From IMG/VR virus record IMGVR_UViG_3300043119_000974, positions 1-42,602 of that record: a stretch of DNA of 42,602 bases. One strand, written 5' to 3'. Source of the stretch: a virus. This document shows, one piece after another, positions 1-42,602 of the stretch (positions within the stretch are counted from its first letter, which is position 1; each line of letters begins with the position of its first letter). Under the pieces are notes generated by a model. It had not been told where the DNA came from and made no database searches. It saw nothing but the letters and a program-made list of their open reading frames with translations. Both the position numbers and the translations under genes were made by a program.

Positions 1-1110
1 TTACCACCGCGCCTCCTTCGACTCTAAAACCGACGCCAAAGACTTCATGTCTTGGGGCGCGAGATGGGCATACCTCATTGTGGTTTGGATGGCTTTGTGT
101 CCCATCCAATCCTTGACGTGTTTGAGAGGTACACCACGCTGTATCAACCGCGAACAGCAAGTGTGTCGCAGTGCATATGGAACGAACTGTTCGTCGTCGT
201 CCAGTTTCATCACGTGCTTCACCTTGTTCCAGACACGTTCAAACCAATAGTTCGTAGCGTTGGGGAAGAGTGTAACCCCGTCCCATACAAGATGGTCTTC
301 GTCGCCAACAATACGCGTAGGGAGTTCATCTAGGCGTGTGCGGATTGTTTCCACCACTCTTTTGGTCATTGCAATAGAGCGCGGATTGTCGGTCTTGTTC
401 TCCCATATTGAGATGAGGCCAGTGTTGAAGTCAATGTCATTGAGTTTCAACCGCCACAGCTCCGAAGGACGCATTCCTGTGTCTATCAGTATCACGAACG
501 CATCAGCATGGTCGTCGAGGCTCCACTGCTTGAGCAGGTTTACGCATACACGCTCTTCGTCCTCGCTCAAGAAGCGGATTCTGCCACCTGTTTCTTTCAA
601 GCGCGGGAACTTGGGTTTCGCCTTGAGCTTTCCGCGTTCGATTGCCATCGTAAACAACTTGGACAACGCCGACATCTTGCGATTGATCGTAGCGTTTGAG
701 TTGTTGTGCTCTTCAATCAACCATTCCTTGTATTCATCCAGTGCAAGGCTGTCGATTTTATCAAGAGGCTTGTCAGGGCCAAAGAAGCGGACCGCATAGT
801 TTGCGTTGATGACAGCTTTTTCTTCTCCACCAGTGCCAGCCCAGTGGTGCCGTATGGTGTACTGAAGGGCTTGGTTGAGCGTCCAGCCGCCAGTTACCGC
901 CTTTTCCTCGTTCTTCCCGTCGAGGCCGCGCTTCAGAGCTTCCTTGAGTTCTGTCCGTCGAGTGATTGCTTCTTCAAGGGTTGCGCAAGTCGCGGTCTTG
1001 CGCTTCCCCTTAACCATTACGTCCACAAAGAACCGACCGTTGCGGAGCCGGATACCTCTCGGTAATGTTTGAGTGTTTTTCGTCGTTGTCGTTGTTGCTT
1101 TTCTCGCCAT
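1..1110 (-). CDS. int: Tyrosine-type phage integrase
   Basis: This 369 aa protein is a tyrosine recombinase that would integrate and excise the phage by strand exchange between attP and the tRNA attB site. It has an N-terminal SAM-like core-binding region (about 75-165) and a C-terminal catalytic domain. The catalytic set is visible: R214 in TGMRPSELWRLK, K239 in ENKTD, R315 in YALRHTCCSRL, H338 in WMGHK and nucleophile Y347 in MRYAHL. The usual first His of the HxxR box is Tyr312, a tolerated change in some members. The ATG has the strong site GGAGG upstream. It lies 40 bases after the MarR-like gene and is probably cotranscribed with it. In the circular phage, attP would follow directly and then the RNA polymerase gene, an arrangement also reported for integrase-carrying podoviruses. 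Confidence 0.95.
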   Translation of the reverse strand: MARKATTTTTKNTQTLPRGIRLRNGRFFVDVMVKGKRKTATCATLEEAITRRTELKEALKRGLDGKNEEKAVTGGWTLNQALQYTIRHHWAGTGGEEKAVINANYAVRFFGPDKPLDKIDSLALDEYKEWLIEEHNNSNATINRKMSALSKLFTMAIERGKLKAKPKFPRLKETGGRIRFLSEDEERVCVNLLKQWSLDDHADAFVILIDTGMRPSELWRLKLNDIDFNTGLISIWENKTDNPRSIAMTKRVVETIRTRLDELPTRIVGDEDHLVWDGVTLFPNATNYWFERVWNKVKHVMKLDDDEQFVPYALRHTCCSRLIQRGVPLKHVKDWMGHKAIQTTMRYAHLAPQDMKSLASVLESKEARW

Positions 1111-1150
1111 TTACGAATTTCCTCCTTTGTATTTGGCGGTTGTCTCCTCC

Positions 1151-1522
1151 TTAGAACTTCAGGCCATCTTCGCCGATCATTTCAGCAAGCCGTGCCGCCA
1201 AACGCTTACCTTTTCGCGTCAGCTTTACTATTTTACGCCGTCGTTCTGCCGGATCATCGACCGTCTCGACCAAATCGTAGCCGAGCTTGTCTTGTTTCTG
1301 GTACTTTCCTAATGCTTGGCAATTTCGAGATGCACTGGCCTGTGACAGTCCCAAAACCTCCGCGATTTGTTTCATTGTGCAGCCGTCGTGCATGGCAACG
1401 TAAAGAAAAACAGCAGCCATCTGGATCGGCATTCCGGGGTTTCTGTCGGGGTTTGTGTCTCCCGGCTTTGGAAGGTTGTAGAGTTCCATCAGCAGGTTAA
1501 ACGTGTTTTGCATCTTCTTCAT
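1151..1522 (-). CDS. MarR-like winged-helix transcriptional regulator
   Basis: This 123 aa protein has a winged helix-turn-helix of MarR type. The recognition region CTMKQIAEVLGLSQASASRN lies at about 53-72 and is followed by a wing (DKLGYDLVETVDDPAERRRK) and a C-terminal helix (KGKRLAARLAEMI). MarR proteins bind inverted repeats as dimers and usually repress. It sits directly upstream of the integrase, behind AGGAGG, in the lysogeny module. No CI- or Cro-like repressor was seen elsewhere, so it is the best candidate for regulating lysogeny or integrase. That role is inferred only from position; the domain call is firm. Confidence 0.8.
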   Translation of the reverse strand: MKKMQNTFNLLMELYNLPKPGDTNPDRNPGMPIQMAAVFLYVAMHDGCTMKQIAEVLGLSQASASRNCQALGKYQKQDKLGYDLVETVDDPAERRRKIVKLTRKGKRLAARLAEMIGEDGLKF

Positions 1523-1554
1523 TACCGAAGCCTCCTAGTTTACGTACACACACT

Positions 1555-1767
1555 TCATTGCTGTTTAGCACTCCTGCATGCGCTCCATCCCTTCGGAGCG
1601 ATTATCAGGTTATGCCGACCAATCCACACGAAGTATTCGCCATCGTGTTTTTCACACTCAAAGAACTTTCCCGCAGGTGTATCACTGGAGAACCAGTAAC
1701 ACAACTCTTCGATCAGACCAAACTTGATAAGCACAAATCGAAGGCAGTCAACGGCGCTTTCAACCAC
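1555..1767 (-). CDS. Small hypothetical protein with GTG start
   Basis: This 70 aa protein is of unknown function. It starts with GTG at 1767, seven to eight bases after a perfect AAGGAGG, which is why the start is trusted. The sequence has a hydrophobic N-terminal third, then charged and aromatic residues (CEKHDGEYFVWIGRHNLIIAPKG contains most of the conserved-looking positions; motif shortened here to EYFVWIGRHN). It is the first gene after the promoter-like TTGACA site at 1828-1855 and precedes the MarR-like gene, so it probably forms the start of a three-gene unit with the regulator and integrase. No family was recognised. Confidence 0.7.
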   Translation of the reverse strand: MVESAVDCLRFVLIKFGLIEELCYWFSSDTPAGKFFECEKHDGEYFVWIGRHNLIIAPKGWSACRSAKQQ

Positions 1768-1827
1768 GGTTGTCCTCCTTGTGAGGGTTTAAATTGTATG
1801 CAGTAGTGTTACCTTCGCGAGAGTGCA

Positions 1828-1855
1828 AAGCTAATCACACGTAAAGAAGTGTCAA
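1828..1855 (-). promoter_or_regulatory. Candidate host sigma-70 promoter of the regulator-integrase unit
   Basis: On the minus strand a perfect TTGACA (1850-1855) is followed after 16 bases by TAGCTT (1828-1833), a modest -10. It lies in the gap upstream of the 70 aa gene, MarR-like gene and integrase, all read in this direction. The bases around the -35 form a short dyad, GTCA-GTTGAC. Confidence 0.45.
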
Positions 1856-1896
1856 CTGACTTTCTTCATAGAATCGTCATATTTTATCTTTCGATA

Positions 1897-1920
1897 GCGG
1901 GAACCTGTTCAAGCTCCCGC
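1897..1920 (-). terminator. Hairpin after the 138 aa early gene
   Basis: GCGGGA and TCCCGC arms pair around a 12-base loop just after the stop codon of the upstream gene. There is no clear U-run after it, so it may be a weak terminator or an RNA-processing hairpin. It separates the early small genes from the regulator-integrase unit. Confidence 0.4.
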
Positions 1921-1933
1921 CATCTTGGATAAA

Positions 1934-2350
1934 TCATGCCGCCTTACCGATAAGTCTTGCGATCATTTCTTCACGTGCCTTTCTCGCGTCGTCGAGTGCC
2001 TCTTCCATCAGGCGAGTAGCTTCTTCCGTGAGGTAGGAATTATCGCCGTTGGGAAAGTTCACCTCGTAGCCCCATACGGAGTGAATATGATCGTCGAGGA
2101 GTACACCGTTATACTCAACCGATACGACTATTCCGACGTAGAACCATTCGTCGCGCTTCCAAGAGGCGATTATCTCCCTGTTTTCTTCGCCATATTCAGG
2201 GTCTGACGTGTCAAAACAGCATCCGGCCTCGTCATAGTCCATTGGCGTCGTTACGTCGTCGTAGGCGAGAGTTGCGCGGAATTTGAAGCCATCCAGTTCA
2301 CGTTCGATATATTCGCCAGCGCACACGTAGTTGTCGAAAACCTGATTCAT
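1934..2350 (-). CDS. Acidic hypothetical early protein
   Basis: This 138 aa, strongly acidic protein has the start MNQVFDNYVCAGEYIERELD and the site AAAGGAG upstream. Recognisable features are an N-terminal beta-rich part (GFKFRATLAYDDVTTPMDYD), a central WKRDEWFYVGIVVSVEYNG stretch, and a C-terminal helical tail rich in Glu, Arg and Ala (about 100-138). Similar acidic proteins are common near ArdA-type genes on plasmids and phages, from memory, but I do not know their function. Its position among the first genes read from the early promoters suggests a role in host takeover or defence evasion; that is inference. Confidence 0.75.
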   Translation of the reverse strand: MNQVFDNYVCAGEYIERELDGFKFRATLAYDDVTTPMDYDEAGCCFDTSDPEYGEENREIIASWKRDEWFYVGIVVSVEYNGVLLDDHIHSVWGYEVNFPNGDNSYLTEEATRLMEEALDDARKAREEMIARLIGKAA

Positions 2351-2364
2351 GGTCGTGTTCTCCT

Positions 2365-2676
2365 TTAGTTGTCGCTATTAGGCATTTCCCAAAAACCGTA
2401 ATCACTGCCATCGCCTTCATGTGCGCCGAAGTAGAAGCCTTCTGGAGCGCACAGGTTGAGCAGCTCGAACAACTCTTCAAGCAGGTAGTGCGCTTCGTCA
2501 CTCGTCCACCATTCCGCGCTATCATCTTCAAGCGCATAGGACGGTATCGGGCTAAACGGTGCAGATACCATTTGTGCGTATTCGGCTGGAGCAATTTCCC
2601 GCGCTACGTCGAGGAAGGCAGGGATTAAGTCTTGATTGCGCATAGTTCCGTGAATGATTGTTCCTTCTATGGTCAT
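2365..2676 (-). CDS. Acidic hypothetical early protein
   Basis: This is a 103 aa protein of unknown function. The start at 2676 is chosen because AAGGAGAACAAATC precedes that ATG; longer readings would run into the hairpin at 2716-2740. It is acidic and Trp-rich in the middle (SAEWWTSDEAHYLLEELFEL, about 53-72) and ends with GDGSDYGFWEMPNSDN. It lies 14 bases upstream of the 138 aa gene and downstream of ArdA, so the three probably share a transcript. No motif pointing to an enzyme is visible. Confidence 0.7.
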   Translation of the reverse strand: MTIEGTIIHGTMRNQDLIPAFLDVAREIAPAEYAQMVSAPFSPIPSYALEDDSAEWWTSDEAHYLLEELFELLNLCAPEGFYFGAHEGDGSDYGFWEMPNSDN

Positions 2677-2715
2677 GATTTGTTCTCCTTTGATTAAGTG
2701 TTGTGGATTTAATGA

Positions 2716-2740
2716 GGACCGGACGGCTTTCATCCGGCCC
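2716..2740 (-). terminator. GC-rich hairpin after the ArdA gene
   Basis: GGGCCGGATG pairs with CGTCCGGTCC (two wobbles) around the loop AAAGC. It follows the repeat element at 2763-2781 and precedes the next small gene. The downstream bases are AT-rich but not a clean U-run, so terminator or processing site are both possible. Confidence 0.4.
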
Positions 2741-2762
2741 TTATAAATACACAACCGCTTTT

Positions 2763-2781
2763 GTCGCGAAGGTGGATAGTT
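2763..2781 (-). repeat. Intergenic element copy 1 (AACTATCCACC-TTCGCG)
   Basis: One of five near-identical copies. On the minus strand it reads AACTATCCACCTTCGCGAC, just downstream of the ArdA stop codon. In RNA the copy and its flank can form CAC-cuu-CGC / GCG-guu-GUG, a bipartite hairpin also possible at the 4077 copy. Confidence 0.8.
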
Positions 2782-2796
2782 AAGGGCGCACGTATC

Positions 2797-3336
2797 CTAG
2801 TTGCGCCAGAAAACATAGAACTCGCCATCTTCACCGTGTTCGCCGTACATATCCGTCATGAACAAGTCTCGTGCAAACTTTTCATAATCGAAGTAGTTCC
2901 TGACTGTATCCGGCACGTTATCGAGATAGCCAAGCTCGTCAACCAGCTCGTAAGCAAAGTCCTCTTCGTCTTTGTACGTTCCGCGATAACTATCCTCGAA
3001 GTTTTCTTTCGTCGCGTAGTCACTTCCAACGAAGCCGACATACACGCGCCAAGCCTCGCCGTATTCTTCGAGCATTTCAGCGTGTTTGATAAATGTCTCA
3101 AAGCCGTCCCATTCGCCTAAGTCTAAGCCGTGAAAGCCTTCGTAGTCATGAATAGCCCATTCTTCCGCTTTCTCGCCGTATTTCTTTGCCGTAGGCGATT
3201 CTTTCAGCATTTCATTTACTTCGTCCCATACTTCTTCAACCGTTGTTGATCCGTCTATGTCAATCCAACGCCCGTGAAGAACAGCGTTGTTGTAGTCGGA
3301 AAGGCTTGCAACGTAGATTCTGTATTCGCTTGTCAT
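2797..3336 (-). CDS. ardA: ArdA-family antirestriction protein
   Basis: This is a 179 aa, very acidic protein of the ArdA family, whose members mimic the shape and charge of B-form DNA and inhibit type I restriction enzymes. Family hallmarks are present: an N-terminal IYVASLSDYNNAVLHGRWID, the central DYEGFHGLDLGEWD, a repeat of short acidic aromatic segments (EDSYRGTYKDEEDFAYELVD) and the terminal NYFDYEKFARDLFM ... FYVFWRN. The start at 3336 follows AAGGAG; an upstream start would ignore that site. It is among the first genes read from the early promoters, the place where T7 has its unrelated DNA mimic Ocr (gp0.3), so the role on entry is probably the same. Confidence 0.92.
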   Translation of the reverse strand: MTSEYRIYVASLSDYNNAVLHGRWIDIDGSTTVEEVWDEVNEMLKESPTAKKYGEKAEEWAIHDYEGFHGLDLGEWDGFETFIKHAEMLEEYGEAWRVYVGFVGSDYATKENFEDSYRGTYKDEEDFAYELVDELGYLDNVPDTVRNYFDYEKFARDLFMTDMYGEHGEDGEFYVFWRN

Positions 3337-3349
3337 GGCTGTTACTCCT

Positions 3350-3610
3350 TTAGTTGTGAATATCAACTATTATACGCCCTTTTTCCGCGTGTTTAGTTTT
3401 TATGTAGGTTGTCGGACAATTGCTATACTGCATTGCGTATACACGGTACCAACGTCCTTCCCACTTGATCATGTATTCTGTCGGTATGTCTTTGCCGTAT
3501 CCACTTGCCGGGATACGCGGTTCACGTACTGCCTTCACACGGTGCGGTACCGATTCAAGGCATTTAGGCATATTTGATATTCCGAAGCCGTGCGCTAGAT
3601 AAAACTGCAT
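3350..3610 (-). CDS. Small hypothetical early protein
   Basis: This 86 aa protein is of unknown function. The start at 3610 (MQFYLAHGFGISNMPKCLES) is preceded by AAGGAG, unlike the longer reading. It is basic in the middle (PHRVKAVREPRIPASGYGKD) with a WEGRWYRVYAMQYSN segment near 52-66, which looks like a small beta-sheet domain. It lies between the 66 aa gene and ardA with gaps of under 20 bases, consistent with one early transcript. No family recognised. Confidence 0.7.
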   Translation of the reverse strand: MQFYLAHGFGISNMPKCLESVPHRVKAVREPRIPASGYGKDIPTEYMIKWEGRWYRVYAMQYSNCPTTYIKTKHAEKGRIIVDIHN

Positions 3611-3627
3611 GTCTGTATTCTCCTTCT

Positions 3628-3828
3628 TTACCTGACACGCCACACGCTTCCGTGTTCGCGTGTTACTTCATTATCAACAACCTCAATACGCCCGAGGTAG
3701 TACCAACCATGCCCGCTTTCATGCCCGTAAACTGCACCGTCATTACTAATACGGTAGTTGCGAGGGCCGAAGTAAGCGCGGAGCTTGCAACGTAATTCTG
3801 GCTTTGTAAGGCTATCAAAGCTGGTCAT
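3628..3828 (-). CDS. Small hypothetical early protein
   Basis: This 66 aa protein of unknown function is preceded by AAAGGAG. It has a short helical N-terminus and then a GAVYGHESGHGWYYLGRIEV stretch (about 31-50) with alternating hydrophobic residues typical of a small beta-rich fold. It is the first gene downstream of the leader terminator at 3893-3951 and the element copy at 3869-3887, hence the first product of the early left operon if the terminator is read through. Confidence 0.7.
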   Translation of the reverse strand: MTSFDSLTKPELRCKLRAYFGPRNYRISNDGAVYGHESGHGWYYLGRIEVVDNEVTREHGSVWRVR

Positions 3829-3868
3829 TTGTCTTTCTCCTTTTCTTTACCTGTCCACACTGGCGTTA

Positions 3869-3887
3869 TTCGCGAAGGTGGATAGTT
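3869..3887 (-). repeat. Intergenic element copy 2
   Basis: Minus-strand AACTATCCACCTTCGCGAA, identical to copy 4. It starts a few bases after the U-run of the leader terminator and lies about 60 bases upstream of the first early gene. The RNA can fold UCCAC...GCG-aauaa-CGC...GUGGA. Confidence 0.8.
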
Positions 3888-3892
3888 ATGTT

Positions 3893-3951
3893 CAAAATAA
3901 AATCAACCAAGTGGTACCGTTAGCGTTCCCGCTAGCGGCACCTATGGTTGA
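3893..3951 (-). terminator. Strong leader terminator / attenuator of the early operon
   Basis: The minus strand folds into a three-part stem: TCAACCA with TGGTTGA, then GGTGCCG with CGGTACC, then TAGCG with CGCTA, capped by a GGAA tetraloop. It is followed by TTTTATTTTG. This is a textbook intrinsic terminator, yet it lies between the early TTGACA promoters (about 4025-4367) and the first early gene at 3828. It therefore acts on the leader, not the end, of the operon. Confidence 0.75.
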
Positions 3952-4024
3952 CCTTACGTGAGAGGACAACCTGTAGCGTAACAGTTCCATTTACTCGAAT
4001 CGCTAGCATTTATCACTATTCAAT

Positions 4025-4030
4025 TGTCAA
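4025..4030 (-). promoter_or_regulatory. TTGACA -35 box, third of the tandem early set
   Basis: A perfect minus-strand TTGACA, but the -10 position (about 4002-4007, GCTAGC) is poor. It is listed because it is aligned in direction with the two better sites at 4241 and 4367, recalling the three tandem early promoters of T7. Promoter activity is doubtful. Confidence 0.25.
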
Positions 4031-4076
4031 AGAGCGTTGTCTTGTCGCCAGCCTTTTGCTTCACTTCCGCGTTACT

Positions 4077-4093
4077 TGCGTAGGTGGATAGTT
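4077..4093 (-). repeat. Intergenic element copy 3
   Basis: Minus-strand AACTATCCACCTACGCA, with two changes from copies 2 and 4. The RNA can form CAC-cua-CGC / GCG-gaa-GUG, the same layout as copy 1 with different bases in the internal loop. Confidence 0.7.
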
Positions 4094-4212
4094 GAAGCCT
4101 TTAATTTAGCAGCTTGCGGCCTGTAGTCTTGCAGGAAGAGGCTGTCACTGTCTTCAAGCCGCGCTTACTTCCTTGCGTCGTCGTCTGGCCTTTGCCGCCT
4201 TTCGTGATTCTT

Positions 4213-4241
4213 ATCTTGCCTCACCCTTCTCGCTTTGTCAA
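4213..4241 (-). promoter_or_regulatory. Candidate early host-type promoter
   Basis: Minus-strand TTGACA (4236-4241) is followed after 17 bases by CAAGAT, or after 18 by AAGATA, a weak -10. The -35 lies inside the first copy of the 24-base repeat that also carries TTGTTGCAAA. Confidence 0.4.
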
Positions 4242-4257
4242 GGGATTTTGTTGCAAA
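4234..4257. repeat. 24-base direct repeat, copy 1, with TTGTTGCAAA box
   Basis: A perfect 24-base repeat of 4360-4383. It begins TTTGTCAAGGGA and ends TTTTGTTGCAAA. It combines a -35 box in both directions with a candidate operator; related boxes occur at 4572 and upstream of the RNA polymerase gene at 41844. Confidence 0.9.
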
Positions 4258-4338
4258 CTTTCAAATCACTTCTTTCGACTGTCTTTCAATGAACTAGCGA
4301 AAGCCTTGTGTTTTCAGTCCTTCGCTTCGTTGGTTTTC

Positions 4339-4367
4339 AATCTATACAGCTTCGCATAGTTTGTCAA
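4339..4367 (-). promoter_or_regulatory. Best early leftward host-type promoter
   Basis: Minus-strand TTGACA (4362-4367), a 17-base spacer and TAGATT (4339-4344). It points to the early operon (small genes, ardA, regulator, integrase) and, in the circular phage, on towards the RNA polymerase gene. The -35 lies inside repeat copy 2. Confidence 0.55.
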
Positions 4368-4383
4368 GGGATTTTGTTGCAAA
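4360..4383. repeat. 24-base direct repeat, copy 2, with TTGTTGCAAA box
   Basis: Identical over 24 bases to 4234-4257. The leftward TTGACA and a rightward TTGTCA overlap in its first bases, and the TTGTTGCAAA box fills the spacer of the rightward promoter, a layout expected for an operator. Confidence 0.9.
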
Positions 4384-4389
4384 TATTGA
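4361..4389 (+). promoter_or_regulatory. Candidate rightward promoter, divergent from the early promoter
   Basis: Plus-strand TTGTCA (4361-4366), a 17-base spacer and TATTGA (4384-4389). Its -35 overlaps the leftward TTGACA. The only gene downstream in this direction is the lipoprotein at 4791, 400 bases away. Confidence 0.4.
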
Positions 4390-4490
4390 AAGTGGACGTA
4401 AAGCCGTTGAAAACACTGATAAAGACAGGAAAGAACGAAAAAGCCGATTAAGCAGATAAGCCGGATCAATAGGAAGGAAGACACAAGTAC

Positions 4491-4561
4491 AGCCTTGCCG
4501 TGCCTTATAAGGTAATGTGAAGAGATATATTATCTCCTTAGAATGTAGGAACGGCAAGGCT
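4491..4561. repeat. Nested inverted-repeat structure
   Basis: Outer arms AGCCTTGCCGT (4491-4501) and ACGGCAAGGCT (4551-4561) are perfectly complementary over 11 bases. Inside are the perfect palindrome CCTTATAAGG (4503-4512) and GAGATA-tat-TATCTC (4522-4536). On the minus strand the inner part contains AAGGAGATAATA, ribosome-site-like. It could be a structured RNA, a regulator site or a DNA-level signal; nothing identifies which. Confidence 0.6.
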
Positions 4562-4790
4562 TGCGCGGCTTTTGTTGCAAATCCACGTTGCAAGACGTGC
4601 TTTCATGGACGGCTGGAGCTGGTCAAATTGACTGCCACAGCGACACCACGGAGCCTATGGGGGGAAATCGCTCATTCACATAGCGTGAAAGCGTCTCACA
4701 TTTTTCACCCAAAATAGCCGGGACTTGATCCTCGCCCTCACCCGCAGTAAACATACCGACATCATTATCACAACCACAGGAGGTACCTGC

Positions 4791-5195
4791 ATGACACAGA
4801 AGTCGTCATTCAAGGGTGTAGCTGCCTCTGTTCTGCTAGCTCTCACCCTTGCGTTATCCACTGGAGGCTGTGCCACTTACCAGAAGCTGACACCTCAGCA
4901 AACGAAGGCACACCTCGACACGTGGATAGGCCGTTCCACGGATGATCTCATGTTAACTTGGGGAACGCCTATTCGTTCATCGAAACTAGAAGACGGTCGT
5001 ACTGTCCTCGACTATGAACACACAAACGACTACTCGACGCTTGAAGGAGCGAACTGGACGTGTACGTGTAAGGTGACAGTCATCACTGCCTCTGATTCAA
5101 AGACCATTGAGAAGATCATCCCCAAAGGATCGGAGTGTAATGATCCATATACGATGAGAGAGTTCTTCTCTGCTGCTTCTCCATCTCAGGAATGA
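4791..5195 (+). CDS. Putative lipoprotein, probable lysogenic-conversion gene
   Basis: This 134 aa protein is the only convincing gene on the plus strand. ATG at 4791 follows AGGAGGTACCTGC. The N-terminus is a signal peptide (MTQKSS, hydrophobic AASVLLALTLALS) ending in STGGC with Cys27 as the presumed lipidation site; the box is slightly atypical. The mature part has a WIGRSTDDLMLTWGTP motif (about 45-60) seen, from memory, in small bacterial outer-membrane lipoproteins, and a C-terminal segment with CTC and a further Cys. Its opposite orientation, position between packaging and early genes, and likely export fit a gene expressed from the prophage for the benefit of the lysogen, for example surface change or superinfection exclusion. 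Specific function unknown. Confidence 0.88.
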   Translation: MTQKSSFKGVAASVLLALTLALSTGGCATYQKLTPQQTKAHLDTWIGRSTDDLMLTWGTPIRSSKLEDGRTVLDYEHTNDYSTLEGANWTCTCKVTVITASDSKTIEKIIPKGSECNDPYTMREFFSAASPSQE

Positions 5196-5200
5196 TCCAA

Positions 5201-5229
5201 GGGTAGCCTACGGCAATCGTAAGCCACCC
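5201..5229 (-). terminator. Hairpin downstream of the lipoprotein gene
   Basis: A 12-position stem, GGGTGGCTTACG with CGTAGGCTACCC, around ATTGC. All positions pair on the minus strand when two G-U pairs are allowed, against 10 of 12 on the plus strand, so it seems built for minus-strand RNA. There is no U-run, so it may be a processing or pausing site for the promoter at 5387-5406. Confidence 0.45.
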
Positions 5230-5386
5230 AAGGATACAGGTTGAAGAGGAAGAAGGAGGAGGAGGAAGGAAGGAACAAGAAAGAAGGATGGAGGGAAGAG
5301 CATAGAAGAAGGCTACTTAGGTTGTCCTAAGTTTAACTATAGTACAACTTTACTAAGTGTTCATTCTTTCTTGCCTTCCCTCTCCT

Positions 5387-5406
5387 CTCATTAGTGCAAC
5401 CTAATT
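5387..5406 (-). promoter_or_regulatory. Phage RNA polymerase promoter P6 (late, after terminase)
   Basis: Minus-strand AATTAGGTTGCACTAATGAG, matching the shared promoter motif. Initiation is expected at G of GAG. It lies downstream of the large terminase and reads away from it into a structured, gene-free stretch, the position of the T7 replication-linked promoter phiOR. Confidence 0.88.
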
Positions 5407-5438
5407 GAATCCTCTTTTATTTCAGGATGTTACATCCG

Positions 5439-7172
5439 TCATATCCAAGTAAGCCCATCCAATGATTCCGGGCAGTTATCAACGCCCACAACCACTGCCA
5501 TATCCATGCCTGCGCCAGCGTGACCGAGGAAGACCTCAAGTTCCTTGTCGAGTAGCTCTTCCTGACGCTGCTTGACCTTGATGTCCACGTCCTGAGCCAT
5601 CTGGTTCACCCAGTAGCCCACAGCGATGGCAAGAGCGTCGAGGCGGTCGTCGTGTGCCAGAGAGCCTCTCTCAAAGGTGATGCGGCTCATCTGGTAGAAG
5701 AGCTGGTACTTGAGTGCCTTCTCAGGCGGGAGGTGTTTTGTCGAGGCGTAATCCTGCTGGATCACCTTCTTGTCGATCACAAGACGATGCTGGTTCATGA
5801 CAGGTTCAAGGGTGTCGATGATGCGTCGCTCCTTCTGGATGTTGTGACGGACCTCTTCAATGCCTACCGGGTAAATGCGCCGCAGGTGAGGTTTGAGAAG
5901 TTCCGTGAACATGCCGTCACCGAAGTTCGATTCGATCACCAGCTTGTTCACTTTCTGCTCCTTCGCGATGTTCGCCAGCTTGACCAGCGTTTCATCGGAG
6001 TAGCCACCTGCGATCCCACCTGCGTCTGTGACATACAGGAAGCCGTTGAGCATTTTGACCACGGCATAGGACGTTTCGTCCTGACCACGACCAGATGGGT
6101 CGATAGCCATGACGCTTCCGTTGTAGTCTATCCAGTTGTTGGCAAGCCACATCGGGCGGTAGTACCTGTCCCCGTTCAGTCCCACACAGGCGAGATCGTC
6201 ATGAACCAGCTCAGGGGATGCTGCCCATACCACTTTCTCCGGGGCTTCATTGGGCGAAAGGTTCATTACGATCAGGTCGGAGAGTTTGAGTGGATAGCGA
6301 TCCGCGTCGGACAGCCGGGTGTCCAGCATGAACTGAAGGGCGAAGCCAGAGCGTCCATACGACAGCTCTCGCTCTATGAGGTCGTCCTCATTGAACCGTA
6401 GAGGATCGGTAGGCTTGCCGACCATCTTGTGACCGTCCGCAGCCGTAAGCGGTTCGGCGATCATCGGAGCCAGACAGTCGGTATAGATGCCATCACTAGG
6501 TTCAGGATAACGGGCAGGCCAGATGCGCGTCTGGTACCCTCGATCCTGAAGAAGGTTGTAGAGCGACTGCTCTGTCTGAGGTGTGCCGAGGAAGGTGATA
6601 GAACCTCCCGGCTTCAGGATTGCATCGAACTCCTTCACGGCCTCACTGAGCTTATCCCGCATGGACTGCGTGAAGGCGTTGTTGGGAACCTCGATGTCGT
6701 CAGGGATGATTTCGTCTGCACGTGATCCAGCAAGCTGTCCGAAGATACCGACGCTTTTGACGCTAGGAGCATGGTCGGCTTTCGCAGGGCCAAAGTCGAA
6801 GCTCACCTTGGAGCAACGCTGGTCGGTGCGAGGACGGAGACACTGGAGCACAGGGATTTCATTGATGAGACGAAGGGTGAATGTGGTGAAGTTGTCGGCG
6901 CGCTCCTTAGACGCAGAGACGACAAGGAACTTCCTGTTGGGATACATGCGCCCTTTCCAGACAACGTAGGTTGAAGTGATCCACGACTTGCCGACGCCTC
7001 GGAATGCCTCGATGATTTTACGGCGTGGACCGTGCTGGAGCCAGTGAGCAATGTCGAGCTGGACGGGTGTGGGATCAGGAAGGTTCAGGTGACGCCACAC
7101 CATTGTGAGAAAGACACGAAAGTCTTGGAGCTTCTTCGGGAGGGGTTCTATAGTGCCACCTAATACACTCAC
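5439..7172 (-). CDS. Terminase large subunit (T7 gp19-like)
   Basis: This 577 aa protein (T7 gp19 has 586) packages DNA into the procapsid and cuts concatemers. The N-terminal ATPase has a Walker A-type AFRGVGKS at 56-63 and acidic Walker B residues in EIIPDDIEV (D158, D159), followed by ITFLGTPQTEQSLY as the coupling motif. The C-terminal nuclease half shows AIDPSGRGQDETSYAVVK and VIESNFGDGMF as likely metal-binding acidic sites. The start is GTG at 7172, eight bases after AAGGAGA. It is the last gene of the late block. A phage-promoter match (7145-7165) lies inside its first codons, so it may also be transcribed separately. Confidence 0.96.
   Translation of the reverse strand: MSVLGGTIEPLPKKLQDFRVFLTMVWRHLNLPDPTPVQLDIAHWLQHGPRRKIIEAFRGVGKSWITSTYVVWKGRMYPNRKFLVVSASKERADNFTTFTLRLINEIPVLQCLRPRTDQRCSKVSFDFGPAKADHAPSVKSVGIFGQLAGSRADEIIPDDIEVPNNAFTQSMRDKLSEAVKEFDAILKPGGSITFLGTPQTEQSLYNLLQDRGYQTRIWPARYPEPSDGIYTDCLAPMIAEPLTAADGHKMVGKPTDPLRFNEDDLIERELSYGRSGFALQFMLDTRLSDADRYPLKLSDLIVMNLSPNEAPEKVVWAASPELVHDDLACVGLNGDRYYRPMWLANNWIDYNGSVMAIDPSGRGQDETSYAVVKMLNGFLYVTDAGGIAGGYSDETLVKLANIAKEQKVNKLVIESNFGDGMFTELLKPHLRRIYPVGIEEVRHNIQKERRIIDTLEPVMNQHRLVIDKKVIQQDYASTKHLPPEKALKYQLFYQMSRITFERGSLAHDDRLDALAIAVGYWVNQMAQDVDIKVKQRQEELLDKELEVFLGHAGAGMDMAVVVGVDNCPESLDGLTWI
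7145..7165 (-). promoter_or_regulatory. Phage RNA polymerase promoter P7, inside the terminase gene start
   Basis: Minus-strand TATTAGGTGGCACTATAGAAC. It differs from the SP6 consensus (ATTTAGGTGACACTATAGAAG, aligned by eye) at few positions and keeps CACTATAG, whereas the other phage promoters here have CACTAGTG or CACTAATG. It lies within codons 3-10 of the large terminase. Confidence 0.7.
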
Positions 7173-7240
7173 GCGATTATCTCCTTAGTGGATAGCTTTA
7201 GACGTGCGAAAAGACGCCTAAATTTGACGTTAGACGAAAG

Positions 7241-7279
7241 AAAAGGAGGAAGACGACGTACAAGTCATCCTCCTCCTCA
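7241..7279 (-). terminator. Hairpin between the two terminase genes
   Basis: A purine-rich arm AGGAGGAGGATGAC pairs imperfectly with GTCGTCTTCCTCCT around TTGTAC and is followed by TTTCTTTC. It can act as a terminator before the promoter at 7145-7165. The stem would also hide an AGGAGG sequence. It occupies most of the 133-base gap between small and large terminase; nothing else was seen there except the leader motif AGCTATCCAC. Confidence 0.45.
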
Positions 7280-7305
7280 AAAGGGCTTAGAAGGCGAATT
7301 TGGGC

Positions 7306-7563
7306 CTAATTCAGGTGGCATCCATCAGGACCGCAGGACATACCTGCTCCATCCTCATCGGAGTCGTAGGAAGGCAGGGAGTCAACAAGGTCTTGGATGC
7401 CGTCATTACGTTCACCGTCACACTCGATGCCATTATCACGCAGGAACTGGCGAATGACACTGAGGTCGGCAGAAGTGAAATCGCCGTTCTTCAGTTTCTT
7501 GGCGAGAGCTTCGGTGAACATGCCATGCAGATCAGCAAGATCATTCGTGGTTGCTTTGCTCAT
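7306..7563 (-). CDS. Terminase small subunit (T7 gp18-like)
   Basis: This 85 aa protein matches the DNA-maturase A / small terminase family of T7-like phages (T7 gp18 is 89 aa). It recognises the packaging substrate and regulates the large subunit. The family pattern is visible: an N-terminal helix (LADLHGMFTEALAKKLKN) followed by FTSADLSVIRQFLRDNGIEC, typical of the small DNA-binding domain. The acidic tail ends CGPDGCHLN with two Cys. It begins 3 bases after the preceding stop and lies upstream of the large subunit, as in T7. Confidence 0.8.
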   Translation of the reverse strand: MSKATTNDLADLHGMFTEALAKKLKNGDFTSADLSVIRQFLRDNGIECDGERNDGIQDLVDSLPSYDSDEDGAGMSCGPDGCHLN

Positions 7564-7566
7564 GAT

Positions 7567-7872
7567 TTACCTCGCGATATACCAAAGGGTTCCGATGCCG
7601 CCCGTTACCACGATCCAGAAGAAGCGTTCAGCACGGGTAGTGAACCCTGAGTTCGTGTTTGTGCGTGTTTCCACGGATCGTAAACGGTCTTCATGGTCAC
7701 GCTGTGTTTCCTTTATATGCTTGAGCTGTTCTTGGGTGTGGGCATCCGAGACGAGAAGCTCAGTGATCTTATCCAATTTCCCGTCAGTCTTTTTCTGGCC
7801 TTCGCGAATATCTCCGATAGCAGCCTCAAGACTCTCAAGTTTTGGACCTTGGACGCACTCGTGTGCTGCCAT
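7567..7872 (-). CDS. Coiled-coil protein with C-terminal membrane segment (XhlA-like, lysis-associated)
   Basis: This 101 aa protein has an N-terminal Cys-containing segment, a long charged coiled coil (about 12-78, heptad-like LESLEAAIGDIREGQKKTDG) and one C-terminal hydrophobic segment (FFWIVVTGGIGTLWYIA, about 84-100). That architecture is typical of XhlA-type haemolysin/holin accessory proteins and is the right size and place for a lysis protein: T7 has its holin and spanins beside gp18. It is not an obvious Rz/Rz1 pair. Membrane topology is clear; the exact lysis role is inferred. Confidence 0.7.
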   Translation of the reverse strand: MAAHECVQGPKLESLEAAIGDIREGQKKTDGKLDKITELLVSDAHTQEQLKHIKETQRDHEDRLRSVETRTNTNSGFTTRAERFFWIVVTGGIGTLWYIAR

Positions 7873-7904
7873 TTAGTTCTCCATCTTTTTTCAATATTAC
7901 AAAA

Positions 7905-7937
7905 CAAGGCCCAATGCTTACTTAACATTGGGCCTTA
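7905..7937 (-). terminator. Intrinsic terminator after the tail-fibre unit
   Basis: AAGGCCCAATG and CATTGGGCCTT pair perfectly over 11 bases around a 9-base loop and are followed by GTTTTGT on the minus strand. It separates the fibre genes from the lysis/terminase genes. Confidence 0.85.
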
Positions 7938-7954
7938 TGTTGTTTGTATTGTTC

Positions 7955-8206
7955 TCATTGAATGCCAATACTTTTTAGTAATGCTAATGTAACATCATTC
8001 ACACCACACCTTTCAACGAACTGGTCGACAGCACCAATAGGATAGTCTGGCGACAGAGGTGCTTCAACCCATACACCTTTCTCCGTTGCGATATGTGCGC
8101 TTGTTGGGCGTTCTGTAGCCATAAGAATCAAATCTGGCATCTCTTGCGCCTGAGCTTCTGTCATTATATATTGCAGACTCTCGCCTGCTCTTGCGTATAC
8201 AGGCAT
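7955..8206 (-). CDS. Small protein encoded just after the tail fibre
   Basis: This 83 aa protein starts one base after the tail-fibre stop codon, so it is translated with it. The N-terminal half (YARAGESLQYIMTEAQAQEM) and the central ATEKGVWVEAPLSPDY stretch look like a compact soluble domain. A short gene directly after a tail fibre is often a fibre assembly chaperone or adaptor; that is inference from position only, as no family was recognised. Confidence 0.65.
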   Translation of the reverse strand: MPVYARAGESLQYIMTEAQAQEMPDLILMATERPTSAHIATEKGVWVEAPLSPDYPIGAVDQFVERCGVNDVTLALLKSIGIQ

Positions 8207-8207
8207 G

Positions 8208-10151
8208 TTAATACCCCCTCTTTACGTGGATACGACACCATGCAGTGGCAGCGTTGCTTCCTGAGTAGGCAGAACCAGTTGCTCCCGGTATCCCGTGAAG
8301 GAGTGCATCAGCCTTACTCACTACAGCAATAGAACTCTTTTGTGGGTTGATACCAACCCCGCTCTGCCCCGTGTATCCAGAAGATTTTGCAGAATACCAC
8401 ACGTCATTGATTTTTATTTCTGCAAATTCTCTAACTATCAAATCTTTGTAGCTTACTGGAAACGGGTATGACAGTGTGTATTGTGTATTAAGTGCGATTG
8501 GTAAGCCGTTATTCACAGGTAGCGTCACACTGTCACCAATGATATAGCAGTGTACGTCCGTAATGGCACTGCCATACTTCCCTACCCACCCAAGGTACAC
8601 CCTTCGGATAGGATTATCGTTCGTGTCGTACATGGTGACAGTGACTGGGTTGTAGAGGTCTCCAGCACCGCTCCGCTCAGTTCCTACCATTGGCTTAGTG
8701 GCTGTATGTCCAAAACCTGCAAACTTTCCGTCCTCTGATATATCAGCATATATGTAATGCGTTCCATTAACAGCAGAGGAAAGGTCAACTGCATGTGCTG
8801 AATCTAAAACATCAGACAACTGTACTATTCCCCTATCTGCATAGGCGACTTGCAGTCCTGCGGCTATCTGTACAAGAGTGCTCCCACTTACTACCTCCGC
8901 ATCATAGACATAAAAACGGCCTAGTGAAGTCACAGTGTTCCCACCTGTCTTCTTAATGTCCAACCGGACTATCTGCCCAGTTACCGGAGAATCTAGGTCG
9001 AACTCCATTCGCGCAGTGCGGCTTGGCGGGATGGCATCTCTGACCTCTTTCACCTTCACGCCGTCTATGACAATATCGAAGTCATACGGGAAGCATGTGT
9101 TGAACGTCCCGTCTTCATTTCGAGGATACAGGACGATACGCGCCACATTGACCTGACTCCCCATGTCCACTTGAATCCAACTGCTACCAACTCCGGTGCC
9201 ACTTGCGAAGTCATTTCCTGATTGCCAGCTATCCAAATAATTCACGGACTGCTTGTTGAACGCTTTCCATACAGGGTAGTTCCCGTTGTAAATGGACTTC
9301 GCTGACACCGCCATCCCACCGCTGCTATTAGAGCCAGAGAACACCGGGAGTACATCGTTATTCACGATGACTGCGCTTTCCGCAGACATACTCTGCACGG
9401 GGGCGTCACAGTCTTCCGGTCCCCAAAGACCGGGACGTTCACCTGTGACAGCACGTACGATAGACTGAGGCGCATGAGGCATACTACGCGGCAGTTCCCC
9501 AATGAGAACGTCAACCTCACTCTTATTGTACGTTTCATTTTTCGCGTACACTTCGTCTTTAGTATACACAGAGGTGAGGGCTTCAGCGATAGCTCTTCCA
9601 GTTTCACTGTAAGCAGCGTCCCTGATCACAACGGTCTCATCTCTAAGCGCTTCAGCTTCATTCCGATATACTTCCGCTGCGTTCTTTGCATCGACAGCCT
9701 GAGAGATATTAGTCTCAGGTGCTGTTTCAACCCAGTGACGTGTAGCAACGTCTTGAGGGGCGATCGGGTCAGCGACATTTGAAATAAGTTTTCCTTGTCC
9801 ATTGAAGTTGCCCCGTTCGTCTGTCTGAAGGATGCTCGTCAGGGAGTCATAAGTCTCCTGCACTATGTAGAGCATCTGGAGCGTGGATAGGTCCATCTCA
9901 CTTTCAGTCAATACAGTGCCATTCTGGAAGTCCACAAGACTTTTGCATCGAGGCGTTTCGCGTTTGATCTTGATGGTAGAGCCTGTAGCCGGAGCTTGCT
10001 CCAGCCTCACCGCGCCTGTATTGAGCCATTCAAAAGGTGTCTCAACACCATCGACGAGCACTTTTATGTGTACCTGTGCGATGTAAGGCATGTTCACAGG
10101 GAACACAGCCGTGGCACCGTCTCCATCGTAAAGTGCGTAACTATAAGCCAT
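8208..10151 (-). CDS. Tail fibre protein (T7 gp17-like N-terminus, F5/8C-like domain)
   Basis: This 647 aa protein (T7 gp17 has 553) is the probable host-receptor fibre. Residues 1-140 match the T7 fibre head that docks to the tail, including the FPVNMPYIAQVHIKVLVDG and VLTESEMDLSTLQMLYIVQE segments. A repetitive helical part rich in Ala and Glu (about 150-215) is the probable trimeric coiled coil. Residues about 275-420 resemble a discoidin/F5-8C carbohydrate-binding domain (YPVWKAFNKQS, SSWIQVDMGSQVNVARIVLY, GRFYVYDAEV). The C-terminal 200 residues are beta-rich and unrecognised. Sugar binding suggests attachment to surface glycans. Confidence 0.9.
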   Translation of the reverse strand: MAYSYALYDGDGATAVFPVNMPYIAQVHIKVLVDGVETPFEWLNTGAVRLEQAPATGSTIKIKRETPRCKSLVDFQNGTVLTESEMDLSTLQMLYIVQETYDSLTSILQTDERGNFNGQGKLISNVADPIAPQDVATRHWVETAPETNISQAVDAKNAAEVYRNEAEALRDETVVIRDAAYSETGRAIAEALTSVYTKDEVYAKNETYNKSEVDVLIGELPRSMPHAPQSIVRAVTGERPGLWGPEDCDAPVQSMSAESAVIVNNDVLPVFSGSNSSGGMAVSAKSIYNGNYPVWKAFNKQSVNYLDSWQSGNDFASGTGVGSSWIQVDMGSQVNVARIVLYPRNEDGTFNTCFPYDFDIVIDGVKVKEVRDAIPPSRTARMEFDLDSPVTGQIVRLDIKKTGGNTVTSLGRFYVYDAEVVSGSTLVQIAAGLQVAYADRGIVQLSDVLDSAHAVDLSSAVNGTHYIYADISEDGKFAGFGHTATKPMVGTERSGAGDLYNPVTVTMYDTNDNPIRRVYLGWVGKYGSAITDVHCYIIGDSVTLPVNNGLPIALNTQYTLSYPFPVSYKDLIVREFAEIKINDVWYSAKSSGYTGQSGVGINPQKSSIAVVSKADALLHGIPGATGSAYSGSNAATAWCRIHVKRGY

Positions 10152-10172
10152 TCTTCACCTCTTCTGAAATGA

Positions 10173-10204
10173 GGAAAGCCCCAGTGTTTCCACCGGGGCT
10201 TCCT
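10173..10204 (-). terminator. Hairpin terminator between internal virion protein D and fibre genes
   Basis: GGAAGCCCCGGTG pairs with CACTGGGGCTTTCC around GAAA. It lies just after the gp16-like stop codon and overlaps the leader of the fibre gene. The U-run is short, so partial termination is likely. Confidence 0.65.
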
Positions 10205-10210
10205 TGGTTG

Positions 10211-13200
10211 TTATTGTCCGATCTGCCGCAGATTATCCAACTCAGCGGCTTTTCCTCGTTTCTGTAACAGTTTTGAACGCCGTGCTTGCTCGACTGCCAT
10301 GAGGAGTTCGCGATCCTCACTAAGCAGTGCACGTGTCGCGGCCTTGCGATAGGAACGGATGACCTTCTTCACGGCATCCAAACGTGGACTGGCGTCAGGT
10401 CCGTCGAGGAAGCGTTTGCGTTCAATGTCATAACGGTCTGATTTGAAGAGCTTTTCAAGGCGTTGGTGCAGGGTGTACCGCCCGATGCGAACCTTTCCAT
10501 GCAGCTCGTTCAGTCTGGAATACTGTGCCGAGGAAAGCTCAACGAGGTTCATGAGCTTCCTGCTTGGAGGTTCAAAACCGTAGTCGAGACGGGCAAGTTC
10601 ATCCATGACGACATCGCCTTTATGCTCCCTGTAGGCCATAGGACTGAAGAGATCAGGGCCAACGCCATCAGCGTACATGATCGGATCACCAGTAACCCAC
10701 GACCTACGTGCGGGAAGGTCATCCGAGAAGCCGGGGATTTTGTTCATGAAGGCGTCTGCCACAGAACGCACCTCGCGCATCATGGAGTCAGTCTCCTGCC
10801 GGAGTTGTCCAGCCGCACTTGAGAATGGAACGTATGTCGCAGCCTGACGCTGAAGGAACTTCTCCCCGTGCATCTCCGGGTTGGTGATGACGTTGAGAGT
10901 GTCCGCAAGTCCTTTGAGATAGGTCTTGGACATCAGGTTGTTCGACAACGCCGTAATCATCCCAACGGCAAGGGTGTTTGCCTCGTTCTCAGGAGCCTCC
11001 CTCGCGATCATTGCGAAGTCGGCAGCAAGGCCGAGGAACATGCCGTAAGGATCGAAGCGGGAGAACGAGTAATACTTGTCACCCACTTTGATTGAGTATG
11101 GCTGCCAGCCTGTTTCGTAGAGACGATCCCGCAGGTTCTTGTCCTTGGGACCACCTCCAGTGATTGTGCCTTCCGAGGCCATGACCACCGCCGCACCCCA
11201 AAAGAGGGAGCCAAGGGCTTCCTTGCCCTTCGCCATAGCTGCTCTTTCACCTCCGGCGGCGATGTCAGCTTTGTATTGTTTCATCAGCCTGTTAATGCCG
11301 GGAGTGTGCATGAACATATCGTTGACAATGTTCACAGGAGTACGAACGAATGGGAGGACAGGACGTAGCCAAGGGTGTTTTGCAGGGACGGTCTGGATCG
11401 TGTGTCCAAGCGAACCGCGAACCAGCTCCTGTGTCCACGTCGTCTCACGTGCGTAGGCGAGGGATTGCTCTGCCTTGCCTGCTCCGTGTTTCGTGAACCA
11501 CTTGTCGAAGTTGTCCTCGACGTGCTGCGCGACCTTTGCTGCGTCGTCTCCGTAAAGGGCAACCCCTTGACGGTAGAGCCGTACATACAAGTCAGCGCGG
11601 TAGTTCAACTGCTTGAAAAGTTCGTCACCCGTCAGGAGCATCCTGCTAGGAAGACGAATCGCCTTTCCAAGCCAATCAAAGGCGGTTGCCAGCCTTTCGT
11701 TAGGTTTGACGCCTTTTGCCTCAGCCATCTGGTAGACCGTCTCACGCGACCAAGCATGGGTCGGGGAGTCCATGATCGTATAGACAGGATCAAGGATGTT
11801 CGCTTCCATTTTAAAGGCTTTCGCAGCCATCTTCACGGAGTCCAGTGCGAACTTCCTGAAACCCATATACGTTGCCAGACCGTCACGCATGAGTTCCTTG
11901 TCACCCATACGCCAGCCGCCAAGGATTTTTGCAGCGGGAGTGAGCGCGGTTTTCAATGCGTTTGAGGTCATGTTGACGGTTTGTGTTCTGAAGCCGGAGA
12001 GGACAGAATTGATCCAATACTCGTTGTGCAAATCCCAAAAGCGTCCTTGCCATCCCATCTTGGAAAGACGGTACAGGGCGTGTACGTCGCCCTTATCGGC
12101 AGCTTGAACGCCCTTGAGGTAGCGTTCCATCTTCTTCGGGTTGATGTTGAGCTTCTCGATGATTTCCCGATGTGTCGCTTCGTTGCCATGCTTGATGACG
12201 TTCCACGTCAGGTTCTGGACACCCATTCGACCAGCGGCGGTTACACGCGCAGATGCTGTGCGGATGCCGCTGAAGCCGAGGCTGAGGTTCTCAAGCTGTT
12301 CGTTGAGTTTGACGAGTCTGAGAATCTCCGTGGACATGGGATGATCCCCGCTCAGGGCGTCCTTCATTGTCACATCTGGTTCAAGATTCGCAGCGATTTT
12401 GGCAGCGGTTTTCTCGATCTCGCTACCAAGGTACTGCGAGTACATCTTGGCAGTGTGCATGAGCGTTGTCGCCTGTTCCATGTCACCAGCAAGTTTTGTC
12501 ACGGAGTCGATCAAGGTGGTCCCGTCGGTATCGAACGCATCCTTGAGGTAAGACATGGCGTTTTCGTCGATCTGCTCGAAGGTTTCCCGTCCGGTGCGCC
12601 CTTTGAGGGTCTGAGGATGAATGAGCGAACTCATTTCCTTCAGGGCATTGAGAGTACCGTCGGTTCCCTCGAACTTGCTCAGGTTGAAGAGGTCACGCCC
12701 ATGCTGTTCGATGATCTCTTCACGCGAAAGCCCCTGATTTTCCTTCAGGAGTTTGAAGTAACCCTCGTGGTCAAAGGCCGCGCGATTGCCGTCCACCTTC
12801 TCAGCGTGAAGCTCAATCTTGGCTATCTCGGTAAGCTCGATGGTAGAGCCATCGACAATTTCACCATCAGCATCGCGAAGCTCAGTATCAACAGTCGTCT
12901 TTGGTTCCTTAGCTTTCGCTACGGCTTCCTCGACTTCTTTCACGGCCTGTTCAGCCACTTCCGCTTCAGCTTTAGAGCCTTTGGCTGCGCGGAGAGCCTT
13001 CACTCCCTTGACTGTCTTCATGAAGACATCGACCGCACCGCCAGCTAGGACGCCTTCAAGCGCATTCTTGAAACGTCCTTCTGCGTTTGAGTCGTCTTCG
13101 TCCGCAGCCAGGTATTGAGTCACTGGATTTGAGAGTGAGGGGTATTCTTCAATCAGGTTGGACAAACGGTCCTCGTGAGGATCGAACGCCACCGTGTCCG

Positions 13201-13663
13201 TGATTGCGCCTTGCGCCATGCCACGAGCAAGAGCAACGCCCTTACCTGCTCCTTGAAGCACCTTTGCGGCCTTGAGGAACTTGCCTGCACCTACAAAACC
13301 AGCGGCGAACTGTGAGATGCCTCGTGTGATGCGTCCTGCCGTGGTGTTTGTGTCGATGTCGGGAAGGCGGTATTCTTCAGGGATTTCTTCAGGGAGGACG
13401 TTGAAGGTGTGGTCGTCAACGAGATTGAGAACATCCAGACCAAAGTCCATAGTCTCCTGAGCTGCGTCGCGAACGCCTCCGACAACGCCTTTACCCATGT
13501 CTGCCGCAGTTCCAAAGAATCCCGGCGAATCCTCTTCCGGTCCGGTAGAAAGAGAAGAGGCCGGAGGCGTTACACCTCCAGCCTCAGTAATCTCTTCCTG
13601 ACCGGGGATATGTGCTTCGGGACCGATGTCGATCCCTTCAATTCCGATCAGTTCAAGAGCCAT
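10211..13663 (-). CDS. Internal virion protein D (T7 gp16-like)
   Basis: This 1150 aa protein is the largest in the phage and corresponds by position and length to T7 gp16 (1318 aa), part of the core that is ejected to form the DNA-translocation channel across the cell envelope. The sequence is Ala/Gly-rich near the N-terminus (about 100-170, amphipathic and membrane-active looking), has a Lys/Glu-rich coiled coil near 225-260, and a long helical remainder including FWDLHNEYWINSVLSGFRTQ. The N-terminal lytic transglycosylase that T7 gp16 carries was not found: no Glu-Ser plus Asn-Pro transglycosylase pattern is visible, and the protein is about 170 residues shorter, about the size of that domain. 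Confidence 0.88.
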   Translation of the reverse strand: MALELIGIEGIDIGPEAHIPGQEEITEAGGVTPPASSLSTGPEEDSPGFFGTAADMGKGVVGGVRDAAQETMDFGLDVLNLVDDHTFNVLPEEIPEEYRLPDIDTNTTAGRITRGISQFAAGFVGAGKFLKAAKVLQGAGKGVALARGMAQGAITDTVAFDPHEDRLSNLIEEYPSLSNPVTQYLAADEDDSNAEGRFKNALEGVLAGGAVDVFMKTVKGVKALRAAKGSKAEAEVAEQAVKEVEEAVAKAKEPKTTVDTELRDADGEIVDGSTIELTEIAKIELHAEKVDGNRAAFDHEGYFKLLKENQGLSREEIIEQHGRDLFNLSKFEGTDGTLNALKEMSSLIHPQTLKGRTGRETFEQIDENAMSYLKDAFDTDGTTLIDSVTKLAGDMEQATTLMHTAKMYSQYLGSEIEKTAAKIAANLEPDVTMKDALSGDHPMSTEILRLVKLNEQLENLSLGFSGIRTASARVTAAGRMGVQNLTWNVIKHGNEATHREIIEKLNINPKKMERYLKGVQAADKGDVHALYRLSKMGWQGRFWDLHNEYWINSVLSGFRTQTVNMTSNALKTALTPAAKILGGWRMGDKELMRDGLATYMGFRKFALDSVKMAAKAFKMEANILDPVYTIMDSPTHAWSRETVYQMAEAKGVKPNERLATAFDWLGKAIRLPSRMLLTGDELFKQLNYRADLYVRLYRQGVALYGDDAAKVAQHVEDNFDKWFTKHGAGKAEQSLAYARETTWTQELVRGSLGHTIQTVPAKHPWLRPVLPFVRTPVNIVNDMFMHTPGINRLMKQYKADIAAGGERAAMAKGKEALGSLFWGAAVVMASEGTITGGGPKDKNLRDRLYETGWQPYSIKVGDKYYSFSRFDPYGMFLGLAADFAMIAREAPENEANTLAVGMITALSNNLMSKTYLKGLADTLNVITNPEMHGEKFLQRQAATYVPFSSAAGQLRQETDSMMREVRSVADAFMNKIPGFSDDLPARRSWVTGDPIMYADGVGPDLFSPMAYREHKGDVVMDELARLDYGFEPPSRKLMNLVELSSAQYSRLNELHGKVRIGRYTLHQRLEKLFKSDRYDIERKRFLDGPDASPRLDAVKKVIRSYRKAATRALLSEDRELLMAVEQARRSKLLQKRGKAAELDNLRQIGQ

Positions 13664-13672
13664 GCGGCCTCC

Positions 13673-15841
13673 TTACTCATCTTGTTTCCTCTTAACCGTC
13701 CTGATTCCAAGCAGTGCGGCAAGAGCGTTGGGGTCAGAGAAGTAGTCGGTAAGCCAGCTCCAATCGTAGTCATCGTACTGTTCGTACTGTCCGACCATGT
13801 TATACCGCAACGCTTCTCGTGCCATTTGTCCTCGTTCCATGAGAGCGTCTCGCATGTTCCTTCCGGTTGTGCTGGCAATGTATGCAGCAAGATCATTGAA
13901 CGACTGGAAGTCATGAACTTCACTGTCGTCGGGTATCTCAGCGGCTACATCCTCAACGACCGGAGCGACAACAGGGGCAGCTTCCTCTTCAGCACTCTTG
14001 AGAACGGGCTTGTAGCCGTGGAGTTCTGCTTGACGTGCTACGAAGCGGACCGCATCGTCGCCTTCCAAGCCAAGTCTTCCTGCCCAGTCTGCAAGCGGTC
14101 CAGAGCCGTCAGTACGCCATTGTTTGTAAGCAGCGTTGAACTTGGCAGGTGAATCAACGACCGGAGTGTCCCGCCAGTTGAACTCGCCACTTGCGAGGCT
14201 ACGCGCATACTCGGAAACTCCGGGCATGTTCTGGTCAAGCGTCTCAGGATCGCGTATGGAGCCATTCCCGTATCTGTCGAGGTTATTCATGATGTCAGCC
14301 TGAATCGCATACGCCTCCTTGGTGAGAAGAGCATACGAAGGCATCTTGCCATGTTTATCCTGATATTCTTCGATGTACGCCGTAAGCAGCATGTCGAAGT
14401 GGGAGATTGCCTCAATACCGGCTGCTGTGCCGGGATCAATGGTATCTCCATCACCGGGAAGGAGGTCGTCCATTCCCTTGCCAGCGATAGCACGGAAGAT
14501 ACGGCTTTTTGCAGCACCAGCCACATCGCCTTGGAGTTGAGTGTGGTATCGTTCACGCTGCTCCATGTCGTCGATAAGGGACAATGCCTTTTCAAGCCCG
14601 TAGTCCTTGTTGACACCTGCGATGATGTCAGTCGAAGAGGCTCTGCCGCTCATGATCTTGAGGCGCATACGCACGGTATTCATCTGTGATTCAGCGGTGT
14701 CCACAAACTTGTAGGCCAATCCGCTTATCACGTTGTCCCGCAGGCTTCGCAGGAGCGGAATGTGCATAGTGTCCGCACCAGTCTGCTCAACCAAGTCCTT
14801 CACAGTCAGTTGCGGATTTTCCAGAAGGAGTCGCCCCGCCTTGCGGGAGAGCTGCTCCTTGGCATCCTCCTGCTGCTTATCCTTGAGCCATGCTTCCCAT
14901 TTGATGTCGTCGCGCTGGCCTGCCTCGATCTCGCGTTCAGTAGCCTCACGAAGGGCTATGGCGTATTGCGTCTTGCCAAGGATTCCGTTGCCTGTGTCAA
15001 TGTGGTCCAACACATCGAGAACATCTTCGTCCTCAAGCTGTTTAGCCTTGGAGACAACCGCGTTCACCACCAGTTTGTTCACTTCACTGGCAGGGAGACC
15101 ACTGGCGATCTGTTCCTGCACGTCCTGCATGATCGCTTGTCCGAGACTTGTCAGGCTCATTGAGCGCGTACCTTCTTCTGTCCAGTTCACGGCTGGATCG
15201 TGAAGGAGGGTGTCAATGCGGTTCCCGATGAGACTGCCCAGTTCCTGTTCAGCTTTCTTGAGGTTTTCACCCCAACGAAGCTGCACATGCCTTGAGGAAA
15301 GCAGTGACTTCGAGCGTTCAGCCATCGGGGTGAACTCTTTGGCAACGTCGATGTCATCGAACTCGGACAGGTTTTCTTCACGCCACTTCTTGTCAAAATC
15401 GCCCATGAAGTTGGTCAGGGCTTGCGGGTCTTCTTGGTTCACGACACCCGACTTCTGATATTCGTCCATGAGCTGGTTGTAATATTCCATGCCCTTGGAC
15501 TTCAGCCGAGCTGCTTTGTAGCCTCGAATCAGGTGCGGATTCGCTCCTGTGTACTCAGGATTTGCGGCAACGAACTCTTTCCACGAAACCATATTGGCCT
15601 TCATCGCGAGTTCACTGCCTTCAGCCGTAACTTGCTCGACATGCTCTTGATGCTTTCCGTCGAGGTATTTTGTGAGCTTGGGTTCGACCTGCGCCAACCC
15701 TGCACTCAGTGCTTTCCATTTACTGAAACGGAGATCAGGGGCAGCAATGTAATCAGGAGCCTGTCTGACGTAGCTGGACGCTGCTCCCGACCGAGCCGTC
15801 GCCCTGATCTCCCTTTCTTCTCTCAACTTTTCCAGCCTCAT
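13673..15841 (-). CDS. Internal virion protein C (T7 gp15-like)
   Basis: This 722 aa protein occupies the T7 gene 15 position and has nearly its length (747 aa). It is helical and charged, with no enzyme motif, as expected for the internal core/ejectosome protein that works with gp14 and gp16. It starts MRLEKLREEREIRATARSGA and ends in basic RTVKRKQDE. A Pro/Val/Ala-rich linker with EEEAAPVVAPVVEDVAAEIP lies near 640-660. The site GGGAG precedes the ATG, and the gene follows the gp14-like stop by three bases. Confidence 0.88.
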   Translation of the reverse strand: MRLEKLREEREIRATARSGAASSYVRQAPDYIAAPDLRFSKWKALSAGLAQVEPKLTKYLDGKHQEHVEQVTAEGSELAMKANMVSWKEFVAANPEYTGANPHLIRGYKAARLKSKGMEYYNQLMDEYQKSGVVNQEDPQALTNFMGDFDKKWREENLSEFDDIDVAKEFTPMAERSKSLLSSRHVQLRWGENLKKAEQELGSLIGNRIDTLLHDPAVNWTEEGTRSMSLTSLGQAIMQDVQEQIASGLPASEVNKLVVNAVVSKAKQLEDEDVLDVLDHIDTGNGILGKTQYAIALREATEREIEAGQRDDIKWEAWLKDKQQEDAKEQLSRKAGRLLLENPQLTVKDLVEQTGADTMHIPLLRSLRDNVISGLAYKFVDTAESQMNTVRMRLKIMSGRASSTDIIAGVNKDYGLEKALSLIDDMEQRERYHTQLQGDVAGAAKSRIFRAIAGKGMDDLLPGDGDTIDPGTAAGIEAISHFDMLLTAYIEEYQDKHGKMPSYALLTKEAYAIQADIMNNLDRYGNGSIRDPETLDQNMPGVSEYARSLASGEFNWRDTPVVDSPAKFNAAYKQWRTDGSGPLADWAGRLGLEGDDAVRFVARQAELHGYKPVLKSAEEEAAPVVAPVVEDVAAEIPDDSEVHDFQSFNDLAAYIASTTGRNMRDALMERGQMAREALRYNMVGQYEQYDDYDWSWLTDYFSDPNALAALLGIRTVKRKQDE

Positions 15842-15844
15842 CTA

Positions 15845-16531
15845 TTAACTCCCTAGTCTGTACTTTCCGGTTTCAGGATCACGGGTTGAGTACCGCCCGT
15901 AGGCTCCAAGGCCACTAGCTGCAATGGACAGTCCTGCACCGATGCCGGATGCGAAGCCGAGACTGTTCACAGGCTTTGGAATGTAGCGACCAGAAGCGGA
16001 GCCACGGTTCTTCGCTGTGTCTCTGAAACCTTTGACTGCGATGTTGCTCTGTACGGTGTCCAGCTCAAGCTGGTGACGCACAGAGTTTTTGTACCTCGCC
16101 TCCTGTCGCATGAAGTCGTCCATGAGGAACTGGAGCGACTGGCCTGCTGCCTCACTTGAAGCCAAGGCCGTCCCTTGTTTCTGGAGACGTTCACGCTGGA
16201 TGCGTTGTTCTTCCTGTGCTGCCGCCTCTTGCTTCTGCATGAGCGCAATGCTTTCAGCGGCTGTCTGTTCGATGTAATCCTTGTTGGCGAGTTCGGCGTT
16301 CTTGACCGCTGTCTCGTTATAGTTGTCAGCCATTTCACTCTGATAAGCGTTCATGGCGTTGGCCTGTTCCATCTGAACAGCCATGTTCGCAGCCGTCGAA
16401 GCTGCGGCAATCGCAAGGGAATACATGAACATCTGCGACGCCGTAATCGTCGAGGCTGCGGCTGCACCACCACCAGCGGCTGCGCCACTTGCGGCAGCGG
16501 TTCCGGCAGTTGCTGAAGCAGGTTCACACAT
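15845..16531 (-). CDS. Internal virion protein B (T7 gp14-like)
   Basis: This 228 aa protein (T7 gp14 is 196) is the outer-membrane-pore type ejection protein by position. It has a Gly/Ala-rich hydrophobic N-terminus (about 8-55, including ASTITASQMFMYSLAIAAAS), a central long coiled coil rich in Glu and Gln (about 80-125) and a Gly-rich C-terminus. The start at 16531 is chosen because GAGGG lies upstream; it overlaps the preceding gene by 8 bases. The amphipathic, Ala-rich N-terminus fits a protein that inserts into membranes on ejection. Confidence 0.85.
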   Translation of the reverse strand: MCEPASATAGTAAASGAAAGGGAAAASTITASQMFMYSLAIAAASTAANMAVQMEQANAMNAYQSEMADNYNETAVKNAELANKDYIEQTAAESIALMQKQEAAAQEEQRIQRERLQKQGTALASSEAAGQSLQFLMDDFMRQEARYKNSVRHQLELDTVQSNIAVKGFRDTAKNRGSASGRYIPKPVNSLGFASGIGAGLSIAASGLGAYGRYSTRDPETGKYRLGS

Positions 16532-16997
16532 AGGCAACCCTCACAAATTCATAGAACGGCCTTTGTTCAAAGCCGTGCGGTTGAATGTTCAAGAACTTAA
16601 ATCCGCACCAGCGAAGCCACCGGATATGCACGGTATTCCGCGCATCGACGTAGTTCATGAGCATTCTGTATTTCTGGTGAAGCTCAAGGACACGCGCTCG
16701 ACATCTTCGCAGGAATTGGAACGGATACTTCTCCAAGTCTGGTGTGCAGTGCATCCAAACCACGCCTACGTCAGGTGAGCCGGGGAGAGGGACGGCACCA
16801 TAGATACCGACCACTTCCCCGGCCTCTCCGATCAGTGTGTTGCAGGGATCAGAATGGACGATGCCATACAGCATTGAGTTCAACGGACTGTTGCCTGTCG
16901 ATGCGTGTATCTCGTCCGTATCTTCCTGACGAAGACGTGAAGAAAGCCACAGCACATCGTCCAGTGTTGCTGGTCTGACGTACTTATCTTTCTTCAT
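16524..16997 (-). CDS. Internal virion protein A (T7 gp13-like)
   Basis: This 157 aa protein (T7 gp13 is 138) is required for morphogenesis in T7 but its exact role is unclear there. It has the look of an N-acetyltransferase-like fold: YVRPATLDDVLWLSSRLRQE at the N-terminus, GEAGEVVGIYGAVPLPG in the middle and ARNTVHIRWLRWCGFKFLN near the end, the last resembling the Asn-x-x-Ala-x-x-x-Tyr region of GNAT proteins. The start at 16997 forms a TAATG junction with the gene 12-like stop, favouring coupled translation; AAGGAG lies a little far upstream (12 bases). Confidence 0.82.
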   Translation of the reverse strand: MKKDKYVRPATLDDVLWLSSRLRQEDTDEIHASTGNSPLNSMLYGIVHSDPCNTLIGEAGEVVGIYGAVPLPGSPDVGVVWMHCTPDLEKYPFQFLRRCRARVLELHQKYRMLMNYVDARNTVHIRWLRWCGFKFLNIQPHGFEQRPFYEFVRVAYV

Positions 16998-19336
16998 TAA
17001 AGGCGTTTGCTCCTTATGGTATACATTCCCTCCCATTCACCGCTAATGAAGTGACAGGGGAGGAAGCTGTCGCTTACAATTTCCACTTCCACTTGGTCGT
17101 TCTTCGACATGACCGGGAATTTGAACGTGCCATTAGAGACTGGGATTCTTCCAAGCACGTTCGAGCCGGAGCCAAGTATGCGGCCTGTGAACTCGTACAC
17201 ATTCGGTTCGCGATACAAAGGCAGCACAACGGCGCGGAAGTATCCGGTATTTGCGTAGGTCACGGACCAGTAACGCATCTGCAAGCGACCTTCACCGACC
17301 ACAGCCTGACCGCCTCCCATAGCCTCTTCCTTCAAAACCTGCCGACTGAAGCGGTAGCGCATTGTGCAAGGCAGGCCGATGTAGACCTTCGACGCTTCGT
17401 AATTCCCTTTGACTTCTATCCAGTCAGGACCATGCGCTGCATACGTCGGGACCACGCCAGCGGGATCAGGCGCGTCAGGGTGATGTCTGGTAACGACTTG
17501 AGGAACAGAGTGTATTTTGTACGGGAGTGTGAAGCGGGTGAAACCTGTGAGGCGGTTGTATTCCGCAGTCACTTCCTCTTCGGAAACCTTGCGGTCGAGA
17601 TTGTATTCAAACGGAGCGTCGGGGTCGGTACGGCCCGGTTCAACGCTCATTCGCTCGATATAGACGCCATCCTCGTACTGCATGACCATGTAAAGATCAG
17701 CGTCGAGGAACTCCACGCTCAAAATCGTAGCGTCCTTGAACGTCCACTTGCCCCATGCGCTTTGGAGCTTCTCGTTTCCTGACCAGTAGTATTTGTAGGC
17801 GTACAGAGCGTTACGTTCGTTTTCAGACAGGACGACAAGGATGTCCTCGTTCGTGGAAACGGAGAGCTTATAGACGCCGCCTGCCACGTACTGAGGTACA
17901 TGCGCTGTGATGTCTGCCGCATCGTTCGCCTTTGTGTCCTCCAAGAGGTAGTATTCACGGATGCCTGTGAAACGGCCCTTGTTCACTGCAAAGAAGACGT
18001 TGCGTCCTGCGCCTACGGGCTTCGCACGAAGAGAACACTCGAACTCCGTCATGGGCTTGATTGCCGCAGTCGTGTTCGAGAGAACATCTTCCGCTTCGAG
18101 CCGGAACTGTGTCTGGTCAGAAAAGAGCAGAAGCTCCTCATTGAATGGGATGGCGTGGTGAAGGATAGACACTTTGGAATGTGATGCCGCAGTGTCAATC
18201 GGGTCATTGTCCACCAGCGTGGTCACTGTCGTCGGGAAGAAGTTAAAGAACTCGGTCGCCTCCGACATGATGCAGTTTTCGTCGGAAAGGAAACCAAGAC
18301 GATTGCGGTAGAAGAAGATGTCGTTAATCCTTCGCCCAACGAATGTTGGTTCAGGAGCACTCTCTTCATCTCCGCATGTTCTTTCTTTCCATTCAAGGCG
18401 TTTGAAAGAGAACGTGCCGTCAGCTTCACGTACAAGAGCGTGAGGCATGGTTGAAGCATCGAACTTCCACTTCATCCCCGGCTTTACCGTCTCGATCCAG
18501 ACGCCTTTGTCGAAGTCTGTGTTTTCGTTGTTCGGTTGGAATTTGACGTAGTAGTTGTCAAAGCTGGACGACTGGTCGCCCACGATTTCAACAGTGAAGT
18601 CCTTCGGCGCAACCGTGGGAAGATCGCTGAACTGCTGGACTGATTTCTTTGCCAGTTTGGTATGGGTGTTGGAACGGCTGTCCTCGACCTTGATCGTGAA
18701 ATCACTCCCATCCGCTTTGCGAATCCAGATTGTCGAGTGCTCGACTTTGACCTCGAAGCCTTGAATTTGATCTGCCAATGCCGTTGCAATCTCAGTCGTG
18801 GACACCTTTCCGGTGTTCCCGGTGGAGTGTTTGATCTCAGTATCGTCAATCTTCAGTGTGTAGTCAGTTTCGTGGCTGGCCTGCTTGATGAAGACGATGG
18901 CTTCGACACCTCTATCCGGGGATGTTTCTTCGGACATCCGCACCACTTTTTCTTTGTTCAGGATGAACGTGTAGTCAGCGATAGTGACGGTTTTAAAGGC
19001 CGTCTCAGGAGCGTCCGTCGCAAGGTATTCTGCCCCGTCAGGGAAGTTGACCGTCTTCTCGACACCGTTCAAATCGAAGACCTTGATGTCGCGGTTCATG
19101 ATAAGAACGATGTATCGCTCATTGATGTCGCGGTTGATGATGTGTGAATAGGCGTTATCCAGCTTGCCTTCGACGATCTTTGCACAATGGCTCGTGGATG
19201 GACGCTTCTTCAGTCCTTCAACGACGGAAGGGTAGCAGTTCTCTTGCAACTCGCACTGGGATGCCAGCCGGAGTGCAAAAGGCTGCTGTGACACGCCGTT
19301 GACCAAGTTGGGTATGGTTGTGGAGATAAGTGGCAT
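16997..19336 (-). CDS. Tail tubular protein B (T7 gp12-like)
   Basis: This 779 aa protein (T7 gp12 is 794) forms the nozzle of the short tail. The N-terminus TTIPNLVNGVSQQPFALRLA is the family signature and is followed by CYPSVVEGLKKRPSTSH. The rest is beta-rich, as expected for the nozzle propeller, with NDIFFYRNRLGFLSDENCIM and a C-terminal EVEIVSDSFLPCHFISGEWE that are also typical. The neighbours (tubular A upstream, internal virion proteins downstream) are in T7 order. Confidence 0.95.
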   Translation of the reverse strand: MPLISTTIPNLVNGVSQQPFALRLASQCELQENCYPSVVEGLKKRPSTSHCAKIVEGKLDNAYSHIINRDINERYIVLIMNRDIKVFDLNGVEKTVNFPDGAEYLATDAPETAFKTVTIADYTFILNKEKVVRMSEETSPDRGVEAIVFIKQASHETDYTLKIDDTEIKHSTGNTGKVSTTEIATALADQIQGFEVKVEHSTIWIRKADGSDFTIKVEDSRSNTHTKLAKKSVQQFSDLPTVAPKDFTVEIVGDQSSSFDNYYVKFQPNNENTDFDKGVWIETVKPGMKWKFDASTMPHALVREADGTFSFKRLEWKERTCGDEESAPEPTFVGRRINDIFFYRNRLGFLSDENCIMSEATEFFNFFPTTVTTLVDNDPIDTAASHSKVSILHHAIPFNEELLLFSDQTQFRLEAEDVLSNTTAAIKPMTEFECSLRAKPVGAGRNVFFAVNKGRFTGIREYYLLEDTKANDAADITAHVPQYVAGGVYKLSVSTNEDILVVLSENERNALYAYKYYWSGNEKLQSAWGKWTFKDATILSVEFLDADLYMVMQYEDGVYIERMSVEPGRTDPDAPFEYNLDRKVSEEEVTAEYNRLTGFTRFTLPYKIHSVPQVVTRHHPDAPDPAGVVPTYAAHGPDWIEVKGNYEASKVYIGLPCTMRYRFSRQVLKEEAMGGGQAVVGEGRLQMRYWSVTYANTGYFRAVVLPLYREPNVYEFTGRILGSGSNVLGRIPVSNGTFKFPVMSKNDQVEVEIVSDSFLPCHFISGEWEGMYTIRSKRL

Positions 19337-19338
19337 GG

Positions 19339-19941
19339 CTACCTCTCCAACACTTTCGAGATGCTCCAGCCGCTGAGGAAGTTGTCAGGACCAGAGATCA
19401 TGTTCACGTTGGCAGTGATGCTCTCTGCATCGACAAGGATGCCACGTGCTCTCGCCTCATCCATGACGTTGAAGTCATGCAATGTTCCGGCACCGACCAC
19501 ACGGTCTTGGAATACACGTGCTGCACGGATAGTTACGTAACGCCTAGCAGCTTCGGGCATTTCCTCGAACGGAAGAAGGAAGACTACATCGGCGTGCACC
19601 GTTGACGTGAACCTATACGTGTGGTTTGTGCGGTCATATAACCTCGTGCCACGTTGCACTACGTCCAGAGACGAGCGTGAGGCTACGTGTACACGTACAC
19701 AGTTCTTCGGCAGTACGATCTCACCGTCGCTGTTTGGGGTGAGCGGATAGTCGTCTTCCGTATTGAAGTGCCATCCTTCGGACTGCACCTCTCTGCTGAT
19801 CTCATTCAGCACGTTCTTTGCGATAACAGCGTCCGTGACCATCTGCCCGGACAAGGTGTTCACCGGAGTTTCACCAATCACGGACAGCATGGTGTTCACT
19901 GCTTCCAGTTCCGTTGTCGGGACGGGAAACTTGTTGTCCAT
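19339..19941 (-). CDS. Tail tubular protein A (T7 gp11-like)
   Basis: This 200 aa protein (T7 gp11 is 196) forms the gatekeeper ring between portal and nozzle. The pattern ELEAVNTMLSVIGETPVNTL at the N-terminus, VQSEGWHFNTEDDYPLTP and RRYVTIRAARVFQDRVVG are family hallmarks. The start at 19941 follows AAGGAGGCAAGT; a TTG five codons upstream lies within that ribosome site and is rejected. A strong terminator sits between capsid and this gene, as in T7 after gene 10. Confidence 0.94.
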   Translation of the reverse strand: MDNKFPVPTTELEAVNTMLSVIGETPVNTLSGQMVTDAVIAKNVLNEISREVQSEGWHFNTEDDYPLTPNSDGEIVLPKNCVRVHVASRSSLDVVQRGTRLYDRTNHTYRFTSTVHADVVFLLPFEEMPEAARRYVTIRAARVFQDRVVGAGTLHDFNVMDEARARGILVDAESITANVNMISGPDNFLSGWSISKVLER

Positions 19942-19960
19942 ACTTGCCTCCTTCAAAGGA

Positions 19961-19999
19961 TAAAAAGGGAAGCTCCCGCTGCTTTACAGGAGCTTCCCT
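19961..19999 (-). terminator. Intrinsic terminator after the major capsid gene
   Basis: GGGAAGCTCC pairs with GGGAGCTTCCC around a loop of about 11 bases and is followed by TTTTTAT. Placement directly after the capsid gene corresponds to the T7 terminator Tphi, which makes capsid mRNA more abundant than the tail genes downstream. Confidence 0.9.
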
Positions 20000-20006
20000 A
20001 GAGTTC

Positions 20007-20981
20007 TTAGGCCGCAGCCTTGGACAGTTCGATGGAGCACTCAGGGCGAAGAATGCCGTGGCCCATCGCGTACTTTGCCACGATCAGGTGGCCCTGATAC
20101 ATGACGTTGAAGTCGTTTCCGGTCTTCTGGATTGCCAGATCGCGGAGCTTGACGGTACCGATAGCGGTCTTGTGGAAGGCGATGGCAACAGTGTTGCTGA
20201 AGTCGCCACCATATTCGTTGTTCTCGCCAGCCTTGGCAGCAACGACCGCGTTGGGGACGTTGTTGGACTTAACGATACGGATGTTGGCAACTTTCAGAAT
20301 CTTACCTTCCGCATACACACCAGCACCGCCCCAGTCCTTGTTGATGAGGTCGGTGGTCTGCGCCAGAAGGTAATACTGCGCAGGGCTTACCACGACGACG
20401 CGCTCGTTGTCGGGGATGTCCTTTTCGTCGAACACCTGAGCAGCGTTGAAGATACCGCCAGCCAGAACCTTGCCGTCAGTAGCAAAGTTGGCGTTCTTGA
20501 GGACGGAACCGCCATGCGCTCCCTCAACGGTTGCCGAAGCACGAGCAGCCAGACAAGCAACCCGCATGGTCTTCTGGTCGTATTCACGAGCCAGCGCATT
20601 GCCGAGTTCCTTGGAGTAAATCTGGCGGACATCGTAATGGTTCTTCGCTTCATCCAGATCGTAGATGAACACGTCAGCGATCAGGAGATCGTCGATCTTG
20701 ATGATGCGCTCGTTGTGTTTGATCTGGTTGGAGCCGAGGATGGGAGTGCCGGGGACGTGGTAACGGGCGTTAGCCTTCCAAGTTGCAGGGAAGGACGCGG
20801 ACTTACCGCTGGTGATGGTACGCTCCAGATGGAGTTCCTTCATTACGTTGGTTTCCTCGAAGGCGGTCATGACTTCGCCAGTGAAGACCTTGAGAAAACC
20901 AGCGTTCTCCTGCTCCCAAGAGCCGTCGGTCTGAGCGTTGATCCAGCCGGGGTTGGAACGGATTGCATCGTTCACAGCCAT
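20007..20981 (-). CDS. Major capsid protein (T7 gp10-like)
   Basis: This 324 aa protein (T7 gp10A is 345) builds the icosahedral head with an HK97-type fold. Visible family features are an N-arm ahead of FLKVFTGEVMTAFEETNVMK, the E-loop region TITSGKSASFPATWKANARY, ISO-type helix EAKNHYDVRQIYSKELGNAL (spine helix), and the C-terminal VAKYAMGHGILRPECSIELS. AAAGGAG precedes the ATG. No slippery sequence producing a longer minor form was noticed at the end, which is followed immediately by a terminator. Confidence 0.95.
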   Translation of the reverse strand: MAVNDAIRSNPGWINAQTDGSWEQENAGFLKVFTGEVMTAFEETNVMKELHLERTITSGKSASFPATWKANARYHVPGTPILGSNQIKHNERIIKIDDLLIADVFIYDLDEAKNHYDVRQIYSKELGNALAREYDQKTMRVACLAARASATVEGAHGGSVLKNANFATDGKVLAGGIFNAAQVFDEKDIPDNERVVVVSPAQYYLLAQTTDLINKDWGGAGVYAEGKILKVANIRIVKSNNVPNAVVAAKAGENNEYGGDFSNTVAIAFHKTAIGTVKLRDLAIQKTGNDFNVMYQGHLIVAKYAMGHGILRPECSIELSKAAA

Positions 20982-21158
20982 TTTCAGTTCTCCTTTAGTG
21001 TTGAATTTCGCTTGGTTGATGTTCCAATCTCCGTGCTCAACGCAGCGTGTTCAGGGTCTGGTTGTCCGGCGCACCGGGCCATCCGTACTGACGCTATGTC
21101 TGCTTTGGAGAAGCCGCCTAAAAAGGCGAACTGCATGTGAATCCAACTGGAAGGAGAT

Positions 21159-21198
21159 GTGAGGGACGGGACTTACGGCAAACCTGCCCGTCCTTCAC
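21159..21198 (-). other. Hairpin in the gap before the capsid gene
   Basis: GTGAAGGACGGG pairs with CCCGTCCCTCAC (11 of 12 positions) around a 16-base loop. It sits in the 248-base gap between the holin-like and capsid genes. Lacking a U-run, it resembles an RNA-processing site more than a terminator. No promoter was found in this gap and no gene with a usable ribosome site. Confidence 0.5.
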
Positions 21199-21229
21199 GG
21201 CACAAAGGAGGAATACGATGACAACGATT

Positions 21230-21631
21230 TTACTTTTTGAAGCGGTTGATGAACTCCTTGAAAAGCCAGCGAAGTCCAAAAGCCGCAACGATCTGGCCTA
21301 CGACAGCCAGCTCAACCCACCACGGAGCTTTCTTCAAAGCCTCAAAGCCTTTCTCCATGTAGGGTTGAAGTTCAGGGATGAAGCAGCCAGCGAGGAGAAA
21401 CAGGGTCGCACAGGTCCATGCTTCATCGACGTAGGTGTAGCGACGCTGCCGCATCGCCTCAGTGTCCCAGTCGATCTCAGCTTCAGCCATCCGCTGGAGC
21501 CGTGCGATCTCTGCGTTCGCTCGTGCCTCTTCAATCCGCATCTTTGTCTCAGCCTTTACTCTGCGACGTTCGGACCAGCCTTTGACGACAGAGGTGACAA
21601 GGCTGATCCCTGCGGCGATGAGGCCACCCAT
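21230..21631 (-). CDS. Holin-like membrane protein
   Basis: This 133 aa protein has a short amphipathic N-terminus (GGLIAAGISLVTSVVKGW), a charged helical stretch rich in Arg and Glu (about 19-55) and two hydrophobic segments: CATLFLLAGCFIP (about 73-86) and WVELAVVGQIVAAFGLRWLF (about 105-125). A LQPYMEKGFEALKKAPWW linker joins them. That pattern is shared with a family of phage holin-like proteins. The start at 21631 follows GAGG within the preceding stop region; one base separates it from the scaffold stop codon. A holin between scaffold and capsid genes is not the T7 arrangement. Confidence 0.65.
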   Translation of the reverse strand: MGGLIAAGISLVTSVVKGWSERRRVKAETKMRIEEARANAEIARLQRMAEAEIDWDTEAMRQRRYTYVDEAWTCATLFLLAGCFIPELQPYMEKGFEALKKAPWWVELAVVGQIVAAFGLRWLFKEFINRFKK

Positions 21632-21632
21632 G

Positions 21633-22448
21633 CTAGCCTCGCACAGGCTGGAACACGTCGGAACGCGCCAGCTTGTCTTCGATTTCGCGGGTGTATGCCG
21701 CATCGCGTCCGTAGCGAGGATCACGCATCGCGGTCATGACTTCATGCGAGGAGCGGAACACGTCACCTGCGTTAGAGCCGCTGGCACGTCCTCCGACAAG
21801 GTTGGGTTCCATCCCCATCGCACCGACGTAGCGCATCTTCAAACCAGCCACAGCCAGCTTGATCTGTTCAACGTCGCCGCTGTTCATGACGGCATCGTAG
21901 GCAGCGATCTCTTTCTCGGTGAGATTCTGCCCTGCCCACTGAACCATCTGCGTGTAGGCATCTTCGCCACCTGCGAAGCCTTTGATTTCAGTAATGGCTT
22001 TTTCGGTGAGTACGGCATCCGCTTCCGCAGCTTTCTGCTTGGCGGTTATGCCATCGATGTAGGTGTCAACGACAGCGCGAGGGAAGCCAGCTTCTTCCAG
22101 ACGCTTGTAGCTGGCGTCGGAGAGCTTGCCATCTTTCTCGTATTCAGTGGTGAAGTCAGCCATATCAAGGCCAGCAACCTTGAGGACTTCCGTTGCTTCG
22201 TCGTGAGAAGCTCCTTCCGCGTCCTTGGTGGTCACTTCGCCGTCGGCTTTCTCGCTGCCACCGCCACCGCCCTGTTCACCCATCTTCTTCTGGAGTTCCT
22301 GATAGGCTCTCTCCAGCTCTTCGGTAGACTTGAACTTGCCAGCGAGGAGGGTTTCCTCACCAGCACCGCCTGTATTTTCAGGAGCCTGTTCCGGCGCGTC
22401 AGGGCCAGTCAGCTCAGGCTCAACGGACATTCCATTCAGTTCAGACAT
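21633..22448 (-). CDS. Capsid assembly scaffolding protein (T7 gp9-like)
   Basis: This 271 aa, acidic, helix-rich protein sits between portal and capsid genes, like T7 gp9 (307 aa), and guides procapsid assembly before leaving the head. The N-terminal third is disordered and Pro/Gly/Glu-rich, with AGKFKSTEELERAYQELQKK (about 37-56), a motif shared by T7-like scaffolds, and a Gly run GGGGG. The C-terminal region RDPRYGRDAAYTREIEDKLA is also typical (capsid-interacting end). GAGG lies upstream of the start. Confidence 0.9.
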   Translation of the reverse strand: MSELNGMSVEPELTGPDAPEQAPENTGGAGEETLLAGKFKSTEELERAYQELQKKMGEQGGGGGSEKADGEVTTKDAEGASHDEATEVLKVAGLDMADFTTEYEKDGKLSDASYKRLEEAGFPRAVVDTYIDGITAKQKAAEADAVLTEKAITEIKGFAGGEDAYTQMVQWAGQNLTEKEIAAYDAVMNSGDVEQIKLAVAGLKMRYVGAMGMEPNLVGGRASGSNAGDVFRSSHEVMTAMRDPRYGRDAAYTREIEDKLARSDVFQPVRG

Positions 22449-22467
22449 TGGAACCTCACTTCTTTAC

Positions 22468-22596
22468 TTAGTTGTCGATGCGGACAGTGCCGCTGGGGAG
22501 TTCGGTCTTGATGGGCTTAGATTCGCCGGGGGTCTTGTCGGCGGGGTTGGAACGAACTGCCTTTTCAGGGGCTTCGGTTTCTTTCTTCTTAGCCAT
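22468..22596 (-). CDS. Small Lys/Pro-rich protein between portal and scaffold genes
   Basis: This 42 aa reading frame starts with ATG at 22596, eight bases after AAGGAG. It overlaps the portal stop codon by 8 bases, a typical tight phage junction, and ends 20 bases before the scaffold gene. The sequence MAKKKETEAPEKAVRSNP begins with a basic cluster and continues Pro/Lys/Glu-rich and probably unstructured, ending GTVRIDN. No similarity was recognised. Coding is supported by the ribosome site and spacing. Confidence 0.65.
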   Translation of the reverse strand: MAKKKETEAPEKAVRSNPADKTPGESKPIKTELPSGTVRIDN

Positions 22597-24136
22597 TCGG
22601 ACTTGCTCCTTGCTGTTTTCCAATCATGCGCATTGCTTCAGGGCCAAGCTGCTGAATGAGACTCTGCATCTGAGCCGCTTGCTGCGCTTCTGCGATTTGT
22701 TCTTTGGATTTGATGAGACCATCAGTGTCGATGCCGTCAGCGGTTGCCAGACGGGAGATGGCATCATCGACATGGACGTATGTTTGAAGCACTTCGGGAC
22801 CAAGCACCTTGCCGAGGGTTCCGAGGAAGTTGACGAGCTTGTTCCTGTCATGGCCTCTTCCAAGAGCTTCAAGGCCAGTGACGATGGAAGGCTTGACCAC
22901 ATCCTTCGGGAGCGGCGGGAGCTTCCCTTGCTTCTGGAGTTTGTTCATCTTCCTGTTCACATACGGAAGCTGGAACTCCTGTGTGAGTATGGAATAGATA
23001 CCGCCAAGGCGGGTTTCGAGTTCTTGAGCTGTGATGCGTACCTCTTCTGCGGTGACACGTTCGGCGTCACGCTGTACGCCCTGCATGAGCAGGAATGCGC
23101 GGGACAGTCTTTCCGTGATCATCTGAACGGTCTGAAGAGCTACACGGAAGTCTGCGAACTTGTTCATCTGAAGAACAGTCACGTCTTCGGCGACACCTTC
23201 TCTGACTGCGCCGTTGGGAGCGGATGCGATGGTCTTCGCCCTTGTGGTTCCGTTGGGATTCACGAGGAGAAGAACTTTCGCAGCCACGGCAGAACCTTCG
23301 ACGATAGCCTGCATGAGAGCTTCGAGGGACTTGAGGTCGCCTAAATGCTCCTCAACGTAGGAACGTCCGTAGTCTTCACCCTCGATCCTGTTGAGACGGA
23401 GAGGAATCCACGGACAAGCGTCGAGCGGGTAGGTACCAAAAGTGCCGGGGATCTTCCTTCCCATGCACTCTTGGTAGATGGTCCAGCGGTCATGTTCACG
23501 TTTGATGTGCGTGAACAGTTCAATGTGCTTGGAACCGCCTTTCTGCTTTTCCCTGTCTTTGAGCTTGGACTTGATCTTCTTGTAGAAATCCTTGGGCAGC
23601 GCGTCCGGTGCCACGTTTTCCATGACCACAAGTTCAATGGGGTTCCCCATCGGGTCACGTCGGCACACGAAGCGGTCAAGGTGGAAGACGCGAATACCGT
23701 CCATTCCGTCGTACAGAAGGACGTTTCCAGCGACGATCAGGTGTTTGAGAGACTCAAAGACTGCAACACGGTCAGATGAGCATTCAATGTCAGCCATCAC
23801 GGTCCGCTCGACCTTGCCCAATGCCTTCTCAACATCTGTCTTCCATTCTTCATCCTGCTGTTCTTCAAGGAGCATGTCCTCGATCTTCAGCCTGAAGAAT
23901 GGCTCGTTGGGAGGGAGCAGTGTGATGAGCAGCTTTGACGCGAGGTTGTTCGCGCCTTCTGCGCCGATCCCCTGAAAAGGGGTGACGATCTTTGACTGGG
24001 ACGTATGTCCTTCGGGAGGGAGGAGGCTTGGGAGCGTGAGCTTCGCACACTCCCTTGCCCTCTTCAGAAAAGGTTCGCGCTCAGATTCAAGAACACGATA
24101 CCGGGATTCGGCGGTACCTACGTCTTTCGTAGACAT
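22589..24136 (-). CDS. Portal / head-tail connector protein (T7 gp8-like)
   Basis: This 515 aa protein (T7 gp8 is 536) forms the dodecameric portal at one vertex through which DNA is packaged and ejected. Family features are the N-terminal RYRVLESEREPFLKRARECA, IGAEGANNLASKLLITLLPP, LYDGMDGIRVFHLDRFV, and the helical AERVTAEEVRITAQELETRL ahead of a C-terminal helical barrel with Gln-rich EAQQAAQMQSLIQQ. It follows two small genes in the usual podovirus order. Confidence 0.95.
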   Translation of the reverse strand: MSTKDVGTAESRYRVLESEREPFLKRARECAKLTLPSLLPPEGHTSQSKIVTPFQGIGAEGANNLASKLLITLLPPNEPFFRLKIEDMLLEEQQDEEWKTDVEKALGKVERTVMADIECSSDRVAVFESLKHLIVAGNVLLYDGMDGIRVFHLDRFVCRRDPMGNPIELVVMENVAPDALPKDFYKKIKSKLKDREKQKGGSKHIELFTHIKREHDRWTIYQECMGRKIPGTFGTYPLDACPWIPLRLNRIEGEDYGRSYVEEHLGDLKSLEALMQAIVEGSAVAAKVLLLVNPNGTTRAKTIASAPNGAVREGVAEDVTVLQMNKFADFRVALQTVQMITERLSRAFLLMQGVQRDAERVTAEEVRITAQELETRLGGIYSILTQEFQLPYVNRKMNKLQKQGKLPPLPKDVVKPSIVTGLEALGRGHDRNKLVNFLGTLGKVLGPEVLQTYVHVDDAISRLATADGIDTDGLIKSKEQIAEAQQAAQMQSLIQQLGPEAMRMIGKQQGASPNG

Positions 24137-24139
24137 AGG

Positions 24140-24367
24140 CTAACCTCTCGGAATGTTCAGTCCTTTGCCACCGGGCTGTGCCATGTTGATGTCGATACGC
24201 AGTGCCTGCGTACCGCGCTTCTTTGCTTCCTGCCGCTTCTGTGCGCCGGTTCGCTTCACACCTTCCTGTGTGACAGGAGCAGTCGCAGACTCTTCGGGAG
24301 GCGGCGGCGTCGGAGCGGGTTCAGGAATTTTAGGCGGGTCAGGTACTTTCGGTTTGGACGAACACAT
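24140..24367 (-). CDS. Small Pro-rich protein upstream of the portal
   Basis: This 75 aa protein starts MCSSKPKVPDPPKIPEPAPT, continues Pro-rich, then has a basic GVKRTGAQKRQEAKKRGTQA region and ends LRIDINMAQPGGKGLNIPRG. Small proteins beginning MC-x-x-K/S-P at this place, just before the portal, occur in many podoviruses; their role is not known to me, perhaps a minor virion or connector-associated protein. The start has AGGAGG upstream; the gap to the portal gene is 3 bases. Confidence 0.75.
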   Translation of the reverse strand: MCSSKPKVPDPPKIPEPAPTPPPPEESATAPVTQEGVKRTGAQKRQEAKKRGTQALRIDINMAQPGGKGLNIPRG

Positions 24368-24370
24368 AGG

Positions 24371-24562
24371 TCAGTTACCTCCTAGAATGTTTTCTTGCTG
24401 ACGCTCATGCTGCTCCTTGATGAACTGCACGAGTTGACGTTTGCCGACGTAAATCCAGATGTCCCTTTCACTCATTCGAGGATCAGGACACTTCTCAGGG
24501 AAGAGTTTATCCAGTGCTTGGACCAGATCACTCTCCAGATAAGGGAGCTTGATGTCGTTCAT
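24371..24562 (-). CDS. Small conserved podovirus protein at the start of the head operon
   Basis: This 63 aa protein belongs to a short family found at the start of the structural block in T7-like phages. The recognisable pattern is LPYLESDLVQALDKLFPEKC, followed by SERDIWIYVGKRQLVQFIKE and a helical QHERQQENILGGN tail. AAGGAAC precedes the ATG. It is the first gene read from promoter P5 (24577-24597). Function unknown; position suggests a role in head assembly or packaging. Confidence 0.78.
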   Translation of the reverse strand: MNDIKLPYLESDLVQALDKLFPEKCPDPRMSERDIWIYVGKRQLVQFIKEQHERQQENILGGN

Positions 24563-24576
24563 CGAGCGTTCCTTCT

Positions 24577-24597
24577 GCTCATTAGTGCAACCTAATT
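24577..24597 (-). promoter_or_regulatory. Phage RNA polymerase promoter P5 (head operon)
   Basis: Minus-strand AATTAGGTTGCACTAATGAGC. The TAG inside AATTAG is the stop codon of nrdG, so gene end and promoter are fused. It drives the virion genes from 24562 downward. It shares CACTAATGAG with P6, differing from the CACTAGTGAACC type of P1, P2 and P4. Confidence 0.9.
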
Positions 24598-25029
24598 GAT
24601 TTTCCAGATATTCTGGTTGGTTGTGGCCAACTTCACTCCGTGTTTGAAATGCATGTCGGAACGGAGTTCTTCCACGTACTTGCCAGTTTTGATGAAAGCG
24701 CAGAGCGTAGTGATGTCGTGAGGAATTTCATCCAGTTCCCGGCTGGTAAACAGCCACACATCTTTGCCGAAGTTGCGCAGCCAAGTCAGGAAGGAACGAA
24801 GCTCTTCATGTTCCTGATCCAGAGGTTCACCACCAAGAATCCAGACGCACTGAACGAGAGACTCCCGCAGCTTTTTCTCAAGCGACGGGAGTCTCATCTT
24901 CCAGTCTTTCCCTTGTTTGAAGTCCCAACTCTCAGGGTTGTGGCAGCCGGGACAGTGTGTCCGACATCCTGCGAGATACACCTCCAACGCCTTGTGTTTG
25001 AGGCTGTATTCCGTCGTGAGGATGTTCAA
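24592..25029 (-). CDS. nrdG: Anaerobic ribonucleotide reductase activase
   Basis: This 145 aa radical-SAM protein makes the glycyl radical on NrdD by reductive cleavage of S-adenosylmethionine. It has the iron-sulphur motif C22-RTH-C26-PG-C29, where the spacing C-x3-C-x2-C is diagnostic, and GGEPL at 66-70 for SAM binding; the length is typical of NrdG. It starts with TTG at 25029, five bases after AAGGAGG, and directly follows nrdD, whose last codons hold the ribosome site. The pair makes deoxyribonucleotides from host ribonucleotides without oxygen. Confidence 0.95.
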   Translation of the reverse strand: MNILTTEYSLKHKALEVYLAGCRTHCPGCHNPESWDFKQGKDWKMRLPSLEKKLRESLVQCVWILGGEPLDQEHEELRSFLTWLRNFGKDVWLFTSRELDEIPHDITTLCAFIKTGKYVEELRSDMHFKHGVKLATTNQNIWKIN

Positions 25030-26937
25030 TCATACCTCCTTGTAGAACTGACGGTGAGGCCAGTCATGTTTCCTGCGGACGACGTTCCAGTTCTTGGTGT
25101 TCGTGAGGAAGCCGACCACACGGGTGAACTCTTCCTCGACAGGCTGTCCGCAGACCGTGCAGAAGCTGTCACTTCCAACCGTCACATGACCGAGAGAGCA
25201 CCGCTGGATCGTGTAGTTGATCGCCCAATAGACAACGCCTTTGGACGCACAATAGCGAATCAGCTCTTTCACACGCTCCTTGTCGGTGATCCTTTCAGCC
25301 ACATTGACGTGCATGATTGCGCCGCCGCTGAAGTGTTCGTCGAACAGTCCCTGAAGAGCCACGCGATCCAGAAGGTCCGCTTCGGTAATGAGCGGGATGA
25401 ACTGGTTCGAGTAGTACGGATGACCAGTCTCATATCCGAGGAGGTTGTCCTTCTTGGCGATCTTCACTGAGGAGTTCTCAGCCGGAACCTGTTCCACGTT
25501 GTGAGGCGCACCGTAGGCATTCTGCATTGCGTCATTGGTGGCATTCACCATCTTGAGACAACGCAGCACAAACGCCTGCCCGTCCTCGGTCAGGATGTCG
25601 TGGCCCATGAGTTCACACGCTTCGTTCAGGCCAGTGATCCCACAGGTGGAATACTGCCGCTTGAGGTCCATGAGGCCGAGCGAATACAGCGGCAGGGAGC
25701 CACGCTTGATGCGGTCCCGGATGAACTCACGCTTGGCGTTGTTTACGGTAGCTGCCACCCTGACGAGGGTGTTGAGGTTCGCCATGAAGCGATCTTCATC
25801 TCCATCGGAAAGGACAGCGATCCGAGGCAGGTTTAACGTCACGACGCCGAGACTGCCGATCTTGGTCGCTCCTGCACCGAAGGTGTTAGAGTAGCCAAGT
25901 CCTTCCATGTCTGAACGGAGGCGGCAGCACGAGGACAACGTGCTCGACTTCCCGCAATAGATGTTGATGAACCCGTATTCCAGATTCTTCTCTGCGATCA
26001 TGTCGAGGAACTCGTCGTCCCGAAGGTTCTTCTCGTCGTCGATTGCAAAGCAAGCCGTCACCACAGGGAAGGTGATGGGCGTCCTGCGAAGGGTTGCGTT
26101 CATGCAGTCGAGGAAGAGCTTCTGCACATTGACGATAGTCTCGATCTTAGGCGTTTCACCGTCGATCATGTAAGCCGGGGAAAGTTCTTCAAGGAACTTC
26201 CTGTCGTATACGCTGACGTTGGTGAAAGGGGACTGGTTGCCACGGAACTCCCAGTTCAGTGTGTAGATCAGTGAGGTGATCTGTTCTCGGACATAGGTCC
26301 ACGCTGCTTCCTGATTTGCGAACTTGAAGTGGTGGTCCGCAAACGAGCCGTCCTCCTGCGCCATCTTGTCCACGAAGTAGGACGCCACTAACAGGAGGTC
26401 TGCCAATCCTGTTGCTCCGAGCGTTGAGTTCGCCGCATACACCGTGAACTGTTCGACCTGACGGATGAAGGAGTGCAGCGACTTGGGACGGGACACGTCC
26501 AGTCGATTGCTCATCTTCAAGCCCTCAAGGGCAATGTCGTAAGTCGAGTAGTTGAAGCAGTACGGGCGACCGATGTCCCATACGTCGTTGATGTAGATGT
26601 CGCCTTTGATCTGCATCTCGATGATGGTGTTCGCGGTTTCAAGACCGTGCAATTTCTTGATGGTCTTCCACAGGTTGAAGTAGCTGTTCAGCTTCATCTG
26701 CGGCTTGGGAACCTCGAACGTGTAGGTGATGACATCCTTACCGCAGACGTTGGCGTTCGCATCCACGGAGTGGTCGGCAACAGTGGTTTCGGAGTTGAAG
26801 AACTCCTTGCTCATATGGTGGATGTCCAGTTGTTCACCTACGCCGTCGATGTTGAACAACTCCGCAGGGTACCTGGAACGCAAGTAATGCCAGAGATCGC
26901 AGAACTCTTGGTCGTAAGAGGCATGGAGGTACAGCAC
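25030..26937 (-). CDS. nrdD: Class III (anaerobic) ribonucleoside-triphosphate reductase
   Basis: This 635 aa enzyme reduces ribonucleoside triphosphates using a glycyl radical. The radical site is Gly609 in FTRVVGFLT. Active-site cysteines are visible as C127 in DIGRPYCFNY and C337/C338 in STLSSCCRLRSD. The zinc site near the end is C580-SLGH-584 and C593-TV-C596, i.e. Cys, His, Cys, Cys in place of the usual four Cys. The protein begins directly with catalytic-domain sequence and lacks an N-terminal ATP-cone, so overall-activity feedback by dATP should be absent. The start is GTG at 26937, seven bases after GGGAGG, overlapping the upstream stop as TAGTG. Confidence 0.95.
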   Translation of the reverse strand: MLYLHASYDQEFCDLWHYLRSRYPAELFNIDGVGEQLDIHHMSKEFFNSETTVADHSVDANANVCGKDVITYTFEVPKPQMKLNSYFNLWKTIKKLHGLETANTIIEMQIKGDIYINDVWDIGRPYCFNYSTYDIALEGLKMSNRLDVSRPKSLHSFIRQVEQFTVYAANSTLGATGLADLLLVASYFVDKMAQEDGSFADHHFKFANQEAAWTYVREQITSLIYTLNWEFRGNQSPFTNVSVYDRKFLEELSPAYMIDGETPKIETIVNVQKLFLDCMNATLRRTPITFPVVTACFAIDDEKNLRDDEFLDMIAEKNLEYGFINIYCGKSSTLSSCCRLRSDMEGLGYSNTFGAGATKIGSLGVVTLNLPRIAVLSDGDEDRFMANLNTLVRVAATVNNAKREFIRDRIKRGSLPLYSLGLMDLKRQYSTCGITGLNEACELMGHDILTEDGQAFVLRCLKMVNATNDAMQNAYGAPHNVEQVPAENSSVKIAKKDNLLGYETGHPYYSNQFIPLITEADLLDRVALQGLFDEHFSGGAIMHVNVAERITDKERVKELIRYCASKGVVYWAINYTIQRCSLGHVTVGSDSFCTVCGQPVEEEFTRVVGFLTNTKNWNVVRRKHDWPHRQFYKEV

Positions 26938-27113
26938 TAACGCACCTCCCAACTGCCGCAGTACGCACGTACATCTGCCATGTCTCCCTTCAGTCGATTG
27001 GCAGGGATGCAGATGTAGTGGTTGGCGTAGTAAGGATCAGGCCGTCCCTTTGCACAGGTGCGGCAGTCATTTTTGCGGATGAGTTTGTAGAACAGACGCT
27101 TCAGGGTTTTCAT
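26937..27113 (-). CDS. Cys-containing microprotein between ligase and nrdD
   Basis: This 58 aa reading frame starts with ATG at 27113 sharing TAATG with the ligase stop and ends in TAG shared with the nrdD GTG (TAGTG). GGGAGGAC lies upstream. The sequence MKTLKRLFYKLIRKND is basic and amphipathic, and is followed by C17-RT-C20, then C35 and C52. The CxxC plus two single Cys could bind a metal ion. Its double overlap with both neighbours is strong evidence that it is translated; function unknown. Confidence 0.78.
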   Translation of the reverse strand: MKTLKRLFYKLIRKNDCRTCAKGRPDPYYANHYICIPANRLKGDMADVRAYCGSWEVR

Positions 27114-27949
27114 TATTTGTCCTCCCGTACACGAATAAAAGCCGGGAACCTCAAGCTCCCGGCCTTCGTCTTTTCTTGGAATTTCACTTCAATCATGGCA
27201 GGTGGACGCTCCATGAACTCCTCGCGTTCAACATCGGAGAATCCAGTTCCCACCTTTACTTCATGCCCTTCGTAGTTGCAGAGGAGCGCGCCCATGCGCC
27301 CCTTGTGCTTGCCTGTTCCGGGCTGCACTCCAGTCACGTTCAGATCGACAGTCTCGAACTTTTTGACCTTGCACCATTCGATGGATTTCTTGCCTTCGTA
27401 GAGGCCGTCCTGACTTTTCAGGACAATGCCTTCCTCACCGCACACTTCGACAAGCCACTCGACGTGCTCGATAACTTCCTGTTCCGTCTCGAAGTGAGAC
27501 TCGTGGTGAACGAGCAGCGAGGTGTTTTCCAACTTGCTGCCGACAGCACGGAACGCATCACACAGGATGGAGTACCGCTCATGGAAAGGAAGTCCTTCAA
27601 CAGCGATGTCGAAGACCTCAAAACGGAAGATCGAAGGATCAACTTCTTTGAGGCGACGTACCTGTGTCATGAGCTTCTGGAAGCCGCTCACCTTGGAAAC
27701 AACTTCTCCGTCGAAGCAGGGTACTATGTCGTATTTCCGGCTGATATATTCAGCGAGTGTCGTGAGGTCGTCGTTGAAGACATGGAAGTTCGGGAAGAGT
27801 TTCCCGTTACGGCTGGTGTAGGTATGGTCAATGGGATCAGCGATGCAACGAACACCGTCTTTCTTGATTGACCAGTAGGAGTTCTTGAGGCTGCCGACGT
27901 GTTTGACGAACTTAGGAAGATCGTCCTTACACAGCATCGGCTTCAGCAT
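27113..27949 (-). CDS. ATP-dependent DNA ligase
   Basis: This 278 aa nucleotidyltransferase seals nicks, for example between Okazaki fragments. Motif I is SIKKDGVRC with K29 as adenylated Lys (K-x-D-G); motif Ia TSRNGKLF; motif III FRFEVFDI; motif IV EEGIVLKS; motif V WCKVKKF. A C-terminal OB-like part (GRMGALLCNYEGHEVKVGTG) completes the minimal ligase. It is shorter than T7 gp1.3 (359 aa). It lies in the nucleotide cassette between two Cys-containing microproteins, not in the early region as in T7. Confidence 0.94.
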   Translation of the reverse strand: MLKPMLCKDDLPKFVKHVGSLKNSYWSIKKDGVRCIADPIDHTYTSRNGKLFPNFHVFNDDLTTLAEYISRKYDIVPCFDGEVVSKVSGFQKLMTQVRRLKEVDPSIFRFEVFDIAVEGLPFHERYSILCDAFRAVGSKLENTSLLVHHESHFETEQEVIEHVEWLVEVCGEEGIVLKSQDGLYEGKKSIEWCKVKKFETVDLNVTGVQPGTGKHKGRMGALLCNYEGHEVKVGTGFSDVEREEFMERPPAMIEVKFQEKTKAGSLRFPAFIRVREDK

Positions 27950-28094
27950 CGTCGCTGTTCACCTCCTCGTCAGCCACCGGATCGTAGTCGTCGTACAAGG
28001 GATTGCACGGCGCGTCCGGTTGGTTGTAGTCGCGTGGACCACGGCAGGTGCCAAGTGCGCCACGCTCGTATGGACACATGCCTGAGTAACACAT
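27927..28094 (-). CDS. Cys-containing microprotein upstream of the ligase
   Basis: This 55 aa reading frame starts with ATG at 28094 after AGGAGGGAGTGCC and overlaps the ligase start by 23 bases. The sequence MCYSGMCPYERGALGTCRGP has Cys at 2, 7, 17 and 30, spaced for a small metal-binding or disulphide knot, then an acidic tail (YDDYDPVADEEVNSDDAEAD). No family recognised. The strong ribosome site and close packing between mazG-like and ligase genes support coding. Confidence 0.75.
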   Translation of the reverse strand: MCYSGMCPYERGALGTCRGPRDYNQPDAPCNPLYDDYDPVADEEVNSDDAEADAV

Positions 28095-28105
28095 GGCACT
28101 CCCTC

Positions 28106-28453
28106 CTAACGGTTGTCTCCGTTCCCGCGCAGGACGCCACGGTCCTTGCGGTCGTAGAGCTTCATGAGGTTCTTCTCTGCCACTTCACCAAGGGACAGGC
28201 CGTGGAAACGGGCAAGTTCGGAGAGGAACCACAGAACATCACCGAGTTCCTTGCAGACTTCCTCCTTGGAAACAGGTGCCTTGTCGCCACGGAAGACTTT
28301 GCCGATCTTGCCGCAGACTTCACCAGCTTCACCCGACAGCCCGGTAGTTAGATAGGCCAGCGCGGTTTCTTCAGGATAGATCGCAGTGCCAGCCGCCAGT
28401 TTCTGGTAGGTGTCGAATGCAGACTGGTTGGGGAGAATATGAATGCTTGCCAT
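28106..28453 (-). CDS. MazG-like nucleotide pyrophosphohydrolase
   Basis: This 115 aa protein belongs to the all-alpha NTP pyrophosphohydrolase (MazG-like) group, which hydrolyses (d)NTPs to monophosphates and pyrophosphate. The metal-binding pattern is visible as LSGEAGEVCGKIGK (about 39-52) and VCKELGDVLWFLSELARFHG (about 66-85), i.e. E-x-x-E plus E-x-x-D. The C-terminal AEKNLMKLYDRKDRGVLRG is typical. It starts in a TAATG junction with the preceding gene. In phages it may tune nucleotide pools or the ppGpp response. Confidence 0.9.
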   Translation of the reverse strand: MASIHILPNQSAFDTYQKLAAGTAIYPEETALAYLTTGLSGEAGEVCGKIGKVFRGDKAPVSKEEVCKELGDVLWFLSELARFHGLSLGEVAEKNLMKLYDRKDRGVLRGNGDNR

Positions 28454-28818
28454 TAGTTCTTGCTCCAGAAAGCCTCACAATGTGCGAGGGTTGAGTTCTT
28501 GGGACGGTCGTCGAACTGTTCCATTCCACGACACTGGTAGGTGTAAAGAGCGATGGCGCACCATGCGACAGAGAGCAGGTGGTGCTGCCCGTCCACCTCG
28601 TCATAGTCGTCTCCCATGAACCATTTCCATGCGTGACGTTCCATCGCGGAGAAGAGGCGGTGGAAATCCATGCCTTCTTCCCATCCACGGTCGGCATACT
28701 TACGTGCGCCGCGTTCATACAGGGAAGCGAGGCCGTGCATGGCTTCGGCAGGGATGAGATCGAAACGAGGTTTGCCGAAGTCCTTCTTGAGCTTGTCGCC
28801 TACTTCGGGGGATGCCAC
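28453..28818 (-). CDS. dATP/dGTP diphosphohydrolase-like protein
   Basis: This 121 aa protein resembles a family of phage dNTP diphosphohydrolase domains. Conserved stretches are KPRFDLIPAEAMHGLASLYE (about 16-35), RGARKYADRGWEEGMDFHRL, FSAMERHAWKWFMGDDYDEV and GQHHLLSVAWCAIALYTYQC. The His and Glu/Asp residues along these helices are probable metal ligands. The start is GTG at 28818, after AAGGAGG. It overlaps the exonuclease by 19 bases. Related proteins in some phages (MazZ) take part in diaminopurine DNA synthesis, but no PurZ homologue is in this window. Confidence 0.8.
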   Translation of the reverse strand: MASPEVGDKLKKDFGKPRFDLIPAEAMHGLASLYERGARKYADRGWEEGMDFHRLFSAMERHAWKWFMGDDYDEVDGQHHLLSVAWCAIALYTYQCRGMEQFDDRPKNSTLAHCEAFWSKN

Positions 28819-29561
28819 GGTTTGACCTCCTTCTTTTTGAAGTTGTAGTCGGAAGCGTGGCAGATACGGGCGATCTGCGCCTGTACCAATGCCTCTTCCT
28901 CGGACAGCTTCGCTTTCTCAAACGCTCCCACTACGACAGGCCACATCTCCTTGTAGGAGGTAAGGCCGTCGAGCAGACGTTCAGCCTTAACAGGACCGAT
29001 CCCCGGACAACCCGGATAGCCATCAGTGGTGTCTCCGGTGAGAGTCTGCGTCATGTGCTTGAGTGCAGCCTCTTCTTCGGAAACAAGGTAGATGCCGAAC
29101 TCCGGCTTTCCGAAGTTGAAGTGGAGGCCGGGAACGGTGTCCAAGTCCTTGTCCATCGACACGATGATCTTCTCGCCCTTCACGATATTCTTTGAGGTGG
29201 CGAGGATGCCGAGCACGTCATCCGCTTCCAGCTTCGGACGCATGAAGGACTTGAACTCTTCGAGCATCCATTCCTTGAGGACAGGCAGAAGGAACGGCTT
29301 TGCCTTGTCGTCGCGGTTGGATTTGTACTTGTGGAAGATGTCCTTCCTGAAGTTCTCATCGGGATCGGAGATCGCAACTATTGCTTCATCGGCTTCAAGG
29401 GTTTCCTTGAGGCTTTCGATACGGTCTTCGACGGCGACTTTCGCTGGACCAGCATCGGCCCACACAGACCAGAAATCGCCGCCCCAGTGGACAGCTTTCT
29501 GTTCCGAGGCGGCGATCTGGTAGGCGATAATGTCACCATCTATGAGGATGGTTCGTTTCAT
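28800..29561 (-). CDS. 5'-3' exonuclease (T7 gp6-like)
   Basis: This 253 aa FEN/PIN-family nuclease degrades host DNA and removes RNA primers. Metal-binding motifs are DGDIIAY (D8, D10), DPDENFRKDIFHKYKSNR, PKLEADDVLGILA and VSMDKDLDTV; the helix-hairpin-helix region reads DTTDGYPGCPGIGPVKAERL. T7 gp6 is 300 aa. The start overlaps the stop of the ThyX-like gene as ATGA. It is placed directly after the replication and methylase genes and upstream of nucleotide-pool genes. Confidence 0.93.
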   Translation of the reverse strand: MKRTILIDGDIIAYQIAASEQKAVHWGGDFWSVWADAGPAKVAVEDRIESLKETLEADEAIVAISDPDENFRKDIFHKYKSNRDDKAKPFLLPVLKEWMLEEFKSFMRPKLEADDVLGILATSKNIVKGEKIIVSMDKDLDTVPGLHFNFGKPEFGIYLVSEEEAALKHMTQTLTGDTTDGYPGCPGIGPVKAERLLDGLTSYKEMWPVVVGAFEKAKLSEEEALVQAQIARICHASDYNFKKKEVKPWHPPK

Positions 29562-30133
29562 TCGTTAGTCCCTCTTTTGCGCTTGTGCGCTTTGGCGACG
29601 TACTCATCGCCGCTGTACTTCTCCCACATCTGCGTCACACGTCCGCACGTGCCGCGCCCTTCGTAGCAATAGCCGCCACGGTAGACGCACTCAGGCACAA
29701 GCCGTGCTGCCAGTGCTGGATCGACGCCGAGGAGGAGACACTTGCGGATGTCCTCCATGATCTTGCGGGTTTCTTCATGAGCGCGGAAACACAGACGCTT
29801 GCGGGACCAGTTGATGAGGCTCTCTGCATTGCACAGGACCGCGTGGTTCACTGGCGTCCAGCGGTCGGCCTTGCCGTCACCGCCAAGGTCTTCGCGATTG
29901 GTCTTCACCCAGTGCTCCATCCACGTCTTGTGACGCACGTTATGAACGGACGCGAAGGTCGGGATGCCGTGCATCTCGATCCAGAAAAGCTGCGTCCTGA
30001 TCGGGGAGTGCGCCAGACGGTAGGCAAGCTCAAGGCTCATCGTGCTCTCGTGACCGGAGGTGAACTCGTTGGCGCGTCGCAAGAGGGATTCGCTGGTGAG
30101 CTTGCGGACGATGATGTCTCCACAGTTCTTCAT
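29558..30133 (-). CDS. Divergent ThyX-like protein
   Basis: This 191 aa protein resembles flavin-dependent thymidylate synthase. Matches are SPIRTQLFWIEMHGIPTF with His just before (compare the H-S-P/V-x-E-H region), VRHKTWMEHWVKTNRED in place of RHRxxSxNExSxRY, NAESLINWSRKRLCFRAHEE followed by TRK (compare the N-A-R-x-L-x-x-F-x-x-x-R ... E-x-R helix) and a C-terminal PECVYRGGYCYEGRGTCGR Cys tail that some ThyX proteins have. The catalytic Ser and the motif Tyr are not in place and the usual G-V-x-x-E-x-A-R block is missing, so activity is uncertain. The gene starts after AAAGGAAG and overlaps the exonuclease start. Confidence 0.5.
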   Translation of the reverse strand: MKNCGDIIVRKLTSESLLRRANEFTSGHESTMSLELAYRLAHSPIRTQLFWIEMHGIPTFASVHNVRHKTWMEHWVKTNREDLGGDGKADRWTPVNHAVLCNAESLINWSRKRLCFRAHEETRKIMEDIRKCLLLGVDPALAARLVPECVYRGGYCYEGRGTCGRVTQMWEKYSGDEYVAKAHKRKRGTNE

Positions 30134-30146
30134 TAGATGTCTTCCT

Positions 30147-30638
30147 TTAATTGAGATTAACCAGTCGCCCTAAGAGCTTTTGGTTGTGCAGGGCTTCTGC
30201 GATTGCCTGAGTGTCTTCTGAAGAATATGAAACGAGGCAGGAAGGAGCGTTGGCTGTCCCGCCTTGCACGCCGTTCACATGATAAAAGCGAAGCCGCCCT
30301 TTAAAGAAAAAGACGGCTTTCGCTTTGTTCCAGATTTCTGAATGGAACCCTTTCGTTTCTGTTCTAGCAAAAATGAGTGCAATGCCTCTTCCGTGCTCTG
30401 CCAACTTATTAAGCCATTTGAATGTCTCCCGTCCGTAAGGGGGATTACACCACACTCGTCCGTACCAAGGCTTGCACAGGCCATCATCCAGCACAGTGTA
30501 ATGGTTCTGTGCTGTTGGCCACGGACGCTTGACTGGCGAACATGGGTCCAAATCAAACTCTCCAAGGGCAGTAATAATTTCAGGCGGTGTCAGCCACTCA
30601 TCTTTGTTCTCAGTGTTTGAGTTGAAGTCACGGGACAT
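30147..30638 (-). CDS. Phage N6-adenine DNA methyltransferase (Dam-like)
   Basis: This 163 aa protein matches the short phage N6-adenine methyltransferase family. The N-terminus DEWLTPPEIITALGEFDLDP is the family signature, and the catalytic motif is CNPPYGRE (N-P-P-Y) near 64-71. GIALIFARTETKGFHSEIW and FFKGRLRFYHVNG are further conserved segments. It would methylate phage DNA to evade restriction or mark it. The ATG forms TAATG with the rha-like stop and follows AAGGGAG. Confidence 0.9.
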   Translation of the reverse strand: MSRDFNSNTENKDEWLTPPEIITALGEFDLDPCSPVKRPWPTAQNHYTVLDDGLCKPWYGRVWCNPPYGRETFKWLNKLAEHGRGIALIFARTETKGFHSEIWNKAKAVFFFKGRLRFYHVNGVQGGTANAPSCLVSYSSEDTQAIAEALHNQKLLGRLVNLN

Positions 30639-31402
30639 TACGCAGCTCCCTTGTAAGCGTTCTCGTAGCCGCGCTTCATGGTCAGCTTGCCAGCACGATA
30701 GAGTTCGACAATCTTCTGCTTGCCCTTATCGAGGACGATGATCTCGACATAGCCGCGCTCTCCGTAGACCTTCTCAGCGAAGAGCTTCTCACGGTACTGG
30801 CTGCGAACCTTGTACGGAGCACCACTGTGACGGCGGTACAGGTAGCCAGCGTTCATGAGGTCTTCCTTCACCTTCATGGAGTTCACGCCACGAAGGGTAC
30901 GGGCGAACCGTGCGATGGTGATGCAGCGGTCAGCGAACGCCTTCTCATAGACTGCGGCCTTGGGAGCAAGAGCTTTGGTCTGTGCTTCAAGAGCCATCTT
31001 CTGTTCAACCTGATCTGCCCATGCACGAGCGGCTTCAACAGGGTTGGTGAAGTCGGGCAGGACATTCGCCTGTCGCTTCATCAGTTCGGCTTCCATGCGG
31101 TTGAAGGCTTCGATGTACTTGAGCTTCCAAGCGAGAGCCTTGTCTCCGTTGAAACCCATCACGAGCAAGGAGAAGCCGTCACGGTCCATGAGGAACATGG
31201 GCTGTTCTTTGTTCTGAGCGTTGATGTAGGAGGACTGTCCAAAATTGGACACTCCTTTTTCGACCAGTTTTCGGATGTCGCGCATGACATGCTGGTGGTT
31301 CTTCCCGAACACCTCAGCCACCTTGAGGCTGGTGGTCATGGCTTTGTTGTTCTCAAGGGTCACGAGTTCAGTAGCTACGGGCATGGGAGTGGTAGTGTTC
31401 AT
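30638..31402 (-). CDS. Rha-type / KilAC antirepressor-like protein
   Basis: This 254 aa protein joins an N-terminal Rha domain (MTTSLKVAEVFGKNHQHVMR, about 23-42, through LLVMGFNGDKALAWKLKYIE) with a C-terminal KilAC-type DNA-binding domain (ITIARFARTLRGVNSMKVKE and GYLYRRHSGAPYKVRSQYRE). Such proteins are phage regulators that often act as antirepressors. The start at 31402 follows AAGGAGAAATATA; longer readings would invade the previous gene. It follows the Bro-type regulator by 22 bases, so the two are probably coexpressed from P4. Confidence 0.88.
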   Translation of the reverse strand: MNTTTPMPVATELVTLENNKAMTTSLKVAEVFGKNHQHVMRDIRKLVEKGVSNFGQSSYINAQNKEQPMFLMDRDGFSLLVMGFNGDKALAWKLKYIEAFNRMEAELMKRQANVLPDFTNPVEAARAWADQVEQKMALEAQTKALAPKAAVYEKAFADRCITIARFARTLRGVNSMKVKEDLMNAGYLYRRHSGAPYKVRSQYREKLFAEKVYGERGYVEIIVLDKGKQKIVELYRAGKLTMKRGYENAYKGAA

Positions 31403-31424
31403 TATATTTCTCCTTCTTCTTTGT

Positions 31425-32165
31425 TTAAGCCGCTGCTGTGTGGTTGTGGTGGTTGCCTTTGATGAGATCACGTGCCAGTTCAAGACCGCCGGGAGTGAAG
31501 CCGTAGTTGCACTCAGGAATGACCTCGAAGTAGCCCTTGTGGATGTAGCCTTCACGAGGCCAGTAACGCTTGCCGCGCTGCTGGAGCACACCGTTGCGGA
31601 GCAGGACGACCTGAAGGTGACTGAGGGTTACACCCAGTTCCTTCGCCGCCATGCTGATAGTCCACAGGGTTTTCTTGTGGGTGCAGCGTTCGTGGAAGGC
31701 GATGGAAGGCCGAACTGCTGCTTCAAAACGAGCGCGCTTCAAACGCTCCTTTTTCAGCTTGTTCGCCATTGCGATAATGGTGTCGGGGTTTTCAACCACT
31801 TCTTCGATGAACTCAGGAGTCATGTAGACGCCGTGCTCACGAACTGCAGGGAGGACTTCGGAAGTCACCCACTTCTTGAACCTCTTGGCTTCCGGCTTGC
31901 GGGAGCGGAGGATCAGGGAGTAGAGGCCGGATTCGTTTATGATGGAAACTGCACGGACCTGATCCGTATACTGTACGGGGCAGGTCGAACGCTCGTCATC
32001 ATCCAACAGTTTCGAGAGGTTGCTGGTGTCAATTGTGAGTGCATCACACACGTCCTTAGCGACGAACCAGACTTCACCACCTTCACCCTTGAGGACGCGA
32101 ACGGTGCCGAACATTTCATGATTGAACTGAGCCGGAGCCATTGCATTGAACTTGTTGTCAGCCAT
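31425..32165 (-). CDS. BRO-N / KilAC-type antirepressor-like protein
   Basis: This 246 aa protein has an N-terminal BRO domain (VRVLKGEGGEVWFVAKDVCD, then SLILRSRKPEAKRFKKWVTS and EVLPAVREHGVY) and a C-terminal KilAC/ANT-like domain (AAKELGVTLSHLQVVLLRNG, HKGYFEVIPECNYGFTPGGL). It ends with a His/Asn-rich tail. Related proteins bind DNA and can lift phage repression. The start at 32165 follows AAAGGAG, which the longer reading ignores. It is the first gene after phage promoter P4. Confidence 0.9.
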   Translation of the reverse strand: MADNKFNAMAPAQFNHEMFGTVRVLKGEGGEVWFVAKDVCDALTIDTSNLSKLLDDDERSTCPVQYTDQVRAVSIINESGLYSLILRSRKPEAKRFKKWVTSEVLPAVREHGVYMTPEFIEEVVENPDTIIAMANKLKKERLKRARFEAAVRPSIAFHERCTHKKTLWTISMAAKELGVTLSHLQVVLLRNGVLQQRGKRYWPREGYIHKGYFEVIPECNYGFTPGGLELARDLIKGNHHNHTAAA

Positions 32166-32203
32166 CTTAAGTTCTCCTTTGTGTATGAGATGTTTGAAAT
32201 GAA

Positions 32204-32240
32204 GAAAGGCTGGTGAGGATCGTCTCCTCAACCAGCCTTC
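32204..32240 (-). terminator. Hairpin between promoter P4 and the antirepressor gene
   Basis: GAAGGCTGGTTGAGGA pairs with TCCTCACCAGCCTTTC around GACGA. It comes 10 bases after the expected start of the P4 transcript and may form a 5' stem on that mRNA as well as stop readthrough from the DNA polymerase gene. Confidence 0.6.
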
Positions 32241-32250
32241 AGGTTTGTTA

Positions 32251-32272
32251 GGTTCACTAGTGCAACCTAATT
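32251..32272 (-). promoter_or_regulatory. Phage RNA polymerase promoter P4
   Basis: Minus-strand AATTAGGTTGCACTAGTGAA, then CC. The expected transcript begins GAACCTAACAAAC, nearly the same as from P1. It lies directly after the DNA polymerase stop codon and drives the antirepressor, methylase and nucleotide genes. Confidence 0.92.
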
Positions 32273-32276
32273 GAAT

Positions 32277-34193
32277 CTAGTGTGTTTCTGCCCAGTTACG
32301 ACCGAGCTTGTATTCTCCGTCCAGCGGACACCTGAACCCCAAGTGAGTGCCAGCGTCACGTATGGCCTGAACGCCAGCCATGCCCACGGTATCCCCGATC
32401 TCTTCACGGCAGATGATCTGGTATTCGTCGTGGACGTGAGCTGCGTTCCAGAAGTCCTTCATGTAGCCAGCCTCAAACTGGTGAGGATCGCGAGTCAGCT
32501 TCCAGTCGAGGAAGACGGTCGCTTCCTTCATGATGATCGCACCTGCCGACTGAAGCAGTGTGTTCAGGGCAGAATGCAGGGAACGGACGCGAAGCCGACG
32601 ACCGTCAAGGCCACGGAGATAGCCGCGTTTCTTGGCGGTGTTCTGCACGTTCTCGACAAGTCGCTTGAGTGCAGGTGTCTTTGACAGGAAGGTCTTGCGG
32701 AGCTTGGCTCCCAGTTTCTTCTTGCGCTGAGGCGTTGCGTCAGGCTCAAGGAGAGAGCCGAGGAGTTCATCGCCTGCGCCGTAGAGGAAGGCGTAGATGA
32801 ATCGCTTCGCCACCTTGTTTCGCGCCCAGTTGTGGTGCTCGTTTTCTTCGTCGCGTTCTTCTCCGTCTGCGACAAGGCCAAGAGCCTGCGTGTTGGCCCA
32901 GTGGATGTCGCCGTTCAGGATCACGTCGATGTAGGCACCGCCGTCATACCGCGCCATGTAATGTCCAAGACAGCGAAGTTCGAGGCCGGATGCGTCACAA
33001 CCCATGAGGACATAACCTTTCGGTGCGTGGAAAAGAGCACGGCATTGTTCGCCATAGGGAACGCCGACGCTTGGCACCTGCGCTACGTTTGGGCTGTTGT
33101 GAGTGCATCGTCCGGTGACTGCGCCATTGGTTATGACGGTGCCGTGGATGCGCCCGTTGCGCTCCAGCTTGAGCCATGCGGCCTTGCCTTCTGCAAGCTG
33201 TCCGAGCCGCTTCTGGACGAGGTAGTAATCGGCAATCAGCTTGGCTTCGGGGTAGTCGAGGTGGCTTAGGACTTCTTCCGAAACAATCGGCTGACCAGTC
33301 ACGGTGTATTCTTCTGGTTCCCATCCGAAGTTTTCGATTAGGCGTTCAGCCACCTGCTTGCGACTTCCGGGGTTGAAGGGGACTTCCGTGCGCCGGATGA
33401 TCGGCACTCCCTTGATGTAGCCACGCTTCCTGTTGTTGGCCTTGGGGATGAACTCTTCCTCGATGACCTTGGGAGGGAACGCTTCCTGAAGGCCATCTTC
33501 GAGTTCTTGCCGCTTTGCCGCCAGTTCAGCGTAAAGCTCGTGGGCAGCTTCAAGGTCGAACGGGAAGCCGCTGACTTCCTGTAACCAGATCACGCGCTGG
33601 AACTCATGCTCAAGAGCAATGGCTTCAGAGCTGTACCGCTGGTTGAGGATGTGACGGTAGAAGGCTTCAGTGACCTCCACGTCCTGTTCACAGTATTCCT
33701 GCATCTCAGGGGACCAGTTCTTCCAGTCAGTGGTCTTGCCGAAGTCGTCCTTGAAGTTGCCAAGGCGGTAGCCCCATGCCTCAAGCGAGTGACTGCCGAC
33801 CAGCTTTTTCGGGAAGAGTTTGTTCTTCCTTGCGAGACGGAAGTCACTGTCTTTGAGGTCAGGCCAGATCAGGCGAGAACAAACCAACGTGTCGATTACA
33901 CGGCCTCGTGGCTCCCAACCGGGGTAAACGATCTGGATGGCGGGGATGTCGTACTTGATGATGTTATGGCCCACGATGAGCGGAGCCTTCTCAAGGATTT
34001 CCAGCGACTGCTCGATGGATACCTTTGAGCCTTCGTGATCGTGCGCCGAGTAGACCTGTCCGGTCTGGATGTCTTTGATTACATTGGAATGAACAACGGA
34101 CACTGTGTCGAGAAGTCCGTCGGTTTCTATGTCAAACAAAAGAGCGGGTTCTTCCGGTGATGTCGGAACCCACTCCCAGTAGTTGGTCTTCAC
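32277..34193 (-). CDS. Phage DNA polymerase (T7 gp5-like, family A)
   Basis: This 638 aa polymerase has an N-terminal 3'-5' exonuclease (DIETDGLL with D21 and E23; VGHNIIKYDIP; YCEQDVEVT with D171) and a C-terminal polymerase: motif A GCDASGLELRCLGH with D400, motif B VAKRFIYAFLYGAG with K463 and Y467, and motif C HVHDEY with D589. T7 gp5 has 704 aa. The shortfall lies mainly in the thumb, where T7 has its thioredoxin-binding loop; here FIPKANNRKRGYIKGVPIIR (about 248-267) is a much shorter insert. The start is GTG at 34193 after GAGGAGG. Confidence 0.96.
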   Translation of the reverse strand: MKTNYWEWVPTSPEEPALLFDIETDGLLDTVSVVHSNVIKDIQTGQVYSAHDHEGSKVSIEQSLEILEKAPLIVGHNIIKYDIPAIQIVYPGWEPRGRVIDTLVCSRLIWPDLKDSDFRLARKNKLFPKKLVGSHSLEAWGYRLGNFKDDFGKTTDWKNWSPEMQEYCEQDVEVTEAFYRHILNQRYSSEAIALEHEFQRVIWLQEVSGFPFDLEAAHELYAELAAKRQELEDGLQEAFPPKVIEEEFIPKANNRKRGYIKGVPIIRRTEVPFNPGSRKQVAERLIENFGWEPEEYTVTGQPIVSEEVLSHLDYPEAKLIADYYLVQKRLGQLAEGKAAWLKLERNGRIHGTVITNGAVTGRCTHNSPNVAQVPSVGVPYGEQCRALFHAPKGYVLMGCDASGLELRCLGHYMARYDGGAYIDVILNGDIHWANTQALGLVADGEERDEENEHHNWARNKVAKRFIYAFLYGAGDELLGSLLEPDATPQRKKKLGAKLRKTFLSKTPALKRLVENVQNTAKKRGYLRGLDGRRLRVRSLHSALNTLLQSAGAIIMKEATVFLDWKLTRDPHQFEAGYMKDFWNAAHVHDEYQIICREEIGDTVGMAGVQAIRDAGTHLGFRCPLDGEYKLGRNWAETH

Positions 34194-34210
34194 AATGGAC
34201 CTCCTCTTTC

Positions 34211-34252
34211 AAAAGAAGAGAGGGAGGCTCCTTAGAAATCGGAACCTCCCTC
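34211..34252 (-). terminator. Terminator overlapping the end of the primase-helicase gene
   Basis: GAGGGAGGTTCC pairs with GGAGCCTCCCTC around a loop containing the stop codon TAA and is followed by TCTTCTTTT. Partial termination here would lower polymerase expression relative to helicase. Confidence 0.7.
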
Positions 34253-35938
34253 TTGTGTGTCGGGATCAAACGGACAGTCGTCGCTTAGTGGCGGATCGCT
34301 TTCGACGAGCAACCCTGACGATTCGTCGTAACGCAGATAGAACACCTCGCCAGTTGCCTGCCCGGTGTAGCGGTCTTTGAGGATGCGGAACGTGGTGGTC
34401 TTGCGGACGATTTCACTCTCAGCTTGCTGGTTGCGTTCGAGGCCGAACATGAAGTGGGACCAGTAGCCGATGGCGCGACTGCCTTTGAAGTGACGGATCA
34501 TCACCCTGCCGCCTTCTTCATGCGGAGTGCCGTCAGGTGTGGCAAGGTGGCTGATTATGTAGACACAGAAGCCAAGCTCCTGTGCCATAGTCGCAATCTC
34601 TTCCATGAGAGCTTCAAGCTCACGTCGTTCATCCTCAGCTTGTGCAGCCAGTGCTGTAAGGTGATCGAGGAAGACGTGCCGCACGTCATGGGCGACAACC
34701 ATGTAGCGCATACGTGACTTGATCACTTCCCAGTCGGTGGAGCCGAAGTGGTTGTAGAGGTAGAGCTTCCCGCTCTTCTTGAGGTCGGCGACGGCTTTCT
34801 TGAGTTCGTCAGCTTCCCAACCTGCGTCCGGTACGTGGAAACGCTTTCCGGCATATTTCCCCGCGACACGGCGAAGCGTCTCGACGGGAGGCTGCTCAAG
34901 GTAGAACAGGCCGACTGGCAGCTTGTGTGTTGTGATTGTGTCCGTAATGATTTGCGTGAACACATCGGTCTTGCCGATGCCAGTACCAGCACCAAGGGTG
35001 TAGACTTCGCCGGGACGCCTTCCGTATGTCGCCTTCGTCAGAGGCTCCCAAGGCCAAGGCAATCCCCATTCGACGGGCTTTGTCACCTCGTCCTCAAGGT
35101 CTTCGATGGTGATGATGCCGTCAGGACGAAACGTCTTCGCTCCCCACAAGGAGTCGATGAGTTCCTTTGTTTTGCCAGCCACGAGACATTCGTTGGCGTC
35201 TTTGAGCGGAAGTCGGGCGATCTTGGCCTTGCCGGGAGTCAGAAGCACAGCGCACTTTCGAGCTGCTTCCTGTCCCGGTTCGTCCATGTCGAAGGCGAAG
35301 ATCACCGTCTCGAATCCTTCGATCCATTCGAGTGACTTCTTGATTGCCTTCGGTGCTGAGGAAGCTCCCGTCTGGATTGAGACGACAGGCCAGCGGTTGC
35401 CCTGAATCTGCGAGATGGACATGGCGTCAATCTCACCTTCAGTGATGACCAGCATCTTGCCGCTGTCACGCCACACGTTCTGACCGAACAGCAAGGCGTC
35501 CTTGTATTCGCCAGTCCAGATGAAATCCTTGTTCGGGTAGCGTATGTGCTGTGCGACAAGGCGTCCTTCCCAGTCATGGTAGGGCGCGATCTGGACAGTC
35601 TTTCCCTTGTACTTGCCTACTGTGTAGCCGAACTTCCGGCATGTCTCTTCGGTGAGCTTTCGTTTCTTGAGTGCGCGGTACTCTCCTCCTTCGATGAGGT
35701 TCGCAGCCATTTTGCTTCTCCGATGGTTATGTGCGGTGGAGCCTGTCTTTGAGCTGTTCCCATCTGGATGCTCGTAGTAACCGCACTTGTGGCAGTAGCC
35801 GTGTCCGTCGGTGTATCTTGCGAGGTTGTCGCCTGAACGATCCTCACCTTTCGACTGACAGGCAGGACACGGTTCGTGGTGAGTGAACTCGCTGTCACTC
35901 TCCTCGTGGAGCCGCCGACCTTTAGAGCGTCGGGACAT
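34232..35938 (-). CDS. Primase-helicase (T7 gp4-like)
   Basis: This 568 aa protein (T7 gp4A is 566) makes primers and unwinds DNA. The zinc-binding primase domain has C24-PA-C27 and C49-HK-C52; the TOPRIM part has VITEGEIDAMS (E167) and FAFDMDEPG (D217, D219); the RecA-like helicase has Walker A GAGTGIGKT (316-324) and a Walker B-type RHVFLDHLTAL. The tail is acidic and ends SDF; in T7 the acidic tail ending in Phe binds the polymerase. The ATG at 35938 follows GGAGAGG; a TTG seven codons earlier is less likely. It overlaps the HTH gene by 17 bases. Confidence 0.96.
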   Translation of the reverse strand: MSRRSKGRRLHEESDSEFTHHEPCPACQSKGEDRSGDNLARYTDGHGYCHKCGYYEHPDGNSSKTGSTAHNHRRSKMAANLIEGGEYRALKKRKLTEETCRKFGYTVGKYKGKTVQIAPYHDWEGRLVAQHIRYPNKDFIWTGEYKDALLFGQNVWRDSGKMLVITEGEIDAMSISQIQGNRWPVVSIQTGASSAPKAIKKSLEWIEGFETVIFAFDMDEPGQEAARKCAVLLTPGKAKIARLPLKDANECLVAGKTKELIDSLWGAKTFRPDGIITIEDLEDEVTKPVEWGLPWPWEPLTKATYGRRPGEVYTLGAGTGIGKTDVFTQIITDTITTHKLPVGLFYLEQPPVETLRRVAGKYAGKRFHVPDAGWEADELKKAVADLKKSGKLYLYNHFGSTDWEVIKSRMRYMVVAHDVRHVFLDHLTALAAQAEDERRELEALMEEIATMAQELGFCVYIISHLATPDGTPHEEGGRVMIRHFKGSRAIGYWSHFMFGLERNQQAESEIVRKTTTFRILKDRYTGQATGEVFYLRYDESSGLLVESDPPLSDDCPFDPDTQEGGSDF

Positions 35939-36188
35939 ACTCGCCACCTCTCCAGTCAACTTTCCTTCGGAGGATCAGGCTGCGCTTTGCCCAGTTGTCG
36001 AGGTAGTATTCGCCGTACTTGGAACCGTCTGCTCCTTCGACCATGCGCATCTTGATGTCGATGCCCTTGTCACGAAGCTCGGTGATACGTGCCGTCAGGT
36101 TCATGATCCGCAGGTGGAACATGGCGGTGACGCGGGTAAGAGGTCCGTTGTTCATGAGGTGCTTCAGAATCTTTTCGTTCTGAGTCAT
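35922..36188 (-). CDS. Small winged-helix protein (HTH_39-like)
   Basis: This 88 aa protein has a helix-turn-helix of a kind common in phages: NEKILKHLMNNGPLTRVTAM, RIMNLTARITELRDKGIDIK (recognition helix), then a wing MRMVEGADGSKYGEYYLDNW. It would bind DNA; target unknown. It starts after AAGGAG and ends within the beginning of the primase-helicase gene. Its place between amidase and primase suggests middle-gene control or a replication accessory role (inference). Confidence 0.82.
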   Translation of the reverse strand: MTQNEKILKHLMNNGPLTRVTAMFHLRIMNLTARITELRDKGIDIKMRMVEGADGSKYGEYYLDNWAKRSLILRRKVDWRGGEYVPTL

Positions 36189-36238
36189 TTGCTGTTCTCC
36201 TTCTCGTTTGTCGTGAGTGCTTAGAAGCTGGAAAACAG

Positions 36239-36279
36239 AAGGCCGGACGCTCCTCGTTAGAGAGAAGACATCCGGCCTT
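36239..36279 (-). terminator. Terminator after the amidase gene
   Basis: AAGGCCGGATG pairs with CGTCCGGCCTT around a 19-base loop and is followed by CTGTTTTCC. The stem uses the same CCGGATG/CGTCCGG core as the hairpin at 2716-2740. Confidence 0.75.
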
Positions 36280-36302
36280 GTTTCCGTTGTGTTTGCGGAC
36301 TG

Positions 36303-36725
36303 TTAATGGAAGGTGTCGTGGTACCACGCGGTGACATCGAAACAGGGACACTCCTTGTGAGAGTTGACTTCCCGATGTCCGATGATCCTTGCGGCAGGGA
36401 ACTGCTCTGAGAGTTCTTCCACAAGGGTTGCCAGAGACTGCCACTGTTCCTTGGTGAAGTTGCAGTCTGCCTTGCCATCTTCTGCCAGCCCTCCGACTAA
36501 GCAGACACCGACGCTGTTTGCGTTGTAGCCCTTTGCGTGTGCTCCGGGTTCCATAAGTTCACGCCCCTTCTCGACAGTGCCGTCACGCTTGATCACAAAG
36601 TGGTAGCCGATCTTCAGCCAACCACGTGCGCGGTGCCAGCGGTCGATAGTCTTGGCGTTGATGTCTTGGGAGGGCTTGGTGGCAGAGCAATGGACGATGA
36701 TGAGGTCAGTCTTAGCTCTTGCCAT
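36303..36725 (-). CDS. N-acetylmuramoyl-L-alanine amidase (T7 lysozyme, gp3.5-like)
   Basis: This 140 aa zinc amidase (T7 lysozyme is 151 aa) cleaves the amide bond in peptidoglycan and, in T7, also inhibits the phage RNA polymerase. Matches are IIVHCSATKPSQ (H12), GWLKIGYHFVIKRDGT (Y41), GYNANSVGVCLVGG, and HREVNSHKECPCFDV with H117, K124 and C126 as zinc/catalytic residues. There is no signal peptide, so export needs a holin. It overlaps the endonuclease gene by 14 bases, as expected from the T7 order 3, 3.5. Confidence 0.95.
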   Translation of the reverse strand: MARAKTDLIIVHCSATKPSQDINAKTIDRWHRARGWLKIGYHFVIKRDGTVEKGRELMEPGAHAKGYNANSVGVCLVGGLAEDGKADCNFTKEQWQSLATLVEELSEQFPAARIIGHREVNSHKECPCFDVTAWYHDTFH

Positions 36726-37170
36726 CTAACCATGCCTCCAATGCTTTCTTCTGTTTTGCTTTGGGTTTGTGCTTCAGCCACTCTTCAGGGATGCGGCCTT
36801 TTGCGTATGGGAAGCCGTGCCGCTCACACCACATGGCGTAAGTGGTCTTGGACTTCTTTCCGATGAGGGTGTTGGGATTTGAGAAGACCATGCGGATGTC
36901 GAGGTCAGGGTATTGCTCCTTGACCAGCCGCATTTTCTTTCGGTCGGCAGAGGTGAACTCGCCTTTTGCTTCGATGATGATCGCTTGTTTGCGAAGGATG
37001 AAGTCAGGGGTGTAGTGAGTGCGGTGTACGTAGTACAGACGCTTCGGTTCATAGAGGAACGATGCTTTACGTCCCTTCAAATCCTTGGCGATCTCCGCTT
37101 CCAGACCACTACGGTATCCGGTTTCCTTCCTGACTTTGTTGAATGCGGACCAACGGTTACTCCATGCCAC
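36712..37170 (-). CDS. Endonuclease I, Holliday-junction resolvase (T7 gp3-like)
   Basis: This 152 aa nuclease (T7 gp3 is 149 aa) cuts branched DNA and helps degrade host DNA and resolve concatemers. The catalytic set is visible: E24 in YRSGLEAEI, D56 in HYTPDFIL, E67 and K69 in IIIEAKGEF. DRKKMRLVKEQYPDLDIRMV also matches the family. It starts in the last codon region of the SSB gene (shared ATG/TAG junction), showing coupled translation. Confidence 0.95.
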   Translation of the reverse strand: MAWSNRWSAFNKVRKETGYRSGLEAEIAKDLKGRKASFLYEPKRLYYVHRTHYTPDFILRKQAIIIEAKGEFTSADRKKMRLVKEQYPDLDIRMVFSNPNTLIGKKSKTTYAMWCERHGFPYAKGRIPEEWLKHKPKAKQKKALEAWLDGKS

Positions 37171-37880
37171 TAGAAGTCTTCTTCCCCGTCGTCTTCTTCA
37201 CCCGCATCGTCGTCATCGTCAGCTTCGTAGCCTTCATCTTCATCCTCGAAGTCGCTGGCGGGATCGACTTCAGCTACGTTGAAGCCGTCCTCTTCTTCCT
37301 CGAAGCCGTAGGAGGCAGCGGAACGCTGTCCACCGTTGACCAGTTCGATGATCTGTACGGCATTGAGGTACAGGGTAATACCAGCCATGCCCGTGGCGTT
37401 GACGAAGTAGGGACCGACATCGAAGGCAATGCGCATGGTGGTGCCACTCCAGATTTGAACCTTGCTCAGGTTCACGGCCTTGCGCTTGGAGTCGAAGACA
37501 GGAACCTTGCGTTCCCACTTCTTGCCAGTCTTCTTGGATATACCGGACGCGGCGGTCTTGAAGTTGAAGATGAACCGTCCGGTTTCATTTTCCTCCTCGT
37601 CGTACTCAGCTTCGTAGAAGTCGTTGACGGACACCTGCTTCAGCTTTTTCTTCTGTGCAGGCTTCAGCTTCTTGAACTCCTTCTCAGCCTCCTTGATTGC
37701 CTCTTCATGGAGAGGACGGAGCTTTTCAATCAGCTTCTGCGCATCCTCTTCTTCGAGGATCAGCTTCACGCTGTATTCGCCGTGGTCTTTGAACTTGGTG
37801 TCCGGTTCGTTCAGGCGGGGATACAGAGCTTCGCCGACAGGAGTGGTGAACGAGGGTTTCTTATTCTTCTTTGCAGCCAT
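37170..37880 (-). CDS. Single-stranded DNA-binding protein (T7 gp2.5-like)
   Basis: This 236 aa protein (T7 gp2.5 is 232) coats single-stranded DNA and coordinates polymerase and helicase. It has an OB-fold body (FTTPVGEALYPRLNEPDTKF ... VPVFDSKRKAVNL ... GAGITLY-type beta strands) and a very acidic C-terminus ending EEDDGEEDF; the last Phe is essential in T7. The start at 37880 follows AAGGAGATAATCTC; the longer reading would overlap the previous gene by over 100 bases. Confidence 0.94.
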   Translation of the reverse strand: MAAKKNKKPSFTTPVGEALYPRLNEPDTKFKDHGEYSVKLILEEEDAQKLIEKLRPLHEEAIKEAEKEFKKLKPAQKKKLKQVSVNDFYEAEYDEEENETGRFIFNFKTAASGISKKTGKKWERKVPVFDSKRKAVNLSKVQIWSGTTMRIAFDVGPYFVNATGMAGITLYLNAVQIIELVNGGQRSAASYGFEEEEDGFNVAEVDPASDFEDEDEGYEADDDDDAGEEDDGEEDF

Positions 37881-37905
37881 GAGATTATCTCCTTGGTGTA
37901 TAGTT

Positions 37906-38103
37906 TTAGGCAAAAGAAAAGCGGTCCTCGATTGCCGACACGTCGATGCCAGCCTCAAGGAGCCGCGCTGTAAGGTCCGTAGGGACGGGGTTTTCTTTCT
38001 TGATGAGTTCAATCGCTAGGGAAACGAGTCTCCCTACATTCTCGCCATCGAAGGAATCTCCTTCATAAGCCCTTCGGAGTAGAGCTTCTTCATGTTCTGA
38101 CAC
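37906..38103 (-). CDS. Small acidic protein overlapping the upstream gene
   Basis: This 65 aa reading frame starts with GTG at 38103 five bases after GGAGG. It overlaps the preceding gene by 70 bases in another frame, which is unusual. The protein VSEHEEALLRRAYEGDSFDG ... LLEAGIDVSAIEDRFSFA is acidic and helical, ending in Phe-Ser-Phe-Ala. An ATG further upstream exists but lacks a ribosome site. No family recognised; coding is likely but the start is uncertain. Confidence 0.55.
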   Translation of the reverse strand: MSEHEEALLRRAYEGDSFDGENVGRLVSLAIELIKKENPVPTDLTARLLEAGIDVSAIEDRFSFA

Positions 38104-38309
38104 ACGCGCCTCCGTATATCTGCTTTGACAGTGGAACAAACGACCTCAACAACCTGCGTTACCGGGTTGCCGTCAGGTCCAAGACGCAGCGGCTGGACAG
38201 GCACACGCAGACGCTTCACTTTCTGAAAGTGGCGTTCGTACACACGGTCGTTGTGAGGTTCAGAGCCATAGGCAAACTTGCGTATTCCCCTTGCTTTGCG
38301 TCCGTTCAT
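38034..38309 (-). CDS. Small basic hypothetical protein
   Basis: This 91 aa, strongly basic protein begins MNGRKARGIRKFAYGSEPHN after AGGAGG and continues YERHFQKVKRLRVPVQPLRL, suggesting nucleic-acid or polymerase binding. The C-terminus DIRRRVCQNMKKLYSEGLMK is helical. It belongs to the middle-gene run between RNA polymerase and SSB, where T7 has host-interaction proteins. No family recognised. Confidence 0.7.
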   Translation of the reverse strand: MNGRKARGIRKFAYGSEPHNDRVYERHFQKVKRLRVPVQPLRLGPDGNPVTQVVEVVCSTVKADIRRRVCQNMKKLYSEGLMKEIPSMARM

Positions 38310-38320
38310 TGATCTTCCTC

Positions 38321-38587
38321 CTAGAGTTCGTTCTTGAGGTACGCTTCGACGGCCTTGAACTCAGGACGGCGACCGTCAGCGTGATTCATGATGTTGTTAG
38401 TTATGGTCATGGCGTCACTGAGTGGGACGTTGTAGCGTTCGGACAGGAGCTTGAAGGCTGCGCAGATGGCTGCGACCTGCACTCCCTTGTTGTGCTTCTG
38501 CAAAGTGTCAATCACGCTCATGGCAGCGACTGCGGTTTCATGGACATCTGCGTTGCCAAGCTGGTCACGGTTGAATCCGGGGATCAT
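38321..38587 (-). CDS. Small hypothetical protein
   Basis: This 88 aa, largely helical protein (HETAVAAMSVIDTLQKHNKG, AICAAFKLLSERYNVPLSDA) has its start in a TAATG junction with the preceding gene and GGAGG close upstream. The pattern of two amphipathic helices and a C-terminal EFKAVEAYLKNEL helix suggests a small oligomeric adaptor, but no family or function was recognised. Confidence 0.72.
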   Translation of the reverse strand: MIPGFNRDQLGNADVHETAVAAMSVIDTLQKHNKGVQVAAICAAFKLLSERYNVPLSDAMTITNNIMNHADGRRPEFKAVEAYLKNEL

Positions 38588-38967
38588 TAGAGTACCTCCA
38601 TGATGAGATCAGTGATGAGAGCGGGTTCCTCAGTCAGTGAGTTGAGAGCTTCCTCGTCGCTGCACATGGCGCGTACTTCTTCAGCCACATTGGAGAAGTT
38701 GACGAGGTATGAAGTGTCGTCTTCGTCCCCTGCCCAACGGATGCTGATCTTGCTGAGGTCAGTTTCACCGACCAGCTCAACAAGCCCAGTGGTCTTGGTC
38801 CGAGTGTTGATGTGAAGCAGGAATCCGCAGGTGAACGCAGCGAGGCGTTTGTCAGGGACAGTGATGACGGAGGTCGCTCCTAAAGAGGCACCTGCATAGG
38901 CTTTGACGGCATTCTCCATCACACGGTCTGCTGCGATCAGGGCGAAGAGTTTGTGGGTGTTGTTCAT
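38587..38967 (-). CDS. First middle gene after the tandem promoters, hypothetical
   Basis: This 126 aa protein is of unknown function. The start at 38967 (MNNTHKLFALIAADRVMENA) follows AAGGAGAACAAAG. A longer reading from 39009 would start inside promoter P2 and is rejected. The protein has a Gly/Ser-rich turn followed by VITVPDKRLAAFTCGFLLHI, an acidic middle with RWAGDEDDTSYLVNFSNVAE, and a helical end. It is the first product of both P2 and P3, so it should be made in quantity. Confidence 0.75.
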   Translation of the reverse strand: MNNTHKLFALIAADRVMENAVKAYAGASLGATSVITVPDKRLAAFTCGFLLHINTRTKTTGLVELVGETDLSKISIRWAGDEDDTSYLVNFSNVAEEVRAMCSDEEALNSLTEEPALITDLIMEVL

Positions 38968-39002
38968 CTTTGTTCTCCTTGTGAGTTGGTTGAGGTTTGC
39001 TT

Positions 39003-39024
39003 GGTTCACTAGTGCAACCTAATT
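39003..39024 (-). promoter_or_regulatory. Phage RNA polymerase promoter P2
   Basis: Minus-strand AATTAGGTTGCACTAGTGAA, then CC. It is the second of a tandem pair that looks like a direct duplication: about 30 bases including GCTTGG are shared with P3. Confidence 0.92.
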
Positions 39025-39049
39025 GGCAGCACCGGATGGCGTTTGCTTG

Positions 39050-39070
39050 GCTCACTAGTGCAACCTAATT
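39050..39070 (-). promoter_or_regulatory. Phage RNA polymerase promoter P3
   Basis: Minus-strand AATTAGGTTGCACTAGTGAG, then C. It begins where the U-run of the RNA polymerase terminator ends, so the two signals are back to back. It drives the middle and replication genes together with P2. Confidence 0.92.
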
Positions 39071-39115
39071 AAAAAAGCTGGAAGGACAGGCAGTTGCAGC
39101 CCGTCCAACCAGCTT
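39071..39115 (-). terminator. Intrinsic terminator after the RNA polymerase gene
   Basis: AAGCTGG and CCAGCTT form the base of the stem and GGACGGGC/GCCTGTCC the upper part, with a loop of about 8 bases; TTTTTT follows. This ends the RNA polymerase transcript before P3 and P2, as T7's early terminator separates gene 1 from later genes. Confidence 0.9.
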
Positions 39116-39130
39116 GGCAGCGTCGCGACA

Positions 39131-39149
39131 TTCGCGAAGGTGGATAGTT
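39131..39149 (-). repeat. Intergenic element copy 4
   Basis: Minus-strand AACTATCCACCTTCGCGAA overlapping the last base of the RNA polymerase stop codon. The flank adds TGTCGCGA, giving a perfect TCGCGA-atg-TCGCGA hairpin. Confidence 0.8.
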
Positions 39150-41719
39150 TATGCGAAAAAGAAATCCGACTCCAATACCAAGTTGATGTCGAGATCACCA
39201 ACAGGAGGAAGCGGAGGGAGTTTCTTTTGCTTGTCTTCAGATACCAAGTCAGAGATAGCCTGCCGGAACTCTCCAAGCACATCATGATCTCTGAACATCT
39301 CGACGAATACACGACGGAGGCACTTTGCCATTATCGCTGCATCTTGTGCAGGTACTCCATAAGAATCATGGACCATTGCAAACTCGCAGACGCCTTCCTT
39401 CAAGGCTGCGTGAATGCTGAGTTGGAGCGCGGCAGCGTCGAGAGAGTGGACGAAGTTCGGACTGATACCAGACGCCTGACGATGTTTTGCGATTTTGTCT
39501 GAATCTTCGTTCAAAGTGAGGTACATGATGCTGTCACCAAGTTTAGTCTTGATTCGACGTGCGTTTTGATCTGGATACGCTTGCAGAACAGGCATTCCGG
39601 CAGGAGTGCGCCAAGTCACAGGGAGTTCTTCAGACGCGGCTATCCGTGCCAATTTCTGAAGAAACGCCATTGCGTCACGCGCAGCGATCACAGTCTCGCC
39701 GATAGCATCCCAAATCAAGCGGGAAAGGAACACGGAAGGAGTAAACGTGTCCTCACCCCAAGGGTTCTCTGCACCGCCAGCGATGCGGTCCTTGAGGTAT
39801 TCTTCAGTGTATTCACGACACGACTGTTGCGTACCGCCATAAGGAAGAACCATGACCTGTCGTTTGGTAGCCTTGCGATCAAGACCGAGTTCGAGCCATT
39901 TACGTGCCATGTCCTTTTCGTCGTAGTAAGGCACTTCCTTGGTCTGTCCTTTGGTGTCTTTAACCACCCTCGCAACAATTTCACCTGTGCATACCAGTTC
40001 GCGCAACTTTCCTGTCACTTTATCTGCAACCACCTGATAGATGTCTGCTGGTTTACCGTCTGCGGACGGGATCAGGTTGGTAGCAGCTCCTCCGATTTTG
40101 TCTCTGAGCATGAGTGAGAATATCTGGAGGCCGTTGCATGAACCATCCATATGGACAGGCAGCGTGGAAATGAAGCCATAGCCTTCACGCTTGAACGCTT
40201 CCCATTCAAAACAAAACGCAAGGAATTGCCACGGCTTGTCGGCTTCCTTCGCCCACCACAGAAAACCGAGCGGATCATTAGCGACACGAAGGATGTCCTC
40301 TTCATTGTCTTTTACCCATTGAAAGCGATCTTCAAGAGAGCATTTGTCATGTCCGAAGGTATTAGCTCCGTGGATGGCAAGCCATTTTGCTCCTTCTTGA
40401 TTAGTGATTGGCTTGCCCTTTCCGAAGGTCAACAGTCCTTTGGCATAGTCCGGCCCCTGCGGGTTGAGGAACATTGTCATAGCATAGACACGCCCACGGA
40501 AATCCATTTGATACGGGAAATATATTTCCTCTTCATCTTTGAATTTATCCGCAATGGTAAGTGTTTTCACAAGTTGAAGACGCTGAGATGTCATCTTAGC
40601 GTTCTGTTCGTGTACGTTTCTTGCCAGATGCTTCCAGTTATTATGCGTCTCCTTGTCATGCTCGAAACAGATGTGGTTTCTGGCCTCCTCAATAGGAGCA
40701 CCGCACTTAGGACAAGGAGGAAGTGGCAAGTCCTCGCGAACAGGCAGCTTGCCTATTTCCCCTCCATTTTCCCATACTTTGTCCATCACCTCGAACACCT
40801 TTGTGTTGATGCGGAAGGCAGTATTTTGCATCGCGTTTACGGCCTCATAGACAACGCTCATTTCATCGACACGGTTAGTCAGTTCTTCGATGTAAGAGGC
40901 GTGTCGAGTTTTGATAAGCGGTCGTTGCGGGATATGATTGGTGTGGTAGCCTCCGCTCATGGGACCAGTCCAAGGTTTAGGCGGGATGATACAAGGGAGG
41001 CACTCAGGGAAGAGAAGTTCCGACCGTGCGCATTTCTTTTCAATCCAATCAAGAACCTTCTTGGTGGCGGTCAGCTTATAGACGGTCGTCGAGCGGCTGC
41101 CTTTGGCTGTCTTGATGCGCTTTCCCACATTCAGGGAGACAACCTCGAAGTAACCAGTGGTCGCGATAATGATGTCGATGCACTTCTGCCCGACGTGAAG
41201 GCGGTCTGTGTTTGTCCATCCGTCAGTTTTGATTGCATATTTATTCATGGCGTATGTCATAACGCGATGCTTGTAGCTATCATGGTTCGATTTGTTCACA
41301 TGCTTCTGCATCTTTTTGAACAGTGCAGCGTTTTCTTCCTCGAACTTTGTGTAATTGATCTCGTCTTCGATCTTCGCGCCGATGGCGACGGCCACGAACT
41401 GGAGCATTGCCTCCCTTGAGATATATCGAAGAGCACACTTCAGGCTCAGGAAAGCCGTGATCCGTGGGTCAAGCTGGCGAAGATATTTCACAGCGGCATG
41501 TTTTTTCCCCGGCTTGCCGTTGTTTGCCTCTTCGAGGAAGGCTGCAATGCCTTTCGCTACAGGCTCAATAGCATGGGCGATCAACTGGTTCCCGTAGCTA
41601 GTGGAATCTTCTCTTCCACTTTCCTTGGCTTTGAGAACAGCCCTACGAAAAGAATCTTTACCTCTTCCCTGCATTTCAGCTTCAAGTTCAATCTGACGTT
41701 CCAACTTAGGATCAAACAT
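39149..41719 (-). CDS. Phage DNA-directed RNA polymerase (T7/SP6 single-subunit type)
   Basis: This 856 aa polymerase (T7 gp1 is 883) transcribes phage genes from its own promoters. Motif A is HMDGSCNGLQIFS with D525; motif B RKATKRQVMVLPYGG with R615, K619 and Y627; motif C VHDSYG with D785. The terminal LVLESDFFFA matches the T7 foot that closes the active site. YFPYQMDFRGRVYAM is also typical. Residues 336-359 hold CPKCG followed by H349, C351, H354 and H359, a possible zinc-binding insert not seen in T7. The gene lies alone between two terminators, with phage promoter P1 and candidate operators upstream. Confidence 0.97.
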   Translation of the reverse strand: MFDPKLERQIELEAEMQGRGKDSFRRAVLKAKESGREDSTSYGNQLIAHAIEPVAKGIAAFLEEANNGKPGKKHAAVKYLRQLDPRITAFLSLKCALRYISREAMLQFVAVAIGAKIEDEINYTKFEEENAALFKKMQKHVNKSNHDSYKHRVMTYAMNKYAIKTDGWTNTDRLHVGQKCIDIIIATTGYFEVVSLNVGKRIKTAKGSRSTTVYKLTATKKVLDWIEKKCARSELLFPECLPCIIPPKPWTGPMSGGYHTNHIPQRPLIKTRHASYIEELTNRVDEMSVVYEAVNAMQNTAFRINTKVFEVMDKVWENGGEIGKLPVREDLPLPPCPKCGAPIEEARNHICFEHDKETHNNWKHLARNVHEQNAKMTSQRLQLVKTLTIADKFKDEEEIYFPYQMDFRGRVYAMTMFLNPQGPDYAKGLLTFGKGKPITNQEGAKWLAIHGANTFGHDKCSLEDRFQWVKDNEEDILRVANDPLGFLWWAKEADKPWQFLAFCFEWEAFKREGYGFISTLPVHMDGSCNGLQIFSLMLRDKIGGAATNLIPSADGKPADIYQVVADKVTGKLRELVCTGEIVARVVKDTKGQTKEVPYYDEKDMARKWLELGLDRKATKRQVMVLPYGGTQQSCREYTEEYLKDRIAGGAENPWGEDTFTPSVFLSRLIWDAIGETVIAARDAMAFLQKLARIAASEELPVTWRTPAGMPVLQAYPDQNARRIKTKLGDSIMYLTLNEDSDKIAKHRQASGISPNFVHSLDAAALQLSIHAALKEGVCEFAMVHDSYGVPAQDAAIMAKCLRRVFVEMFRDHDVLGEFRQAISDLVSEDKQKKLPPLPPVGDLDINLVLESDFFFA

Positions 41720-41744
41720 TGTTTCCTCCGTTTGCGTTTGGTTA

Positions 41745-41767
41745 GGTTCACTAGTGCAACCTAATTA
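41745..41767 (-). promoter_or_regulatory. Phage RNA polymerase promoter P1, upstream of its own gene
   Basis: Minus-strand TAATTAGGTTGCACTAGTGA, then ACC. It sits 26 bases before the RNA polymerase ATG and would allow positive self-amplification once some polymerase exists. Confidence 0.9.
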
Positions 41768-41843
41768 CAAGCCAATGAAATTATTGACTTATTCAAACGA
41801 AGGGGGCGGGTAACGGGATTTGCGAAAAAGGTAGGGAGGGGAT

Positions 41844-41893
41844 TTGTTGCAAGAGGTTCAAAATGCGATTTGCAACAATGTTGCGTGCAACAT
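41844..41893. promoter_or_regulatory. Cluster of TTGCAA-type boxes upstream of the RNA polymerase gene
   Basis: TTGTTGCAAG (41844-41853) repeats the box found in the early promoter region, including the GGGATTT before it. Next come overlapping inverted repeats: GCAAC-aat-GTTGC (41872-41884) and ATGTTGC-gt-GCAACAT (41878-41893). The spacing and symmetry suggest dimer binding sites for a repressor that controls polymerase expression. Confidence 0.55.
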
Positions 41894-41912
41894 CGTTACA
41901 GCATCGAACCCC

Positions 41913-41930
41913 TTGCGCAGGTGGATAGTT
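41913..41930 (-). repeat. Intergenic element copy 5
   Basis: Minus-strand AACTATCCACCTGCGCAA. It starts a few bases after the U-run of the terminator at 41942-41971, the same relation that copy 2 has to its terminator. Confidence 0.75.
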
Positions 41931-41941
41931 GCTTAGAAAAA

Positions 41942-41971
41942 GAAAACGCCCAGCGGGAACTGAGCGTTTTC
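41942..41971 (-). terminator. Strong terminator between attR and the RNA polymerase gene
   Basis: GAAAACGCTCAG pairs with CTGGGCGTTTTC over 12 positions (one wobble) around TTCCCG and is followed by TTTTTC. In the prophage it should stop transcription entering from the host tRNA promoter; in the circular phage it would end the integrase transcript. Confidence 0.9.
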
Positions 41972-42025
41972 GGGGGTTCGTGCGTTAGTTGCGATGGTGG
42001 AAAACAAAGTTCGTGGATTTTAAGT

Positions 42026-42066
42026 GATTTTAAATCCCTTGTGTCTACCACTTCCACCACTCGGGC
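42026..42066 (-). pseudogene. 5' half of tRNA-Leu(UAA), split at the anticodon loop; right attachment site
   Basis: The minus strand reads GCCCGAGTGGTGGAAGTGGT, then AGACACAAGGGATTTAAAATC, almost identical to the first half of bacterial tRNA-Leu(UAA) such as E. coli leuZ. After 42026 the match ends: ACTTAAAATCC does not complete the anticodon stem, and no variable arm, T-loop or CCA end follows. The anticodon loop TTTAAAA is the usual crossover region of tyrosine integrases. The 3' half, or a restored gene, should be at the other junction, left of position 1. Confidence 0.85.
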
Positions 42067-42077
42067 ATGTGGCGGTT

Positions 42078-42106
42078 TCTCTAGTATGACATACGCTTTC
42101 CGTCAA
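42078..42106 (-). promoter_or_regulatory. Candidate promoter of the host tRNA-Leu gene
   Basis: Minus-strand TTGACG (42101-42106), a 17-base spacer and TAGAGA (42078-42083), about 12 bases before the tRNA 5' end. It would now read into the prophage towards the RNA polymerase gene. Confidence 0.45.
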
Positions 42107-42173
42107 GCTGTCCTCGCAGCCGTGCGCCCGAAGCAGTCGGGCTGACCGGTGCAGGACGGGCGCAACGGGCGAT

Positions 42174-42262
42174 GCAAGGGGAATCATTCCCCTTGCCCGC
42201 CGGAGGCGGATTTATGGTTATTCAGTGTCTGCCTCCGGCGGGCAGGGAGATGATCTCCCTGC
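42174..42262. repeat. Composite host inverted repeat
   Basis: Three inverted repeats are nested. GCAAGGGG...CCCCTTGC (42174-42196) and GCAGGGAGA...TCTCCCTGC (42242-42262) are separate hairpins. Between them GCCCGCCGGAGGC (42195-42207) pairs with GCCTCCGGCGGGC (42231-42243). This looks like a REP-type intergenic repeat of the host chromosome. The rest of 42107-42413 shows no convincing gene. Confidence 0.75.
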
Positions 42263-42413
42263 ACCCGCAATGCGCGGCGTTGGCAGGCGGCAGACAAAAG
42301 GCTCCGGCGCGGCGGACGGTGTTTGCTCTGCCAAATTACGTCATGCCTTGCCGAATCCCCATTAATAATCGCCCGATGAGCAATCCAGAAAACCTCGTTA
42401 CACGGAAAGCCCC

Positions 42414-42602
42414 CTAACGGCCAATGTATGGCGCAGCTAAGCCCGTATAGCTGCAGATGGCACCCCCAAAGACAGAGTCCCCCTGAAGAACGGCGGACAG
42501 TTTAAACCAGCAGGACATCAGCCCAATGACGCCACTGGTGAGCAGACTACGTACCGGCGACCGGAAACCACACAGCGCCTTCTCAAACAGAACATAGGCC
42601 AT
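42414..42602 (-). CDS. Partial hypothetical reading frame at the window edge
   Basis: This open frame of 62 codons runs off or starts at the right edge and ends with TAG at 42414. It contains a hydrophobic stretch (SPVRSLLTSGVIGLMSCWF, then SVFGGAICSYTGLAAPYIG) that could span a membrane. No family was recognised, and no ribosome site can be judged because the edge cuts the sequence. It may be the end of a host gene or a non-coding open frame. Confidence 0.3.
   Translation of the reverse strand: MAYVLFEKALCGFRSPVRSLLTSGVIGLMSCWFKLSAVLQGDSVFGGAICSYTGLAAPYIGR

What the first reader, a model, noticed from the sequence alone, without database searches (positions are those of the whole stretch)
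24592..26937. Phage-borne class III ribonucleotide reductase without ATP-cone and with a Cys-His-Cys-Cys zinc site
nrdDG lets the phage make deoxynucleotides without oxygen. The missing ATP-cone should remove dATP shut-off, an advantage during phage replication. The zinc ligands appear as C580, H584, C593 and C596 rather than four Cys. Class III enzymes are known in T4-like phages but are unusual in T7-sized genomes.
Basis: partly seen in the sequence, partly recalled or inferred. Interest (0 to 1): 0.6.

Follow-up and report, generated by a model that had tools for sequence, protein, structure and literature searches.

The report
Ordinary Thermotoga-type anaerobic phage ribonucleotide reductase
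A small temperate T7-like phage carries a two-gene enzyme for making DNA building blocks without oxygen; its odd-looking zinc site is the normal one for its known enzyme subfamily, so the find is ordinary, apart from a few changed residues at the control site that could be tested.

Summary
Window 26937-25030 (-) encodes a 635-residue class III ribonucleotide reductase (NrdD), and 25029-24592 (-) its activase NrdG. There is no ATP-cone, and C580, H584, C593 and C596 lie just before the glycyl-radical loop. But this is the standard layout of a known subfamily, NrdDh (Thermotoga maritima type). In the T. maritima crystal structure zinc is bound by CxxxHx6CxxC (PMC4493059), and the four residues align column for column; 61 of 76 aligned rows have C-H-C-C. 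T4 and T. maritima NrdD also lack the ATP-cone. Rarity is partly right: the one close relative among named phages is temperate T7-like Desulfovibrio phage ProddE (42.6 kb, 57%), but metagenomic contigs show nrdD-nrdG-portal to be a conserved block of this lineage. The most interesting remainder is at the allosteric specificity site: T. maritima Gln218 is Trp in 10 of 11 T7-like rows, and Gln210 is replaced in 20 of 20 close rows.

The parts
25030..26937 (-). nrdD, class III (anaerobic) ribonucleotide reductase catalytic subunit, 635 aa, NrdDh/T. maritima type
   Evidence: NF006127 547.4 bits over cut-off 545; T. maritima 4coi/4u3e best solved match; AlphaFold2 model pLDDT 89, TM 0.87/0.90 to 4u3e_B
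24592..25029 (-). nrdG, radical-SAM activase, 145 aa, TTG start directly after the nrdD stop, SD inside the end of nrdD
   Evidence: Fer4_12 65 bits; TIGR02491 74 bits (below cut-off 126); phrog_626; spacing
25150..25200 (-). zinc-ribbon ligands C580, H584, C593, C596 (CxxxHx8CxxC)
   Evidence: align with T. maritima CxxxHx6CxxC; C-H-C-C in 61 of 76 rows
25921..25932 (-). finger-loop SCCR motif (S336 C337 C338 R339)
   Evidence: aligned with T. maritima 328-331
25111..25113 (-). glycyl radical residue G609 (RVVGF)
   Evidence: aligned with T. maritima G621; G in 73 of 76 rows, 3 gaps
26557..26559 (-). conserved barrel Cys127 (T. maritima Cys125)
25492..25494 (-). Glu482 (T. maritima Glu495), candidate for the active-site Glu of NrdD2 enzymes
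   Evidence: E in 74 of 76 rows, 2 gaps; its equation with N. bacilliformis E438 is inferred, not checked
26251..26277 (-). changed effector-site residues: T221 (T. maritima Gln210) and W229 (Gln218)
   Evidence: gap-free local alignment
24943..24966 (-). NrdG 4Fe-4S motif C22-x3-C26-x2-C29
24371..24562 (-). 63-aa ORF (phrog_4970, unknown) between nrdG and portal, conserved in the lineage
22589..24136 (-). portal (head-tail connector), T7-like, downstream neighbour of nrdDG
   Evidence: PF12236 300 bits

Best explanation
A temperate T7-like phage of an anaerobic host (a Desulfovibrio relative is likely) carries a complete class III ribonucleotide reductase of subfamily NrdDh. NrdG uses S-adenosylmethionine and a 4Fe-4S cluster to make a glycyl radical at G609; the radical passes through a cysteine of the SCCR loop to the ribonucleoside triphosphate; C127 and an SCCR cysteine supply the electrons and are re-reduced by host thioredoxin, not by formate. 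The C-H-C-C zinc ribbon holds the glycyl-radical domain in place. With no ATP-cone there is no known site for dATP shut-off; dATP could still act at the substrate-specificity site. Shown here: the genes, motifs, fold prediction, subfamily and synteny. Inferred from characterised relatives: radical chemistry, zinc binding, thioredoxin use, lack of dATP inhibition, host.
For: Family and structure. Zinc, SCCR, Glu, Tyr124 and Gly residues aligned to T. maritima and conserved. Subfamily traits from PMC4493059 (sections 5 parts 1-2, 13 and 15 read: Zn by CxxxHx6CxxC; SCCR found only in NrdDh; unclassified phage sequences in NrdDh; SCCR mutants inactive) and PMC9669993 (section 9 read: Glu without Met in the finger loop points to thioredoxin). 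No ATP-cone, with positive controls; none in 10 of 10 further relatives. Conserved block nrdD-nrdG-orf63-portal in 8 of 10 distinct T7-like relatives, nrdG-portal in one more, one contig ends before it. Viral-only clade (SH-aLRT 99) with 10 of 11 T7-like rows in one subclade (100).
Against: NrdG scores below the NCBIfam NrdG cut-offs. Residue changes at effector and substrate-phosphate positions (T. maritima Gln210, Gln218, His114) mean regulation, and perhaps substrate handling, may differ. T. maritima NrdD could not use E. coli thioredoxin and crystallised with Ile, not Cys, at the loop tip (PMC4493059), so the thioredoxin mechanism may not be uniform in the subfamily. The loop 343-356 is predicted with pLDDT under 50. 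No host genome was available.
Confidence: 0.9

Rival explanations
1. The zinc site is a new or degenerate variant: zinc is held by other residues and H584 is incidental.
For: Other phage NrdDs in the wider set have CxxC...CxxC, where a Gly or Glu sits in the H584 column (9 of 76 rows: 8 four-Cys, 1 CxxH).
Against: C580, H584, C593 and C596 align with the crystallographic ligands of T. maritima NrdD and are kept in 20 of 20 rows of the close set; there is no fourth Cys near the site in the window protein.
Confidence: 0.03
2. The lack of an ATP-cone is a phage adaptation, lost in the phage lineage to escape dATP shut-off.
For: Phage replication needs much dNTP; all 12 close viral proteins scanned with Pfam lack the cone.
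Against: T. maritima and T4 NrdD lack it (PMC11226230, passage), as do two bacterial relatives scanned (L011, L022); some phage NrdDs keep it (L004, L009). Absence in cellular relatives argues against loss in the phage.
Confidence: 0.1
3. The gene pair is a passenger recently taken from the present host, without a set role in the phage.
For: The pair also occurs in viral contigs without T7-like neighbours (7 rows of the 18-row clade).
Against: Same place before the portal in a lineage whose NrdDs are down to 53-57% identical to the window's, and an all-viral clade. Bacterial sampling was limited by the search patterns.
Confidence: 0.07

Closest known systems
Desulfovibrio phage ProddE (MZ666938.1) NrdD/NrdG
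   Same: 42.6-kb temperate T7-like (Autographiviridae) genome with integrase; nrdDG shortly before the portal; SCCR, C-H-C-C zinc, no ATP-cone, Trp at the Gln218 column.
   Different: 57% identical by tblastn; neighbours differ: the window has ligase and dATP/dGTP diphosphohydrolase genes nearby, ProddE a polynucleotide kinase.
Thermotoga maritima NrdD (PDB 4coi, 4coj, 4u3e), subfamily NrdDh
   Same: No ATP-cone, zinc motif CxxxH...CxxC, SCCR, Tyr124-Cys125, Glu495, Gly621; TM-score 0.87/0.90.
   Different: 36% identity; window lacks the 14-residue loop insert (27 against 41 residues from SCCR to GS); Phe for Ile at the loop-tip column; Gln210 to Thr, Gln218 to Trp, His114 to Asn.
Neisseria bacilliformis NrdD (NrdDh3 / NrdD2)
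   Same: SCCR motif, thioredoxin as reductant as described in PMC4493059 and PMC9669993 (the original paper, PMC4246965, is not held).
   Different: Bacterial; not aligned here.
Phage T4 NrdD (1h79, 1hk8)
   Same: Class III fold, no ATP-cone, phage-borne (PMC11226230).
   Different: Four-Cys zinc site CxxCx14CxxC and MGCR single-Cys loop (PMC4493059, PMC9669993); TM-score by query length 0.64-0.66.

Membership tests
Class III ribonucleotide reductase (NrdD) | NRDD domain match | tested here: met
   PF13597 305 bits, cut-off 26.2
Class III ribonucleotide reductase (NrdD) | C-terminal glycyl-radical Gly after a zinc ribbon | tested here: met
   G609 aligned with T. maritima G621; ligands C580/H584/C593/C596
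Class III ribonucleotide reductase (NrdD) | NrdG activase encoded alongside | tested here: met
   Fer4_12 over cut-off, CX3CX2C; but below the NCBIfam NrdG cut-off
Class III ribonucleotide reductase (NrdD) | Glycyl radical formed and NTPs reduced | not testable with these tools
   needs anaerobic enzymology
NrdDh subfamily (T. maritima type; NCBIfam NF006127) | SCCR motif, said in PMC4493059 to be found in no other NrdD subfamily | tested here: met
   S336-C-C-R339
NrdDh subfamily (T. maritima type; NCBIfam NF006127) | Tyr124 before the barrel Cys, completely conserved in NrdDh (PMC4493059) | tested here: met
   Y126-C127; Tyr in 70 of 76 rows, 6 gaps
NrdDh subfamily (T. maritima type; NCBIfam NF006127) | Family model over curated cut-off | tested here: met
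   NF006127 547.4 against 545; the related TIGR02827 is not reached (415.9 against 568.3)
NrdDh subfamily (T. maritima type; NCBIfam NF006127) | Zinc motif CxxxHxnCxxC | tested here: met
   n = 8 in the window, 6 in T. maritima
Thioredoxin-dependent NrdD2 | Third Cys and active-site Glu, no Met at the loop motif | tested here: met
   SCCR; E482 conserved, its equation with N. bacilliformis E438 inferred
Thioredoxin-dependent NrdD2 | Activity with thioredoxin, none with formate | not testable with these tools
   needs an assay
dATP-inhibited NrdD with ATP-cone | N-terminal ATP-cone PF03477 | tested here: not met
   no hit at E<=1; positive controls L004 and L009 hit
Autographiviridae (T7-like phage) | Own T7-type RNA polymerase, T7-type replication and virion genes | tested here: met
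   phrog_414 RNA polymerase 914 bits, DNA polymerase, primase/helicase, T7 SSB, endonuclease I, tail genes

The most novel reading that the evidence does not exclude
The novelty, if any, lies in regulation of specificity, not in zinc or the ATP-cone. In the T7-like lineage the dNTP effector site is rebuilt: the Gln that faces the effector base in T. maritima (Gln218) is Trp in 10 of 11 T7-like rows, and the Gln near the effector's Mg2+ (Gln210) is Thr, Val, Ile or Ala in 20 of 20 rows of the close set, against Gln in 48 of 50 lettered rows of the rest. Such an enzyme, already without an ATP-cone, may have weakened, lost or re-aimed allosteric control of which dNTP it makes, suiting phage replication rather than balanced host pools.
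Probability: 0.2. Interest if true: 0.5.

Novelty: new member of a known kind. Interest (0 to 1): 0.22.

Why it matters
It extends the T. maritima-type (thioredoxin) class III reductase to a temperate T7-like phage lineage as a conserved gene pair. These short-loop phage enzymes lack the long disordered insert of the T. maritima protein, so they are useful subjects for an open question named in PMC4493059: whether an SCCR cysteine or another residue sits at the finger-loop tip in the active enzyme. The changed effector-site residues make a direct test of allosteric specificity possible.

Tried and rejected
Rejected: zinc site as novel; ATP-cone loss as a phage trait (PMC4390871, PMC11226230); the triphosphate-site change as unique to these phages, since T. 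maritima His114 is Asn also in 16 of 56 rows of the rest and in 4 of 9 of the other close rows, Lys501 is Lys in only 4 of those 56, and Arg116 is Arg in only 2. The idea that host thioredoxin serves both DNA polymerase and NrdD was left open: the window polymerase has a shorter stretch where T7 polymerase carries its thioredoxin-binding insert (the place of that insert is recalled). Two pattern scans found nothing, and the genome scan that worked used only two peptide patterns, so bacterial relatives are under-sampled; no Desulfovibrio genome was searched. tRNA scan: none. Literature searches for ProddE or nrdDG in T7-like phages; no listed title treats it; a paper on temperate T7-like phages (Boeckman et al. 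2022) was seen only as a reference-list entry.

Rows dropped: of 83 loci, one (L001, the window itself) and 8 exact duplicates were left out of the 76-row alignment, which adds the window and T. maritima. The tree left out 13 of those 76 rows (fragments, inserted or interrupted proteins, L031). In one search the 'T7-like' group is 11 rows (window included), the other close rows are 9 (one of them, L017, from a metagenome-assembled bacterial genome; L017 and L050 were not in the tree), and L002 (a near-copy of the window) and L026 (50% identical fragment) sit in the 'rest' of 56. My first motif scan by regular expression failed to find the glycyl motif in 38 rows and was replaced by the alignment.

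Full report
What is there. The minus strand carries nrdD at 26937-25030 (GTG start, 635 aa) and, directly after it, nrdG at 25029-24592 (TTG start, 145 aa). Both have good Shine-Dalgarno sequences, that of nrdG inside the last codons of nrdD. The NrdD matches Pfam NRDD and, just over its curated cut-off, NCBIfam NF006127.

Which NrdD it is. The only strong solved matches by sequence are T. maritima NrdD entries (E about 4e-109); an S. thermophilus enzyme is far weaker (2.6e-6). An AlphaFold2 model from 35 aligned sequences (pLDDT 89, pTM 0.90) matches 4u3e_B with TM-scores 0.87/0.90 and T4 NrdD with 0.64-0.66 by query length. The SCCR motif, Tyr-Cys at 126-127, Glu482 and Gly609 align with the T. 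maritima residues. According to PMC4493059 (sections 5 parts 1-2, 13 and 15, and passages read) SCCR is found in no NrdD subfamily but NrdDh, which already included unclassified phage sequences.

The zinc site. PMC4493059 reports that zinc in T. maritima NrdD is bound by CxxxHx6CxxC, with the metal confirmed by anomalous diffraction, and that the motif stood for 87 of 1502 NrdDs in a database of the time. The window has CxxxHx8CxxC in the same columns. Over 76 aligned rows, 61 have C-H-C-C; 3 (L068-L070) have Asp for the first Cys; 9 have Gly or Glu in the His column (8 four-Cys sites and one CxxH); 3 are gapped. All 20 rows of the close set keep C-H-C-C, although L048 has one residue rather than two between the last two Cys.

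The ATP-cone. No cone was found in the window protein even with the frame extended upstream, nor in ProddE, while two phage NrdDs in the same scan gave clear hits; 10 of 10 further relatives from the viral clade lack it. T. maritima and T4 NrdD lack it too (PMC11226230, passage), and 24% of 2426 class III proteins had none (PMC4390871, passage). That absence removes the only known dATP shut-off site, but it is not a phage novelty.

Mechanism. PMC9669993 (section 9 read) ties the SCCR motif without Met, together with an active-site Glu, to thioredoxin as reductant, as shown for N. bacilliformis (original paper not held). T. maritima needs a protein component of cell extract held back by a 10-kDa filter, and mutation of the SCCR cysteines inactivates it (PMC4493059). 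I infer the same for the phage enzyme. I found no thioredoxin or glutaredoxin among the window ORFs scanned (part of all ORFs), so the host would supply it.

Where it lies. The window is a T7-like genome with its own RNA polymerase, T7-type replication and virion genes and an integrase and antirepressors, so it is probably temperate. Among 50,697 phage records, 555 match the protein and 33 match over at least 80% of its length; the nearest by far is Desulfovibrio phage ProddE, 42.6 kb, Autographiviridae, 57%. The other 32 are under 30% identical. In viral contigs 52 relatives were found; of 10 distinct T7-like relatives (ProddE included), 8 have nrdG, the 63-aa ORF and the portal after nrdD, one has nrdG and portal, and one contig ends. 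In a 63-row tree an all-viral clade of 18 holds the window (SH-aLRT 99), with 10 of 11 T7-like rows in one subclade (100); L048 is unresolved beside it (quick search, no bootstrap).

What may be new. At the effector site T. maritima Gln218 is Trp in 10 of 11 T7-like rows and in L017; Gln210 is not Gln in 20 of 20 rows of the close set, against Gln in 48 of 50 lettered rows of the rest. The local alignment is gap-free. These counts are not independent events: they may be one or two ancestral changes. Gln161, Arg221 and Gln224 are kept in 11 of 11 T7-like rows. I offer changed allosteric specificity as the boldest reading not excluded, at 0.2.

Verdict.

Noticed in passing
window 28106-28818 (-): MazG-like pyrophosphatase (28106-28453) and dATP/dGTP diphosphohydrolase (PF18909, 28453-28818) near nrdDG; the same set lies beside nrdD in the nearest relative L052. 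Together they could set dNTP pools.
   Followed up: partly
window 29558-30133 (-): 191-aa ORF with a weak Thy1 (ThyX) match just under the cut-off (23.5 against 24.8) and no PHROG match; relatives stand directly before nrdD in L032 and L052.
   Followed up: partly
window 1-1110 (-), 2797-3366 (-), 30638-32231 (-): Integrase, ArdA antirestriction protein and two antirepressor-type genes: a temperate T7-like phage, as in ProddE.
   Followed up: partly
L008 2947-5370; L017 866-3709; L030; L081: NrdD genes with long inserts at the finger-loop cysteines (loop lengths 375, 186, 365, 304), intein-like in L008 (starts after SC, ends HN before CRL).
   Followed up: partly
L050 8351-11218: Intein-like insert of several hundred residues in loop 2, between the Gln and Ser of the NQSPFTN motif.
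   Followed up: no
L068, L069, L070 (viral contigs): NrdDh relatives whose first zinc Cys is Asp (D-H-C-C), and HN in place of HD in the substrate-phosphate motif.
   Followed up: no
nrdG of L032, L047, L036, L042, L044, L019, L022, L011: Radical-SAM motif spacing differs: CX4CX2C in L032 and L047, CX5CX2C in L036, L042, L044 and the Thermotogota rows, against CX3CX2C in the window.
   Followed up: partly
L002 (26.3-kb viral contig): A second contig 99-100% identical to the window at the protein level over nrdDG and the following virion genes.
   Followed up: no
L017 (Ruminococcus flavefaciens MAG), L026 (Bacteroides MAG): Short or edge matches of 50-55% identity in genome bins; likely phage sequence binned with, or integrated in, the named host.
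   Followed up: no

Follow-up and report, generated by a model that had tools for sequence, protein, structure and literature searches.

Junction attR and the RNA polymerase control region in a temperate T7-like prophage

Work on LUZ100 (PMC10134795) raised the question of how dormancy is possible at all when the T7-type RNA polymerase (RNAP) of a phage is self-amplifying. The MarR and integrase genes of LUZ100 are co-transcribed, the phage promoter phi1 drives RNAP, and most P3 (integrase operon) transcripts stop at the terminator T4 in infection, some reading through. A stable lysogen was not obtained, and the LUZ100 tRNA is viewed by the authors as a leftover of imprecise excision; the passages considered do not discuss that the position of attP severs P3 from RNAP. 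Lysogeny and induction are proven in the TRX32-1 group (PMC8631192).

The window (the whole 42,602-nucleotide stretch of viral DNA analysed) is a temperate T7-like (LUZ100-like) prophage inside a tRNA-Leu(UAA) gene, and its region 39,150-42,106 is the attR end together with the RNAP control region (Table 1). Profile matches identified a T7-type gene set (RNAP, primase-helicase, DNA polymerase A, portal and TerL). Integrase occupies one end of the prophage and RNAP the other, the stop codon of the former coinciding with the left edge of the window. No Rfam elements were found in the window.

Table 1. Features of the window relevant to integration and RNAP control
Feature	Position	Strand	Basis
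Tyrosine integrase, final gene in the early operon	1..1110	-	phrog_1 E 6e-53, PF00589 E 1e-27
MarR-like winged-helix regulator, candidate repressor	1151..1522	-	phrog_9665 E 7e-30, PF12802
Operator-like element AACTATCCACCTTCGC	2766..2781	-	5 exact copies in window
Operator-like element	3872..3887	-	copy count
Operator-like element	4078..4093	-	copy count
Second TTGACA (4241-4236), same upstream repeat TTTGCAACAAAATCCCTTGACAAA, weak -10	4224..4241	-	repeat family D17
Main early sigma70-type promoter TTGACA-17-TAGATT	4339..4367	-	10/12 matches; reads via early genes to integrase
Operator-like element over the RNAP stop codon	39134..39149	-	copy count
Single-subunit T7-type RNAP	39149..41719	-	phrog_414 E 1e-274, PF00940 E 3e-101
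Phage-RNAP promoter TAATTAGGTTGCACTAGTGA, directly upstream of RNAP	41748..41767	-	recurring copies
Palindrome ATGTTGCACGCAACAT	41878..41893	.	within TTGCAA-rich stretch 41844-41893
Operator-like element AACTATCCACCTGCGCAA, terminator-to-RNAP gap	41913..41930	-	copy count; same position in relatives
Intrinsic terminator in the phage part of attR, counterpart of LUZ100 T4	41942..41971	-	dG -17.9
attR crossover region	42015..42034	-	two TTAAAATC copies, 10-bp-phased; window vs L002 vs L015 attL
Host tRNA-Leu(UAA) 5' half, break in anticodon loop	42026..42066	-	match to intact Desulfovibrionaceae genes
Putative host tRNA-Leu promoter TTGACG-17-TAGAGA	42078..42106	-	sequence; inference

Attachment site and broken tRNA-Leu gene

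Integrated copies with attL or attR are represented by the window and by two further contigs, L002 and L015. The crossover was fixed from the attL of L015, a near-identical relative, and from the two attR junctions of the window and L002; in this three-way comparison, L002 lacks ACTTAAAATC. The attB is a host tRNA gene, used through a short core which does not rebuild the tRNA: the 5' half stands alone at attR in both the window and L002, and the L015 attL carries the 3' half only. Exact-pattern matching in IMG/VR, aimed at an unintegrated attP and at further junctions, returned the same two contigs only. Rebuilding of tRNA-Leu at attR was ruled out, as no 3' half follows downstream and ARAGORN found no tRNA in the window. 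The attL of the window prophage itself lies beyond the window limits, and is predicted to be the reciprocal ...GGAATTTAAAATC directly abutting the host 3' half.

The host 5' half matches intact tRNA-Leu(UAA) genes of Desulfovibrionaceae, with a single match in most of the genomes of this family having any match, which suggests that the broken gene may be single-copy. The host, assigned from tRNA similarity, is probably a Desulfovibrionaceae bacterium; related T7-like prophages turned up in the genome contigs searched, but a copy of the window phage in a named host did not. A complete tRNA-Leu(UAA) gene adjoins the integrase at L015:7215-7303, beyond the window itself, and in the order of the free phage seen in L015 is located between integrase and attP. 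Disruption of the host tRNA-Leu gene by this phage group, which brings a replacement copy with it, is a new observation.

The order integrase, attP, RNAP, all co-directional, recurs in those related T7-like phages and prophages whose attachment site could be located (the Rhizobiales prophage L008/L021, L012/L022, L005, L007, Pasto, TRX32-1, and LUZ100 with a predicted core). The tRNA promoter is aimed at RNAP also in L008, L009 and L012. The tRNA is inverted in L039, L011 and ProddE, where RNAP does not face the tRNA promoter.

Terminator, promoters and repeated element

The terminator preceding RNAP consists of a 13-bp stem and a T-tract, and was equalled in none of 60 shuffles. It is phage DNA located downstream of the core, separate from the host flank, and therefore parts integrase from RNAP in the free phage as well; a host- or prophage-specific barrier was ruled out by this location. 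Besides the mapped T4 of LUZ100, a scan detected a terminator between core or integrase and RNAP in 12 of 20 independent loci of the int/att type, and no detectable one before RNAP in six integrase-bearing relatives; a strong terminator at that place was found in none of six T7-like phages devoid of integrase. L039 and ProddE retain a strong terminator before RNAP in spite of the inverted tRNA, and the structure is therefore not there solely to block the tRNA promoter.

The early promoter, the early genes, the MarR-like regulator, the integrase and RNAP all run in one direction. The MarR-like gene, directly upstream of the integrase gene, encodes a product 52% identical over 86 aa to the MarR of LUZ100; in the unintegrated order, inferred through the att junctions, this gene and the integrase gene lie directly upstream of RNAP on the same strand. 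The original prediction that leftward TTGACA promoters at about 4200-4370 face through early genes and integrase across attP to RNAP was borne out in its geometry, no convincing leftward terminator being found from the early promoter to the integrase stop. Only the main promoter is well formed, the second TTGACA being followed by a weak -10.

RNAP is preceded by a phage-type promoter. When at most 3 mismatches are allowed, six copies occur, each of them on the coding strand, against none expected; the exact 20-mer is repeated at 39071-39052. The de novo promoter method used on the window also recovers the mapped phage promoters of LUZ100. Having its own promoter, RNAP would therefore be autocatalytic. 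A scan for host sigma70 promoters in the terminator-to-RNAP stretch, coding strand, found none above chance. The palindrome in the TTGCAA-rich stretch may represent regulator sites or integrase arm sites.

The gap between terminator and RNAP hosts a repeated element, ATCCAC-NN-GTGGAT or an asymmetric form of it, which we describe as new and shared by the window phage, LUZ100, RHEph21 and TRX32-1. In the window, five exact copies (0.06-0.16 expected) are intergenic and co-oriented; this version is no clean palindrome. An additional, weak site on the opposite strand (PWM 12.4) overlaps the spacer and -10 of the main early promoter. The element occupies the same position between terminator and RNAP in LUZ100 (3996), RHEph21 (2817) and L008 (9684); the copy at the RNAP stop has a counterpart at that stop in LUZ100 (6690), and others close to the end of RNAP in L008 (12517) and TRX32-1 (2898). 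Copies are largely intergenic in LUZ100 (8/13, P 3e-7, co-oriented), RHEph21 (8/10, P 1e-7) and TRX32-1 (8/10, P 3e-7), and mostly lie directly 3' of stop codons in the three phages. In LUZ100 the intergenic copies include one in the -35/-10 spacer of the host promoter P2; a further copy sits in the corresponding spacer of P1, a weak one is found at P3, and the element also occurs beside T4. Enrichment is absent in the cI-type relative ProddE and in phages devoid of integrase, and no clear element was found in the MarR-bearing relatives CRP-361, Pasto and YIMV22061. RNA hairpins were ruled out for most copies, 16 of the 18 having no predicted one. The element looks like a MarR operator or stoperator array; MarR binding is proposed on the grounds of co-occurrence and dyad symmetry only. 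MarR sites have reportedly been proposed beside the RNAP promoter in the Pasto paper.

Proposed silencing of the prophage

Integration severs the early promoter, MarR and integrase from RNAP, which is left behind the host tRNA promoter; the L015 attL and the attR of window and L002 place the crossover there, as originally predicted. Since attP lies between integrase and RNAP, read-through from early and integrase genes cannot reach RNAP in the prophage. In the explanation we prefer, and to which we give somewhat better than an even chance, repressor and terminator are the main silencers, and the lost linkage is an extra layer. In the free genome, slight early transcription would leak past the terminator and yield the first RNAP, which would then amplify itself from its own phage-type promoter. 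In the prophage this leak would be lost, and the MarR-like repressor would hold the rest off from operator-like sites at the early promoter, in the terminator-RNAP gap and in intergenic gaps. Upon induction, the early operon, to which the integrase is still linked, would be derepressed; excision would restore the leak, and RNAP would fire. The lost linkage would thus make the lytic RNAP burst dependent on excision. A role of integration as an added layer is plausible, and the repressor with its candidate array is the likelier main silencer. Against this explanation stand the MarR-bearing relatives in which no clear element was found, the imperfect palindrome of the window version, the integrase-bearing relatives with no detectable terminator and the lack of a stable LUZ100 lysogen; integration might even raise RNAP input, as tRNA promoters can be strong. 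Only tentatively do we extend this to temperate T7-like phages having an excision-gated, self-amplifying RNAP: its sole host-driven route would cross attP, excision would have to precede the lytic programme, and a MarR-type repressor acting at stoperator-like sites throughout the genome would stop leaks as the second lock of a single switch.

The alternative which survives best, doubtful as it is, holds that MarR shuts early and RNAP promoters, the attP position being a by-product of the recombination module with no regulatory role. Such a model is published for LUZ100 and others (PMC10134795), and accords with the operator-like sites at the LUZ100 promoters and T4, as with ProddE, which has the same att position and works with cI. 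In the published model, however, RNAP is started by P3 read-through (PMC10134795), and the core predicted in LUZ100, at 3918, is upstream of T4. Integration would abolish the P3 route, and the attP position would therefore have an effect, selected or not.

That integration alone silences the phage, by removing the early promoters while the terminator blocks the tRNA promoter and excision reconnects the circuit, is improbable as a full account. The att site does part integrase from RNAP, the tRNA promoter of the window is directed towards RNAP, as are those of L008, L009 and L012, and Tn916 is a natural circuit completed only on att joining (PMC6540685). The early operon is indeed severed; yet the terminator, strong as predicted, is phage-borne and equally present in the free phage, the tRNA promoter is not the only one upstream of RNAP, which has its own phage-type promoter, and without repression the early promoters of the prophage would stay active. 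The window has both a MarR-like gene and an operator-like array, and silencing by this route would need no integration. L039, L011 and ProddE face no tRNA promoter, yet the terminator is strong in L039 and ProddE, and ProddE also has a cI repressor. Excision restores linkage, but read-through over the joined att is not unobstructed: the strong phage-borne terminator is in the joined junction, and therefore only leaky read-through is expected. Slightly less probable again is that the element is a DnaA-box-like or RNA-processing signal, the RNAP region being under terminator and phage promoter alone: TATCCAC is similar to a DnaA box, and RNA-processing sites in T7-like phages sit just past stop codons, as element sites often do, but the conserved CGCA extension, the dyad form in Rhizobium phages, the location inside the P1 and P2 spacers of LUZ100 and the rarity of predicted hairpins argue against it.

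Concrete parts of an answer to the dormancy question come from the location of the att site, from the terminator carried by the phage and from the operator-like array. The start of RNAP by read-through, as published, would be confined to unintegrated DNA, and the tRNA-Leu of LUZ100-type phages can be re-read as a stand-in for the disrupted host gene. T7-like phages are often taken as strictly lytic for therapy, and knowledge of the dormancy machinery helps to spot temperate ones.

Comparison with known systems

LUZ100 (PMC10134795; OP329100) resembles the window in the order and strand of early host promoters, MarR, integrase, T4, phage promoter and RNAP, and shares a closely related MarR, the ACTATCCACC element and a tRNA-Leu(UAA) near the integrase gene; unlike in the window phage, the tRNA-Leu is upstream of the integrase gene, on the other strand. 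LUZ100 also comes close to refuting the predicted circuit, with integrase-operon transcripts mostly ending at T4 and RNAP under a phage promoter of its own, leaky read-through being nevertheless reported (PMC10134795). The TRX32-1 group (Rhizobium, Paadamvirus; PMC8631192) is likewise T7-like, with attP between integrase and RNAP, a terminator and operator-like palindromes. It differs in the tRNA-Leu core CAGATTTAGGTT (anticodon UAG type) and in the operator, palindromic there and asymmetric in the window. Compared with tRNA-dependent lysogeny in actinobacteriophages (PMC10865867), the window features a core in the anticodon loop, a T7-like phage and a Desulfovibrionaceae-type host. PMC13026187, on P2-like phages, is unrelated.

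In Tn916 (PMC6540685, citing Celli and Trieu-Cuot 1998) a transcript reaches its targets via joined att sites, a topology which fits the window; Tn916 is a conjugative element, whereas the window is a phage with a terminator in the joined junction and a self-amplifying target. The stoperators of cluster A mycobacteriophages (PMC9283540) are asymmetric, found at promoters and in short intergenic gaps, and oriented along transcription, a pattern which the candidate sites may share: these are intergenic and co-oriented in the window and LUZ100, and intergenic in RHEph21 and TRX32-1. The promoter site of the window is only weak and reverse-oriented over the early promoter, whereas LUZ100 has copies at P1 and P2. 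Cluster A stoperators belong with another repressor family, whereas the candidate in the window is MarR-like, the sites are palindromic in part, and the RNAP to be silenced is encoded by the phage itself.

Attachment site and spare tRNA

The record is a trimmed IMG/VR provirus with gene boundaries at both ends; its minus strand features, from right to left, the 5' half of a host tRNA-Leu, attR, the T7-type RNA polymerase (RNAP), and T7-type replication and structural genes. L015, the attL contig of a near-identical relative, encodes an integrase 99% identical to that of the window, followed by a complete phage-borne tRNA-Leu(UAA), TGGAATTTAAAATCACTTAAAATC, and the 3' half of the host tRNA-Leu. 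The host tRNA is broken by integration, and not rebuilt. The attR sequence is GGGATTTAAAATCACTTAAAATCCACGAAC in the window and GGGATTTAAAATCCACGAAC in L002, a contig with the same RNAP. In the simplest reading, attP, its sequence inferred by joining the window, L002 and L015 junctions, would carry two TTAAAATC copies 10 bp apart, each able to recombine with the host gene at its anticodon loop; the window would have used the first copy, L002 and L015 the second. Two crossover registers one helical turn apart, from the duplicated core, are represented by window 42015-42034, L002 attR and L015 attL (~7321-7344). Integrase and RNAP flank the crossover whichever copy is used, and the predicted cut between the two genes is borne out by the attR junctions of window and L002 and the attL junction of L015. 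Phage- or plasmid-like primase sequence lies directly past attL (L015:7389-13101), and a second element may share this tRNA site.

Features of the window and of the attL contig L015
Feature	Position	Strand	Remark
Operator-like element	2766-2781, 3872-3887, 4078-4093, 39134-39149, 41930-41913	-	exact matches
Intrinsic terminator hairpin	41971-41942	-	dG -17.9, T-tract, 0/60 shuffles
Exact 20-mer TAATTAGGTTGCACTAGTGA	41767-41748	-	one copy of promoter motif, just upstream of RNAP
Host tRNA-Leu 5' half	42066-42026	-	matches intact tRNA-Leu(UAA) genes of Desulfovibrionaceae
Putative host tRNA promoter, TTGACG-17-TAGAGA	upstream of tRNA half	-	plausible by sequence
Complete phage-borne tRNA-Leu(UAA)	L015:7215-7303		next to integrase; isotype of the host tRNA gene broken by integration

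The spare tRNA of L015 looks like a signature of tRNA-dependent lysogeny outside actinobacteriophages, in which this lifestyle was defined, its authors asking how common it is elsewhere (PMC10865867). A tRNA-Leu broken at the anticodon loop and a same-isotype spare next to the integrase recur in a Rhizobiales prophage (L008/L021), both junctions of which were read, and a tRNA-Leu break with a carried spare is reported for TRX32-1 relatives in a figure legend (PMC8631192, Supplementary Figure 2); the combination fits tRNA-dependent lysogeny. A tRNA-Leu(UAA), and separate from it a core resembling an anticodon loop, is present in L005, Pasto, YIMV22061 and LUZ100 alike. The tRNA-Leu of LUZ100, described by its authors as an imprecise-excision remnant (PMC10134795), would be better explained as a replacement, given a core-like GACTTAAAA at 3918.

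Two further genes were noted: a small lipoprotein-like gene between TerL and the early region (4725-5195, +), the sole clear plus-strand gene and a candidate for prophage expression, and an anaerobic ribonucleotide reductase NrdD (25030-26952, -), fitting an anaerobic host. ProddE likewise has nrdD, plus nrdG.

Terminator and phage promoter

The original prediction saw in the terminator a block, in the prophage, to the host tRNA promoter. The hairpin is real and rightly directed, but not prophage-specific: being on the RNAP side of the crossover core, it is phage DNA, and therefore separates integrase and RNAP also before integration. The scan found a terminator in this interval in 12 of 20 independent int/att-type T7-like loci (L039 and L011 assigned from the att side, read off a partial tRNA), 13 with LUZ100, where T4 was mapped experimentally though the scan favoured another hairpin; none of the six int-less T7-likes scanned had a strong one. 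During LUZ100 infection T4 stops most MarR-int operon transcripts, some reading through (PMC10134795). The tRNA is directed away from RNAP in L039, ProddE and L011, and yet L039 and ProddE have a strong terminator, the L011 hairpin being within chance (10/60). Broken host tRNAs inverted relative to RNAP lie at L039:1-1560 and L011:9560-9970, hence tRNA orientation is not conserved at these T7-like prophage junctions. The terminator is phage-borne, its LUZ100 equivalent T4 acts during infection, and L039 and ProddE keep one although their tRNA faces away; a standing brake on a polymerase that amplifies itself is therefore a better reading of it than a barrier peculiar to the prophage.

The strongest repeated word of the window in an unsupervised count is AATTAGGTTGCACTA, found in six copies, all on the coding strand. 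As the same count in LUZ100 recovers the mapped phage promoters, including phi1 upstream of RNAP, the phage RNAP very probably uses this motif as its promoter. LUZ100 RNAP has its own phage promoter (PMC10134795). Once any RNAP is present, it would drive more from its own promoter.

Operator-like array

The element AACTATCCACC-NN-CGCA occurs five times in the window (0.06-0.16 expected), always intergenic and on the coding strand, the 41930-41913 copy directly after the terminator. In LUZ100 it resides between the -35 and -10 boxes of the host promoters P1 and P2, at both sides of the T4 hairpin, and immediately past the stop codons that end the RNAP, primase and capsid genes. RHEph21 and TRX32-1 have dyad forms, ATCCAC-NN-GTGGAT, which also follow stop codons. 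When the consensus is loosened, intergenic coding-strand sites are 8/13 in LUZ100, and 8/10 in both RHEph21 and TRX32-1, intergenic DNA being 6-10% of the genome; P values (~1e-7 each) are indicative, as the consensus was loosened after viewing LUZ100 and RHEph21, TRX32-1 being least affected. The loosened consensus hits the window twice only, the case there being the five exact copies. No enrichment was seen in ProddE, which has cI in place of MarR, or in the 6-7 kb scanned of int-less relatives, and several MarR-bearing relatives did not clearly show the element. No RNA folding was found in 16 of 18 copies. Window and LUZ100 MarR are 52% identical over 86 aa, and the obvious candidate to bind the element would be a MarR dimer. 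The Pasto paper reportedly first proposed MarR sites at RNAP; no description of the array was found in the papers compared, the Pasto study staying outside this comparison. Distribution and orientation resemble those of mycobacteriophage stoperators (PMC9283540), the array being a candidate for repressor binding and elongation block.

A stoperator-like array, ACTATCCACC-NN-CGCA or ATCCAC-NN-GTGGAT, is common to the window phage and the Pseudomonas/Rhizobium temperate T7-like phages L004, L063 and L068. Repeats of TTGTTGCAA type lie near the early promoters and upstream of RNAP (4248, 4374, 4572(+), 41844(+), 41870(-); 5 vs. 0.5 expected), and beside the phage tRNA in L015 (7193, 7203); they may be bound by another regulator or serve as integrase arm sites. 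A Rha-type regulatory/antirepressor-like gene of the middle region (30638-31591, -) is a possible repressor antagonist.

Proposed switch

Early promoter, MarR, integrase, attP, terminator, operator-like site, phage promoter and RNAP are co-directional. In free DNA, slight early transcription would leak past the terminator and ignite RNAP. In the prophage this source would be physically gone, repressor and terminator restraining the remaining input, among it that of the host tRNA promoter, which integration has placed upstream and which could supply as much leak as integration removes. The anatomy originally predicted is largely confirmed, the key premise of a prophage-specific terminator is wrong, and the mechanism is partly plausible: the early source is parted from RNAP, as proposed, but silencing by repressor plus operators is better supported than by integration alone. 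Derepression would yield integrase first, then excision, then RNAP; if so, this order is what survives of the initial idea.

The module is of a known kind, LUZ100-like, with an operator array and a topological twist which is testable. The order proposed, excision before RNAP, resembles that of Tn916, in which the att sites must be joined for the transfer transcripts to form (PMC6540685).
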